A DNA stretch of 64,000 nt from Primulina eburnea. Taxonomy: Eukaryota; Streptophyta; Magnoliopsida; Lamiales; Gesneriaceae. The DNA lies in assembly GCF_022965805.1 (NCBI RefSeq), contig NW_027331363.1, positions 62,001 to 126,000 on the forward strand. The letters are read 5' to 3'. Shown here piece by piece: positions 1-64,000 of this stretch. Below the pieces are notes generated by a model. The model saw only the letters and a program-made list of their open reading frames with translations. It was not told the DNA's origin and did not search any database. The translations under genes were made by a program, and so were the position numbers. Position 1 is the first letter of the stretch, and each line of letters begins with the position of its first letter.

Positions 1-25
1 GTGGATACGATATTCGGACTCACCG

Positions 26-615
26 TGTCACGCCCCGAGCCCGGGCCAGCGCCTGCGTGACTGCACAATGGACCCCTACAGCAACTACTTCGTCTTCGTC
101 CTCGCTTTACGAAAATGATTAACCCAAGTTGCTATAAAAGTCCATTGTAAGCCATTATAAACTCATTTTAAATCTTTGATTTTTTTCGATGTGGGACAAG
201 GGTATCACAATCACCCCTCCTTCAGAACGCGACGTCCTCGTCGCGGCCTGACCCCTCGATCCACCAGCACCGAGAATCTAGAGGTGGCTCCTACAGGTTC
301 AAGAGGTGGCTCCCGTCATGTAGCACTTTGCCCCGCAGGTTCAAGAGGTGGCTCCCATGCACGTAGCACTTTGCCCCGCATAGCACTTATTTCCCGGTGT
401 TCCATGCCGGTGACCGGCTCTGATACCATTCTGTCACGCTCCGAGCCCGGGCCCGCGCCTGCGTGACTGCACAATGGGCCCCTATAGCAACTACTTCGTA
501 TTCGTCCTCGCTTTACGAAAATGATTAACCCAAGTTGCTATAAAAGTCCATTGTAAGCTATTATAAACTCATTTTAAATCTTTGATTTTTTTCGATGTGG
601 GACAAGGGTATCACA
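26..615 (-). mobile_element. TRIM (terminal-repeat retrotransposon in miniature), complete
   Basis: Two ~184-bp direct terminal repeats (26-209 and 432-615) are nearly identical and have TG...CA ends. The flanking 5-bp target duplication is CACCG (21-25 and 616-620). On the minus strand the right repeat is followed at once by TGGTATCAGAGC (plus-strand complement at 417-428), the usual tRNA-iMet primer site, so the element points to the left. The internal part (210-431) is only 222 bp, has no retroviral domain, and contains a short tandem unit (about 294-382, key phrase caagaggtggctcc). The 96-codon ORF across it is not a gene. The host site is the Athila-type LTR. Confidence 0.9.
417..428 (-). 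other. Primer-binding site of the TRIM
   Basis: The minus strand reads TGGTATCAGAGC, complementary to the 3' end of plant initiator tRNA-Met, three bases inside the right-hand terminal repeat. It fixes the orientation of the element. Confidence 0.85.
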
Positions 616-677
616 CACCGAATTATATTACTTGTGGATAACCTGCTCTTGGGAGTGCAACAATCAAAGTCGCAACA

Positions 678-1891
678 GTACCTAACCTGCACCCTCAAGG
701 ACCAAAACCGAACTCTAGCCCTCTTGAAAACAAAAATCATTCCGCCCTCTTGCTGCTGATGTTACAGACCTGAATCTTGCATCTAAAGGACCCTTAAACA
801 CTCTGAAAACCATGCCCATAATATCCCTAACTTGGCAGCCCCCTTCAAACTATTAAAAACGTGAAACCCATTTCAAGAATCAACCCCTTTTTTTTTCAAA
901 CTTTGAATAAATCGCATACACACAATATATCGATACATGCTTGATCAAATACATGAAATTCAGTATAATATTGACGTATATGACGCGAGAATAAAGATAA
1001 AAGCGTGCCTGATAATTAATTTTGGACAAACTATCGAGAAGCTAAAGGCCGAGGAGATGAGCTCTTTGCTTGGAAGGAAATATGGCATCACCGAACTTTG
1101 CAGCAGCAAAATCACAAGGAAGATTGTGAGTGGAGGAGAGGGCGGTTGCTGAAATGTAATTAGGTTAGTGGGATTTTAAGGAATTAATTAAGGGTTAATT
1201 GTTTGGATGATGAAGACTGATGGTTTCCTTTTTCTTGAGCTGATATGAGGAAACCGAGAGGACAGGGAGCTGATGGGTGTGTGTCGGCCGGTTGAGAATT
1301 AGGTTAGGTTAATTAGTTGTTTAGGAGCTTAATTACATAATAATCAAATGGTTAATGGGCCCTAGATTATTTAATTAAAAGTTTAAAGGGTTTTAAGCCC
1401 AACAAGCTTAAAATTAGGCCCATTAAATCCAAACGCACTCCCGAAAAATATTTTGTGTTGAAAAGATTTTAAAAATATTGGCCGAACCTTTAAAAAGTCC
1501 TTCGATTTGATAAAATTTGCGTATTGTTAAAAATAAAATCCTGCGAGTAAAAATACCCAAATAAAATCTCATTTTTTGAGAAATACCCTTAAAACATCTT
1601 AAATTACTTTATAAAAATAAATCTTGCACTCAAATAATTTTCTTGAAAATTCTCCGGTCTATGATCCTCGTTCGAACGTGAAATGCATCTAGAAATCCTA
1701 ATGCATGAATTTCATGAATTAAATCATATCATGTATGAATTATGTATAAAATGCATAAAAATAATTAAACACATAATTAATGAAATAAACATTCATTTAC
1801 TGCTTTAAAACAATTTAATAAAATACCAAAGAAATTTGATAAGTTGTATGCATGTGGTTCCCGTGGACTTTCAAATTTTTGGGACGTTACA
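678..1891 (-). repeat. Truncated chromovirus-type LTR replacing leader, gag and protease
   Basis: The right end (1846-1891), with tgcatgtggttcccgtgg and a terminus in gttaca, matches the ends of the LTRs at 47599 and 52623. On the minus strand it therefore begins TGTAACGTCCC. The left part resembles the matching stretch of those LTRs only loosely, and the outer TG end is missing. It lies between the Athila-type LTR end (677) and mid-reverse-transcriptase (1892), where leader, gag and protease should be. I see no target duplication, so this is a rearranged fragment. The small ORF at 937-1152 has no recognisable domain and is left out. Confidence 0.6.
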
Positions 1892-3030
1892 AGTCGAGTC
1901 CCATCTAGTTGGCGGATGTGTATTGATTATAGAAAATTAAATGACGCCACTAGAAAAGATCATTTTCCATTACCATTTTTGGATCAAATTTTAGAAAGAG
2001 TAGCAGATCATCCATACTACTGTTTTCTTGATGGATATTCAGGTTATTATCAAATTCTCATTATACTCGAAGATCAAGATAAAACTACATTCACATGTCC
2101 TTTTGGAACATTTTCATTTAGAAGGATGCCATTTGGATTATGCAATGCTCCAGTAACATTTCAAAGATGTATGTTAAGCATTTTTTGCGACATGGTTGAA
2201 ATTTTTTTGGAAATTTTCATGGATGATTTAACTGTATTTGGGAATACATTTGATAATTGTCTTGAAAATTTGGAAAAAATTTTAAAAAGATGCGAGGAAA
2301 AATGTCTTATTTTAAATTGGGAAAATGTCATTACATGATTACTTCTGAAATTGTTTTGGGACATGTCGTGTCATCTCATGGAATTGAAGTTGATAAAGCA
2401 AAAGTTGATGTCATTGTCAATTTACCCCCTCCGAAAACCATTAAAGAAATTTGCTCATTTTTGTGACATGCCGGATTTTATAAGAGGTTTATAAAGGACT
2501 TTAATTTAATCTCTAAACCCATTTGTAACCTCTTAACAAAAGATACTGCATTTGAGTGGACTCAAGAATGTCAAAATGCTTTTGATAAAATCATTTGACA
2601 TTTAACATCAGCTCCTATCATGCAACCTCCTGATTGGTCTTTACCATTTGAAATCATGTGTGATGCGAGTGATTATGCAGTCGGTGCAGTATTGGGTCAA
2701 AAAAGAAACGGTAAGCCTTATGTGATATATTATGCAAGTAGAACTTTAAACAATGCTCAAATGAATTACTCCACAACTGAAAAAGAACTACTTGCTGTAA
2801 TATTTGCATTAGATAAATTTCGTTCTTATTTGATTGGATCAACGAATATTGTATTTACTGATCATTCTGCTATTAGATATTTGTTTACCAAACAGGATGC
2901 AAAGCCACGACTGATACGATGGATTTTGTTGCTCCAAGAATTTGACATTGTGATCATAGATAAAAAAAAAAAGAACCGAGAATGTCGTAGCCGATCATTT
3001 ATCGAGACTAGTAACATGACCATCTTGTGA
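1892..3030 (+). pseudogene. Athila/Tat-type reverse transcriptase-RNase H (broken pol)
   Basis: The reading begins mid-domain at the conserved WRMCIDYRKLN segment. It continues through CPFGTFSFRRMPFGLCNAP and the catalytic FMDD box (aspartates at 2222-2227), then RNase H ([14 protein letters not shown] near 2656, TDHSAIRYL near 2854). DGYSGYYQI together with PFGTF and FMDD is the style of the Athila/Tat branch of Ty3 elements, not of chromoviruses. The copy is dead: a frameshift near 2330, TGA stops at 2464-2466 and 2596-2598, and a slip in the A-run at 2961-2972. Everything upstream of the RT palm is missing. Confidence 0.9.
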
Positions 3031-4371
3031 AATGACACCAATTAACGATAATTTTCCTGATGAACATCTATTTTCAGTTACTACTACACACTGGTTTGCA
3101 AACATAGTAAATTTTCTTGTGACAGGAAAAAGCCACCGCAATGGAGTTCCCAAGATAAAAAAAAATGTTTGAATAAGGTAAAAAAATTTTATTGGGATGA
3201 TCCGTATATGTTCAAGTATTGTCCAGATCAAATTTTTCGACGTTGCATACCCGGCAATGAGGTAAGTATTGTCATTAAATTTTGTCATTCAGAAGCATGT
3301 GGAGGACATTTTTCTTCAAAGAAAACGGCTGCAAAAATCTTGCAGTGTCGATTTTATTGGACCACTTTGTTTAAAGACACCCACGAAATCTGCAAGATCT
3401 GTGAAAATTGTCAAAAATTGGGTGCGATTTCAAAAAGAAACATGATGCCTTTGAATCCTATCATTGAAATTGAAATCTTTGACTGTTGGGGAATTGATTT
3501 TATGGGACCTTTTCCACCGTCCTTTGGATACTTGTATATTTTAGTTGCAGTTGATTATGTTTCCAAATGGATAGAGGCAATTCCATGTCGAAGAAACGAT
3601 CATAAAATCGTCATCAAATTTTTAAAAGAAAATATTTTTAGTAGATTTGGAATTCCTCGAGCCATGATAAGTGATGGGAGAACTCACTTTGTTAATAAAC
3701 CATTTGATTCATTAATGAAAAATATGGTATTACTCATAAAGTAACTACTCCTTATCATCCTCAAACAAATGGACAAGTTGAATTGGCTAATAGGGAGATA
3801 AAGCAAATTTTGGAAAAAACTGTTAACTCAAATAGAAAATATTGGTATCTGCTACTTAATGATGCACTTTGGGCATATCGAACAGCTTTTAAAACATCAT
3901 TGAATATGTCTCTCTATAGGTTGGTTTATGAAAAACATTGTCATTTGCCTGTGTAATTGGAACATAAAACTTATTGGGCGATCAAAACATTAAATTCAAG
4001 CATGGATGATGCCAAAAAATTGCGTAAATTGTAACTTAATGAACTTGATGAACTCAGAAATGACGCGTATGAGAATTCAAGGATTTATAAAACAAAAATC
4101 AAATCATTTCATGATAAAACAATTCTTATAAAATCTTTTGAGATTGGTAAAAAAAGTTTTGCTTTATAATTCTCGACTTCACATATTCCCAGGAAAATTA
4201 CGATCAAGATGGACATGCCCATATGTTGTAAAGCATGTGTATACTTATGGAGCTGTGGATATTGAAAATCCTAAAAATGGTGATATTTTTAAAGTAAATG
4301 GACAAAGGCTTAAAACATTTTTGGAAAATGAAATCTTTCAAGAAGAGTTTATTTCCCTTTCTGATCCTTGA
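3031..4371 (+). pseudogene. Athila/Tat-type integrase (broken pol, C-terminal part)
   Basis: This continues the same pol. It has a zinc-binding N-terminus (HEICKICENCQ near 3380-3412) and the catalytic core with GIDFMGPFPPSFG (Asp at 3496-3498) and ISDGRTHF (Asp at 3673-3675). The glutamate lies in [11 protein letters not shown] near 3780, followed by a C-terminal domain ending at the stop 4369-4371. Breaks: a frameshift near 3720 and TAA stops at 3954-3956 and 4032-4034. The pattern matches Athila-type integrases. The stop is followed by a T-run and then two further ORFs on the same strand. Confidence 0.88.
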
Positions 4372-4410
4372 TTTTTTTTTTTTTTACTTTTTTGGTGTTG
4401 CATTTAAGTT

Positions 4411-4428
4411 TGTTTGTTTTTATTTCAG
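4411..4428 (+). promoter_or_regulatory. Possible 3' splice acceptor upstream of the cysteine-rich ORF
   Basis: A T-rich tract ending in TTTCAG|G lies 40-57 bases after the pol stop and 126 bases before the ATG at 4554. Envelope-like ORFs of some plant Ty3 elements are expressed from spliced RNA, so the site is plausible, but it rests on sequence pattern only. Confidence 0.3.
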
Positions 4429-4553
4429 GTTTTCTTAATATTTTTATTTTCCCTGATAAATGGCGGATAACGGTACTCTGTGACTCTCATAGTCGGTTAA
4501 ATCAGTTTCCCACAATTGCTGATACAAAAAAAATCATTTCTTTTCTTTTCAAA

Positions 4554-5098
4554 ATGGATGAAATTCTCTCAAAAATTTGTAAATATTTTCCCTCTGTTTC
4601 TGAAAATGTTCTAAGAAAATTTTATGCAGGAAGGTGTGAAAAATTGAGATTGCTAATGCAAAAAGGAATTCCAGAAGATATTCGTCTTGTAATAGAAGCT
4701 AAGGTCCGATTAGGAGGAGAAGTTCCACAATCATTGCTCATTCGGTATTTGCCTAGATTAGGAAAAAGCACTTATGCGAAAAACGAAGGGCCAAAAGTTT
4801 AGGGGTTTGTCATAAGTGTGCAAGATGGACTTGTGACAAACGATGCAGATCTTTGGGATGTGTTTCCTATAACAGAGAAGATAAAATTGGTTTCATTAAG
4901 AATGGGCTGAGTAATGAGTCTTTAGATAACATCTTATTGACTCTTGAGACGCATTCTAGTGGACATGTGCATATTGAACTTCTCCGTTTATGGAAACAAT
5001 TCCAAGATGAGCATCATAGTCTTAGAAATCCGACTAAAAAAGACCCTGTTTGCCAATTTATAAGAAAATTGGATGGGAAGCATATCCTCGACTCATAG
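4554..5098 (+). pseudogene. Accessory ORF: cysteine-rich zinc-cluster protein, carlavirus CRP-like pattern
   Basis: The ORF starts at ATG 4554 (MDEILSKICKYFP) and ends at TAG 5096-5098, about 180 codons with one frameshift in the A-run near 4779-4783. Three parts can be seen: a helical, leucine-rich N-terminal half; a basic stretch (KRRAKSLG, 4781-4804 in the second frame) directly before a cysteine cluster C-x2-C-x4-C-x3-C-x4-C (4808-4861, core CHKCARWTCDKRC); and a helical tail with GFIKNG. A tyrosine-alanine-basic stretch just before a Cys cluster, then a GCVSYN-like turn, recalls the cysteine-rich nucleic-acid-binding proteins of carlaviruses, small RNA-binding proteins implicated in silencing suppression and host transcription. 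This likeness is my reading, not a database result. There is no membrane segment, so it is not an envelope protein. The hydrophobic run readable from 4368 is only the T-tract. Confidence 0.55.
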
Positions 5099-5251
5099 AA
5101 GGCGTTGAAGCCGTTTCTAGACGTAAAACCAGAGGAAAATTGTGAGCCACAATCACACTACTGTTTATATGCACGTGTGTCATTATTGTTTTTACTATTT
5201 ATTCTGTTTACAGCTGTCACCCATAGTTTTGTCATGATAACATATTACCCC

Positions 5252-5286
5252 TATAAAATCTCTCATCTTTCTCTCTACTTTCGCAG
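5252..5286 (+). promoter_or_regulatory. TATA-like box and splice-acceptor-like tract upstream of the LOG ORF
   Basis: TATAAAAT (5252-5259) is followed by a pyrimidine tract ending in TTTCGCAG (5279-5286), 21 bases before the ATG at 5308. It could be a local promoter, or a 3' splice site giving a subgenomic RNA for the LOG ORF. Pattern evidence only. Confidence 0.3.
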
Positions 5287-5307
5287 ACCAAAAAAGAAAG
5301 TAAAAAC

Positions 5308-5902
5308 ATGGCTGGACTGCACAAACATTGAAAAATATTTGTGTATTTTGTGGGTCGAGTCCGAGAAAAAATGAAGTGTTTGTAGAAGCAGCGAATAATC
5401 TTGGAAAGATATTGGCTGAGAGAAAAATTCACTTGGTATATGGGGGAGGTAATATTGGGTTAATGGGATCTGTTTCAACATCTGCTCATCTTGGAAGTAG
5501 TCAGATTTTGGGTATTATTCCTACAGTTTTAGCTGAAGGAAATATTACAGGTGTTACGATTGGGGATGAATTAAAAGTTTTTTCTATGTATGAAAGAATA
5601 ACTCAAATGATTGAAAATTCTGATGCTTTTATCGCACTACCAGGTGGTTTTGGTACATTAGAAGAAATTTTTCACACTGTTTCTTGGGCACAACTTAATA
5701 TCCATAATAAACCTGTGGGATTGTTGAATATCAATAATTATTATGACAATTTGTTGACATTTTTGATAAAGCTGTGGAACAAAATTTCATTTCAGAAAAT
5801 TCACGATGGATGTTCATCTGTGCTTCGACTGCCGACCAATTAATTGATGATTTGGAAGCTTTTGTTCATAAGCCTCATCCGATGATAACAAAGATCAATT
5901 GA
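5308..5902 (+). pseudogene. LOG-like: Captured LOG-type cytokinin riboside 5'-monophosphate phosphoribohydrolase
   Basis: The readable product runs from ICVFCGSSPRKN to the C-terminus at TGA 5900-5902. LOG enzymes release active free-base cytokinin from its riboside monophosphate in the cytosol. The family signatures are present: GGGNIGLMG (5442-5468) and the PGGxGTxxE motif as PGGFGTLEE (5640-5666), followed by SWAQLNIHNKPVGLLN. Total length, about 195 codons, is slightly short for a plant LOG. ATG 5308 is in a different frame from the body (one base lost between 5310 and 5330), and a second one-base loss near 5763-5768 shifts the last ~45 codons, so the copy is broken. Plant LOG genes have several introns, but this copy has none, which points to capture from spliced RNA. 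It lies between Athila-type pol and the 3' LTR, on the same strand. Confidence 0.88.
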
Positions 5903-6728
5903 TCACAATCAAGCAGTAAGAAAAGGAAGTTGGATCATTGATTCAAAAGTCGTGGATTGGTTTGCGTTTGTTTCAGTTTGTTATCTTCAATAAAATTCTA
6001 GGTGATATCTCTTTCATTATGTACTCTTTATTAATAGTTATTTTGACATTAGGGACAATGTCATATTCTGATTGGGGGGAGAACAAACTTATAAAAAAAA
6101 TAATTAAATTTTTTTTTAAAAAAAATAAAAAATTTATATATTATTTTAAAATAAAATCATGTTTATTGTTTGTATCTTAGTAATTTTTGCAAAAATGTTA
6201 TACATTACATGTTTGAAAGATTTAAATTAGAACATGCATTAATCTATTTAAGAATGTTTAAATTTTTATTTGAAAAAAAAAAAGTCAATTTTAGTATTCT
6301 GATCAATATAAAAATATGATTTATGAAATCTTTTTGAGTGATTACCATTGTGATAAAATCAGGTATTAAAGTATATGGCCCAAGATATACCTTATAAGAG
6401 TGCCTAATATTTTAAACTCACACATTTTTTTTTGAGTGAATGGAGAGGACTGAGAAAACAGCTTTCGAGCCTTTATTGATCATGAGAGAGACTATCTATT
6501 GTTTAGATCTTGAGTTCTTATTTTGAAAAAAAAAAATGATATTTCCTGAAAAAAAAAAGAAAAATACAAAAAGAAAGATATTGAAAATCTATGTAATTTT
6601 TAAGTTATATGCTACGACCCATATATCTCTCATAAAAAAAAAGAAAGAAAGAGAGAAATTTATTGTACAAATTAAATAAATATGTGGTCAAGAAGCATAA
6701 ACTTAGTCTGATTCCATGATGTTATGAA

Positions 6729-6787
<59 letters not shown>

Positions 6788-7219
6788 GAAAAATATATAA
6801 TAAGAACAACTAGATTTTGAATCAATGGATTTTCTATCTTTTGATTAGTTTGGCTCGTTTTTCTGTCTACATTTTGTAAATCATTTTTCTGAGCATTTAT
6901 ATGTATTCCAACTCCATGAGAGAAATCGTTGCCATAAATTGAAACATTTATTAACCTGTGAGGATATGGAGTTGAGACTCTTAATAGGAATTTCTGAAGA
7001 CCGTGTACATTTAACTACCTGAAATAAGCTTTGAATTGATCATCTCAAATTATTTCATAAATTATAATTATGATGATCTTGATATAACTTTGACAGTTTT
7101 CAAATTTAATTTAAATACTTAGATAGTTTTGATTACATTTCTATTTAAATTAATCAATATGTTTTGTATTGCTATTAACGCTTAAATTGCTAGGGAGTAG
7201 CAATAAGCTGGTTGGGAGG
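5903..7219 (+). other. AT-rich 3' non-coding region of the Athila-type element
   Basis: This stretch has no supported gene. It contains gggacaatgtcatattctg followed by a G-run (TTGGGGGGAGA, 6072-6082), a phrase typical of the region after the last ORF in Athila/Tat elements. It also holds an AT microsatellite (6731-6784) and, at its end, a purine tract GTTGGGAGG (7211-7219) directly before the 3' LTR, the likely plus-strand primer. The ORF at 5938-6180 is AT-rich low complexity and is not supported. Confidence 0.65.
6731..6784. repeat. (AT)n microsatellite
   Basis: An uninterrupted AT dinucleotide run of 54 bases. Confidence 0.98.
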
Positions 7220-8623
7220 TGTGATAAACATAAAAATTGTATATTAATTAAATGTTTTATATTATAAATATATAGTTTTTGTTTTATTAAATGTTTAAAT
7301 ATTATATGTTTTATTATAAATTTTATAAAATATAAGTTGTTTTATAATTAAAAGTTTTTATTATTTTTTACAGGTTCGATAAAAAAAGAATAAACTTGGC
7401 GTTGCAAATGTGATTAAGATGATTCTTGGACCTGTAGAAAGTTGATGTTAATATCTACAATATTGGTGGGAAGCATGAGATAAAAATCCTCTCACAATTG
7501 GGATCAAATTAAGCAACAAATAAAGTTACCAAAGGATTGACAGTTTTACCATGCTCTAGTATTTTGACCATATCTCTCAAATTACATGGTCAAATGGTCT
7601 GAAAAAAATACCACAACTAGACAACTCAATTATCCACATGTTTCTTTTTATGTAAAGAAGCAAATTCGGAGAAGAAGATTTTCAAAAGTGATGTGTAATA
7701 TAATATAATATCTAGGAACACCAATGAAGACTTATGTGTAAAAAAATAATATTTTATTTGTGGTTGTCTCCCCAAATTTGGCTATAAATAGGGGTGCATT
7801 GTAATGTATTGAGATATCCCTCATTCTATGAACAAACCTTTGAGTTCATAATATTTATCTCTATATTTTTCCTTTATTTCTTCATTTAAATATAATTAGC
7901 ATGTTAGAATAATGAATAGCTAACTTCCTAAAGTTGAGATGAAAAGGTGAAACTCTTGGCATGATAATAAGGTTACTAAAAGGGTAAGAATCTATGTTTT
8001 ATATTATTTAATCATTATTTATTGTTTATGTTATATTTATTTATTTAAGCATTTGTATACCCTACTTATAAGTGGGAGTTTTGATTTATTGTTGCTATAT
8101 GTTACACTAAATTCTTGGAACCATTTAAATGTTATTTTGGTATTACCAACCATTTAAAGTGGATGCCTTGATTTATTATATATGAATATATTATAATATT
8201 AAATTACTTGGAACCATTTAAATGTTTGTTTGGTTTTACCAACCATTTAAAGTGGGAACCTTGATTTACTATATATAAATATATCATAATATTAATTTCT
8301 TGGTACCATTTATATGTTAGTTTGGTTTTACCAACTATTTAATTTGGGAACCTTGATTTAGTGTTTACAATAATATTCGTTAATGTTAACTTTATTAAAA
8401 TACCAAGAGTGGATCCTTTAATCTCAGCTACTTAAATTAAAATTTGAACAATTAAAAATTACCAATTAAAGATTCAAACAACTAAAAGAAAAAATAAATA
8501 AAAAGACATTGCAGTGGACTTGTAATTACCTTAGCTTCCTCGTGGATACGATATTCGAACTCATCGAATTATACTACTTGTGGAAAATCTGCTCTTGGGA
8601 GTGCAACAATCACAGTCGCAACA
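7220..8623 (+). repeat. 3' LTR of the Athila-type element
   Basis: It begins TGTGATAAAC right after a purine tract and ends in gtcgcaaca, so it has TG...CA ends and ~1404 bp. The last ~85 bases match the 5' LTR remnant at 1-25/621-677. Internally it holds three copies of a diverged ~110-bp unit (key phrase ccatttaaatgt...accaaccatttaa, about 8110-8350). The sequence after 8623 switches abruptly to chromovirus pol, marking the insertion boundary. Confidence 0.75.
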
Positions 8624-8998
8624 CCTAGAAAGAATTGGGACACTCGCATACAAAGTTGCATTTTCGTCAAATCTGGTGGGAGTTCATTATGTGTTCCATG
8701 TCTCCATGCTGCAGAATTACATGTCGAATCCTTTTCATGTGCTGAACTTCGAGCCACTTCAGCTGACACCGAATCTGTCTTTCAAGGAGAGAACCACCCA
8801 AATATTGGATAGACTGGAGAGGAGGCTCCGGAACAAGGTGATCCACATGGTCAAATTCAAGTGACGAAATCATTCCGTGGATCACCTTGTTCTGAAGCCT
8901 CCTCTCCAGTCTATCCGAAATCATTCTGAGGAGGAGGATACTTGGGAGACTGAGGCCGAGATGAGGATTCGCTACCCGGAGTTATTCGGTATGTTTTA
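8624..8998 (+). pseudogene. Chromovirus (Ty3) pol C-terminus, element T1
   Basis: The reading GTLAYKVAF...VHYVFHVSMLQNYMSNP and ...QILDRLERRLRNKVIHMVKF is the end of a Tekay/Del-like integrase. After an inserted inverted segment, EEDTWETEAEMRIRYPELF follows, the chromodomain-like tail, with its stop near 8998. The left part of this pol lies outside the window because the Athila-type element is inserted at 8623. The tail is disrupted by the inverted repeat at 8807-8916. Confidence 0.85.
8807..8916. repeat. Inverted repeat, 40-bp arms, inside pol
   Basis: Arm 8807-8846 and the reverse complement of arm 8877-8916 agree at 38 of 40 bases, with a 30-bp spacer. The second arm is an inverted copy inserted into the coding sequence and is bracketed by two copies of CGAAATCATTC (8865-8875 and 8916-8926). 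Confidence 0.95.
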
Positions 8999-9037
8999 AA
9001 TTTCGAGGACGAAATTCTATTCAAGGGGCCGGGGAGA

Positions 9038-10796
9038 TTTCTAAGGTCTAGAAAATTCGAACTACGTAACCTGACTGCATGCAATCTAGGATTTAATTTA
9101 AAAAAATACTTTTATTGATTTTTATGCATTTAATGCATGATTATTGCATGGCTAGGTGTTTGTTTCATTATTTGTTAAACTTTCGTGCAATAGGGGTTTA
9201 AGTTGTATTTTGTGCTCGAACGAGTAATAGAGACATGGGATAAGCAGAAAAAATATTTTTATTGAATAATTAATTTTAATAATTTAATATGAGGTGTTTT
9301 AAGTGTGATTTTCGAACTTGAGCCGTGGTTTGGTATTTTTACTCGTCGGGTCATATTTGTAACCAATACGCAAAATTTAGTGAATTGTTGGACTTTTTGA
9401 GGGTTTGGGTAATATTTTAAAAAACGTACATAAACAAAATATTTTTAGAGAGTGTTATTGAGCTTGATGAGTTATTTTAGTTTTTAATGGGCTCAAAACC
9501 CTTTTAATCCATTTAACTTTTATTAAGGGCCCATTTATGCTTAAAATTTTCTACTTAAAACAACATCTAATCAAACCCTTAACCTAATACACACCCTTGG
9601 TCACCCCTCCCTCATTCAGTAGTCTCCATTCTCTCAAAAAAAAAAAAAAAAACCAGCAGCCTCTCGATTTTCTTCCTAGGTTTCAAGAAGAGTTCCTTCC
9701 CCGCCTCTCCGGTACAAGTCCTACGCGTATATCTTTAGGTTTTTTTAGAACACAAACATTAAGGCACGCCATGTATCTCTTTTTATCATCATTACACCAT
9801 TTATATGCTTATGTATATGTATTTGCATGGAGAATGTTTTGATTGTGGTATCGTTTTTACCAAGGTTTGACACAAAATATATACATTTTCTTGACTCGTA
9901 CTCACGTTTTTGTTATTCTTGTGCAATAAAGATGTTGCCTTGGGTTGCTAGGAGGCTGTCATCGTCGAGGATCATGGTGTTTAAGGGTTGGAGTCAAGGG
10001 TTTGGTTGGGATGAAGGGTATGTCGACAAGTTGGGTACGGTTTAAGGCTTGGTTTAGATCAGGGGAAGTGAGTAAGGCGGCGGTGCATGGACCATTCCTA
10101 GCCTTAGACCAGACCCTGGTGGGTCTGAGTCCTGGTATAGGATGGCTCGAACGCTGCTGGACTTGGTCACGAAGCCGATTGAGTGTGAGGAACAAGGTTG
10201 GTCGCAGGTGGAGTTTCTTTGGTGGCTCTCGGGTGTTTGCATCTTGCAGCATTCATGGGGCTGTAAACTTGGGTTAAGTTGGTCTAGGAGGGCTCCGATG
10301 GGTTAGGAGGGTTGGTTCAGGGCTGGTCCTCGTTGGTTTGGTTTAGATTCAAGGAATCGGGATATAAACGCAACAAGGATTTCATGGTGTGTGCGTTGGA
10401 AAATTCAAGTAACTTTCAGGTGTGGTTCTTAGGCCCTAAGGGGTATGAAACGAGTGGTTTAGGAGCTGGTTGTGTATGTTCAAGTTACGGTTTATGTTGG
10501 GAAATTTTTTTTGTCAAGTTTCGGGTTGATTCGGGTTAAAAACAGGACCCCGGTCCAAGTTTTAACGCGAATCGTATAAGTTTTGAAACATGCTCGAGTT
10601 TACATCTAAAAAATGCTTAATGTTTTGAGGTGTTTTGAGGTGTTTGTAGGCTTCAGGTCGAAATTTGAGGTCCAAGGGTAAAATGGTCAATTAGGGTTTC
10701 CAGTGGCAAAATGGTGGGTTGAGTATTTAGTCCTGGCAGTGTCTAAACACGATTTGACGTGTTTTAAATGTTTATGTTATCACGAATATGACTTTG
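9038..10796 (+). repeat. T1 3' LTR, first segment
   Basis: The LTR follows a purine tract (aaggggccggggaga, 9023-9037) after the pol tail. Its sequence (ctcgaacgag, tactcgtcgggtcat, ggactttttgagggtt) reappears in the LTR at 42788-45192. It is interrupted at 10796 by element A and resumes at 22639. The exact 5' base is uncertain because the expected TG end is not clear. The ORFs at 9597-10539, on both strands, are LTR noise. Confidence 0.75.
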
Positions 10797-10927
10797 TGTA
10801 ATGCCCGAGATTTTTATCTTTTAATCTGCGAAATGATTTATTGTGAATTGATATGATTATGAGAGAATTAATCGGGACACAATTTGATTCAGTATGAAAG
10901 GTTGTATGTGCGAGGACAGTACACCTC

Positions 10928-11166
10928 CCGCATATGCGCGACCAGGAGGCACGCATATGCGCGAAGTGGGCAGAGGACCTCGCGCATATGCGCGGTGGGT
11001 GTGCGCGCATATGCGCGAGCTGTGCGAGAAGCAAATGCCAAGTCCAGATAACCTCGCGCATATGCGTCGCGATGGGGCCCGCATATGCGCGAGCTGCCGA
11101 GAAGGAAATGGTGGAGACCAGTAGGTCTCGCGCATATGCGCCGAGGAGGGTCGCACATATGCACGA
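10928..11166. repeat. Cluster of palindromic CGCATATGCG units in the A LTR
   Basis: Eight copies of a CGCATATGCG-type core occur, several extended to the perfect palindrome CGCGCATATGCGCG, at irregular spacing of about 20-50 bases, in an otherwise AT-rich LTR. The cluster lies just upstream of a TATA-rich run (11213-11270), so it occupies the likely enhancer part of the LTR promoter. The 3' LTR keeps only the first units (21084-21140). Confidence 0.95.
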
Positions 11167-11212
11167 GACGTGTTGCTTCAAGGGATGAGCCACCTAGCCT
11201 AAATCATGCAGG

Positions 11213-11216
<4 letters not shown>

Positions 11217-11270
<54 letters not shown>
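11217..11270. repeat. (AT)n microsatellite in the A LTR
   Basis: An uninterrupted AT run near the presumed TATA region of the LTR. The 3' LTR has a longer, interrupted version at about 21145-21218. Confidence 0.95.
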
Positions 11271-11273
<3 letters not shown>

Positions 11274-12107
11274 CCCTCATTCAGCAAAGGAAAGGAAACG
11301 AGAAGTCCCTGGAGAGAATTCAAGTTCTTGACTTTAGAATTTGGTTGTGTGAAATCCGCCCGTTTGATTTTGAATCCGAGTGTAGTACCGTGTTTCTATC
11401 GACGCAGGCTTCAACTGGACGTAAGTTTTACTAAGTTTTGATATGTTTTGAAATTATGATATTGCCAGAATCGGATATGATTCATATATGATGTTCTTGA
11501 CATATTAGCAACGTATAATTGAAGCCGGATTGAAGAACGGATACCGTATGAAATTGTTATGAATTCCTGATTGAATATGATTGAGATTTGATATCAGATT
11601 GGTGTTTTTATCGATTGTGAGTTGCAAGAATTGATATGTATTGATTTGTATTGCTCGATATATTCAGATTGTTCCGTTATGCCGTGGTTTTGAGTTAGAT
11701 TCAGATTGATCAGATTCGGTATTGATTTGAGCAGTATATTGATGTTGTACTTCTTGATATTTTCATTGCCAGATTGAGTATTGACAGACTTAGAATTCCA
11801 GACTTGAACGTTGTCAGAACTGCTATTAAATAAAGTTATAAGTCAAGGTCGAACCGGGAGAATGACTCGAGTGTGATATACTTGAGTTTCCCTAAACCAC
11901 ATACTTATTGATATTGTGTGCATTGATTTAGATTGATTTGCTTGATCTATTGATTTATAGAAAGCATGTATTAGACGATTGGTCTTGTGACAGACGGGCC
12001 TGATAGTGATGGAATCGTCACTGACCCATTGCACATTGTCACCGAATAGTGATTGGCAGAGATGCCAAAGTCTGTGACGGATAGGTCAAGACACCGGATG
12101 TTTGGTT

Positions 12108-13741
12108 TGTGACACCCTCTGAACGGTTTTAAAAAAATAACAGCGGAATTTAAAATTTTCTTTAGAGGGAGGAAGGATTAAAATTTCTTGACATAAAACC
12201 TTTACAAACAAATGTAAATACATGATCAATCAAATGATACAACCAAAATACAAAATATCATTTTGGTGATCATGTCCAAAATGCTATCAAAATATCTTCT
12301 TCCTTTCCATCTATGGTATGCATATGACCCCGGCTCCAATCAACGTCCCGGCTCGTCGCTCTTATCTGCATCACGTGAAATAACTGAAATGAGTATAAAA
12401 CTCAGCAAGTGGAACTCTTACATAACATGGATATATATCATACTCTGTAAAACATGGCTTTGAAATCATTAAATACCATCAACTCTTGAAACATGAATAA
12501 CATAGAATAATATAACAATAAGATGGTATTTCTCTTTTCCTTGTTGGATTGATATCTATATAGTATCTCTGTCTCCGTACCTATATCCCATCGATATACA
12601 TCGATAACTCTGAGGGATATAAGCCCATGGTCGTTGATCAACTAATTGCATGCAATCTCTGACTATGTATATATCAATCCCCAATAAAACATTTAAACTC
12701 TCTATTTGGCATTAAATCAAACACTTTGAAGACTCTTTTCTCTTGTATTCCATTTTTCACAATTAAGACATAAAATGCCTCCATAATATACAACAAATTG
12801 TATCAATACATAACATGAATCAGATGAATGGAATAGCACATTAAAACCATTGAAACACCATACATATAATATCATGTGAGCACAATGAATGAAATTCCAT
12901 TTACAACCAATAGAAACCTTGATTCTATAGTCTTGGTTGAATTCCTACAACAATAAACCATGTATTGCACCATTAATAACTTAATAATCACAAACTCATA
13001 CCATTAAATTCATAAAACCAACACAATCCACAAACCCATGACTTCTCCCAACACCAAAACCAAGAATAAACTAAACCAAAATGCTTACCTTAGCTTCTTC
13101 AACTCAAAATAACCTTGATCTCACTACCACAAACCAACCACAAGCTTGAATCAAATAAAGGAAATAAAGAAATGAGGAAACCCTAGTCTCCCAAGAGCTT
13201 CAAACCGAGAAAGAGAGGAAAGAATGAGGGAAAAGTGAGCAACTCATCCAATTATATCACTTAAAATCCGAAAACACGACTTTACTATACATGCACCGCG
13301 GGTGCGGTGTGCCCTCGGCAACTCAACCAAAAAATATGAAAATGTCGACCGCGGGTGCACTGCAAAACTGACCGCGGGTGCGCTCTGGTCACTGCCTTAA
13401 CACCGCAGGTGCGCTACACCTTGCACCGCGGGTGCGCTGAGGCTACTGGAAAACAACCGAATTTGTGAAGCACGAGACCTCGGGTGCGGTGCCTTACTGA
13501 CCGCGGGTGCGGTCACCTCTGAAGTCAAAAACCAACTCTACACAACAAAGATCGAATCGCAACGCTGATACATTACAACTTGACAACAACTAATATCAAC
13601 AACACCACAAAACAATAATAACCAACAATACTATAACCCATAATCACAATTCTTAACATCACACTACACTAAAACTTAACCAAAAATTCAATAAACATAC
13701 GAAATCTTAAACCATACCGTTCACCAGGCTTGGCTATTACA
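12108..13741 (-). repeat. 3' LTR of element B
   Basis: Copy of 18333-19941. It contains a GC-rich block (about 13290-13515) of repeated accgcgggtgcg-type units, upstream of a TATA-like motif on the minus strand near 13244-13252. No gene is supported; the ORFs at 12263-12641 are LTR noise. Confidence 0.93.
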
Positions 13742-13781
13742 ATCTCCCCTCCTTAGAGGAATTTCGTCCCCGAAATTGACG

Positions 13782-15468
13782 TTACTGCGCAAACAACTCA
13801 GGATACTTCTCTTTCATCTCATCCTCTGGTTCCCACGTGGCTTCTTCAATCAAATGATTCCTCCAAAGGACTTTAACAATGCCGATCTCTTTTTTACTCA
13901 ACACTTTAACTTTGCGACCCAGATTCTGGACCGGAATCTCTTGGTATGTCAAATTCAGCGTCAAATCCAATGGCTCGTGACGAAGAAAATGGGAAGGATT
14001 CGCAATATATTTCCTGGGCATTGAAACATGAAAAACATTATGAACTCTGTCAAGATCTGGCGGTAAGGCTAACCAGTAAGCTCTATCACCAACTCTGTCC
14101 AAAATCTCAAATGGGGAAATAAATCTTGGACTCAACTTTCCCTTATTGCCAAACCGCATCACACCCTTAAGAGGTGCTATCTTCAAAAACACATGGTCGC
14201 CAACCTCAAACTGCAACGGCCTACGACGCACATCAGCATAACTCTTCTGTCTTGACTGTGTTGTCATCATCCTCTCCCGAATAACCGCAACAACATCAGC
14301 TGTCTGTTGGACCAACTCTAGACCCAACATCTTCCTCTCACCAATCTCGTCCCAATACAAGGGAGATCTACACTTTCTGCCATAAAGTGCTTCATACGGT
14401 GCCATGCCAATCGTCGCTTGGTAACTGTTATTATACGTGAACTCAACAAGAGGCAATTTGGAATCCACGCTACCAGGATAATCGATAGTACAAGCTCTGA
14501 GCATATCCTCTAGAATCTGAATAACTCTCTGATTGACCGTCGCTCTGGGGATGATATGCTGTACTGAATGCTAACCGTGAACCCATATCTCTGTGCAAAC
14601 TCTTCCAAAACTCTGAAGTAAATCTAGGATCACGATCTGACACGATCGACGCAGGAACAACATGAAGTCTCATAATCTCTGCTATGTACTATTCGGCATA
14701 CTGGTTCATGGAATACGTCGTCTTGACTGGAAGAAAATGAGCTGACTTGGTCAACCGATCAACAATAACTTAAATAGAGTTAAAACCTTTTTGCGTTCTG
14801 GGAAGATCAGTCACAAAATCCATCGTAATATGCTCCCATTTCCATTGAGGAATTGACAATGACAACAATGTCCCAGCAGGTCTCTGGTGCTCGATCTTCA
14901 CCTGCTGACAAGTTAGGCACTGAGAAATAAACATGGCAATATCTTTCATCATACCTGGCCACCAATAGAGTCTACGAAGATCGTGATACATCTTGGTGCT
15001 ACCTGGATGTATCGAGTATGGCGCTGTATATGCCTCTGTCAAGACGTCTTGCAGAATATCATCACCAGTAGGAACACAAATACGGCCTCTGAATGTCACC
15101 AAATCATCTCCATTTGTCCCAAACACTGAATTACCTCTCTCCTCTGCTCTGGCTCTCAACTCCGTCAATTGTAAATCATTGACCTGCTCTCTACGGATCC
15201 TGTCCGTCAAAGTAGCCCGAATGCCCAACGCTGAAAAGCGAGCAATGGTCCCCAGAAACACCAAAGCTATCTCCCCTCGCTGCAAATCTAACAACAATGG
15301 CTTCTGAATCAAAGAATTCAAAGAAGAACTCAACTTATGGCTCAAAGCATCCGCTACAACATTCGCTTTCCCTGAGTGGTAACTAATCATCACATCATAG
15401 TCTTTGACAAACTCTAACCACCGTCTCTGTCGCATATTGAGTTCTTTTTGAGAAAACAAATACTTCAA
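13782..15468 (-). pseudogene. RNase H end and integrase of element B
   Basis: Reading on the minus strand: [19 protein letters not shown] (RNase H end), the zinc-binding region with CLTCQQ, the catalytic core with ITMDFVTDLP and [12 protein letters not shown], then KLPLVEFTYNNSYQ. The C-terminal VFLKIAPLKGVMRFG region and a chromodomain-like tail (EEATWEPEDEMKEKYPELF) end at the stop 13782-13784. Breaks include a stop after FNSI near 14770, a stop after the QYAE segment near 14690 and a frameshift near 14520 just after the integrase glutamate. It is therefore non-functional. Confidence 0.9.
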
Positions 15469-15737
15469 ACTTTGTGGTCCGTGAAAATTTCACACTTTTT
15501 GCCATATAAATAATGTCTCCAGATTTTCAAGGCGAAAACCACAGCTGCCAGCTCCAAATCATACGTAGGATAATTCTTCTCGTAGTCCTTCAACTGGCGA
15601 GAAGCATAAGCTATAACTTTCCCACGTTGCATCAGCACTGCACCAAGACCTTTCTTCGACGCATCGGTATAAACAACAAAGTCCTCTGAACCACTGGGCA
15701 ATGCAAGTACCGGAGCTGTCGTCAACTTATCTTTCAA
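15465..15737 (-). pseudogene. RNase H of element B
   Basis: It directly continues the frame of the 819-codon ORF after an in-frame TAG (15738-15740). It shows [16 protein letters not shown], the typical Ty3 RNase H start, and [20 protein letters not shown]. The frame is lost at HKV because one base is missing before KYLFSQ, so it runs into the next ORF by a frameshift near 15470. Confidence 0.9.
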
Positions 15738-18197
15738 CTATTGGAATCCACTCTGGCATTCATTGGACCACTCAAACTTCACAGTCTTCCTCGTCAGATT
15801 GGTTAACGGCAAGGCAATCTTTGAAAAATATGAAATAAAACGACGATAATAACCCGCCAAACCAAGAAAACTGCGTACCTCTGATACAATAGTAGGAATA
15901 GGCCACTTCTGAATCGCCTCAATTTTCACAAGATCAACAGCTATACCATCCTTCGAGACAACACGGCCTAAGAAAGAAATCTGCTCCAACCAGAAATCAC
16001 ATTTCTTCAATTTAGCATGCAACCTCTTCTCTCTTAACAACTGAAGAACAACTCCGAGGTGCTCTGAATGAAGCTCTGTGGTCTTAGAATAAATCAATAT
16101 GTCATCGATGAAAACAATGACAAATCTATCGAAATATGGCTTGAATACTCGGTTCATAAGATCCATGAAGACTGAAGGAGCATTAGTCAGACCAAAAGAA
16201 ATCACAAGAAATTCATAATGACTGTACCTGGTCCGGAACGTCATCTTAGGGATATCAGACTCCCTAACCTTAAACTGATAATAGCCAGATCGCAGATCAA
16301 TCTTCGAAAACACGGTAGCCCCTTGCAGCAGATCAAACAAGTCATCTATCCGTGGCAAGGGATATTTATTTTTGATAGTCACTTTGTTGATCTCTCTGTA
16401 ATCAATGCAAAGCCGCAAAGACCCGTCTTTCTTTTTGACAAAAAGAACCGGAGCTCCCCAAGGAGAAGAACTCGGCCAAATAAAACCTTTATCTAAAAGA
16501 TCTTGAAACTGCGTCTTCAACTCTTTCATCTCTGAAGGGGCCATTCTATACGGAGCCTTAGAAATAGGAACCGTACTCGGAACTAGATCAATCACAAACT
16601 CTACATCTCTATCCGGCGGTAAACCCGGCACATCATCCTCAAATACATCAGGAAACACTCTCACAACATCAATATCATCAATATTCAACTTTACAATTCT
16701 ATCCACATCCACAATCGAAGCCAAAAACCCATCACAACCTCTAAACAACTTCTTAGCCTCAAGACATGAAATAAAAGGAAGGACCAGCGAAGTACCTGCA
16801 CTGGCGAGCATACCTTCCCTATTGCCATCATCTGCAAATTTCACCGTCTTAGCAACGCAATCAATTACTGCACGATAGGTTGATAGCCAATCCATGCCAA
16901 TAATAATATCAAATGCAACCACTGGAATAACAATCAAATCGGCATAAACCACTCGCTCATCAATTTGAACAGAGCACGCATACACAATAGATTTCGGGCA
17001 CAACACATCCCCCGAAGGCAAAACAACATTAAACTGGAGGGGAAGAACAGAAGGAACTATACCCAAAGTTCTCAAAAATAGTTCAGACATAAAATAGTGA
17101 GTAGCACCTATATCAATCAATGTCGTAGCTACTCTGCCTGAAATTAAAATAGTGCTAGAGATCACAGAAGAATCATGGTTTATACCTTCCTTCGTCATGG
17201 TGAAGATGCGACCCTGCACCTTCTCTTTACTCGCTCCTCTTGGACAGTCTTTGGCAATATGGCCTGCAGTTCCACATCGATAACAAGTATGAGTACCAAA
17301 TCTGCACTCTCCCCGATGATGTCTACTGCACTTGGGACACAATGGCTTCTCAGGATCAAATGGAACTGCCGGTGGTTTAGGACTCGGCTCTAACTTGCCT
17401 TTCCCCTTGAAATTGCCTTTTCCTCTTTGATTCGAACTTTGAAATCTCTGAACAATGGCTTGCTGCCTTGCCTGTCTCTCTCTGGCAATGTCTTTCTCAT
17501 CTTGCTCGGATAACAAAGTCTTAGCCACAATCTCTTTGAATGTCACAGCCTTCGACATGTTGATGTCCCTTCTGATCTCTGTTTTAAGGCCTCTAATGAA
17601 ATGATCACCCTTGTCTTTGTCATTGGAGGCAATGTACGGGGCAAATAGACAGCCCTCCTCGAACTTCAGAATGTACTCGTCAACATTCAAACCTCCTTGA
17701 CGAAGTTCCAAAAACTCAGTCACCTTCCGAGCTCGAAGTGCATCTGGGAAGTACTTGTCATAGAAAATATCAGTTAACTCTTGCCACTTCAATGCCGGAA
17801 CATCCACACTAACCTTTGTAGCATTCCACGAAATGTGTGCAGCTTTGACTAACGTGAACAATGCACAACTGATTCTGTCCTTGTCTTCATAGTTGAGATG
17901 ATCGAAAATCGCCTCAAGAGCTTTGATCCACTCTACGGCCACCAATGGATCAGTGCTTCCTGCAAATTCAGGTGGATCAATCCTCTTGAAAGCAGTAAAG
18001 ATCCCATCGGTCCCAACTGCTTGAGCCACTTGACCTCTCCCTTGGCCTCTACCTTGGCCTGTTCTTGGCAATCGAATCAGTTGCTGAATCTGCTCACTAT
18101 GGACCTTGGCTTGCTCTTTCAGTAACTTGCCGAACCCGTCGACGACTCTCGAGGAAGAACTATCCTCACCCTCTGAAGCATTTCTCTTAGGAGGCAT
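15738..18197 (-). CDS. Gag-protease-reverse transcriptase of element B (819 codons, truncated by TAG)
   Basis: The start [17 protein letters not shown] follows the primer site by ~120 bases. The retrotransposon gag domain covers about residues 90-215, and a CCHC knuckle [14 protein letters not shown] starts near residue 305. The aspartic protease motif near residue 362 reads [10 protein letters not shown], where the usual DTGA is changed to DIGA. The reverse transcriptase runs from about residue 560 with [15 protein letters not shown] and the catalytic FIDDILIYS near residue 696 (16101-16112). The frame is open over gag to RT and stops at TAG 15738-15740 at the connection to RNase H. With downstream breaks it would give at most a Gag-PR-RT product, and the protease change may disable that too. 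Confidence 0.93.
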
Positions 18198-18316
18198 ACT
18201 CCTACAATGTGTTCACACAATACATATCAATAGATAACAATGAATAGATGTAGAAGAAGACATACCCGGACTGTTGAAAGTAGACGAAGTTATATGCATT
18301 GGTCCGAAGAACGGTG

Positions 18317-18328
18317 CTCTGATACCAC
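18317..18328 (-). other. Primer-binding site of element B
   Basis: The minus strand reads TGGTATCAGAGC, four bases inside the 5' LTR at 18333. It matches initiator tRNA-Met. Confidence 0.93.
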
Positions 18329-18332
18329 TAAA

Positions 18333-19941
18333 TGTGACACCCTCTGAACGGTTTTAATAAAATAACAGCGGAATTTAAAATTTTCTTTAGAGGGAGGAAG
18401 GATTAAAATTTCTTGACATAAAACCTTTACAAACAAATGTAAATACATGATCAATCAAATGATACAACCAAAATACAAAATATCATTTTTGTGATCATGT
18501 CCAAAATGCTATCAAAATATCTTCTTCCTTCCCATCTATGGTATGCATATGACCCCGGCTCCAATAAACGTCCCGGCTCGTCGCTCTTATCTGGATCACA
18601 TAAAATAACTGAAATGAGTATAAAACTCAGCAAGTGGAACTCTTACATAACAATGGATATATATCATACTCTGTAAAACATGGCTTTGAAATTATTAAAT
18701 ACCATCAACTCTTGAAACATGAATAACATAGCATAATATAAAAATAAGATAGTATTTCTATTTTCTCTGTTGGATTGATATCTATATAGTATCTCTGTCT
18801 CAGTACCTATATCCCATCGATATACATCGATAACTCTGAGGGATATAAGCTTATGGTCGTTGATCAACTAAATGCATGCAATCTCTGACTATGTATCTAT
18901 CAATCCAATAAATCATTTAAACTCTCTCTTTGGTATTAAATCAAACACTTTGAAGACTCTTTTCTCTTGTATTCCCTTTTTCACAATTGAGACATAAAAT
19001 GCCTCCATAATATACAACAAATTGTATCAATACATAACATGAATCAGATGAAGGGAATAGAACATTAAAACCATTGAAACACCATATATATAATATCATG
19101 TGAGCACAAGGAATGAAATTCCCCTTACAACCAATAAAAACCTTGATTCTATACTCTTGGTTGAATTCCTACAAGAATAAACCATGTATTGCACCATTAA
19201 TAACTTAATAATCACTAACTCATACCATTAAATCCATAAAACCAACACAATCGACAAACCCTTGACTTCTCCCAACACCAAAACCAAGAATAAACTAAAC
19301 CAAAATGCTTACCTTAGCTCCTTCAACTCAAGATAACCTTGATTTCACTACCACAAACCAACCACAAGCTTGAATCAAAGAAAAGAAATAAAGAAATGAG
19401 GAAATCCTAGTCTCCCAAGAGCTTCAAACCGAGAAAGAGAGGAAAGAATGAGGGAAAAGTGAGCAACTCATCCAATTATATCACTTAAAATCCGAAAACA
19501 CGACTTCACTGTACATGCACCGCGGGTGCACTCCAACATGCACCGCGGGTGCGGTGTGCCCTCGGTAATTCAACCCAAAAATCTGAAAATGTCGACTGCG
19601 GGTGCGCTCTGGTCACTGCCTTAACACCGCAGGTGCGCTAGACCTTGCACCGCGGGTGCGCTGAGGCTACTGGAAAACAATAGAATTTCTGAAGCACGAG
19701 ACCGCGGGTGCGGTCACCTCTGAAGTCAAAAACCAACTCAACGCAACAAAGATCGAATCGCAACGCTGATACATTGCAACTACACAACAACTAATATCAA
19801 CAACACCACAAAACAAGAATAACCAACAATACTATAACCCATAATCACAACTCTTAACATCACACTATACTAAAACTTAACCAAAAGTCAATAAACATAC
19901 GAAATCTTAAACCATACCGTTCACCAGGCTTGGCTATTACA
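18333..19941 (-). repeat. 5' LTR of element B
   Basis: Pair of 12108-13741, with the same GC-rich caccgcgggtgcg block at about 19515-19720. The number and order of units differ between the two LTRs, so the block has changed by slippage since insertion. No gene. Confidence 0.93.
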
Positions 19942-20534
19942 TGGTTTATATCGATGTTTGATTAGAAGTGGAATTTACTTCTTTTACTGAAATTCGATAT
20001 AGGAATGCCAACGTCTGGAAACCGGGATCCCTAGACTATGAATGAGTCTAGTCTGAGATATGGAGTCATGAGTTGATTTACAGGTTTATGTTGAATTATG
20101 TTTTCAGATTTTGATACATATTACTGATATATGTTTCATGCTTTATATTGATTATATGATTGCATGTATCATTGATTTATACTGGGATATATTTCTCACC
20201 GGAGTTATTCGGCTGTTGTCGTGTTTGTATGTGTGCATGACAACAGGTGGACAGGATCAGGGTCGAGGAGATGAAGAGAGATCGTGAGTAGAGTGGAGAC
20301 TTCGAACTTGGATTCTAGATAGGGTTTGAACACTTGATATGTAGTTGTTAAACCATAATTTAAATGATTGTATATGGTACAGGACTTGTACTTGTTTCGA
20401 TGTATATATTCGAATGAGTTCCATTATGTTCCGCATTTAAAATTTGTATAAAAAAATTTAGATCATGTTTATTATAATTGAATTAATTATTCCCACAGAT
20501 GATTAAGAAATGAATTAGCGTCCGGGTCCCCACA
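19942..20534 (+). repeat. 5' LTR of element A, second segment
   Basis: It continues the LTR after B and ends GTCCCCACA just before the primer site. It carries the hairpin block described at 20199-20246 (ggagttattcgg and TGTTGTC...GACAACA), which is shared with the C and D LTRs. Confidence 0.92.
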
Positions 20535-20539
20535 ACAGG

Positions 20540-20551
20540 TGGTATCAGAGC
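20540..20551 (+). other. Primer-binding site of element A
   Basis: TGGTATCAGAGC, complementary to initiator tRNA-Met, lies five bases after the LTR end at 20534. The intervening acagg also occurs in C and D. Confidence 0.93.
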
Positions 20552-20785
20552 GATAGATCCTTTAGACTGAGATAGGAGCTAGTGAGTGGGGTAGATAGTG
20601 TTTTCTTTCTTTGCTAGCATGTTCTAATGCTTTATAATGCATGTTTATCTGTTTATCTGACTTGATTTGGAGACATGTGTTATTGAGAATGAATCAGAAC
20701 CGATTCTTGATCAGTAGTAAGATGATCGGAGGAGGACTGAAACAGATTTGTTGTATTTGGTTACTAACCATTTTGATAATCAGAT

Positions 20786-21083
20786 ATGCCTCCTCATAGA
20801 ATACCAGAACAGGACACCACTTCGAATCCTCCAATGGATATGACAGCAACACCGATGGTAACATTACTGAAGAGATTTCAGTCGTTCCATCCACCGACTC
20901 TGAAGGGTACTGAGACTTCAGTGGATGGTGAGAGTTGGCTAGATGACATTGAGATGCTGTTTGAATCCTTGGACTACATCAATGAGCGGAGAGTGAAACT
21001 GATCGGGCACCAGTTGCATGATGTTGCAAAGAACTGGTGGATTACGACAAAGAAAGCATTGGAGCATCGAGGTACGACCAGGA
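20786..21083 (+). pseudogene. N-terminal gag fragment of element A
   Basis: The start MPPHRIPEQDTTSNPPMD, then LLKRFQSFHPPTLKGTE and SWLDDIEMLFESL, match the first ~100 residues of the element C gag (35148 on). The coding sequence ends at gaggtacgaccagga and switches to mid-LTR sequence. The eight bases GACCAGGA (21076-21083) are shared with the LTR at 10940-10947, so a microhomology deletion joined gag to the 3' LTR. The remaining ORF to 21172 is the palindromic block and is not coding. Confidence 0.92.
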
Positions 21084-21138
21084 TGCGCGCATATGCGCGA
21101 AGTGAGCAGAGGACCTCGCGCATATGCGCAGTGTGTGT

Positions 21139-21173
<35 letters not shown>

Positions 21174-21187
21174 TTCATATATATATA

Positions 21188-21218
<31 letters not shown>

Positions 21219-22638
21219 GAATTCATTTTCCTTCATTCAGCAAAGGAATTGAAACGAGAAGCCCCTGAGAGAATTCAAGTTCTTGACTTTAGAATTTGGT
21301 TGTCTGAAATCCTCCCGTTTGATTTTGAATCCGAGTGCAGTACCGTGTTTCTATCGATTCAGGCTTCAACTAGACGTAAGTTTTACTAAGTTTTGATATG
21401 TTTTGAAATTATGATATTGCCAGAATCGGATATGATTCATATATGATGTTCTTGACATATTAGACGTCGTATAATTGAAAACGGATTGAAGAACGGATAT
21501 CGTATGAAATTGGTATGAATTCCTGATTGAATATGATTGAGATTTGATATGAGATTGGTGTTGTTATCGATTGTGAGTTGGAAGAATTGATATGTATTGA
21601 TTTGTATTGCTCGGTATATTCAGTTTGTTCCGTTATGCCGTGATTTTGAGTTAGATTCAGATTGATCAGATTCGATATTGATTTGAGCAGTATATTGATA
21701 TTGTACTTCTTGATATTGTCATTGCCAGATTGAGTATTGACAGACTTCGAATTCAAGACTTGAACGTTGTCAGAACTGCTATTAAAGAAAGGAATAAGTC
21801 AATGTCGAACCGGGAGAATGACTTGAGTGTGATATACTTGAGTTTCCCTAAACCACATACTTATTGTTATTGTGTGCATTGATTTAGATTGATTTGCTTG
21901 TTCTATTGATTTATAGAAAGCATGTATTAGACGATTGGTCTTGTGACAGACGGGCCTGATAGTGATGGAATCGTCACTGACCCATTGCACATTGTCACCG
22001 AATAGTGATTGGCATGAGATGCCAAAGTCTGTGACGGATATGTCACGACACCGGATGTTTGGTTTATATCGATGTTTGATTAGAAGTGGAATTTGCTTCT
22101 TTTACTGAAATTCGATATAGGAATGCCAACGTCTAGAAACCGGGATCCCTAGACTAGGAATGAGTCTAGTCTTAGATATGGAGTCATGAGTTGATTTACA
22201 GATTTATTTTGAATTATGTTTTCAGATTTTGATACATATTACTGATATCTGTTTCATGCTTTATATTGATTATATGATTGCATGTATCGTTGATTTATAC
22301 TGGGATATATTTCTCACCTGAGTTATCCGGCTGTTGTCGTGTTTGTATGTGTGCATGACAACATGTGGAACATGATCAGGGTCGAGGAGATGAAGAGAGA
22401 TTGTGAGTAGAGTGGAGACTACGAACTTGGATTCTAGATAGGGTTTGAACACTTGATATGTAGTTGTTAAACCTTAATTTAAATGATTGTATATGGTACA
22501 TGACTTGTACTTGTTTCGATGTATATATTCGAATGAGTTCCATTATGTTCCGCATTTAACATTTGTATAAAAAAAATTTAGATCATGTTTATTATAATTG
22601 AATTAATTATTCCCACAGACGGCATCCGGGTCCCCACA
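21076..22638 (+). repeat. 3' LTR of element A, 5'-truncated
   Basis: It matches the 5' LTR from its base 10940 to the end, with a small deletion before gtccccaca. It contains few palindromic units, two long TA runs around gaattcat, and the conserved hairpin block (about 22317-22372). ORFs here are repeat shadows. Confidence 0.92.
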
Positions 22639-23515
22639 CTTTGTATGTAAATATGAAAAATACGTTACATTCTTGACTTTTAGGAAAATTTACGTATATG
22701 CATGATTTTATTAAGTGATGAATATGATGAAATTTTTTGAAAGATGGGAGTTGGTTGTGACATACGATGATACGATGATATGATGATATGTAAGGCCAAG
22801 GCTCAGTTGACCAGTGAGAGTGTCACTGATGTCCCCGTCGCCTGGTACCATGTTTATACGTAGATGGATCCATCGCCTAATATGATGATACGAAAATACA
22901 ACTAATGAACGGAATACAAATTAAGGAAACGAACATGTATATGTTGATATGATGAGATACGTTATGAAAATGTTTATGCTTCGATAGGTTATGATCATGC
23001 ATACGACTTTTTAAGATCATGAAATGTATTTTTATTATAGTATTTTTCACTATTGCTTGTAATGTATATGTACTTGCTATAACGTTATAGGTGTGTTGAG
23101 TCTTTAGACTCACTAGGTGTGAATGATACAGGTGAGAATTATGATCAGGAGAGTGTAGGTGCCGAATACAGAGTAAGAAGAGTTGGATGTGCGCACGCGA
23201 ACCCGAGAACCGTATTTTCCGCACAAAATGTTTTTAGAATAGGAGTGAATGGATATTTTCATACTCTTACATTTTAACTATGTTTGTGGCTGTCATGATT
23301 TTTACTCATTTCATATTTTTTTATTCTTAACGTAAGTCTATGGTTGACGATTTGGCGATATTTAAACTGTAGTATTTTTATCTATTTTTGGATTAATTTA
23401 TTTTTAAAATGTGAAATCTTAGCTGCTAATGCACGCATGCTTAAAATATAATTTTAAAAAATGATCTTACCAAAAAAAAAGGTTTCTAGTAGCATATTAA
23501 GTAGTAGACGTTACC
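22639..23515 (+). repeat. T1 3' LTR, second segment
   Basis: It resumes the LTR after element A and matches 44345-45190 (acgttacattcttg, ggtaccatgtttatacgtagatggatccatcg). It carries the conserved palindrome GAGTCTTTAGACTC at 23098-23111. The right end lies near 23515 by comparison with the T2 LTR. Confidence 0.8.
23098..23111. promoter_or_regulatory. Conserved LTR palindrome GAGTCTTTAGACTC
   Basis: A 14-base palindrome (GAGTCT-TT-AGACTC) within gttgagtctttagactcactagg. It recurs, exact or with one or two changes, at 31471, 44806, 45881, 49204, 53432 and 63197 in the T, L and E LTRs. The surrounding LTR sequence is much less conserved. Confidence 0.7.
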
Positions 23516-23834
23516 TTAATCCTCTCTGCTAGTGTAGGTCGTACTATTAAATATTACAACTTGATTCAAGCTCTCTTAGGTATGATCTCAATCTGTAAAT
23601 TCTATAAAGCATTCAACACGTTTTCCTGTACTCTCAAATTGGCAATAAAACTTGACTTTCGACTCAATGAAAAATGACCCCTGAAGACATCTAAGATGCG
23701 CCTTTTCTTAGTTGTTCAAACACACCTTCTTGCTTTGTATGAGCATGTCCGCCTAGAACTGCTTCTAAAGCTAAAGATAGGTACGGAATAAGCCGGGGAT
23801 GAAGGCCATAATGAGAACATGGATTAAGAAAACA
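23516..23834. other. Unassigned intergenic sequence
   Basis: I see no coding region, repeat end or RNA motif that I can support here. Confidence 0.5.
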
Positions 23835-24100
23835 CGGCCTTGCCGTCTTTCGAAGTAGGCCCAGGTGGGATACTTAACGCGTTAACTACAGCACTAGACA
23901 GGTCGATACGCACAGCGCTTAGTATCCATCGTTTATGGCATGGCCTACCAGGGTATCTAATCCTGTTCGCTCCCCATGCTTACGCACCCCAGCGTCGATA
24001 GGGACCCAGAGAGTTGCCATTTATTTTGGCGTTCCCTAGTAGATCTCCGAATTTCACCCCTACACACGAAATTCCACTCTCCTCTATCTAATTCAAGTGA
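23835..24100 (-). rRNA. Degenerate small-subunit (16S-type) rRNA fragment
   Basis: On the minus strand the universal ATTAGATACCC segment is present (plus 23951-23961 gggtatctaat), with AAACGATGGATACTA (plus 23920-23934) and the AACGCGTTAAGTATCCC-type region (plus 23866-23887). The part at 23860-23940 looks plastid-like. The part at 23962-24090 fits plastid less well and looks more like a generic bacterial or mitochondrial 16S. The fragment covers about a fifth of the molecule and cannot be functional. Most likely it is an organelle DNA insertion. Confidence 0.7.
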
Positions 24101-24155
24101 ATTGGTTTCGAGAGCATTCCGCAGTTTCATAACGTTGTGGAGTTTGTCGATTATT

Positions 24156-24194
24156 CTTCATTCGGATGGTTTATTTTTCTTCATTCGGATGGTC
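24156..24194. repeat. Short direct repeat cttcattcggatggt
   Basis: Two copies of a 15-base phrase lie ~22 bases apart, just upstream of the inverted repeat at 24221. Confidence 0.85.
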
Positions 24195-24220
24195 GATTAT
24201 CAATTTTTTTTCTCTAATTC

Positions 24221-24284
24221 GTGTTTGCTTTTCTTGGGTAACCGGGTTTGCATCAATACCCAGTTACCCAAGAAATGCAAACAC
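24221..24284. repeat. Inverted repeat, 27-bp arms, 10-base loop
   Basis: Arms 24221-24247 and 24258-24284 are complementary at 25 of 27 positions around the loop ttgcatcaat. The RNA would form one long stem. No flanking duplication was identified. Confidence 0.95.
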
Positions 24285-24299
24285 AAAATAGACTCAGCC

Positions 24300-25028
24300 G
24301 CACACTTGATTCAATGAACAACATGAATTTTTTAACCCTCGATTTTAATCTTTGAAAAAGATAACGTGTATTCACCCCTGAATCTCATGGTTCAGTAATA
24401 AATAACAAGGATAACAATCAATCTCAAGCGAACCTTTAATGAACTCGTCATTGACGATCCGAATAAAGAACAATCGACAAACGCCACAAAGTTATGAAAC
24501 ATTGATAAGTTTGATTTGAAGAACACATAAAGGTGTATACAAAGCCAAGCTTTTAAAAGAGGCAAAATTCTCAATAATTCATTCAATAATCATCAATCAT
24601 TTTCAACAATGTTTTTACGATGTGTTTCTATGGAAAAATACAAAAAAATCGTAATTTAGGTTTTCCATCTTCAAATCTGCACTGCTGCACGCTGGTGCGT
24701 GAAATTCTAGCCACGGGTGCGGGTTGTCCTCGCACAAAGGCACAATTGGGCAGCTCCTATTCACCGCTGGGGCGCGCTTGGCATACTAGGGTCGAGAATG
24801 TTTTGCTGCTAGGGCAAACCTACCTTGGCCTGGCTTGCTGGGGCACGTCCTAGCTGCCTTCCTGGGTCATTTTTCACTCAAATGCTTTGTTGCTCGACAC
24901 GTCTTTATGAAATGATTACTTGAACTCCTTAAATCATTTGAATATTCTTGATTCATCATCTTCAATCATCATTATGCTTATACGATCAAGACAATACACT
25001 TGTCTGAATCTCCTTATAAGATTTACCT
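24300..25028 (-). repeat. Probable LTR fragment (repeat G, copy 1)
   Basis: The stretch about 24755-25028 aligns with 27573-27803 (agctgccttcctggg, ctccttataagattta). It contains GC-rich units (gctggtgcg, gctggggcgcgct) like those of other LTRs here. Orientation is inferred from that block preceding AT-rich sequence on the minus strand. 24300-24750 has no supported gene. It is interrupted at 25028 by a solo LTR. Confidence 0.45.
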
Positions 25029-26964
25029 GAAATGGGATCGGTTACGGTGCCTGGAAGCGCAATGGAGGTTCAAAATATTTTATTTTGAGAAGAAAACCGA
25101 GCACCCGCAATGATGTGTAGCAAATAACAAAAACACAAAAATATGTCATACATAGTGTGTTTAGAATTTCTAACCTATCAATCACAAGGATTGATGATGG
25201 CTCCAACTAAGTTGTTAAACAACTTAGCTCTTGAAATGCAGACAAATCCACAAGCCTTCCTTGAGTACTCCTTGCACAAAATCAAGCCCACCACAAACTA
25301 GGAAGATCCCCTCTAATTTTGAACTAGAAAAATTAGAAGATTTTTCTTTGAGAAGTGAATACTCTCATAAAAAATGAAGAAGCAAAAATTGAAGAATAAT
25401 TTAGGGGCAAAATTTTGGCCATTGTACTTTAGGAGAGAAGGAGAGGAAATTTTCTTGGTACTTGAAAAAGTAAAAAGTTGCATGTGCATGCCATGCCTAG
25501 TTTGTTGAAAAAGTTGTCTCCAACCTTCTCCCAAGCATACAATTTTATTTGGAATGTAATATTTACGAAGTCCATGAACTTTTATTTAAAATTTATTTGA
25601 TTTTACTCAAGCCCACTAGTCAAATAATTATATCCTATTGGGATCTATAAGACTCAATGTTATTTAATTAATTCAACACTTGAATTAATTTAATCATTTG
25701 GACTATACTAGATCCACTAGTGTTTAATTAATTCAACACTTGAATTAATTTAATTTAGTCCATAATAATGTTTATGAAAATCACAATTTTCAAATACATT
25801 ATTTATTTGTGCCAACTTTTAATTTAGTAACATTTCTATAAATTAAAAGCTACATTTCCTATGTGGAAGTCATGCTTCTAATTTTTCTTTGCGCAATTAT
25901 AAACTCCTTTATAATTCGTTGAACACATTGAACTATTTTACTTCTCGACGAGATCTAGAAAGCTAGTATCTGTGTGGCCGTCAATGGTTTATAGATACGA
26001 CTAGCAGTGGGTTCACATCTCAATGTGATTCAGGACTAAACATGTCCTTATATGAGCATACCCTGGTTGTTCCATTCTTAATTATCAACTCATTGATAAT
26101 AAGAACGTCAGAACTCAAGTCTGATAGTACTCAACCAATCATTTTAAACGCCTATCAGCATCGCTTACATGATTTCCTAGGTATCAAATGATAGTGCTTG
26201 CAAGAACCATTTCATTATTTTTAGCTTATAGTACGGTCCCTTCAACTCATATATCACGACCGATTAGACAACTACTGTTATATCGAGAGATGTCAAAGAA
26301 TTGATATTATGTGTCATGTTGTAGTTGCATCGATGGTGTAATCTAAGAAACCCCTTTCTTAATTAACACCAACACTCTGATCAGAGATTTCAAACTACAT
26401 ACACATGAGATCACATAGGATATCCATACCCGAAGGTAAGCGGTGATTCCCCGACTACAATGCATAGACTCCTATATGTTTTGACAAAACACCCAACCTT
26501 GCCACCTGATGACCCCATATGAGTCTGTAAACAAGTCAAAATGCAATGCTAGCATATAGAGTCACAATGTTGTCTCGGGTCATAAAGACTAATGGTGTAC
26601 AACCATAAACAAGGACGTTTCCACTCGATAAGTGAGAACCACTTGGAAGTCCTTTATGGAGGGTTATTCAGTGAACTCTACCAGGAGCACTTATCTGAAT
26701 GCTCGAACATTACAATGTCCCCTACCAATGAAACATGGTACTCGCATCGTAGATACTAGTCTCAAACTTGAACAACCTTTATCCTTCTTAGCGGCGGCTG
26801 AATCGACTAGGAAATTTTTAAAACATACAGTATTCCAAAAAAGGATACTTATTCTTGTGCCAAAAAAATAATTTCAAATATTATTAAAATAAATATTGTT
26901 TATACATAATGTTTAAACATGAACTCTCGGCCAACACTTGGCTCGACGGACACCTACTCTAACA
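25029..26964 (-). mobile_element. Solo LTR (probably Ty1/copia type), 1.94 kb
   Basis: On the minus strand it begins TGTTAGAGTAGGTG and ends CCCATTTCA, giving TG...CA ends. The flanks TTACC (25024-25028) and TTAGC (26965-26969) are a target duplication with one change, and the unfilled copy of the site at 27798-27802 reads TTATC. There is no internal region and no primer site. The phrase cctaccaatgaaacatgg with ggcggctgaatcgactagg belongs to a widely dispersed plant repeat that I recall but cannot name. The superfamily assignment is an inference. ORFs inside are not supported. Confidence 0.65.
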
Positions 26965-26998
26965 TTAGCATGTCATGTCTGGTTAGATTCATATAATA

Positions 26999-27570
26999 AA
27001 TGTACACAAAATGAAAGAAATGCAAATTTATTTCTTGAAAAAGTGGTAATTTTGGGTCATATAATATCAAAGGAAGGCTTATCTATATATCCAAGAAAAA
27101 TTATAGCTATTAATAACTGGCTCATACCAACCAATGTTTCAGAGATGTGCAGTTTTTTTAGTTTAGCTGATTATTACCGTAACTTTGTAGCAGGATTTAC
27201 GAAAATCTCATTGTCCATAACTTCTTTGACAAGAAATGATGCAAAGTTTATTTAGAGTGAGGCATGTGATCGAAGCTTTCACGAATTGAAATCTAATTTA
27301 ACATCAACACTTGTGATTGCAATTCCAGAAGGAACATGAGGATTTTTATTATACAGAGATGCTTCTATATATGGGACTAGGTATAGTATTGATGCAATAT
27401 GGAAATGTTATTGCTTAAGCCTCGAGACAATTGAAGTGGTATCAAAAGAACTACCAAACACATTATTTGTACTGAGAGCAGTGGTGCTTGCATTGAAAAT
27501 ATGGAGACATTACTTTTATGGTGAAAAATGTGAGATTTAAACGGATTACAAAAGTCTTATATACTTTTTG
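26999..27570 (+). pseudogene. Ty3 reverse transcriptase C-terminus and RNase H fragment, plus strand
   Basis: The reading ANLFLEKVVILGHIISKEGLS followed by NVSEMCSFFSLADYYRNFV is the RT thumb/connection. It continues into RNase H-like YRDAS and [16 protein letters not shown] sequence, with stops and frameshifts (TAG near 27253, TGA near 27338). It seems to continue the RT half read on the opposite strand at 27830-28275. It is flanked on both sides by repeat G. Confidence 0.75.
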
Positions 27571-27572
27571 GC

Positions 27573-27826
27573 GGGATTTTTCCCTGCTGGGGTGCACCTG
27601 CCTCAGCCTGGGGCTCTGGGTATCGTCTTAGCTGCCTTTCCGGTTCATTTTAACTCGAATGATTTTTTGCTCAATGCGACTTCCTGAAATGATTCCTTGA
27701 ACTTCTTCAAGCATTTGAATATGCTTGTTTTTTCATCTTTATTCATAATCAGTCTTGTAAAATCGAGAAAACACAATTGTTTTCATCTCCTCCCAAGATT
27801 TATCATGTCATGCACGGTCAGATCCA
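27573..27826. repeat. Repeat G, copy 2
   Basis: Aligned by eye with 24755-25028 joined to 26970-26995. The shared phrase catgtcatg...agat(t/c)catat at 26969-26993 and 27803-27826 shows the site before the solo LTR insertion. No coding content is supported. Confidence 0.55.
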
Positions 27827-30151
27827 TATCAATTTTCTTGTCCTTAAATGTTTTTAACAACAGCCTTAGATACTCTTGGTGTTCTTCTATTGTTCGTAAA
27901 TATATAAGGATATCATCTATGAAGATTACGAACTTGTCCAAAAATGGCTTGAAGATTTTATTCATTAAATCAATAAAAATGCATTAGTTAGTCTAAATGG
28001 CATTACAAGAAATTCATAAAGCTCGTACTGGTTCAGATTATATTCTTTGAGATATCATCCTCCTTTATTTTTAACTGATGATAGCACGAATGTATATCAA
28101 TCTTAGAAATGATAGCATCTCTTTGCAATTGGTCAGCTAAATATTCAATCTTGAGGAAAGGATACTTATTCTTGATAGTTACCTTATTCAGCTCCCTGTA
28201 ATTCATGCACAAATGAGTGCCATATTTTTCTACACAGATAGCACTAGTGCACCCCATGGTGGAGAACTCGGCCAAATGACCTCCTTATCAAGTAACTCAC
28301 GTAGTTGTTCTTTCAACTCTTTCATTTCAGTTGTGTTCATATGGTAGGGGCCTTAGAAATGGGATTTGTGCCTGGTACCACATCAATCACAAACTTTATT
28401 TATATGTATGGAGGTAAACCTGTTATATCATCCGCAAATACTTCTGGGAATGCCCAAACAATTTCAGTATCTTCCAACTTTGGCATATGATGATCATCAA
28501 TTATAATAGCGACTAGAAATCCCCGACATCTTTTTGAATCATTTTCATGGCTTTCATGACAGATATTATAAGAAGTGAATGATATTTACATGTGAACTTT
28601 ATTGTGAATGGCTCCATCCTTGTTGATGCAAATCTGACTATTTTCCTTCCAAAGTCTATGATAACCCAATACTTTGAATCCAATCCATTCCCAGTATTAG
28701 ATAAAGTCATTCATCATCAAGACAATAAACTTAACAAATAATTCTCTGGCTTGCACTTGTATAGGACATGCCCGAACTATTTGTTTCATTTGGATTTCTT
28801 GCCCTAAAGGCAATGTGATTTCATATTGTATTTCTAATTTGTATGGTGCAATGCCTAGTCTCCTCACAAATGACTAGGAATAAAAGAATGTGTAGATCGA
28901 GATTCTACAAGTGCAATAGTTTTGATATCAAAAATTATAAACATACATGTAATCATCGAGGTATCAGGGTCAGCTTCGTCTTTTGTTATTGAGAATAACG
29001 ACCCTTGCAATTTTTCGGCGTCTGAACTAGAACCTTCTGGAAAATTCCTGCCTCTATGCATCGATAACATTTTCCATTGCCTTGAATATATTCACTGGAA
29101 AGAGGTTTTACACAGGTGGTACATAGTGGTTTGTCTTGACTTTTTCTTGGAATGAGAGCTTTGGGACGTGACTCCTCACTTTGACTACCTTTGAATTCTC
29201 TCTTTTTACCATGACCTGAACTCTTGGCTTTCTGCAAAAATTGTTGCCTTCGTTGTTGCCTTTATTTTTCAATCTCATGTCTACCTTGTTCCATCATCAA
29301 TGCTTTGTCTACTATCTCTCCATAGTCAAACAACCTTTGACAATAGCACATCTCTTTTGATTTCAGGACAAAGTTCTCATAGAAAGTGTTCCTCTTTTTC
29401 TGTGCCATTTTGTACGATATAAGGCATATACTGAGATCTTTCTTCAAATTTTTGGATGTATTCTGCCACATATATATTCCCCTGTTTCAAATCTAGGAAT
29501 TCCCTCGCCTTTCGTGCTTGTAAATATCTGCAAAAATATTTGTTGAAGAAGGTGGTCTTGAAAGTATCCTATGTCAACTGATGAGCGCATATATAAACCT
29601 TTACAACTTCCCACCAAATCCTAGCATGTTTAGTCAATAGAAAGACAACACAAGTTACCTTATCTGCATCACCCATATGTAAAAACGAGTAGATGGAATG
29701 CAGGATTTGATCCAGTCTTCTGCTGCTGCCAGGTCTATGCCCCCAATGAATTCTAGTTGAATCATTCCTCAAAATCAGTCATAAACATCTATGGGGGCAT
29801 GCTCATGTCTGAGTAGTACTATAGCTTGGTCTTGCACATGCTCTTGTATACTGCTTTGAATTTCTAACAACATTTGTATTTATTCCCCATAAACTTTAGC
29901 ATGTTTGTGGAGTAGCTGAGCAATTCATCCACAGGTCGTGGTCCAACACCCTCACCTTCATGAGCATTTGCTTTTTTTTTATTAATTTCCCTCAATAGCC
30001 TTGCGTTTTGATGGCTTCATAGTCTATCCTGCAGTTGGGACACATAGGAGTAACCATTTAGCAATTAAGGTTAAGATAGATATGTACTTATTTGTCGAAT
30101 TCCCCGTGAATGGATGAAGCTTTGTGTATTCCCTTTCCATGAACCTGTTGG
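27827..30151 (-). pseudogene. Element F gag-protease-reverse transcriptase remnant
   Basis: Minus-strand pieces in order: gag (LTKHARIWWEVVKVY near 29600, then 29471-29262), a knuckle region with CTTCVKP and KCYRCIEAG (about 29090-29150), a protease region (ALVESRSTHSF near 28890), and RT with [21 protein letters not shown] (28200) and [11 protein letters not shown] (about 27890-27925). Many frameshifts and stops separate them, and RT breaks off after DKKI near 27830. The remaining RT and RNase H appear on the other strand at 26999-27570. It is a dead chromovirus-like Ty3 copy. Confidence 0.8.
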
Positions 30152-30163
30152 GCTCTGATAACA
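30152..30163 (-). other. Primer-binding site of element F
   Basis: The minus strand reads TGTTATCAGAGC, one base off the common TGGTATCAGAGC, six bases from the LTR start at 30170. Confidence 0.7.
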
Positions 30164-30169
30164 TTTGAT

Positions 30170-31073
30170 TGTGACGCCTGATCTTACGTAGTTTCTATAG
30201 TTTACTTTGTTTCATAGCTCAAATAGAGTTCGACGAACTAATATATATCATAAGATAAACCGATATAAGGAAATTAAAAATGCTATTAAAATTTTATTTT
30301 TATCCATAAGAAATCTCATCAGAGTTTTCTTGTATTGTTTTCTTTCCTTTAACACAATCAGCAATTTAAAATATAATACAACATAGTAGTCAATTTACAA
30401 AAATATATTTTCATCACAACACATGTAAAATGACATCCATTCTATAAAATCTCTATCATCACAACCTTAAACATATATCCTCTCTTTTCAAATACTTCAC
30501 ATTAGTTCAGGTTTACATATACATAGCGGAAGCATTATGTATAATAGTACAACGACACACGCGTTGCGAGCTTATATAATATTTTTTATAATTCATTTGA
30601 TTTATGCTTAAACGAGGATTAAAATATAATTATAAGAAATAGTGAGGGACTACGCTGTAATTTTGATATATAAAATAAAAAATAAATTAAAATAAAAGAA
30701 TAAAAAAATTGACCTTAATAATAATTGAACAACCTATAAACTAAACCCCAAGAAACAATGACTCTATCCGCTGAACTACATATAACTTGCATAAAAATTT
30801 TAACATTTTATTATATATATATATATATATATAGTGATAATGGTTCTCGTCGAGGTAAGACATGTGTCAAGCATCCACTGGTGAATCAGTATCCTAGTTA
30901 TCCTCATTACTTGATCATGCAATACATGATCTATATAGATTTATCAACTCGGTAAATTGGGTTTTGTACATATAAATATTGAAAGAAAGGGCATGCTATT
31001 CAATACTTGATCAAACAATGAATTCTCTGAAACATAGTACATTTATAGCGTGAAAATCATGGTCAAGTTATAT
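30170..31073 (-). repeat. Element F 5' LTR, interrupted by the E LTR
   Basis: In plus orientation it starts TGTGACGCCTGATC just beyond the primer site. AT-rich, with a short TA run at 30816-30832. It is cut at 31073 by the E LTR; the rest is not seen. No gene is supported. Confidence 0.6.
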
Positions 31074-33112
31074 TGTAACGAACCGTGTTTTAAAATACTA
31101 CTATTTTATTATTTGCGAAAAAATATAAAATTTTCTTATTAGACAGTTTATTATAAATATAACTCATAAAACAAAATAACGGTCATCACTCATACTGAAA
31201 TAAAGTTAATATTAAAAACTTCCTCGTTTAAATTCCATAACAATAAAAACATCCACCATAATTTGAAAAATCTCACATAATATAAAAATTCTCAACTTAC
31301 TAATCAACAAAACCAGTGCAATAAAGTCAGAGTAAATAGTTTTAAAATTTGCATAATAAATCTCGTAAACTACAATGTCCTCGAGTTCGCACGGCCGCTA
31401 GTCCGAGCCTACCCACTATTTATCACCTCCCGTGTCCTCAACTAAATCATCTCCATTAATCAAGTCTAGTGAGTCTAATGACTCAGCATGCGTAATTCGA
31501 GAATAACAAGTAATACATGATCATAGGACGTACCAATCGACTCGAGACTCGACCCATAGGTAAAACACATCCTAACCTACTACCCAAGGCCTTAAACCAG
31601 CCCCAAACTATGACTGAACCCCGTACCACGCACAACAAACCATAATAACACAAATTGCCCCAAAGAGCGGTGCTATGCCCCAAAGAGCAATGCTATGGCA
31701 CTAATGCGTTCCGTATGACTTCTTATCCATTATAACGCGAAACAAACACTAGACTCGACCCTTAGACATAACTTAAGACTCTCGTCCAGCCCATACACAA
31801 GCACATCCCCTAACATACCTGAAACATGTAAGCCTCTTCACGCGAGCCCACATGTAGGCAAGGCAGTTCACGACTCCAGCAGCTATTTTCCACCCAACCT
31901 GACCATAACCAACCCATATCAGGCCTACCTGATACCCGAAGACCACGCCTAGACCCTAGCCATGAGCCCTAATCCAGCTTTATATTGGTTCATATCGCAA
32001 CAGCGGCCTATTGGCCCATCCCGGACCACTTAACGACATCTAAACGCATCCCATAACGTATCCATATATGTAGCAAAAAGTCCTAGGTACTGCCCAACGA
32101 AACCTACAATCCAAACTCGAGAAAAACGTTGAAGTTCATGCTTAATATATATCGAAACGATTTTTTATAATGTTCTAGCATACATATAATCAAACCAATA
32201 TGTTTTCATGCATAATTGTTTACCAAATACATTATATGACACGATGGATGCATAGAAGAATGTCTTAGACATGTCTTTGGTTAAAAACACATGAAATATC
32301 GACAAATGAACGTGGGGTATAACAGAGGCTAAACGGATACTGTTTGCTACGTTTTATGGCTTAAAAGTTTCTAAATTTATCAAGGATGATAGTGTGATTA
32401 TCGGCTAAGCTTGCTGATGGAAGAAAAATCGAAAACTAACCTAGTCCGTAGGAGGTGAGTTCTCGGCCAAGTGTGTGTAAATAGTGTGTGTTCTTGGTGT
32501 TTTTTGAGTGTGCGTGAGTGATGTGAAGAGTTATGGTAAGACTCTTACTCTTATATTTAAATAGATATTAACGAGAGTTTTAGGCAGATGAAATCACAAA
32601 TTTAAATTACCAATTAAGCCCTCCAACTTTTTAAATTAAGTGTCCTACAATTTTTAAATTCTACCCATAATTAAATATTACTTAATTTAATTAATTATGA
32701 CATAAAATAATTATTAAAATATTATATTTTGAGTTGACGTATTTAGGTTCTGTACTTTTTGAAATTTGATAATTAAAATTTCTTAGAGTTTCTAATATAT
32801 TCGATAAATTTTATATTTGCCCTTAATTGCAAAAATTCATAAATATTTTAAATTCCTATTTTCTTAACTTAAATAAAAATTGTAAAAGTATAATTTTACA
32901 TTTTAACACATAAAACATCTTTGGTCTCTTTCCCCGTTCGACATCGAATATTCGCCTGAAAACTAAAACTGGAGAAAAATTTTCAATCGCATAATAAAAT
33001 AAATATTTATACATTGAAAATAATTTAACACATAGAATGCATTACTTAGATTATTAATTAAATTATTTTAATCATGTATGGGGTTTATGTGTAGTGTTTT
33101 TCGGGCATTAAA
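31074..33112 (-). repeat. Element E 3' LTR
   Basis: In plus orientation it starts TGTAACGAACCG and ends cgggcattaaa (a likely decayed CATTACA). On the minus strand it follows the pol tail and a purine tract (complement of gttcctctccttta). It carries GAGTCTAATGACTC (31471-31484), one base from the palindrome of the T and L LTRs. No gene is supported; the ORF 31483-31683 is LTR noise. Confidence 0.7.
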
Positions 33113-33170
33113 GTTCCTCTCCTTTAAATAAATTTTGTCCTCAAAATTAAGGCTTATCAAACAGTCAGTG
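33113..33170 (-). pseudogene. Element E pol end and purine tract, left of C
   Basis: These 58 bases continue, on the minus strand, from the E pol at 41462 after the C insertion. They hold the post-pol phrase (gaggacaaaat on the minus strand) and the purine tract. Confidence 0.65.
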
Positions 33171-34888
33171 TGTAATGCCCAAGATTTTATATCATGTTAA
33201 AATACGATTATAGAGTTTTAATCGAGATAAGTATGGAGTACTAATTTAATGTGATTATCAAAGGGCTATTACGAGATCGAATTAAACCAAGCATATGAAG
33301 TATATAACTTCTCGGACAGAATTGTTGGCGCCCGAGCGGTAAAGATCGACCGCCCGAGCGCCAATGTTGCTGTAATATTCGTCGCGGGCAGAAAGTTCGA
33401 CGCCCGGGCGGTATATTTTTACAGCCCGAGCGCCAAGGGTGCCTTCAGAAATTGTTGCACAGAAACTGCCGCACTCGAGCGGCAGTTTTGCACCGCTCGA
33501 GCGCCTACCGTAATTCACAAAAAGATAACACGTTGCTCGGACATGCAACGTAGAATATATATATGTATATACAGATAAACATTTACAATTCAGAAGAATA
33601 GAAAAGCACCGAGACTTTCCGTGAAAATCCTTACGCCTTTTTATTTCAATCCGTCCGTTAGATTTTAAATCCGACTTCGGTACCGAGTTCCTAGCAATGT
33701 AGGCTACAACTGGACGTAAGTTTTACTACGTTTTAACATGTTGTGAAATTATGATGTTGTTAGAATTGAGTACACCTCATATATGTTGTTCTTGACATGT
33801 TAGACAGCGTAGAATCGAAGTCAGATTAAGAAACGGACTGAATATGGAATTGTTATGATTTTCAGAATGAAATTGAATGAGATGTGATATCAGATTTGTA
33901 CAGGGATTGATTATAAATTATTAGAACTGGTATATACTGGTTTGGTATCGCCGGTATCGCAAGATTGTACGGTTGTACCGTCAGAGTTTGATAAAACAGA
34001 GATGTTGTGATTTGATTAGAATATTGATACAGAATATATTGATATGTCATTGCCAGATTGAGTATTGACAGACCTTGTGTTCGAGACTTCGACAGATTCA
34101 GAGAGACCGCAAGAAAGGTATAAATAAATGTTGAGTCGGGATTGCACAACTCAAGTGAGGTTTGACTTGAGTTTTCCCTAAATCACATACTTTACTTTAT
34201 TGCATTGATATTTGCAGATTATCAGATGTATTGACTTAGAACAGAGTCAGAGTTTGAGTCTAGGGCAGACAGCCTAGCTAGGGCAGAACCGCCGAGTCTT
34301 TCTCAGAACCGATAAGACTCTAGACTTACGGTGTATCGAAGAGCTTCAGATGTAGATCGACGTCTATCTCAGACACATTCGATACAGCATACCAAAGTCT
34401 AAATTAGATTGGGATCCCTAGATTTGAGATAAGATAAGATTAGATCACGAGTCATTGATTCATGTAGTCAGATTAGATACATGTTTTGATGTTGGTTTAT
34501 GCTTTTATATATGTTTTATATGATTGCATTTAATACATTGTTTATACTGGGATATTTATATCTCACCGAAGTTATCCGGCTGTTGTCTTGTTTGTATGTG
34601 TGCATGACAACAGGTGGGACAGGTACAGGGTCACAGAGGTGAAGACAGATCGAGATTAGAGTGGTGATACCGGACTTGGACTAGAGCTAGGGTGTAAACA
34701 CTTGATAGTAGTTGTTGAACCTGAGTATGTATGATTATATATTTTATCAGATTTATACTTTTATACTGATATGTATAGGAGTTTGATTCCATTACCTTCC
34801 GCATTTTAAAAAAAAAATTTAGACCTTGTTTATCTTAATTGATTTAGTCCCAATGATGATTAAGAACATGAGCGTCCGGGTCCCCACA
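33171..34888 (+). repeat. Element C 5' LTR
   Basis: TGTAATGCCC...GTCCCCACA. Three paired GC-rich units (about 33325-33510), each a near-inverted pair of GCCCGAGCG-type cores preceded by a gacagaa- or gcagaa-type phrase, lie upstream of a TATA run (33552-33570). The hairpin block is at 34566-34613. The ORFs at 33282-33548 and 33862-34149 are shadows. Confidence 0.95.
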
Positions 34889-34893
34889 ACAGG

Positions 34894-34905
34894 TGGTATC
34901 AGAGC
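34894..34905 (+). other. Primer-binding site of element C
   Basis: TGGTATCAGAGC, initiator tRNA-Met type, five bases after the LTR end. Confidence 0.95.
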
Positions 34906-35147
34906 AATAGATCGTTTAGATTGAGATAGAAGAGGCTAGTGAGCGGGGTAGATTGAGGTTTCTTTCCTGCTTTTGAATGCTAGCATGTATTACTGCTTTA
35001 TTACATGTTACTTGTTTATCTGATTGGATATAGTAATATGTTTTATTGAGATTGGATCAGTACTGAATCTAGATCAGCAGTAAGATGATCAGAGGAGGAT
35101 TGAAACAGAATTGTTGTATCTGTTACTAATCTATTTGATTATTAGAT

Positions 35148-36191
35148 ATGCCTCCGAGACGAGTACTAGAACAGGGAAGTACATCAAATCCTCCAATGGA
35201 TGTCACTCCGACTCCAATGGAAACGTTATTGAAACGATTTCAATCATTTCATCCACCGACTTTGAAAGGAACAGAGAACGCTGTAGAATGTGAGAGTTGG
35301 CTTGATGATATTGAGATGTTGTTCAAATCCTTGGAGTATACAGATGAGAAGAGGGTGAAATTAATTGGACACCAGTTACACGACGTTGCAAAAGACTGGT
35401 GGATCACGAGGAAGAGAGCCATGGAGCATAGAGGTACGATGATTACCTGGAATATATTTAGAACTGAATTTTATCAACGATTCTTTCCAGTGTCGTACCG
35501 GAAGGATAAGGGGGCGGAATTTGCTAATCTAAAGCAAGGACAGATGAACATAGAGGAGTACGTGTCAAAGTTCTCCTCCTTACTGAAATTTTCTCCACAT
35601 GTGGCTGATAGCGAAGAAGCTACTGCTGACCAGTTCATCAATGGCCTGAACCCCGATATTTTCACATTGGTGAACACAAGGCGACCAGATAATTTTACTG
35701 ATGCCCTGAACAGAGCTAAGGGAGCAGAAGCCGGTCTGATGAGACAGAGAGGGGCTTCATTTGTGCCTCCAGCACCGAGACCACAGCAACCACCTCCCAG
35801 ATTTGAGAGTGGCAGCAGTAGTGGAGGAAAGAAGGAATTTTTGAAAGCTAAGGGAAAGCAATTCAAGAAATCGGGGAGTAGTTCTTCCAGCTCCGGTGGT
35901 TCCAGACTGAGCCAGAGTTACACTGGAGTTTATTGCAAGACTTGTGGAGGAAGACATGCTACTGAGCAATGCCAGGGAGTGACTGGTAGTTGCAATTTCT
36001 GTAAACAGCCGGGGCACTTTGCTAAAGTGTGTCCCCAGAGAGGTTCCCAAAGAGCGCAGGGGGCCGAGTCATCGGGATCAGCAGCACAGACTGAGAGACG
36101 ATCCGCTGTTGTTCATACATTTCAGCCAGCGCCAGCTCAGTCCCAGCAGAGGCCAGGAGGAAGCCAGACAGTTGGTCAGCCTCCTAGATAG
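35148..36191 (+). CDS. Gag of element C (347 codons)
   Basis: The start MPPRRVLEQGSTSNPPMD is 243 bases after the primer site, and the same start context occurs in A. A retrotransposon gag domain spans about residues 45-150 (SWLDDIEMLF, VAKDWWITRKRA, YQRFFPVSYR, LKQGQMNIEEYV). A Gly/Ser- and Lys-rich linker follows, then two zinc knuckles: CKTCGGRHATEQC (263-275, a short x3 variant) and CNFCKQPGHFAKVC (282-295). It ends at TAG 36189-36191, and the downstream pol is in the same frame, so the TAG either separates Gag from Pol or is a mutation of CAG. Confidence 0.93.
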   Translation: MPPRRVLEQGSTSNPPMDVTPTPMETLLKRFQSFHPPTLKGTENAVECESWLDDIEMLFKSLEYTDEKRVKLIGHQLHDVAKDWWITRKRAMEHRGTMITWNIFRTEFYQRFFPVSYRKDKGAEFANLKQGQMNIEEYVSKFSSLLKFSPHVADSEEATADQFINGLNPDIFTLVNTRRPDNFTDALNRAKGAEAGLMRQRGASFVPPAPRPQQPPPRFESGSSSGGKKEFLKAKGKQFKKSGSSSSSSGGSRLSQSYTGVYCKTCGGRHATEQCQGVTGSCNFCKQPGHFAKVCPQRGSQRAQGAESSGSAAQTERRSAVVHTFQPAPAQSQQRPGGSQTVGQPPR

Positions 36192-38132
36192 CAGGCCAGA
36201 GTTTTCGCTTTGACAGAGGAGCAGGCCCAGGAAGCACCAGATGATGTGGTGGCAGGTAACTGTTCTTTATGTGGTTATCCTGCTTACGTATTAATTGATA
36301 CCGGTGCTTCACACACATTTATTTCTGAACGATTTGCATTAAGTCATGCATTGCCTGTAGAGTCTTTAGCTACTGTAGTGTCTGTCTCTTCTCCGTTGGG
36401 GATGGGTTTGATAACCGTGAATTCGGTTAACCATTGTGTGCTACAGTATGACGGGCATGAGATTGAGTTAGATTGCATTGTACTTGGATTGTCTGACTTT
36501 GATTGTATTATCGGTGTTGATATGCTAACCAAGTACAGAGCGATAGTTGATTGTTTCCACAAGATAGTGAGATTCAGACCAGATATGGCTGAAGAGTGGA
36601 AATTTTACGGTAAGGGTTCTAGATCGAGAATTCCTTTAGTATCCGTATTATCTATGACTCGATTGTTACAGAAAGGAGCAGAAGGGTTCCTTGTATATTC
36701 AGTAGATTTACTGAAGTCGAGTCCAGCATTGGCAGATCTGCCAGTGGTACGTGAGTTTGCTGACGTCTTCCCAAATGAGATCTCGGGATTACCTCCAGTT
36801 AGAGAGATAGACTTCAGCATTGAACTGATGCCAGGTACAGTACCGATTTCTAGAGCTCCGTACAGAATGGCACCAGTTGAACTGAAAGAATTGAAGGATC
36901 AGTTGGAAGATTTACTGGCCAAGGGGTACATCAGACCGAGTGTTTCTCCTTGGGGTGCACCAGTATTATTTGTAAGGAAGAAAGATGGTTCGATGAGACT
37001 CTGCATCGACTATCGGCAACTGAACAAGGCAACGATAAAGAATAAATATCCTTTGCCTCGTATAGATGATTTATTCGATCAGTTGCAGGGTTCTTCACTA
37101 TATTCCAAGATCGATTTGAGATCGGGATATCATCAGCTGAGAGTCAGAGATTCTGATATCTCAAAGACCGCATTCAGAACCAGGTATGGGCACCATGAAT
37201 TTATTGTCATGCCGTTTGGTCTGACGAATGCTCCAGCTGTATTCATGGGATTGATGAACCGTATCTTCCAGAAATATCTCGATGATTTTGTGATTATTTT
37301 CATCGATGATATTTTGATTTATTCAAAGAATATGAGTGAGCATGCTGAGCATTTAAGAACTGTGTTACAAATTCTAAGGGCTGAGAAGTTATATGCTAAA
37401 CTGTCGAAATGTGAGTTTTGGCTAAGACATGTAGTATTTCTGGGTCATATTATATCTGGAGATGGTATATCTGTTGATCCCAGTAAGGTGGAAGCCGTGA
37501 TTTCTTGGCCAAGACCAACGTCAGTAACCGAAATACGCAGTTTCATGGGTTTAGCAGGATATTACCGTCGTTTTATTAAAGATTTCTCGAGTATAGCTAA
37601 ACCAATTACTCAGCTGACTCAGAAGAATGCTCCATTTGTTTGGTCTGATGAATGTGAGACCAGTTTTATGGAGTTGAAGAAGAGATTGACCAGTGCACCG
37701 GTGTTGACTATTCCATCCGGTACTGGTGATTTTGTGGTTTATTGCGACGCTTCTCACAGAGGGTTGGGATGTGTGTTGATGCAACGAGGGCATGTTATCG
37801 CTTATGCCTCAAGACAGCTTAAACCACATGAGACCCGCTATCCAATTCATGACCTGGAATTGGCAGCCATTGTCTTTGCATTAAAGATATGGCGACACTA
37901 TCTTTATGGTGAAAAGTTTGTGATATATTCTGATCATAAGAGTTTGAAATATCTGTTTTCACAATCTGAATTGAATATGAGACAGCGAAGATGGCTGGAT
38001 TTGCTTAAAGACTTTGATTGTGAAATCAAATACTATCCGGGAAAGTCTAATGCAGCAGCCGATGCACTGAGTCGAAAGGTATGTTCTTTATCCTTATCGA
38101 CGATAGGTGTTTCAAATTTGATAGAAGACTGA
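36192..38132 (+). CDS. Protease-reverse transcriptase-RNase H of element C
   Basis: It continues the gag frame after TAG, so no start codon is required. The protease motif is [10 protein letters not shown] (Asp at 36297-36299). RT has [15 protein letters not shown] and [10 protein letters not shown] (Asp pair 37305-37310). RNase H has [11 protein letters not shown] (Asp at 37746-37748), [14 protein letters not shown] and [10 protein letters not shown]. All catalytic acids that I can recognise are present. The frame stops at TGA 38130-38132, and reading continues in the same frame afterwards. Confidence 0.95.
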
Positions 38133-39629
38133 TGTTTGTCTGGATTAGAATTTGAAACAGATTATAGACCGTTGAGACTTTATACGGTGCAAGTAGAACC
38201 AGAGCTGATTATAAGAATTAAGGCAGCTCAGAAAGTCGATCAGAATGTACAGAAATCAGTATCGATGGTTAGAGCAGGACATCGATCAGAGTATCAGGTA
38301 CGTGATAACGTCTTGTACGTGAATCATCGTCTGGTTGTGCCGAATGTTTCAGATTTGAGATGACAGATATTGTCAGAAGCGCACAACAGTCGATTCAGTA
38401 TTCATCCTGGTGGCAGAAAGATGTACAATGATTTGAAAAGACAGTTCTGGTGGAAACAAATGAAGACTGATATCGCCGAATTTGTTTCCAAATGTCTGAA
38501 TTGCCAACAGGTGAAAGCAGAAAGAAAGAAACCAGGAGGATTAATACAGAGCTTGTCCATTCCTGAATGGAAATGGGATCACATTTCTATGGATTTTGTG
38601 ACACAGTTGCCGCGTTCCTCCCGAGGTTGTGATGCGATTTGGGTCGTGATTGACAGATTGACCAAATCCGCAAGTTTTATTCCGTACAAGATGACGTACA
38701 GATTTGACCAAATGGCAGAGATCTATATCAGAGAAGTGGTCAGATTGCATGGAGTGCCGAAGTCGATTGTATCAGATCGTGATCCTCGATTTACTTCGCA
38801 CTTCTGGCACAGTTTGCAGCAGGCTCTCGGTACGAAGTTACATCTGAGTACCGCATATCATCCACAGACCGACGGACAGTCAGAACGGACTATCCAGACA
38901 CTGGAGGATATGCTGAGAGCAGTAGTGCTAGATTTCAGCACTAATTGGCAAGATGCATTGCCTCTTTGTGAGTTTTCGTACAACAACAGCTATCAGACGA
39001 GTATTGAGATGGCTCCTTTTGAAGCGTTGTACGGTAAGAAATGTTGATCCCCTCTCTATTGGGATGATATCTCTGAAGTTCCTGAAATTGGACCAGATAT
39101 GATCAGAGATATGACCGAAAAAGTGAAGCTAATTCAAAAGAAAATGAAGGCAGCACAAGATAGACAGGCCAAATATGCCAACGTTCGACGTAGACCGTTG
39201 GTATTTGACGTAGGAGACCGAGTATTTTTGAAGATCTCACCTTTCAGAGGAATTGTCAGATTTGGCAAGAAAGGGAAACTGTCTCCACGATATATTGGGC
39301 CTTATGCGATTCTCGAAAAGATAGGAGATCGTGCCTATCGACTTGCCCTACCTCCTTCATTATCAGGAATACATGATGTCTTTCATGTATCGTTATTAAG
39401 GAAGTACCTTCCTGATGCTTCACATGCTATTCAACCAGACGAGACCGAGCTGGACGAGACATTGAGTTATGTCGAGAAACCGATTCGGATTATCGATCGT
39501 AAAGAAAAACAGCTCAGAACGAAGATGATTCCACTTGTGAAAGTGCAATGGACTCCTCATGGTGTAGAAGAAGCAACCTGGGAGACTGAATCAGATATGA
39601 GACAAGAATTCCCAGAGTTATTTCGATGA
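38133..39629 (+). pseudogene. Integrase and C-terminal tail of element C (interrupted by TGA codons)
   Basis: Same frame as gag and RT. The zinc-binding region has SIHPGGRKMYNDL and CLNCQQ. The core has [22 protein letters not shown] and GQSERTIQTLEDML, so the Asp-Asp-Glu triad is present. Then come a VFLKISPFRG-type domain and a chromodomain-like tail EEATWETESDMRQEFPELF ending at 39627-39629. In-frame TGA codons at 38361-38363 and 39045-39047 (plus 38130-38132 upstream) break it. There is no frameshift in the whole gag-pol. Confidence 0.93.
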
Positions 39630-39729
39630 TGTAAATTTGTATACAGTTTGTATCTGTATATACTCCTTATTGATACGAATGAAATGCCTGTGATTTCGAG
39701 GACAAAATCGTATCTTAGGGGGGGAGAAA
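39630..39729 (+). other. 3' untranslated part and purine tract of C
   Basis: It contains the post-pol phrase ttcgaggacaaaat, common to plant chromoviruses, and the purine tract AGGGGGGGAGAAA (39717-39729) next to the 3' LTR. Confidence 0.9.
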
Positions 39730-41461
39730 TGTAATGCCCAAGATTTTATATCATGTTAAAATACGATTATAGAGTTTTAATCGAGATAAGTATGGAGTAC
39801 TAATTTAATGTGATTATCAAAGGGCTATTACGAGATCGAATTAAACCAAGCATATGAAGTATATAACTTCTCGGACAGAATTGTTGGCGCCCGAGCGGTA
39901 AAGATCGACCGCCCGAGCGCCAATGTTGCTGTAATATTCGTCGCGGGCAGAAAGTTCGGCGCCCGGGCGGTATATTTTTACAGCCCGAGCGCCAAGGGTG
40001 CCTTCAGAAATTGTTGCACAGAAACTGCCGCGCTCGAGCGGCAGTTTTGCACCGCTCGAGCGCCGACCGTAATTCACAAAAAGATAACACGTTGCTCGGA
40101 CATGCAACGTAGAATATATATATGTATATACAGATAAACATTTACAATTCAGAAGAATAGAAAAGCACCGAGACTTTCCGTGAAAATCCATACGCCTTTT
40201 TATTTCAATCCGTCCGTTAGATTTTAAATCCGACTTCGGTACCGAGTTCCTAGCAATGTAGGCTACAACTGGACGTAAGTTTTACTACGTTTTAACATGT
40301 TGTGAAATTATGATGTTGTTAGAATTGAGTACACGTCATATATGTTGTTCTTGACATGTTAGACAGCGTAGAATCGAAGTCAGATTAAGAAACGGACTGA
40401 ATATGGAATTGTTATGATTTTCAGAATGAAATTGAATGAGATGTGATATCAGATTTGTACAGGGATTGATTATAAATTATTAGAACTGGTATATACTGGT
40501 TTGGTATCGCCGGTATCGCAAGATTGTACGGTTGTACCGTCAGAGTTTGATAAAACAGAGATGTTGTGATTTGATTAGAATATTGATACAGAATATATTG
40601 ATATTTCATTGCCAGATTGACTATTGACAGACCTTGTGTTCGAGACTTCGACAGATTCAGAGAGACCGCAAGAAAGGTATAAATAAATGTTGAGTCGGGA
40701 TTGCACAACTCAAGTGAGGTTTGACTTGAGTTTTCCCTAAATCACATACTTTACTTTATTGCATTGATATTTGCAGATTATCAGATTGATATGTGCATGT
40801 ATTGACTTAGAACAGAGTCAGAGTCTGAGTCTAGGGCAGACAGCCTAGCTAGGCCAGAACCGCCGAGTCTTTCTCAGAACCGATAAGACTCTAGACTTAC
40901 GGTGTATCGAAGAGCTTCAGATGTAGATCGACGTCTATCTCAGACACATTCGGTACAGCATACCAAAGTCTAAATTAGATTGGGATCCCTAGATTTGAGA
41001 TAAGATAAGATTAGATCACGAGTCATTGATTCATGTAGTCAGATTAGATACATGTTTTGATGTTGGTTTATGCTTTTATATATGTTTTATATGATTGCAT
41101 TTAATACATTGTTTATACTAGGATATTTATATCTCACCGGAGTTATCCGGCTGTTGTCTTGTTTGTATGTGTGCATGACAACAGGTGGGACAGGTACAGG
41201 GTCACAGAGGTGAAGACAGATCGAGATTAGAGTGGTGATACCGGACTTGGACTAGAGCTAGGGTGTAAACACTTGATAGTAGTTGTTGAACCTGAGTATG
41301 TATGATTGTATATTTTATCAGATTTATACTTTTATACTGATATGTATAGGAGTTTGATTCCATTACCTTCCGCATTTTAAAAAAAAATTTAGACCCTGTT
41401 TATCTTAATTGATTTAGTCTCAATGATGATTAAGAACATGATTAGCGTCCGGGTCCCCACA
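39730..41461 (+). repeat. Element C 3' LTR
   Basis: Pair of 33171-34888. The GC-rich paired units are at about 39884-40070 and the hairpin CCGGA-GTTA-TCCGG at 41137-41150. ORFs inside are shadows. Confidence 0.96.
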
Positions 41462-42787
41462 CAGTGTAACGACTCCTCATATTGTCTTCGGTTTCCCAAG
41501 TAGTCGCCTCATCGGAATGATTTAACCACTTGACCTTGAACAACTTGTTAACATTTTTCTGTAGTATCCTCTCCTATCAATCTAAAATCTGAATAGACTT
41601 TTTCTCATATGACAGGTTCAGTAATAGCTGAAACGGCTCAAAGCTTAGTACATGTGAAGGATTCGCCATGTATTTCCTTATCATAGAAACGTGGTACATA
41701 TTGTGAACACCTGCCAGATTTGGCGGCAGTGCTACACGATAGGCTAATGTTCCCACCTTTTCAAGGATCTTGAATGGTCCTATGAATCTCGGACTCAACT
41801 TGACTTTCTTCTTGGTTCTCATAACACCCTTCATAGATGTTATTTTTATGAAGACATGATCTCCTATAGCAAACTCTAGGTCCCTTCTTCTCTAGTCAAC
41901 ATGTTTCTTTTGATGAGTCTGAGCAGTTTTCATCCTGTCCGAATTTTGACTACTAATCCACGGTCTGCTGAACAATTTCTGGACACCAATTTCTGATCTC
42001 TCGCCGACCTCATCTCAGTGAATAGGCGATCTGCACTTCCTTCCATATAATTCCTTGCCGGGAGCTATATCTAAAGATGACTGGAAACTGTTGTTATAGG
42101 TGAACTCAACTAGGGGTAGTTTCAATTCCCAATCCCCATGGAAATAAATCACACATGCACTCAGTAGGTCTTCTAAAATCTGTATCATCCTCTTGGACTG
42201 ACCATCTTTAAAAGGATGTAATGTTGTACTGAATAGAAATTTCATCCCCATTGTGAAATGTAAACACTTCCAAAAGGACGAGGTGAACCTCAGATCTCTA
42301 TCAGATATGATGGTAGCTGGGATCCCGTGTAACCTCACTATCTCCCGTATATGAAGCTCTGCATACTGCGACATAGAAAAGGTCGTCTTTATCAACAAAA
42401 AGTGTGTTGACTTAATAAGACTATTAGCGAGTACCTGAATGGTGTTGGATCCTCTGACTGACCTCAACAATCTGACTACGAAATCCATGGTAATATTTTT
42501 CTCATTTCCACTCGAGTATAGGAAGAGGCTTGACCTCCCTGCTGGTCTCTGATACTTTGTTTTCATCTGCTAGCAAGTTAGACATTCAGATATAAAGCAT
42601 TGAATATTTCCTTTCATTCCTTGTCACCAACAAAGCATCTGCAGATCTTTATACATCTCGGTACCTCATGGATTAATGGAATATGGTGTTTTATACGCTT
42701 CTGACAATATATATATCCCTTAATCGCATCATCTCTAGGAACCCAAATACTTCATCTATACCTTACAATCCCATCGTTCACCTATCA
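41462..42787 (-). pseudogene. Element E integrase (minus strand, truncated)
   Basis: From right to left: a degraded zinc region (about 42560-42690), the catalytic core with ITMDFVVRLLRS and IISDRDLRFTSSFW (42566-42015), KLPLVEFTYNNSFQ, a GTLAYRVALPPNLAGVHN segment (41834-41577) and a tail with ATTWETEDNMRSRY near 41480-41510. The integrase glutamate is replaced: the usual GQSER reads GQSKR (near 42190-42205). Several stops occur. The upstream pol is missing; at 42788 the sequence switches to a T-family LTR. Confidence 0.85.
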
Positions 42788-45192
42788 GTATTTTGCGCTC
42801 GAAAGAGGAACGGAGACTGGGGACATTTAAGGAAAAAAAATTATTAAATAGTTATTTTAAATTATTTAATATATGGTGTAAATAAGGGTGATTTCGAAAA
42901 TGGACTTTGTAAGTTATTTTTACTCGTCGGGTCATAAAGTCGGGGGACTTTTTGAGGGTTCATGTAAGGTTTTCAAAAGCGTACATAAAAAAAATATTTT
43001 ACGAGAGTGTTTTTGGGCTCGATGGGACTATTTTAACGTATAATGGCCCTAAAATCCTTTTTAACCTCATTATTTTTAATTAAGAGCCTTTTATACATCC
43101 ATTATTATATTTAACCTACCATCTAAACCCTAATCTCCCTACCCTAAGCATTCAGCCGCCCCTCCCCATTTCAGCAACAGCTCTCTTCAAAATTCAGCAG
43201 CCTACCTCCTCAGGTTTTCTCAACGTTCTTCAAAAGATATCTTCCTCGTCTCTCCGGTGCACATTCCAAGCTATTAACTCTAAGTTTTCTAGCGTAAATA
43301 TCAAAGGCACACACTATATATCATTTTTCTCATCATTCACATCATTATATGCTGATTTGTATGTTTTTACATGAGAAATTCTTAGATCTATCATGTTGAA
43401 TTGGATTTGCATGGTTTTTACACAAAATATGCATGCGTTTTGGCATGTGCTCATGTTTTCCATAGTTTATGTGCAAGGGGTAGCTAGATCTAGGTTCCAA
43501 GGGGCTATAAACGTCGAGATATAAGGTGACTAAGGCTGAGAGTGCATCGGTTCATGTCTATACAAGGAGCCGATCGATTTGAGGCTTGTAGATGTATATC
43601 GGCTAGATCAGGTGGAAAAGGGAGATCAGCCGTGTATGGTTCATTCCAAGGGATAGCTTAGGTCTGGAGTGGTCCATGTCAAGGCCTTGGAATGGTTCGT
43701 GTTCGGCCTGTAGTGAGGCAAAGCATAGATCGAAGCTAGATGGCAGGATAGGGCAAGTTGGTGGCTAGACCAGGTACTTCACGATGGAATCGAGTAAGCT
43801 GCGTTCATGGGGATGATGGCAGTGGTTAGGTCAATCTAGGAGGGTCCTGTGGTGAGCTAGGAGTTGTTGGTTCAAGGCTGGTTCGGTCTAGTTTCGGCTA
43901 GGATCGAACTTGAGGGTTAGGTGCATTAGGGTTTGAAAGTTGCAAGGGGCAGAAATTTCCAGCAAGTGGCAGCCATGTTTAGGGAGGATCTAAATGGCTG
44001 GAATTGTGTTTAGGGGCTGGTAGTGTGTGTATAATTCATGGTTTAAATTAGAGAATATTTGGTTAGGTTTCGGGTTGGTTCATTTAAAATCGGGACCCCG
44101 GTTCAAGTTTTAAAACGGATTGAATAAGTTATGTAACGGGCTTGAGTTACATCTATGAATTGATTGTAAATATGTTTTAATGTGTTTTTGTAGGTTTGGT
44201 TGGCTTCGGATCGAAATTTTGAGGTCCAAGGGTAAAATGGTCAATTACGGTTTCCAAGGGCAAAATGGAAACTTTGCACACGGGACGAGTTTGAAGTCCT
44301 AGCAATGCCTTGATCACCAAAATTGCATGTTTAAAATGTTTATGATTATTGTGAATATGAATTTTTATTAAAATACGGAAAATACGTTGCATGCTTGGTT
44401 TTAAGAAATTGTACGTATATGCAAGATTTTCATAAGTGATGAATATGATGACATGTTTTTTAAGGAAAGGAGTTCGTTGTGACTAATACGAACACGAACA
44501 TGTAAGGCCAAGGATCATTAGATGGGTAATACTGTCGCTCATGTCCTCGCCATCGGGTACCGCTGTTATACATAGATGGATCCATCGACTAGAGCTGATA
44601 CGAAAGTCACAACTAATGATCTGAATTCAATAAAGAAAATGAACACATGTATGTTGATATGATGAGATATGTTATGGACATGTTTATGCTTTGACATGTT
44701 ATGTTTTAGTTCATGCTTTTAAGCTCATTAAATGTATTTTTATTACAGCACTTTTCATTGGTGCATGATACGTATATGTACTTGTTATCACGATTCAGTC
44801 GTGTTGAGTCTTTAGATTCACTAGGTGTGAATGATACATGTGAGCATGATGATGTGAAGACTGGAGGCGCCGAAGACTGAATAGGCAAAGCTGGGGGTGC
44901 GCATGTTAACCCCATGACCATACTTTTTCCGCACATTATATGTTTATCGGTCAAGATAAAAACATTTTTCATTTTATAAATTTTACATCTTTTATATGTT
45001 GATGGTTTGACACGGTTTTGAATGTCACATTTGAGTTATTTGAAAATAGTAGTTTAGGAATTTGACGAGGTTCAATTATTTAATAGCTGTAATTTTATTC
45101 AGTAGTTGAATGATTTTTTAAATGAATGTGTTTGAGTAATTTCGAAATATCTTTCCAAAAAATTCTTGTAGTATTTTAGTATCAGACGTTCA
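42788..45192 (+). repeat. T2: T-family LTR, 5'-truncated
   Basis: It aligns with the T1 LTR from about 9208 to its end (tttttactcgtcgggtcat, ggactttttgagggtt, accatgtttatac-like block). It ends in agtatcagacgttca. It lacks ~170-190 bp of its 5' end and has no pol next to it. The palindrome variant GAGTCTTTAGATTC is at 44806-44819. No gene is supported. Confidence 0.75.
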
Positions 45193-45524
45193 ATTTTGTT
45201 GTGCTGTTCTTACAGCTGAGAACTCATCCTGATTCCTAGATTCAAAGAAATTTAGATAGAGTCTGATTGACAAATTCAGTTCCACAATCGAATCTTATTC
45301 TGTCAATCCCAATTGATTTCTCGTTTAAATGTCTTTTGAATAGTTTTATCAGTTGTGAAGCAGTTTGATCCTTTGATTTGAGAAATATTACCTATGTAAA
45401 ATTTGAGAAATCATTAACAATCACAAATATGTATTTCATTATGTCTAAGCTCATGATTGGTATTGGACTAAATAGATCTATATGCATCAGCTCTAAGCAT
45501 CGGGTTGAAGATTTACTTCCTTTG
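45193..45524 (-). pseudogene. Ty1/copia integrase fragment, C-terminal part
   Basis: Minus-strand reading: a region with LMHIDLFSPIPIMSLD (45519 side), IFVIVNDFSNFTYVIFLKSKDQ, then IDRIRFDCGTEFVNQTL near 45265-45310, the RSDNGTEF-type segment of copia integrase with a change to RFDCG. It continues at 52624 on the other side of element L. Confidence 0.8.
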
Positions 45525-47599
45525 TGAAACGTCTGCTTATTCGTTTTGCTTAAAAAGTACTAGAATATATATTTTTTTAAACATCCCTAGCATCGGCCGA
45601 ACCACCAAAAGTTACATAAAATATTTTGGACATCATTTTAAAATAAAACAACCAACTATATATTTGAGAAATACAGCCCATACTATAATCTCTCAAAAAC
45701 CTCTCAAAACATAAATAAAAAGTCGTAAAATATTTTTAATATAATTTGAAATCATAAATTATAACTAGTGCAGAAAACTAGTGTCGATCATCGGGTTATC
45801 TGCACCTTTAGTCCAGCAAAGTCAACCATCAAGACCTCCATAAACATTAATCATAATCATTTGCATCAATCACACCTAGTGAGTCTAAAGACTCAATACG
45901 TCATATCCTTGATAACAAATAATACATATACAGATCACATACAACGGAGAAAAATACTTGTACTTAAAATATCGTTTTCATGAAGATGCATAAACATAAA
46001 CATTTTCATGATGCATAAAACTTTAAAGAAAAACATTTTGTAATGATGCATCACTTTAAACGTAAACATGTTCATAAACTTTTCGTAAGCATTTTCATGA
46101 TTCATAAAATCTTAAATAAAAACATTTTCATAATCTTTTGCATAAACATTTTCATAAACCTTTTCGTATTGATATATACATATTCATATTCATATCCATA
46201 TTCATATCAACATATTCATATTCGTGTTTGTTGAATTCAGATCGTGATTGTGACTCGTATTCTTAAACATGTTGGGCGATGGATCCATCTACATTCGAGC
46301 CACAGTGCACCCACCAGCACCAACCCCTAGCCCGATCGCTACCCATAACCCTAGGACCCTGATGGACCACCTAGCTCACCCCCAGCCCGAGCCATGGCCA
46401 ATGGAATTCTCGCCACCCTGAATCTTATGCGTGTAGAGTCCCTTCTCGCAAGGGCTCTTCCTGAACTGCCTCCCTCAACCCTATCTCCCCTAGGACCATA
46501 CCTAGCCTTCAAACATAACCCTGGCCAAGCGACCAACCAGCCCTGACTAGCACCGAGACCCCATGCAAAGAAGACAAGCCACCTGAATACACACAACTTA
46601 CGTTTCCTTCTCCTGGCTATTCCCACGTTTTCCAGCTTTGTTATAACAGGTTGTGCATCATGTTTCGTGTTTTATAAGGCCTCTAAATTTTTAAAACTAT
46701 CCCTTTTCAATTCCTAATCATGGCAGCCCCTTATATACATATAAATCATGATTTTTGGATCAAATTACATGTTTTCAAAACCATATAATATGCATATAAG
46801 ATGTAATAAGGTGTGTTCCTTGTTTTTCATGCAAAACAATTTTAAATAATTACTATGATGTGAAAGATGAGAAAAGGAAGAAATAGGGCATGCCTTTGCG
46901 TATTTAACGCACGAAAATCCGTTGACGATATTGAAGAACGGGGCAAGACCTTTGGCTTGAATTCTTCCTTGCAACCTCTCGATTTTTCTCATCAAATTTT
47001 GTGAGTGTGCCGTGTGTTTTGAGGTATTTTTGGAGGAAAATTTCAGAAAGTGGCGTGTGATTTTTGTGTAGGGTTTAGGGTGTGTTTTTCACTTTAAATA
47101 ATAATAATCAATACACTAATAAAATCCTTGGCCAATTTAACAAGTTAATTAGGCCCATTAGCGTTTAATTAAAATATTAAAAATAAATTTATTTAAAAAA
47201 GTTTGTGAATTTATTAGTCGGGTTGCCAAAACATTCGTATTTTTGTTGAAAATCCGACACCGATAAAAATTACGTCCCGGCGTATAAAATCACCTCAAAA
47301 CCCCATATTTTCAAAAATAAGAAAAATCATCACCCTTAATTTAAATAATTAAAAACAATTAATAAATAAAAACATTTTCTATTTTTCAAACATCGGTCTC
47401 CATTCCTCGATCGCAACTCGAATAACCTTTAATTTGAAAATACCTTTGAATGCAAACATGTAGAAAAATATATTTTAAACATATAAATATGCACAACATA
47501 ATTAAATAATACAATTAAAACATTTAATTAAAATAAAAGATAATTTAATAATTGCTTGCATGTGGTTTGCGTGGATCTTTAAATTTTCGGGGTGTTACA
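45525..47599 (-). repeat. Element L 3' LTR (left)
   Basis: It matches the right LTR at both ends but is ~1.7 kb shorter. Relative to 48844-52623 it lacks the stretch between about 49298 and 51330, keeping its own short AT-rich stretch at 45980-46260. The palindrome GAGTCTAAAGACTC is at 45881-45894. The 91-codon minus ORF 46351-46626 recurs in the right LTR and is not supported as a gene. Confidence 0.88.
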
Positions 47600-48843
47600 A
47601 TCTTCCCCTCTTACATTGAATTTTATCCCCGAAATTCGCTTATCCTTAATAACCCAAAGTTTAGACTTAGTTCTAGTATCCCAAAAATCCACGATTCCGC
47701 TGTGCTACTCTGATAAAACTTAAATTCTAGAATGTTTTTACGTCTCCTCGTTCCCAATTAAATATTTCCTTCTAAATAATTATTTTCAAATCGCAACTTA
47801 AAAAGTCCCAAATAACTTAGTGCTATTACTATTATAAACTCGAATTTCAATTTTTCTTACCATTCCTAATATTAAAGATGGATTATCATACTTATCGTGT
47901 ATTATTTTCCTTATTTTATACCAAAATGTTCATCAACTTCTCAAATTTCAATCTTAAAATCCCAAACGCATCCGTTAACTCTTAGATTTTCAAGACTAAT
48001 ATTGATTCATTCTAAAAACCATTGATTAACATTCCTTATAATACTATAACCAAGATATCTCAAGGTTCCAAATATTCTTAAAAGTATAAATCATCAGAAA
48101 TTGTTATCATTTAACCCATTCATTTGTCATTTATTGTTAAAATAGCTCCCAAATTCCTTAACAATTGTAAAATCAATTCTTAATTTCCTAAAAAATTATC
48201 TTATTTGATCCTTAATTTCGAAAATGCTACTATTAACCCATAAGTTTTGGTATTCTTAATTCTCTTCTAAGAGTTTCCCATAACATAAATTTCGGTAATT
48301 TAAACTTTTTTACCCAAAATCAATTCTTATAGTCAATCTTACCTTTCATCAAAACTTAAAATCCCAATTTATACATTTGCTTATTCCCAAAGTCGTTGCA
48401 AATCCTCGAATCATTATTACTTACGAGTAATTCCCAAAAATTAATTCAACTAGTAACCACGAATCATAAATATTTTCTTAGAAAATCTACGTGTCGCATA
48501 AAACATTCATAATATTCACGATTAACCTATGGCCCAAAAGTAGAACGTCAATACTAAAACCCAAAAATCAACAAAGTCCAATTCCACCACAAAACCAACA
48601 TGCGTTGAAATCAAACAATTTCTTATTTCATATCGTAACACGTATAAAAATTATTATGCATATAAAACATATATCCTCATAATGCTATTAGACATGTGAC
48701 GTGAACATATAATTCATATAATTATGCTGGTAAAATCATAAAATCATATAAAGCATGTAAAGTTATAGACTAAGCTTGACGACTGATCTTTCCGGCGCTG
48801 ATGGTGGCACAACACTTTACAGAACCATTGCTCTGATACAAAC
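47600..48843 (-). other. Element L interior, non-coding
   Basis: AT-rich, with no ORF above ~63 codons and no retroviral motif. The minus-strand purine tract (AAGAGGGGAAGA) lies at the left end and the primer site TGTATCAGAGC (one change from the standard) at the right end, four bases from the LTR. Confidence 0.88.
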
Positions 48844-49297
48844 TTAAACGTCTGCTTATTTGCTTCGCTTAAAAAGTACCAGAATATTTTTTTTAAAAAA
48901 AACATCCCTAGCATCGGCTGAACCACCAAAAATTACAAAAATTATTTTGGACATCATTTTAAAATAAAACAACCAACTATATATTTGAGAAATACAGCCC
49001 ATACTATAATCTCTCAAAAACCTCTCAAAACATAAATAAAAAGCCGTAAATTTTTTTTAATATAACTTGAAATCATAAATCATAACTAGTGCAGAAAACT
49101 AGCGTCGGTCATCGGGTTATGTGCACCTTCAGTCCAGTAAAGTCAACCATCAAGACCTCCATAAATATTATTATCATAATCACCTGCATCAATCACAACT
49201 AGTGAGTCTAAAGACTCAACACGTCATATACTTAATAACAAATAATACATATACAGATCACATACAACAGTGAAAAATAATTGTACTTAAAATATCG

Positions 49298-49666
49298 TGT
49301 AACGGCCCATTACATGCCCAATGGACCGCCCATACGGCCCACTGCCCCGATCGACCCAAGGCTATCCCGATCTTAAGCTCCCTCAATGGGGCCTTTTCCC
49401 TTACGGGCTTTCCATACTAGCTCAATTGGTATCAGGACTCTTGATATCTATGTACTTATCCTATAGGTCATGGGATCGAGTCCTGGGGAGGCGAAAGAAA
49501 CCCCTTGGTAGGGAGGGGGAGATCCTATGAGTAACCCGTACGACGCATATGGAAATCCCGTGAGTGAAAAGGCCCCTTTGAGGGAGCCCAAGATCGGGAT
49601 AGCCTTGGGTCGATCGGGGCAGTGGGCCGTATGGGCGGTCTACTGGGCCTGTAATGGGTCGTTACA
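49298..49666. mobile_element. Fold-back element with ~110-bp inverted terminal repeats and tRNA-like core
   Basis: The left arm (49298-49411, tgtaacggcccattacatgc at its start) and right arm (49552-49666) are ~90% complementary. The interior (49412-49550) has a pol III-like A box (TAGCTCAATTGG, 49418-49429) and B box (GGGATCGAGTCC, 49470-49481) at tRNA-gene spacing, suggesting a tRNA-derived SINE module. The surrounding LTR is continuous in L1 at the matching site (cttaaaatatcg). Confidence 0.8.
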
Positions 49667-49676
49667 ATAAAAGGCA

Positions 49677-49795
49677 CGCTCAATTGGTACCAGGACTCTT
49701 GATATCTATGTACTTATCCTATAGGTCATGGGATCGAGTCCTGGGGAGGCAAAAGAAACCCCTTGGTAGGGAAGGGGAGATCCTATGAGTAACGA
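49677..49795 (+). repeat. Second copy of the tRNA-like module
   Basis: A near-identical copy of 49420-49534 (gctcaattggtaccagg, gggatcgagtcctgggg, atcctatgagtaac) directly follows the fold-back element, followed in turn by a short piece of the arm (gcccaagatcgggatagcc). Confidence 0.85.
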
Positions 49796-49860
49796 GCCCA
49801 AGATCGGGATAGCCCTGGCCTTACGTATTAACATATCCTCATATGGAAATGCGATCGTTG

Positions 49861-49980
49861 GGGCTCCCTCAGAGGCCTTCTCCCATAGACGGGCTACCTC
49901 GGGGGCCTTTTCCTATAAATGGGTTCCCTCTGGGGCCTACTCCCGTAAATTGGCTCCCTCTATGGCCTTCTCCCCTCACG
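49861..49980. repeat. Four tandem 30-bp units
   Basis: Four consecutive units of exactly 30 bp, each of the form ggCTnCCTCnnnGGCCTnnTCC. The same unit sits in the arms of the fold-back element (49378-49404), so the tandem and the arms share an origin. The ORFs over it are frame shadows of the repeat. Confidence 0.93.
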
Positions 49981-52623
49981 ACATTATCATTCATATTATC
50001 ATATCGTTGTATTCGTATTCGAATCAACGGAAACATGATCGTCGGGCTCCCACTGCAACCATTACCCTCACAATATTTCCAACATATTTAGTCACAATCC
50101 TTTCACGTCCTTCAACATTTCGTATTTCCATCACTTAATAAAAACATGCATATAATATCGTTTTTTTTAAACCAAGCATACAACATGTCTTTTAAATGTC
50201 AAGATTAAATAATAAAAATCCATAAACATTTAAAAATCATAATTTAATAAATTAAAATCATAAACTTCCATAAACATTTTAAAATAAACATTTTAACATA
50301 TTAAAAATCCGTAAACATTTAAAATAAACGTTTTAACATCTTAAAAATTCGTAAACATTTAAAATTAACATATTAATATATAAAAATTCATAAACATTCA
50401 TAATCATTGAAAATAATCATATTAGCATTTAGAAAAACATTCAGGACACTGCCATGACGTTTACTAATTTCTAGGTGTAAAAAGACTGTTTTATCCTGGA
50501 CTTGACATTTTACGTTTTTGACTATTTCCTTGATTTCTTGACTCTAACATGTCACAAATAATTATTTAAACTTACATGAATTTTCTCATATTTTTATTTG
50601 GCTTAAATCGATGACTTTTAAATTAATTTTTAAATAAGACGTATTAACGCGTTTTAATCTCGAATTAAGCTAAACCTTAATATAAAATTCGCAAATTAAA
50701 AACTTAGACTTTTAATAATTATTTAAACTTAAACATAATTTTTCATAATTTTATAAGGCATAATTAGGTGTTTCAATTAACTCGTTAATTAGCGTTTCGT
50801 GCGACGATTAAATCCTGATTAAATCCGTAACTCGTTATTTTGATCCCAAATTTTAAACATAACCATTTTTAAGATTTATTCTACCTTTCCAAGTCATGAG
50901 CCACACCCGTGGACCCATTATTCAATTTTAGATTTATTATTTTTGTTTTTGACACACTAACGAACCCACCGAGCCATATCCGAATTTACACGAGCCACGC
51001 CCGAGCCACCTTGAGCCAAAACCTAGCCAACCCACCTAGGGACCCTACTGAAAAATGCCAGCACGATAAAGCAGGCCTGGCCTGCTCAAAAACTTGCTGG
51101 AACTCGCCCCAATTCTGCACTCTCCTATACTCACGCTAGAAGACTCCTAGTCATTCTAGGTCACATCCAGCCGAGCTACCATCGAACCCACCAAACCCTA
51201 ACCATCCTTGGACCGAGCCTATATCCTACCTAGACCCGCCCAGCCCCTGGGACGCATGCAGCTAGCCACGAAGCCAGCACAGCAGTCCTCGTGCGTAGCT
51301 TGCTTTCATGCGCTTCATCATGTTCATTCGAGCCACAGTGCACCCACCAGCACCAACCCCTAGCCCGATCGCTACCCATAACCCTAGGACCCTGATGGAC
51401 CGACTAGCTCACCCCCAGCCCGAGCCATGGCCAATGGAATTCTCGCCACCCTGAATCTTAGGCGTGTAGAGTCCCTTCTCGCAAGGGCTCTTCCTGAACT
51501 GCCTCCCTCAACCCTAGCTCCCCTAGGACCATACCTAGCCTTCAAACCTAACCCTGGCCAAGCGAACAATGAGCCCTGACTAGCACCGAGACCCCATGCA
51601 AAGAAGACAAGCCACCTGAATACACACAACTTACGTTTCCTTCTCCTGGCTATTCCCATGTTTTCCAGTTTTGTTATAACAGGTTGTGCATCATATTTCG
51701 TGTTTTATAAGGCCTCTAAAATTTTAAAACTATCCCTTTTCAATTCCTAATCATGGTAGCCCCTTATATACATGTAAATCATGATATTTGGATCAAATTA
51801 CATGTTTTTAAAACCATATAATATGCATATAAGAAGTAATAAGGTGAGTTCCTTGTTTTTCATGAAAACACTTTTAAATAATTACTATGATGTGAAAGAT
51901 GAGAAAAGGAAGAAATAGGGCGTGCCTTTGCGTATTTAACGCACGAAAATCCGTTGACGATATTGAAGAACGGGGCAAGACCTTTGGCTTGAATTCCTCC
52001 TTGCAACCTCTTGATTTTTCTCTTCAAATTTTGTGAGTGTGCCGTGTGTTTTGAGGTATTTTTGGAGGAAAATTTCAGAAAGTGGCGTGTCATTTTTGTG
52101 TAGGGTTTAGGGTGCGTTTTTCACTTTAAATAATAATCAATACACTAATAAAATCCTTGGCCCATTTAACAAGTTAATTAGGCCCATTAACGTTTATTTA
52201 AAATATTAAAAATAAATTTGTTTAAAAAATGTTGTGAATTTATTAGCCGGGTTACCAAAACGTTCGTATTTTTGTTGAAAATCCGACACCGATACAAATT
52301 ACGTCCCGACGTATAAAATCACCTCAAGACCCCATATTTTCAAAAATAAGAAAAATCATCACCCTTAATTTAAATAATTAAAAACAATTAATAAATAAAA
52401 ACATTTTCTGTTTTTCAGCCACCGGTCTCTATTCCTCGATCGCAACTCGAATAACCTTTAAAAATACCTTTTAATGCAAACATGTAGAAAAATATATTTT
52501 AAACATATAAATATGCAAAACATAATTAAATAATACAATTAAACCATTTAATTAAAATACAAGAAAATTTAATAATTGCTTGCGTGTGGTTTGCGTGGAT
52601 CTTTAAATTTTCGGGGCGTTACA

Positions 52624-53040
52624 CTTTGTTTTTTAAAGAGGATTTAACCTGCTTTCCAAACTGACAAGTAGAACAAATTTTATATTTTGAAAACTCGCAT
52701 TTAGGCATACCAGTTACTTGTTCTTGTTTGCCCGGTTGTGCAATGGCTTTGAAATTCAAATGGTTTAATGTTTTATGCCACAATCAGTTTTGAGATTGAT
52801 TTGAAGATACAAAACAAACTAGCTCACCGTGTTGTTTGCTCCAACTCACTCTGTATGTGTTTCCACATATATTTCCTGTTAAAATTATATCACCAGTTGA
52901 TTTTTTTACGGTACATGCTTGTTTACTAAATTCAAATTAATGATTATGATCGCATAATTGACTAATGCTGATTAAATTATATTTCAAATTATCAACCAGT
53001 AAGATATCGTCAATAGTAATATTATCATAGATAAACTTAA
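52624..53040 (-). pseudogene. Ty1/copia GAG-pre-integrase fragment
   Basis: Minus-strand reading: ITIDDILLVDNLKYNLISISQLCD, then NICGNTYRVSWSK, LWHKTLNHLNFKAI (the histidines of the pre-integrase zinc domain) and ICSTCQFGKQVKSS (the cysteines). In-frame stops are present. It is the left-hand (N-terminal) continuation of the copia fragment at 45193-45524, now separated by element L. Confidence 0.85.
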
Positions 53041-53497
53041 CTGAAACGTCTACTGGCTAAAATGCTAAAAAAATTATTATTTTTTTGACAAGCTCATTTT
53101 CGAAAATTTTATAAATTGCATGCATGCGACATTGCTGGAAAATACCATTTTAAAATGATCGTAATTAAATAACAAATAAAACACTACAGTTAAAAATGGC
53201 CAACTTGTCCATCCAAAAATGTGCGTAAAAATAAGCATGTAAAACTCCTAATAACCATCAACATTTCAAACCACTGCATAATAATGTTCATGCCCACTCT
53301 AAACTCATAAAAACGTGATGTGCAGAAAATATGGTCATCGGGTCATGTGCGCACATCCAGATATGCCTACTCAGATTTCATCACTTCCAGCCTCCTCATC
53401 GATCTGCTCACCTACATCATACACACCTAGTGAATCTAAAGACTCAAAACACATGTACCGTTAATAGCAAATACATAACATTACATGTTCGCAATCT
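53041..53497 (-). repeat. T/L-type LTR fragment
   Basis: It begins TGAAACGTCTACTGGC and contains ggtcatcgggtcatgtgcgcac and the palindrome variant GAATCTAAAGACTC (53432-53445), as in minus-oriented L and T LTRs. It is cut at 53497 by the J copia LTR. Confidence 0.65.
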
Positions 53498-54838
53498 TGA
53501 TTTTGATGTTAACAGAACTTGTTATTTTGTTTATAATGATTTTAACTAAGTGCACAGAAACTGAAACTAAACTGAATGAACCAACTGATCGCCCAAACTG
53601 AATCACTTCAACTGATATATCAAACACCAGTTCAACTGATTGTCCAGCTGATATGTGGTTTAGCAGAAGACCTTTAGAAGCCCGGCCAGCTGATAATGAG
53701 TTCAACTCATGAAGAGCCCAACTGAAAGAGTGAAATGAGTTCAACTAACGAGTCAACGGATTTCACCAGCCCAACTGAAGACCAGTTCAACTGACCAGTC
53801 AAAGCATCAGTTCGGATTTATTCAGTTTGCAGAACATGACAAGCTTATCAAAGGTGGAATCCAGCTGCGCGCATTAAGGAAAAGCAAATGTACTATCAAT
53901 ATTACAATAATGGACGTTGCAGCAAAGCTTAGAGACAAAATGTCCCAGAATGACTGTCGGAAAAAATCGAGACACAAATTTCAAAGAACGCATTCAAATT
54001 GCAACGATCACATGTGATGAGTCTTGATGTATGGTTTCATTGCTGCAATAAATACAAATCAAGACCATCAACAACACGTGTTGAAAAACAAAAGAGAAAA
54101 GAAAGGGCACGCTTATTGCATATTAGCTTACAAAGAAGCAATCAGCCCAATCGAGGGAACACTTCATGTTCAGCTTAGTATAGAATCTTATTTCCCTCAG
54201 TGTGTGAGAACACCTTTTGGGTTGTTTTCAAAGATCATTTCTCACACACACACACACACACACCACTCAAATACAGTCTTGCACATAGAGGTAAAACTTT
54301 TTTTATGTAGTCTTTGACACACAGACATTAAACAAGTGTTAGCTGAAAGGTTATGCCTTCATACTAGACTAAGAGTTCAGTTAGGCAGTGGGTAAGTCCT
54401 AAGCTGGGTGGGTTTGTACAAGGTGTTGTATAAATCAAAGTATTTTAGTGGATCCTACCCAAGGTGGTAGAATGGGTGACGTAGGAGCAGTTGAAGTCTC
54501 CGAACATCCATAAACATATCTTGTGTGCTTAACTCTTTAACTATTTTTTTCAAACTAATTTGATCAGTTCGAGCTGTTATCAGTTCAGTTCTCACAATAA
54601 CTGAACTGATATATTCAGGAACTGATCCCTCTTATATCAGTTAATAAGTTTACACAAGTTACAAGCTTTAAACTGATTAGCTTTCTTAACGAAGGACTAT
54701 TTCAAGTATTTACCGCTTAGTTTATAACCAAACTCGATTTAATTCATTGGTGTTTACATTCTTAGAACACGAGCTATTGCAGCTCATTGAGAATATTGTT
54801 TTTGAAGTACCTTCAAAGGTGCCCGAACCAATCCATCA
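53498..54838 (+). repeat. Ty1/copia-type LTR (element J)
   Basis: It begins TGATTTTGATGTTAACAG and ends atccatca, two bases before a primer-like site. It has many cAACTGAnnnGnTCAACTGAT-like short repeats (53590-53800) and a (CA)11 run. Only this LTR and part of the leader are in the window. The class is inferred from the LTR opening and the TGGTAACAGAGC site. The ORF 54024-54317 is not supported. Confidence 0.6.
54242..54263. repeat. (CA)n microsatellite
   Basis: Eleven CA units inside the J LTR. Confidence 0.97.
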
Positions 54839-54840
54839 AT

Positions 54841-54852
54841 TGGTAACAGAGC
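54841..54852 (+). other. Primer-binding site of element J
   Basis: TGGTAACAGAGC, two bases after the presumed LTR end and one change from the tRNA-iMet site. Confidence 0.65.
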
Positions 54853-55180
54853 TAGCTGTTCTAAGAAGGACATTTGAAAGCTAATATTTTAAAATATGTT
54901 ATTTAAAATGGATCTTAAAAGCCTCTTAAAAATTTTATGAGTTTGCCGTGAGAAGAGAGAAGGTTTTTGGCTCTGCAACTAACATTGTAGCAACTTCTCT
55001 CGATTCAGTAACTTTGATGTCTTAGCAACTTGCATGGTTCTGAGTTTAACTGACAGCAGAACAACTAAAATGATCTATGGATAAGATTTTAGTTGCAAGC
55101 TTAACAGTTCGACTGATCAATAGACGAAACCCAACGACCAGCTGAAACTGACGATTTAATTGGAGCTTAATATTCATAAT
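54853..55180 (+). other. Leader of element J, left part
   Basis: No ORF of note. It ends at the D insertion with target duplication ATAAT (55176-55180) and continues at 62560. Confidence 0.55.
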
Positions 55181-57224
55181 TTTAATGCCCGAGAATTAAT
55201 TCCTGTAATCAGACGTTGATTAATTGACATAATTGAGATTTCAGGAGCTGAAGCAAGGAAGCCGGGCGTCGGTACATTTTAAGTGAAGATGTTGGACAGA
55301 ACATCTGGCGCCCGAGAGGTAGAATATGACCGCCCGAGCGACAGTATTCAATAGGAACATCATTCGGACAGAACTTGTGGCGCCCGAGCGGTAGAAAGTT
55401 ACCGCCCGAGCGCCAATGGATAATAAGCTAAGCATCTGGACAGAAAGTGCCGCGCTCGAGCGGTACTTTCTTACCGCCCGAGCGCGAGACGTGGGAAAGG
55501 TGAGATGAGACACTTGCCTTCTTGCATGCATCGTATATGTGTATATATATATAGATATATATGTATGCTTAGAGATTTCTTCAGAAACGAGGATAAAGGA
55601 TCGAGAAAAGGTTTCTGGGAAAGAGTGAAATATCCTTACGCCTTTTGTGAGAAATCCGTCTGTCCGAATTAGAATCTGACTTCAGTACATGGTCCCTATC
55701 GACGCAGGCTTCATCTGGACGTAAGTTTTGTTACGTTTAGACATGATTTGAAATTATGAGGTTGCTAGAATCGAATATGATTCAAATATGATGTTTCTGC
55801 TACCGTAGATATTGTATAATAGAAGTCAAATTAAAGAACTGACTATTTCTGTAATTGTTATGATTTTCGAAAGATATTGACTAAGATTTTGATATCAGAA
55901 TTGTGTATCACTGATTTTGAATATACCGATATCGAGATTATGAGTTCTGGTATTAGATATGTGATGTTCAGATTGACGGGGTTATTCAGATTGTATTGTT
56001 ATGCCGTCGAAACATCAGTATTGATTTAGATTGATCAGTTATGATATTGATTGAGATTCATTGTTATATTGTTGACTTGGATCAGATTGTATACCGAGTT
56101 GAGTATTGATCAGAACAGATTCTGAACTGAGATATATACTGATATTGTATTTATGTGATTTGTCATTATCAGATTGATATGGACAGATTCGACTTCGAGA
56201 CTTCGTCTTCGTCAGACCAGGACGACAAAGGTATAATTCATGTGATATTTCGGAAGATATAACTCAAATCAGATCTCATTTGAGTTTCCCAATAAAATCA
56301 CATACTTGATTATTGTTTATCTTTTGATATGATTAGGATTTGTTTATAGACTTATATTCAAATCTTTTGAAATGAACATGCTTTGTTTACAGATCGTTAT
56401 ACATTGCATTTGAGATAGGAAAGTTTGACAGATAGTCAGACTTCTAGACGTTCGGTGTATCGTTACGTAGGAGCAGACACCCTCCTATTGTAGATTACTC
56501 GATACAGCTCAGACCGAAGTCTAGGAATAAGACGTACAGTCACCCCGATTGGGAGGTAGGTGACAGCCATTGACTTCTTATTCACACCGGGATCCCTAGA
56601 GTTATAGTTGAGTCGAGTCTAGACATGATTTGACTAGAACTGCATGTGTTTATGAATGTGGTTTCATAGACTATGAAACCCATTGGTATTGCTTTCAATT
56701 ATGATAGCATGTTTTTATGATTTGATTTGAGTTGCGTGTTTATCAGAATCGAGTTGCATGCTTATTTGATTTGATTTCATAGATTATGAAACCTATTGCT
56801 TTTAGTTTTATTCATGATAGAATAATTCATGATTTACATTGTGTATATGCATGTCTACCATGTTTTATACTGAGATTTATTCTCACCGGAGTTATCCGGC
56901 TGTTGTCTTGTTTTGTATGTGTGCATGACAACAGGTGGGGCTGGATCGGGGTCAAGAGGATGAGGAGAGAAGAAGAATTAGCGTGGTGATTCCGGACTTA
57001 CTGTAGACGTGGTTTAGTACTGGAACTTAGTAACTGAACCCGAGATTAGTTGAAAGACTATTGTACAGTATTGTACTTTTATACTGAAATGTATATTATT
57101 TAGATTCCATTACCTTCCGCACTTGACATTTTAAAAAGAAAAAATTTTTAGACCCTATTTATCAGAACTGATAATTAAATCCCAAAAGAAGATTAAGAAA
57201 AAGATCAGCGTTCGGGTCCCCACA
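55181..57224 (+). repeat. Element D 5' LTR
   Basis: It begins TTTAATGCCC (TG end changed to TT) and ends GTCCCCACA. Three paired GCCCGAGCG/GCTCGAGCG units (about 55305-55490), each after a gacagaa phrase, stand upstream of a TATA run (55538-55563). The hairpin block is at 56886-56933. The ORFs at 55241-55531 and 56786-56989 are shadows. Confidence 0.93.
56886..56933 (+). promoter_or_regulatory. Conserved double-hairpin block in A/C/D LTRs
   Basis: CCGGA-GTTA-TCCGG (56886-56899) is followed by TGTTGTC (56901-56907) and its complement GACAACA (56927-56933) around an 18-19-base loop. Equivalent blocks occur in all six A, C and D LTRs (near 20199, 22317, 34566, 41137, 56886, 62222), some with single changes. 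The role is unknown; an RNA structure in the transcript is the simplest guess. Confidence 0.7.
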
Positions 57225-57229
57225 ACAGG

Positions 57230-57241
57230 TGGTATCAGAGC
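57230..57241 (+). other. Primer-binding site of element D
   Basis: TGGTATCAGAGC, five bases after the LTR end, as in A and C. Confidence 0.93.
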
Positions 57242-57554
57242 CATGTTTTCTTTAGATTGAGATAGTCAGAGTTGATAGATCTTCTAGACTGAGGTAGTAG
57301 AGAATGAGCGGGGTAGATTGAACTTTCTTCCTTGCATGTGATTGCTAGCATGAGATTTATGTCAATGTTGACTTGCATGATGTGTGCTAGCATGATTTAC
57401 TGTTTTCCCTATTACATGTTGTTTGTATCTGAGTTGATTGCAGCATGTAATTGTTAAGCCTGAATCTGAACCGAGTCTGGATCAGAGGTATATGATCAGA
57501 GGAGGGCTGAGACAGATTGTATAGATTATGTACTAATCTGTTTGATTATTCAGA

Positions 57555-58434
57555 TATACCGCCTCGGAGAATTTCAGAAAAGGGTAGTACTTCGTCTGAA
57601 CAGATAGATGCATCAGAAACTCAGATAGAAGTAAATTTGGTAGAATTACAGTTATTTCAGCCACCGATTTTGAGTGGTATCGAGACATCTGAAGACTGTT
57701 TGAACTGGTTGGACGACATAGAAATATTGTTTGATTTCCTTGATTGTACAGATGAACAGAAAGTTAAACTGGTATTCCACCAGTTACGAGAGGTTGCCAG
57801 AAGTTGGTGGATTACAATTAACGGAGTATTAGCACAACGTGGTATTGTGATCACGTGGGAAGTCTTCAAAGCTAAATTCTATCAAAGATTTTTCCCAGTT
57901 TCATACCGGGAGGACAAAAGAGCAGAATTTGAGAATTTGAGACAAGGCCAATTGAATATTGATGAATATGCTGCTAAATTCTCTACTTTATTGCGTTTTG
58001 TTCCTCATTTAGCTGGGAATGATGAAGCTGTAGTGAATCAGTTCATCAGAGGATTGAATTCAGAGGTAGTTGCATTGATGAATCTGCAGCGACCTTACCA
58101 TGTTGCTGACATCCTGAGTAGAGCGAAAAGAGCTGAGGCGAGTCTGATTAGACAGCTAGGGAGGTTGTGTGTGAAGCAACCCCAGACACAGCAATCCCCT
58201 CTTCGATTTGATCGAGGCAGTACGAGTGAAAAGCAAGATTTGCTGAAAGCTCGGAAGAAGCCATTCAAGAAGATGGGAAATGGTTCATCTAGCTTTAGCG
58301 TTTATGGTCCAAGCCATACTGGAGTGTATTGCCGGAGTTGTGGAGGGAGACATCCCACCGAGCAATGCCAGGGAGTGACTGGTAGATGTAATATTTGTGG
58401 ACAGCCGGGACACTTTGCTAAAGTTTGCCCCTAG
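57555..58434 (+). pseudogene. Gag of element D, start codon lost
   Basis: The frame aligns with gag of C from its first codon, but the ATG is now ATA (57555-57557, before PPRRISEKGSTSS). The gag domain (NWLDDIEILFDFL, WWITINGVLAQRG, YQRFFPVSYRED) and both knuckles (CRSCGGRHPTEQC, CNICGQPGHFAKVC) are intact, and no stop occurs for ~292 codons. The frame ends at TAG 58432-58434 where C has CAG. An upstream in-frame TTG at 57517 exists, but I see no reason to prefer it. Confidence 0.9.
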
Positions 58435-60516
58435 AAGCGTTCCCGAAGATTGAAGGGAACAGAGTTCAATTGAAAACACAGATCCAGAATTTACAACAGG
58501 TACTATTCTTTATGATTCTATTGCATATGTATTGATATATACTAATGCATTTGTTAAGAATATCTTTGACTGAGTTGCATGGAGATATGCTATATCTGTT
58601 GGGTTGGTTGTACTGTAGTATTGATTTCCTTGCTTGTTGAGGAAATGTTGATATCAGAGATTTCTGTATATAGTGTATACTACAGTAAGATGAGAACGAA
58701 ATAGAGATAGATTATGATGTACTTGTGTTTTCTGATTTGAACGCATTATTGATATGTATATGCTGAACAAATACAGACATATTGTAGAATTTTTCCAGAA
58801 ATGGTAAGAGTCAGACCAGAGATGACTGATCAGTGGAGATACCACGATAAGGATTCTAGATTTAGAATTCCTTTGATATCTGTATTGTATATGACTCGAT
58901 TAGTACAGAAAAGAGCAGATTGCATCCTTATGTATTCAGTAGATCCACTGAAATCGAGCCTAGCATTGGAAGATTTTCCAATGAGGTGTGAAGTGGCTGA
59001 TGTTGCCAGATAAGATTTTAGAATTGCTTTATATCAGAAAGATAGATTTCAGAATTGAATTCAGATCAGATACTGATTGTTGTTTTAGAATTCAGTACAG
59101 AATGATATTGAGCGTACAGAATGATACAGAAGGAATTGAAAGATCAGTAGAAGAATATCAACCAGGAGTTACATCTGATTTAGTGTTTCTCTTTGGCATG
59201 TGTCAGTATCTTCAGAAATGTTCTGATGATTTTATGCTCATTGAATCTATGAGATTTTGATATAACTGCAGCATTTGATTTATTTAATCAAATATCTGAA
59301 GATTATATTGAATATTTTGAGAACTGTGATGATTGTATACAGAAATTATTCAGATAAGAATTCCGTTTGAAACAGATTTTATTCAGAGTAAGTGATATCT
59401 GAAATTAGTATACAGATTGACCTTGACACAGATGAAATTGAGATCAGTGATTGAGAATGATACCGATGTCAGAAGATCAGATAGTGTCAGCAATGCGCTG
59501 TAGTGACTTCAGTTGTCATGTTTGTGACTGAGAATATATGATATTCGAACAGACAGTTTTGATATAGACAGATTAATTCAGTTGTGACAGATTTGTACTG
59601 AAATTTTGGCAGAAATTGTACTGAATTGTACGAATTGTCAACAAATGAAGACAGAAATCAGAAGATTATTACAGATGTGTATGTTTCTGAATAGAAATGG
59701 GAGTGCATTTCTATGGCTTTCGTAATGAAATTACCGCCAATTTCTCCAGATTGGAATATGATATGATTGTGGTTGATAGATTGTTCAATCTATATCTATC
59801 AGTTTGTACAAGATGATGTACAAACATGAGCAAATGACACAGATTGATGTCAAAGAAATAATCAGATTGCACAGAATGTGGCAATAAAAATGTATCAGAT
59901 TGTGATTGTGATTCATTGTGCACATATGGCAGAGTATACCATACGTTATTTCGCAGATTTTTCACCGATTGACGAATAGCCAGAGTGTACTATGCAGATA
60001 TGGAAGACATCCAGAGAGCGGTAGTGCTGGATGTTAGCACTAGTTGACATGAGGTATTGTTACTTTATGGGTGATTGTGTGGTGATAGCTATCAAAAGAG
60101 TACTGAGATAGTTACAGACGACACATTGTACAGTGAGTACTACAGAGTCTTTATAAAGAAGATTCAGAAAGGAATAAAGATAGCTCAGAAATGACAGATT
60201 TGAAAAACCAACATCAGAAGATGATGCTTGGTATTTGGAGTGGAAGATTGAATATATCCTTGATCGGGCTAAACAGAATTGGTAACCGTCAATAGTATTG
60301 AATTACTATGAACTGTAGATTGACATATACGGATAGTGTATAGCCAGTGTTGCGAAATTGATTTTCTCAAAGCCATTTGAGAGATAGAATTGAGATTATA
60401 AGATTGAGATTTCAGAATGGATTCATTGAGATGAGTTTTTGATTTAAAACTCTGTATACATTTCTTCTGATATATCTGAATTGATTACTTGTGAGTTCGA
60501 GGACGAACTCAGATCT
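58435..60516 (+). pseudogene. Decayed pol of element D
   Basis: Recognisable remnants in order: the protease-RT linker (VRVRPEMTDQWRYHDK to YSVDPLKSS, 58804-58960, matching C at 36570-36730), scraps of RT, an integrase zinc/core remnant near 59640-59740 (cysteine pair, WKWECISM) and a gagagcggtagtgctgg piece (60014-60030). No catalytic RT motif survives. It is ~2.1 kb against ~3.4 kb in C, with many stops and frameshifts. Confidence 0.85.
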
Positions 60517-60529
60517 AAGAGGGGAGAAA
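60517..60529 (+). other. Polypurine tract of element D
   Basis: AAGAGGGGAGAAA directly before the 3' LTR, after the conserved ttcgaggacgaa phrase (60498-60509). Confidence 0.92.
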
Positions 60530-60881
60530 TGTAATGCCCGAGAATTAATTCCTGTAATCAGACGTTGATTAATTGATAGAATTGAGATTTCAGGAGCTGA
60601 AGCAAGGATGCCGGGCGTCGGTACATTTTAAGTGAAGATGTTGGACAGAACATCTGGCGCCCGAGCGGTAGAATATGACCGCCGGAGCGCCAGTGTTCAA
60701 TAGGAACATCATTCGGACAGAACTTGTGGCGTCCGAGCGGTAGAAAGTTACCGCCCGAGCGCCAATGGATAATAAGCTAAGCATCCGGACAGAAAGTGCC
60801 GCGCTCGAGCGGTACTTTCTTACCGCCCGAGCGCGAGACGTGGAATAGGTGAGATGAGACACTTGCCTTCTTGCATGCATC

Positions 60882-60913
<32 letters not shown>

Positions 60914-62559
60914 GTATGCTTCGAGATTTCTTCAGAAACGAGGATAAAGGATCGAGAAAAGGTTTCTGGGAAAGAGTGAAATATCCTTACGCCTTTGTGA
61001 GAAATCCGTCTGTTCGAATTAGAATCTGACTTCAGTACTGTGTCCCTATCGACGCATGCTTCATCTGGATGTAAGTTTTGTTACGTTTAGACATGATTTG
61101 AAATTATGAGGTTGCTAGAATCGAATATGATTCAGATATGATGTTTCTGCTACCGTAGATATTGTATAATGGAAGTCAAATTAAAGAACAGATTATTTCT
61201 ATAATTGTTATGATTTTCGAAAGATATTGACTAAGATTTTGATATCAGAATTGTGTATCACTGATTTTAAATATACCGATATCGAGATTAGGAGTTCTGG
61301 TATTATATATGTGATGTTCAGATTGACGGGGTTATTCAGATTGTATTGTTATGCCGTCGAAACATCAGTATTGATTTAGATTGATCAGATATGATATTGA
61401 TTGAGATTCATTGTTATATTGTTGACTTGGATCAGATTGTATACCGAGTTGAGTATTGATCAGAACAGATTCTGAACTGAGATATATACTGATATTGTAT
61501 TTATGTGGTTTGTCATTATCAGATTGATATGGACAGATTCGACTTCGAGACTTCGTCTTCGTCAGACCGGGACGACAAAGGTATAATTCATGTGATATTT
61601 CGGAAGATATAACTCAAATCAGATCTCATTTGAGTTTCCCAATAAAATCACATACTTGATTATTGTTTAGCTTTTGATATGATTAGGATTTTTTTATAGA
61701 CTTATATTCAAATCTTTTGAAATGAACATGCTTTGTTTACAGATCGTTATACATTGCATTTGAGATAGGAAAGTTTGACAGATAGTCAGACTTCTAGACG
61801 TTCGGTGTATCGTTACGTAGGAGCAGACACCCTCCTATTGTAGATTACTCGATACAGCTCAGACCGAAGTCTAGGAATAAGACGTACAGTCACCCCGATT
61901 GGGAGGTAGGTGACAGCCATTGACTTCTTATTCACACCGGGATCCCTAGAGTTATAGTTGAGTCGAGTCTAGACATGATTTGACTAGAACTGCATGCGTT
62001 TATGAATGTGGTTTCGTAGACTATGAAACCCATTGGTATTGCTTTCGATTATGATAGCATGTTTTTATGATTTGATTTGAGTTGCATGTTTATCAGATTT
62101 TGAGTTGCATGCTTATTTGATTTGATTTCATAGATTATGAAACCTATTGCTTTTAGTTTTATTCATGATTTACTTTGTGTATATGCATGTCTACCATGTT
62201 TTATACTTGGATTTATTCTCACCGGAGTTATCCGGCTGTTGTCTTGTTTTGTATGTGTGCATGACAACAGGTGGGGCTGGATCGGGGTCAAGAGGATGAG
62301 GAGAGAAGAAGAATTAGCGTGGTGATTCCGGACTTACTGTAGACGTGGTTTAGTACTGGAACTTAGTAACTGAACCCGAGATTAGTTGAAAGACTATTGT
62401 ACAGCATTGTACTTTTATACTGAAATGTATATTATTTAGATTCCATTACCTTCCGCACTTGACATTTTAAAAAGAAAAATTTTTAGACCCTGTTTATCAG
62501 AACTGATAATTAAATCCCAAAAGAAGATTAAGAAAAAGATCAGCGTCCGGGTCCCCACA
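60530..62559 (+). repeat. Element D 3' LTR
   Basis: TGTAATGCCC...GTCCCCACA, pair of 55181-57224 and keeping the intact TG end. The GC-rich units are at about 60653-60835, a (TA)n run near 60891-60911 and the hairpin block at about 62222-62270. Confidence 0.95.
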
Positions 62560-62782
62560 ATAATTACCGCCGCTTAACTGCTATATCATATCAGAGTAGA
62601 TGATCAATGCGGTTCAGCCTCAGTTGATTCCAGTTTGAGTCAGCTCGACCAGTTATCCAGCACAGAGATCAAGTCCAAGGCAAATTAACTCCTCTTCAAG
62701 TAAAAAGAGACTGAATATTGATGCAGCATTTAAAGCATTAAAAACAACAAGTTGTTGGTATATCCAGTTCTATTATGTATAA
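62560..62782 (+). other. Leader of element J, right part
   Basis: Continues J after element D. No ORF of note. It is cut at 62783 by an L-type LTR (preceding TATAA may be its target duplication). Confidence 0.5.
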
Positions 62783-64000
62783 TGAAACGTCTGCTTATTC
62801 GTTTTCTAAAAAGTACTAGAAATTTTTTTTAAAATCTACGTAAAAATATACTTATATATAAATATTTTAAAACATCTTGTCACCATTTCTAAAATAATCC
62901 ATCCTACTAGTACATGCAAATCCAAAGGAAGAAGTCAAACATGAAATCGTAAATCGTTTTACCAAACCTAAAAAGCAATAAATATTTGAAAAGTGTAGCC
63001 CATGCTACCTCTCAAAAATCTCTCAAAACCATAAAGTAAATTATCGTAAAAAAAATCTTTAACTTAATAGTCGTAAACTTAAATGCGTAAATAGAAGCGC
63101 TAGTCCTCGGGTTCTGTGCACCGACAGTCCAGCAAGTCACTCGTCAAGGCCTCCAATATCATTGTTATTTATCTCACCTGCATCAACACACCTAGTGAGT
63201 CTAAAGATTCAACATGTCCTATCTTTGATAACAAGTAATATGTAATACAGTTAACATATAACAGTGAAAAATACTTATACTTAAAATATCATTTTCTTAA
63301 TAATGCATAAACTTTAAACTTAAACATTTTCAAAAGAAACATAAACGTATAACATACACCTATTCAAATCATATCCATAATCATGTCCATATCCATATTC
63401 GTATTCATAATCATATTCATGTTCGTGTTTTTTGAATTCAGATTGTTGATTGTGACTTTCATATACGTCTTAGGCGATGGATCCATCTACATGTAACCAC
63501 AGTACTGGGCGGCGGGAGACTCCAGCAACACTCACACCGGTCAACTGGTCACTGGCCTTATGTAATATCATATCATCGTATACATATACATATGCATATC
63601 CGTATCCAAGGAAATACGATCGTCGGGCTCCCACTGGGACCATAACCCTCACGATATCTCCAACATATCATCGTGTTAGTCACAATCCTTTCACATCCTT
63701 CAACATGTTATCATCACTTAGAAAAATCATGCATATAACCTTTTCCATTTTAAACCAAGCATGCAACATGTCTTTTATTAGTCCAATTTAATCCTTATTA
63801 ATTCATGACATTTAGAAATATTTCAACATGTAAAAATTCATAAACATGATACATTAACATATTAGCATATAAAACAGCAAATAGGGCACTGCCATGACGT
63901 TTACTAATTTTCCGGTGTAAAAAGACTGTTTTACCCCTGGACGTGACGTTTTACGTTTTTGACATTTTCTTGATTTTCTTGACTCTAACATGTCCCAAAT
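62783..64000 (-). repeat. Third L-type LTR, running off the window
   Basis: It begins TGAAACGTCTGCTTATTCG like the LTR at 45525, and contains GAGTCTAAAGATTC (63197-63210) and gggcactgccatgacgtttac (63886-63906), as in L2 near 50446-50466. At the position of the fold-back and tandem insert in L2 it has instead only a short stretch (63500-63600), so it helps to define the unfilled LTR. No gene is supported. Confidence 0.85.

What the first reader, a model, noticed from the sequence alone, without database searches (positions are those of the whole stretch)
4372..5902. Athila-type retrotransposon carrying two accessory ORFs: a zinc-cluster protein and a cytokinin-activating enzyme
Between the pol stop (4371) and the 3' LTR, where Athila elements may hold an env-like ORF, there are two same-strand ORFs: a cysteine-rich basic protein (4554-5098) and a LOG-type phosphoribohydrolase (5308-5902). 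Local free cytokinin favours dividing cells, and a nucleic-acid-binding effector could affect silencing. The inferred idea is an element that conditions its host cell. The linkage and order are seen; the function is inference.
Basis: partly seen in the sequence, partly recalled or inferred. Interest (0 to 1): 0.92.

Follow-up and report, generated by a model that had tools for sequence, protein, structure and literature searches.

The report
Jumping gene carrying two accessory genes
A family of plant retrotransposons carries two extra genes, one resembling a plant-virus protein that can block RNA silencing and one resembling an enzyme that activates a growth hormone; many copies in this genome keep both genes open, which suggests they help the element.

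Summary
The window copy is a dead, 5'-truncated Athila-type element whose CRP and LOG frames are broken. In the same genome (probably Primulina eburnea), 37 other places carry the stretch nearly end to end at 94-96% identity. Of 20 copies fetched, 16 keep the full 181-aa CRP, 15 the full 212-aa LOG, 13 both. Two searches, each capped at 150 rows, put a LOG within 1.5 kb downstream of 100 of 150 CRPs.
The CRP is a relative of the Viral_NABP/Carla_C4 proteins of plant flexiviruses, several of which are annotated as RNA silencing suppressors. Relatives of both genes lie in rosids and asterids; CRP shows purifying selection between two plants. Of 95 listed LOGs, 79 end in a basic tail plus LxLxL, like a nuclear signal plus EAR repression motif; the window family lacks LxLxL. 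Splice-acceptor-like sites precede both ORFs.
LOG in Athila-type elements is already reported; I found no report of the CRP or the pair. Function is inferred: silencing suppression plus local cytokinin activation. New variant of a known kind.

The parts
1889..4371 (+). 5'-truncated Athila-type pol remnant (RT, RNase H, integrase), broken by several stops and frame changes
   Evidence: an open homologue in another copy carries RT, RNase H and integrase domains
4409..4428 (+). splice-acceptor-like site upstream of the CRP start
   Evidence: second best of 245 AG sites in 1889-7000 by an ad hoc score; motif found in 20 of 20 copies; 70 of 1000 dinucleotide shuffles reach it
4460..4525 (+). conserved noncoding block between pol and CRP
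   Evidence: 55 of 66 positions identical to a different plant's copy (L032), against 53 of 87 in the flank before it
4554..5098 (+). CRP pseudogene: Viral_NABP/Carla_C4-type cysteine-rich protein (181 aa in open copies), frame broken here
5090..5156 (+). conserved block from the last CRP codons into the noncoding stretch after the stop
   Evidence: 60 of 66 compared positions identical to L032, against 64 of 140 after it; no strong fold
5267..5286 (+). splice-acceptor-like site 22 nt before the LOG start
   Evidence: best of 245 AG sites; exact motif in 18 of 20 copies; 3 of 1000 shuffles reach it
5308..5941 (+). LOG-type phosphoribohydrolase pseudogene (212 aa in open copies), frame broken and early stop at 5900-5902 here
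5942..7221 (+). 3' noncoding region ending in a polypurine stretch
   Evidence: shared with other copies
7222..8623 (+). 3' LTR; TATA-like CTATAAATAG at 7782 and donor-like GT at 7984
   Evidence: donor motif retained in 14 of the 15 copies in which it was located, out of 20

Best explanation
This is a dead copy of a recently multiplied Athila-type Ty3/gypsy element family that carries a two-gene accessory module in the env position. Shown by sequence: the module (CRP then LOG) is part of the family in this genome; both frames are open in most of the copies examined and show purifying selection; relatives of both genes occur in rosids and asterids. Inferred: the two genes are translated from spliced mRNAs that join an LTR leader exon to acceptors just before each ORF, as retroviruses do for env. 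Inferred: the CRP works like its flexivirus relatives, as a nuclear nucleic-acid-binding protein that weakens RNA silencing and/or changes host transcription, so that the element's RNA survives. Inferred: the LOG converts cytokinin nucleotides to free cytokinin, favouring dividing cells in which new insertions can be inherited. In many related families a basic tail plus a terminal LxLxL suggests that the LOG also acts in the nucleus as a TOPLESS-type co-repressor partner.
For: Family: 37 other near-full-length places in the genome; 144 of 150 scored CRP places and 148 of 150 scored LOG places without a stop (best-scoring places only); 100 of 150 CRPs followed by a LOG within 1.5 kb. In two copies LTR pairs are 99.4-99.5% identical and an Athila-type PBS follows the 5' LTR. 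CRP: PF05515 above its cut-off in 8 of 8 full-length relatives tested and PF01623 in 7 of 8; both in an open copy from this genome, PF05515 only just (23.2 against 23). Structure comparison: none of 38 matches has E <= 0.001, but 22 of the best 25 are small proteins of plant flexiviruses, 20 of them named nucleic-acid- or RNA-binding proteins or silencing suppressors. Selection: between two plants CRP dN/dS is 0.28 by NG86 (0.17-0.37 over three methods), pol 0.11-0.15; within this genome dN/dS is lower in more distant pairs, CRP 0.76 to 0.23 and LOG 0.43 to 0.19. LOG: nearest solved structure is Arabidopsis At2g37210; the motif PGGxGTxxE is kept; 37 of 39 LOG hits in the tree form one clade, 100/99. 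Tail: 79 of 95 listed LOGs of 205 aa or more end in LxLxL. Splicing. Virus CRP functions: PMC9650830 and PMC10141686, passages.
Against: There is no RNA or protein evidence. The structure model is poor (mean pLDDT 67.6, pTM 0.33) and its matches are individually weak (best E 0.073). The CRP cysteine spacing CX2CX4CX3C (62 of 68) differs from the carlavirus CX2CX12CX4C, so the zinc site and its activity may differ. The acceptor before CRP is matched by 19-70 of 1000 shuffles, and by 49 of 1000 in L032, so it is only suggestive; the scores are ad hoc and I saw the sites before scoring. One related plant contig has CRP and no LOG in the 983 bp that follow. The Primulina family has no LxLxL end (25 of 25 read). 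The 20 copies and the 150-row lists are best matches, biased to young open copies; requiring open frames and binning by dS both push dN/dS down in distant pairs. Among close copies the ratio is higher: CRP 0.64, LOG 0.46, pol 0.37 (5 copies). LOG dN/dS between plants was not measured.
Confidence: 0.55

Rival explanations
1. The accessory proteins serve the element directly, not the host cell: CRP is a nucleocapsid-like RNA chaperone or packaging and nuclear-import factor, and LOG has been turned into a nuclear adaptor (basic tail plus LxLxL) with cytokinin chemistry secondary.
For: Basic KKRRAKR next to a Cys cluster in CRP. LxLxL and basic tail in 79 of 95 listed LOGs. Cysteine spacing unlike carlavirus CRPs.
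Against: The LOG active-site motif is kept in the 19 aligned LOGs. The Primulina family lacks the LxLxL while its LOG stays open in 15 of 20 copies and constrained, so the enzyme core matters on its own.
Confidence: 0.25
2. CRP and LOG are neutral passengers: transduced sequence that travels with the element and has no function.
For: The window copy and 7 of 20 fetched copies have at least one of the two broken. Retrotransposons do transduce genes (recalled). One related contig lacks LOG.
Against: Full-length protein models in several plant genera. dN/dS 0.17-0.37 for CRP between two plants and about 0.2 for LOG in the most distant pairs here.
Confidence: 0.1
3. On origin: flexiviruses took their NABP gene from such retrotransposons, or both took it from a plant gene, rather than the element capturing it from a virus.
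For: Only homology is shown; no direction is tested. The element protein (about 182 aa) is longer than the named viral matches among the best 25 (62-170 aa).
Against: The family is known from several virus genera (virus names; genera recalled). I recall no plant gene of this family outside elements; not searched.
Confidence: 0.3
4. The LOG piece is a separate later insertion in this copy, unrelated to the retrotransposon.
For: None found for this copy. One related contig lacks LOG, so it was added or lost in the lineage at some time.
Against: Same position in 37 other places and within 1.5 kb of 100 of 150 CRP places. A Rhamnella gene model runs from CRP into LOG (P0091).
Confidence: 0.02

Closest known systems
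Athila/Calypso/BAGY-2 elements with env-like ORFs (endogenous plant retrovirus lineage; PMC1142308 passages; PMC6317226 passages)
   Same: Athila-type PBS a few bases after the 5' LTR, extra ORF region 3' of pol; splicing of an env-like ORF in BAGY-2 is recalled, not seen here
   Different: In place of an env-like ORF there is a virus-type NABP and a LOG
LTR retrotransposons with a YgdH/LOG domain in Citrus and Populus (PMC9289625, one section and passages; citing Steinbauerova 2011, not held; its abstract is recalled as naming two Athila-like elements similar to LOGL4)
   Same: LOG-type extra ORF in Ty3/gypsy elements; the Populus LOGs placed in the tree fall in the same clade as the window's family
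   Different: The section and passages seen do not mention the CRP, the tail motif or splicing; this report adds the CRP partner, the spread and the selection results
Carlavirus and other flexivirus NABP/CRP (Pfam PF01623, PF05515)
   Same: Basic motif followed by a cysteine cluster; Pfam scores above cut-off
   Different: Longer (about 182 aa), cysteine spacing CX2CX4CX3C, carried by a retrotransposon
Plant LOG cytokinin-activating enzymes (At2g37210, At5g11950)
   Same: Same domain, PGGxGTxxE motif, 43-54% identity for the element LOGs compared
   Different: Uninterrupted frame inside an element; separate clade; basic tail, with terminal LxLxL in 79 of 95 listed
Orchid Gypsy elements with an AlkB RNA demethylase (PMC9289625, abstract)
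   Same: Accessory gene that may counter host control of the element
   Different: Different proteins; there the enzyme activity was assayed

Membership tests
Athila lineage (Ty3/gypsy) | Athila-type (tRNA-Asp) primer binding site just after the 5' LTR | tested here: met
   TGGCGCCGTTGCCGGGGA a few bases after the LTR end in 2 of 2 copies read; tRNA-Asp use is from PMC1142308 (Calypso, Diaspora) and recall, not computed
Athila lineage (Ty3/gypsy) | gag, protease, RT, RNase H, integrase order | tested here: met
   Pfam hits on two adjoining pieces of one open copy, scanned apart
Athila lineage (Ty3/gypsy) | Position in an RT/INT tree; no archaeal RNase H | not tested
   No reference tree was built; Athila motifs in pol are recalled
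Viral_NABP / Carla_C4 family | Pfam score above curated cut-off | tested here: met
   PF05515 in 8 of 8 and PF01623 in 7 of 8 full-length relatives; two partial gene models in the same call had neither; both in an open copy of this genome; the broken window piece alone scores below cut-off
Viral_NABP / Carla_C4 family | Basic NLS-like motif followed by zinc finger CX2CX12CX4C (as in the carlavirus of PMC10141686) | tested here: not met
   Basic motif and CX2C present in that order, but spacing is CX2CX4CX3C in 62 of 68; so a family relative, not a carlavirus-type CRP
Viral_NABP / Carla_C4 family | Silencing suppression, nucleic-acid binding | not testable with these tools
   Needs bench assays
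LOG phosphoribohydrolase | Lysine_decarbox/LOG domain with PGGxGTxxE motif | tested here: met
LOG phosphoribohydrolase | Conversion of cytokinin riboside monophosphate to free base | not testable with these tools
   Needs enzyme assay
EAR-motif repressors | LxLxL motif | tested here: inconclusive
   Present at the C-terminus in 79 of 95 listed LOG hits of 205 aa or more, absent in the window's family; host LOG tails not compared; TOPLESS binding not testable; meaning of LxLxL is recalled

The most novel reading that the evidence does not exclude
An old lineage of endogenous plant retrovirus-like elements carries a pathogenicity module made of an RNA-virus-type silencing suppressor and a hormone-activating enzyme that in many families is also a nuclear co-repressor adaptor. 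Both are made from retrovirus-like spliced mRNAs and together keep infected cells dividing and unsilenced, as viruses and gall-forming bacteria do.
Probability: 0.3. Interest if true: 0.92.

Novelty: new variant of a known kind. Interest (0 to 1): 0.77.

Why it matters
If the module works as inferred, a retrotransposon lineage combines two tactics known from plant pathogens: blocking RNA silencing and shifting cytokinin. That would make it directly testable whether plant elements manipulate their host cell rather than only hide from silencing. It would also link an RNA-virus protein family to retrotransposons, and it suggests that some LOG gene models in plant annotations are element genes.

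Tried and rejected
Rejected: LOG as a separate late insertion; the LTR end at 613-677 as the 5' LTR of this element (solo LTR with GTACC on both sides); a strongly folded RNA in the conserved blocks (z +0.14, -0.81, -0.89, -1.79); Rfam matches (2 weak, both below the family cut-off).

Led nowhere: viral-contig scans with the CRP (no relative). The third protein search, with a 63-aa core chosen to admit short viral proteins, listed no virus-named protein among its best 120 of 322; most rows carry no name. Paper searches. None of the listings reports the CRP in a retrotransposon, but one search listed only 10 of 3,866 and most subscription papers are not held. A survey of RNA-virus sequences in plant genomes (PMC3136472, passages) has a flexivirus replicase piece in cucumber and no mention of a nucleic-acid-binding or cysteine-rich protein. 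Whether host plant LOGs also end in LxLxL was not tested: only two Arabidopsis LOGs were at hand and their last residues were not shown. Whether Athila copies without the module exist in this genome was not tested.

Dropped rows: for dN/dS only naturally open frames were used (CRP 28 of 33 sources, 27 without L032; LOG 25 of 33). An earlier script misread one copy; its top bin is not used. The tail entropies use 55 distinct tails from 84 of 95 LOGs that fit a loose pattern which itself asks for L-like residues at the L positions, so they are only partly informative; many of these LOGs come from a few genera. In one search only the 12 commonest offsets were printed, 85 of the 100 links.

Full report
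What is there. The window lies in an 812 Mb genome (G000, contig C833:62001-126000). Contig C1 of that genome has the same length, 65,783,404 bases, as the longest contig behind P0127, a protein named from Primulina eburnea, so I take the genome to be P. eburnea (Gesneriaceae); this is an inference. The window copy is a decayed Ty3/gypsy element: pol from about 1889 to 4371 with RT and integrase domains but broken by stops and frame changes, then a cysteine-rich ORF, a LOG homologue, a long noncoding stretch and a 3' LTR at about 7222-8623. Both accessory frames are broken in this copy. The LTR end at 613-677 belongs to a solo LTR with GTACC on both sides, so the 5' part of the element is missing.

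It is a family, not an accident. The CRP-LOG stretch recurs nearly end to end at 37 further places at 94-96% identity, plus three partial rows. Of the 20, 16 keep the full 181-aa CRP, 15 the full 212-aa LOG and 13 both, read as they stand. With a Populus CRP as query, 144 of 150 scored places have no stop (1,354 first-look candidates); with a Xanthoceras LOG, 148 of 150 (1,326 candidates). These are the best-scoring places, so the open fraction is biased upwards. Comparing the two lists, 100 of 150 CRP places have a LOG place within 1,500 bp downstream on the same strand, against 0.02 expected; the 85 links whose offsets were printed lie at 766-771 or 845-851 bp, two values because start coordinates are counted differently on the two strands. 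In two copies the 5' and 3' LTRs are 99.4% and 99.5% identical over about 1,450 bp, so these insertions are recent. The PBS is of the Athila type in both and the gag-pol pieces carry the expected domains.

What the CRP is. The window piece alone only hints at Carla_C4 (10.7 bits, cut-off 20.9). Full-length relatives pass the Pfam cut-offs: Viral_NABP in 8 of 8 tested and Carla_C4 in 7 of 8 (the other two proteins in that call are partial gene models and match neither). An open copy from this genome passes both, narrowly for Viral_NABP (23.2 against 23). A predicted structure is poor (pTM 0.33). Searched against viral predicted structures it gives no match with E of 0.001 or less (best 0.073). 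Yet 22 of the best 25 of 38 matches are small proteins of plant flexiviruses (virus names from the table, their family by recall): 20 named nucleic-acid- or RNA-binding proteins or silencing suppressors, one a 15-kDa protein, one 'HP'; three are unnamed. The conserved core is a basic stretch followed by CX2CX4CX3C in 62 of 68. A carlavirus CRP has an arginine-rich NLS followed by CX2CX12CX4C (PMC10141686, passages). So it is a relative with a different cysteine spacing. The chrysanthemum virus B protein is reported to bind nucleic acids, act as a plant transcription factor affecting cell size and proliferation, and suppress silencing (PMC9650830, background passage; the primary Plant Cell paper is not held).

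What the LOG is. The closest solved structure is Arabidopsis At2g37210 (2.3e-47), and the PGGxGTxxE motif is kept (its role is recalled). In a tree of 43 rows, 37 of 39 LOG hits form one clade (100/99) beside two Xanthoceras proteins, away from two Arabidopsis and two bacterial LOGs. Host sampling is thin, so a single capture is likely but not proved. A Primulina gene model called LOG3-like (P0127) falls inside the element clade. Of 95 LOG hits of 205 aa or more (among the 120 listed of 8,000 scored), 79 end in LxLxL, after a KKRK-like tail in most shown. In 55 distinct tails the L positions vary little (entropy 0.68, 0.13, 0.49, 0.00) and the residues between them more (1.22, 1.53, 1.61), but the tails were chosen by a pattern that favours L there. 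By recall this is the shape of an EAR motif next to a nuclear signal. The Primulina family ends in KLDH without it in 25 of 25 read.

Spread and selection. CRP hits include proteins named from Rhamnella, Xanthoceras, Populus, Parasponia and Orobanche; LOG hits from Populus, Diplodiscus, Reevesia, Parasponia, Xanthoceras, Paulownia and Primulina. In Rhamnella one gene model runs from a pol-like end into CRP (P0108, by eye) and another from CRP into LOG (P0091, with the LOG domain confirmed). Between an open copy here and a plant-like contig hidden in a bacterial MAG (L032), CRP dN/dS is 0.28 by NG86, 0.37 by LWL85 and 0.17 by YN00; pol is 0.11 by NG86 and 0.15 by LWL85, and YN00 failed for pol. 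Among close copies in this genome the ratios are 0.64 for CRP (16), 0.46 for LOG (15) and 0.37 for pol (5). With more copies they fall with dS: CRP 0.76, 0.32, 0.23 and LOG 0.43, 0.32, 0.19. This is the pattern of neutral decay after insertion on top of a constrained active lineage, though binning by dS and choosing open frames exaggerate it. L032 has pol and CRP but no LOG in the 983 bp after it: no open LOG frame and no tblastn match with any of four LOGs beyond 13 residues in pol at E near 7 or more. So CRP can occur without LOG. Contig lengths shared between CRP and LOG hits (8,723; 4,511; 2,128) hint at further linked pairs but do not prove them.

How it may be expressed. By an ad hoc acceptor score, the two best of 245 AG sites in 1889-7000 are 5286, just before the LOG start, and 4428, before the CRP start. 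I had noticed both before scoring. The LOG site is matched by 3 of 1000 dinucleotide shuffles, the CRP site by 70 (window) or 19 (an open copy). The acceptor motifs are found in 20 of 20 copies (CRP) and 18 of 20 (LOG); these are close relatives. L032 has an acceptor-like site in the same gap before CRP, second best of its 161 AGs, but it does not align base for base with the window's and 49 of 1000 shuffles match it. The best donor-like site of 204 GTs (202 in the second copy) in the LTR-to-RT piece lies in the LTR, about 220 bp after a TATA-like box, matched by 9 of 500 shuffles. It is kept in 14 of the 15 copies where it could be located, of 20. This fits retrovirus-style splicing of an LTR leader to each ORF, but only RNA data can show it. 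Two blocks beside CRP are conserved between L032 and the window (55 of 66 and 60 of 66, against 53 of 87 and 64 of 140 in flanks); their role is unknown.

Interpretation. The most likely reading is a retrotransposon that carries two host-acting genes in the env position. CRP would work like a flexivirus silencing suppressor or transcription factor; LOG would raise local free cytokinin, and in many families may also recruit co-repressors. Identity, linkage, spread and selection are shown by sequence, within the limits given. Expression, activity and effect on the host cell are inference.

Novelty. Extra ORFs in Athila elements (PMC6317226), and LOG/YgdH domains in LTR elements of Citrus and Populus, are in print (PMC9289625; Steinbauerova 2011 through its citation only, its abstract recalled). 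In the searches listed I found no report of the virus-type CRP, of the CRP-LOG pair, or of the tail motif. I rate it a new variant of a known kind.

Noticed in passing
window 26-615: Small TRIM-like insertion with 184-nt terminal direct repeats (97% alike) and CACCG on both sides, nested in the solo Athila LTR.
   Followed up: partly
window 8624-9000: C-terminal piece of a chromovirus-like pol directly right of the Athila 3' LTR (SH3_Tf2-1 domain within 8580-8861), so the Athila lies in or beside another element.
   Followed up: no
window 14109-16412 (-), 27046-27573 (+), 36999-39311 (+), 41910-42326 (-): Further Ty3-type pol remnants by tblastn (20-41% identity).
   Followed up: no
window 4460-4525 and 5090-5156: Two blocks conserved between distant plants flank the CRP; no strong fold. 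Role unknown.
   Followed up: partly
P0127: Primulina gene model LOG3-like falls inside the element LOG clade: a domesticated copy or a second subfamily; the genome search for it did not complete.
   Followed up: partly
L032; P0308: Plant element sequence sits in records labelled bacterial (a Nomurabacteria MAG contig and a 293-bp Clostridioides difficile contig), most likely contamination.
   Followed up: partly
L014: One decayed copy has a single 406-aa frame running from CRP into LOG.
   Followed up: no
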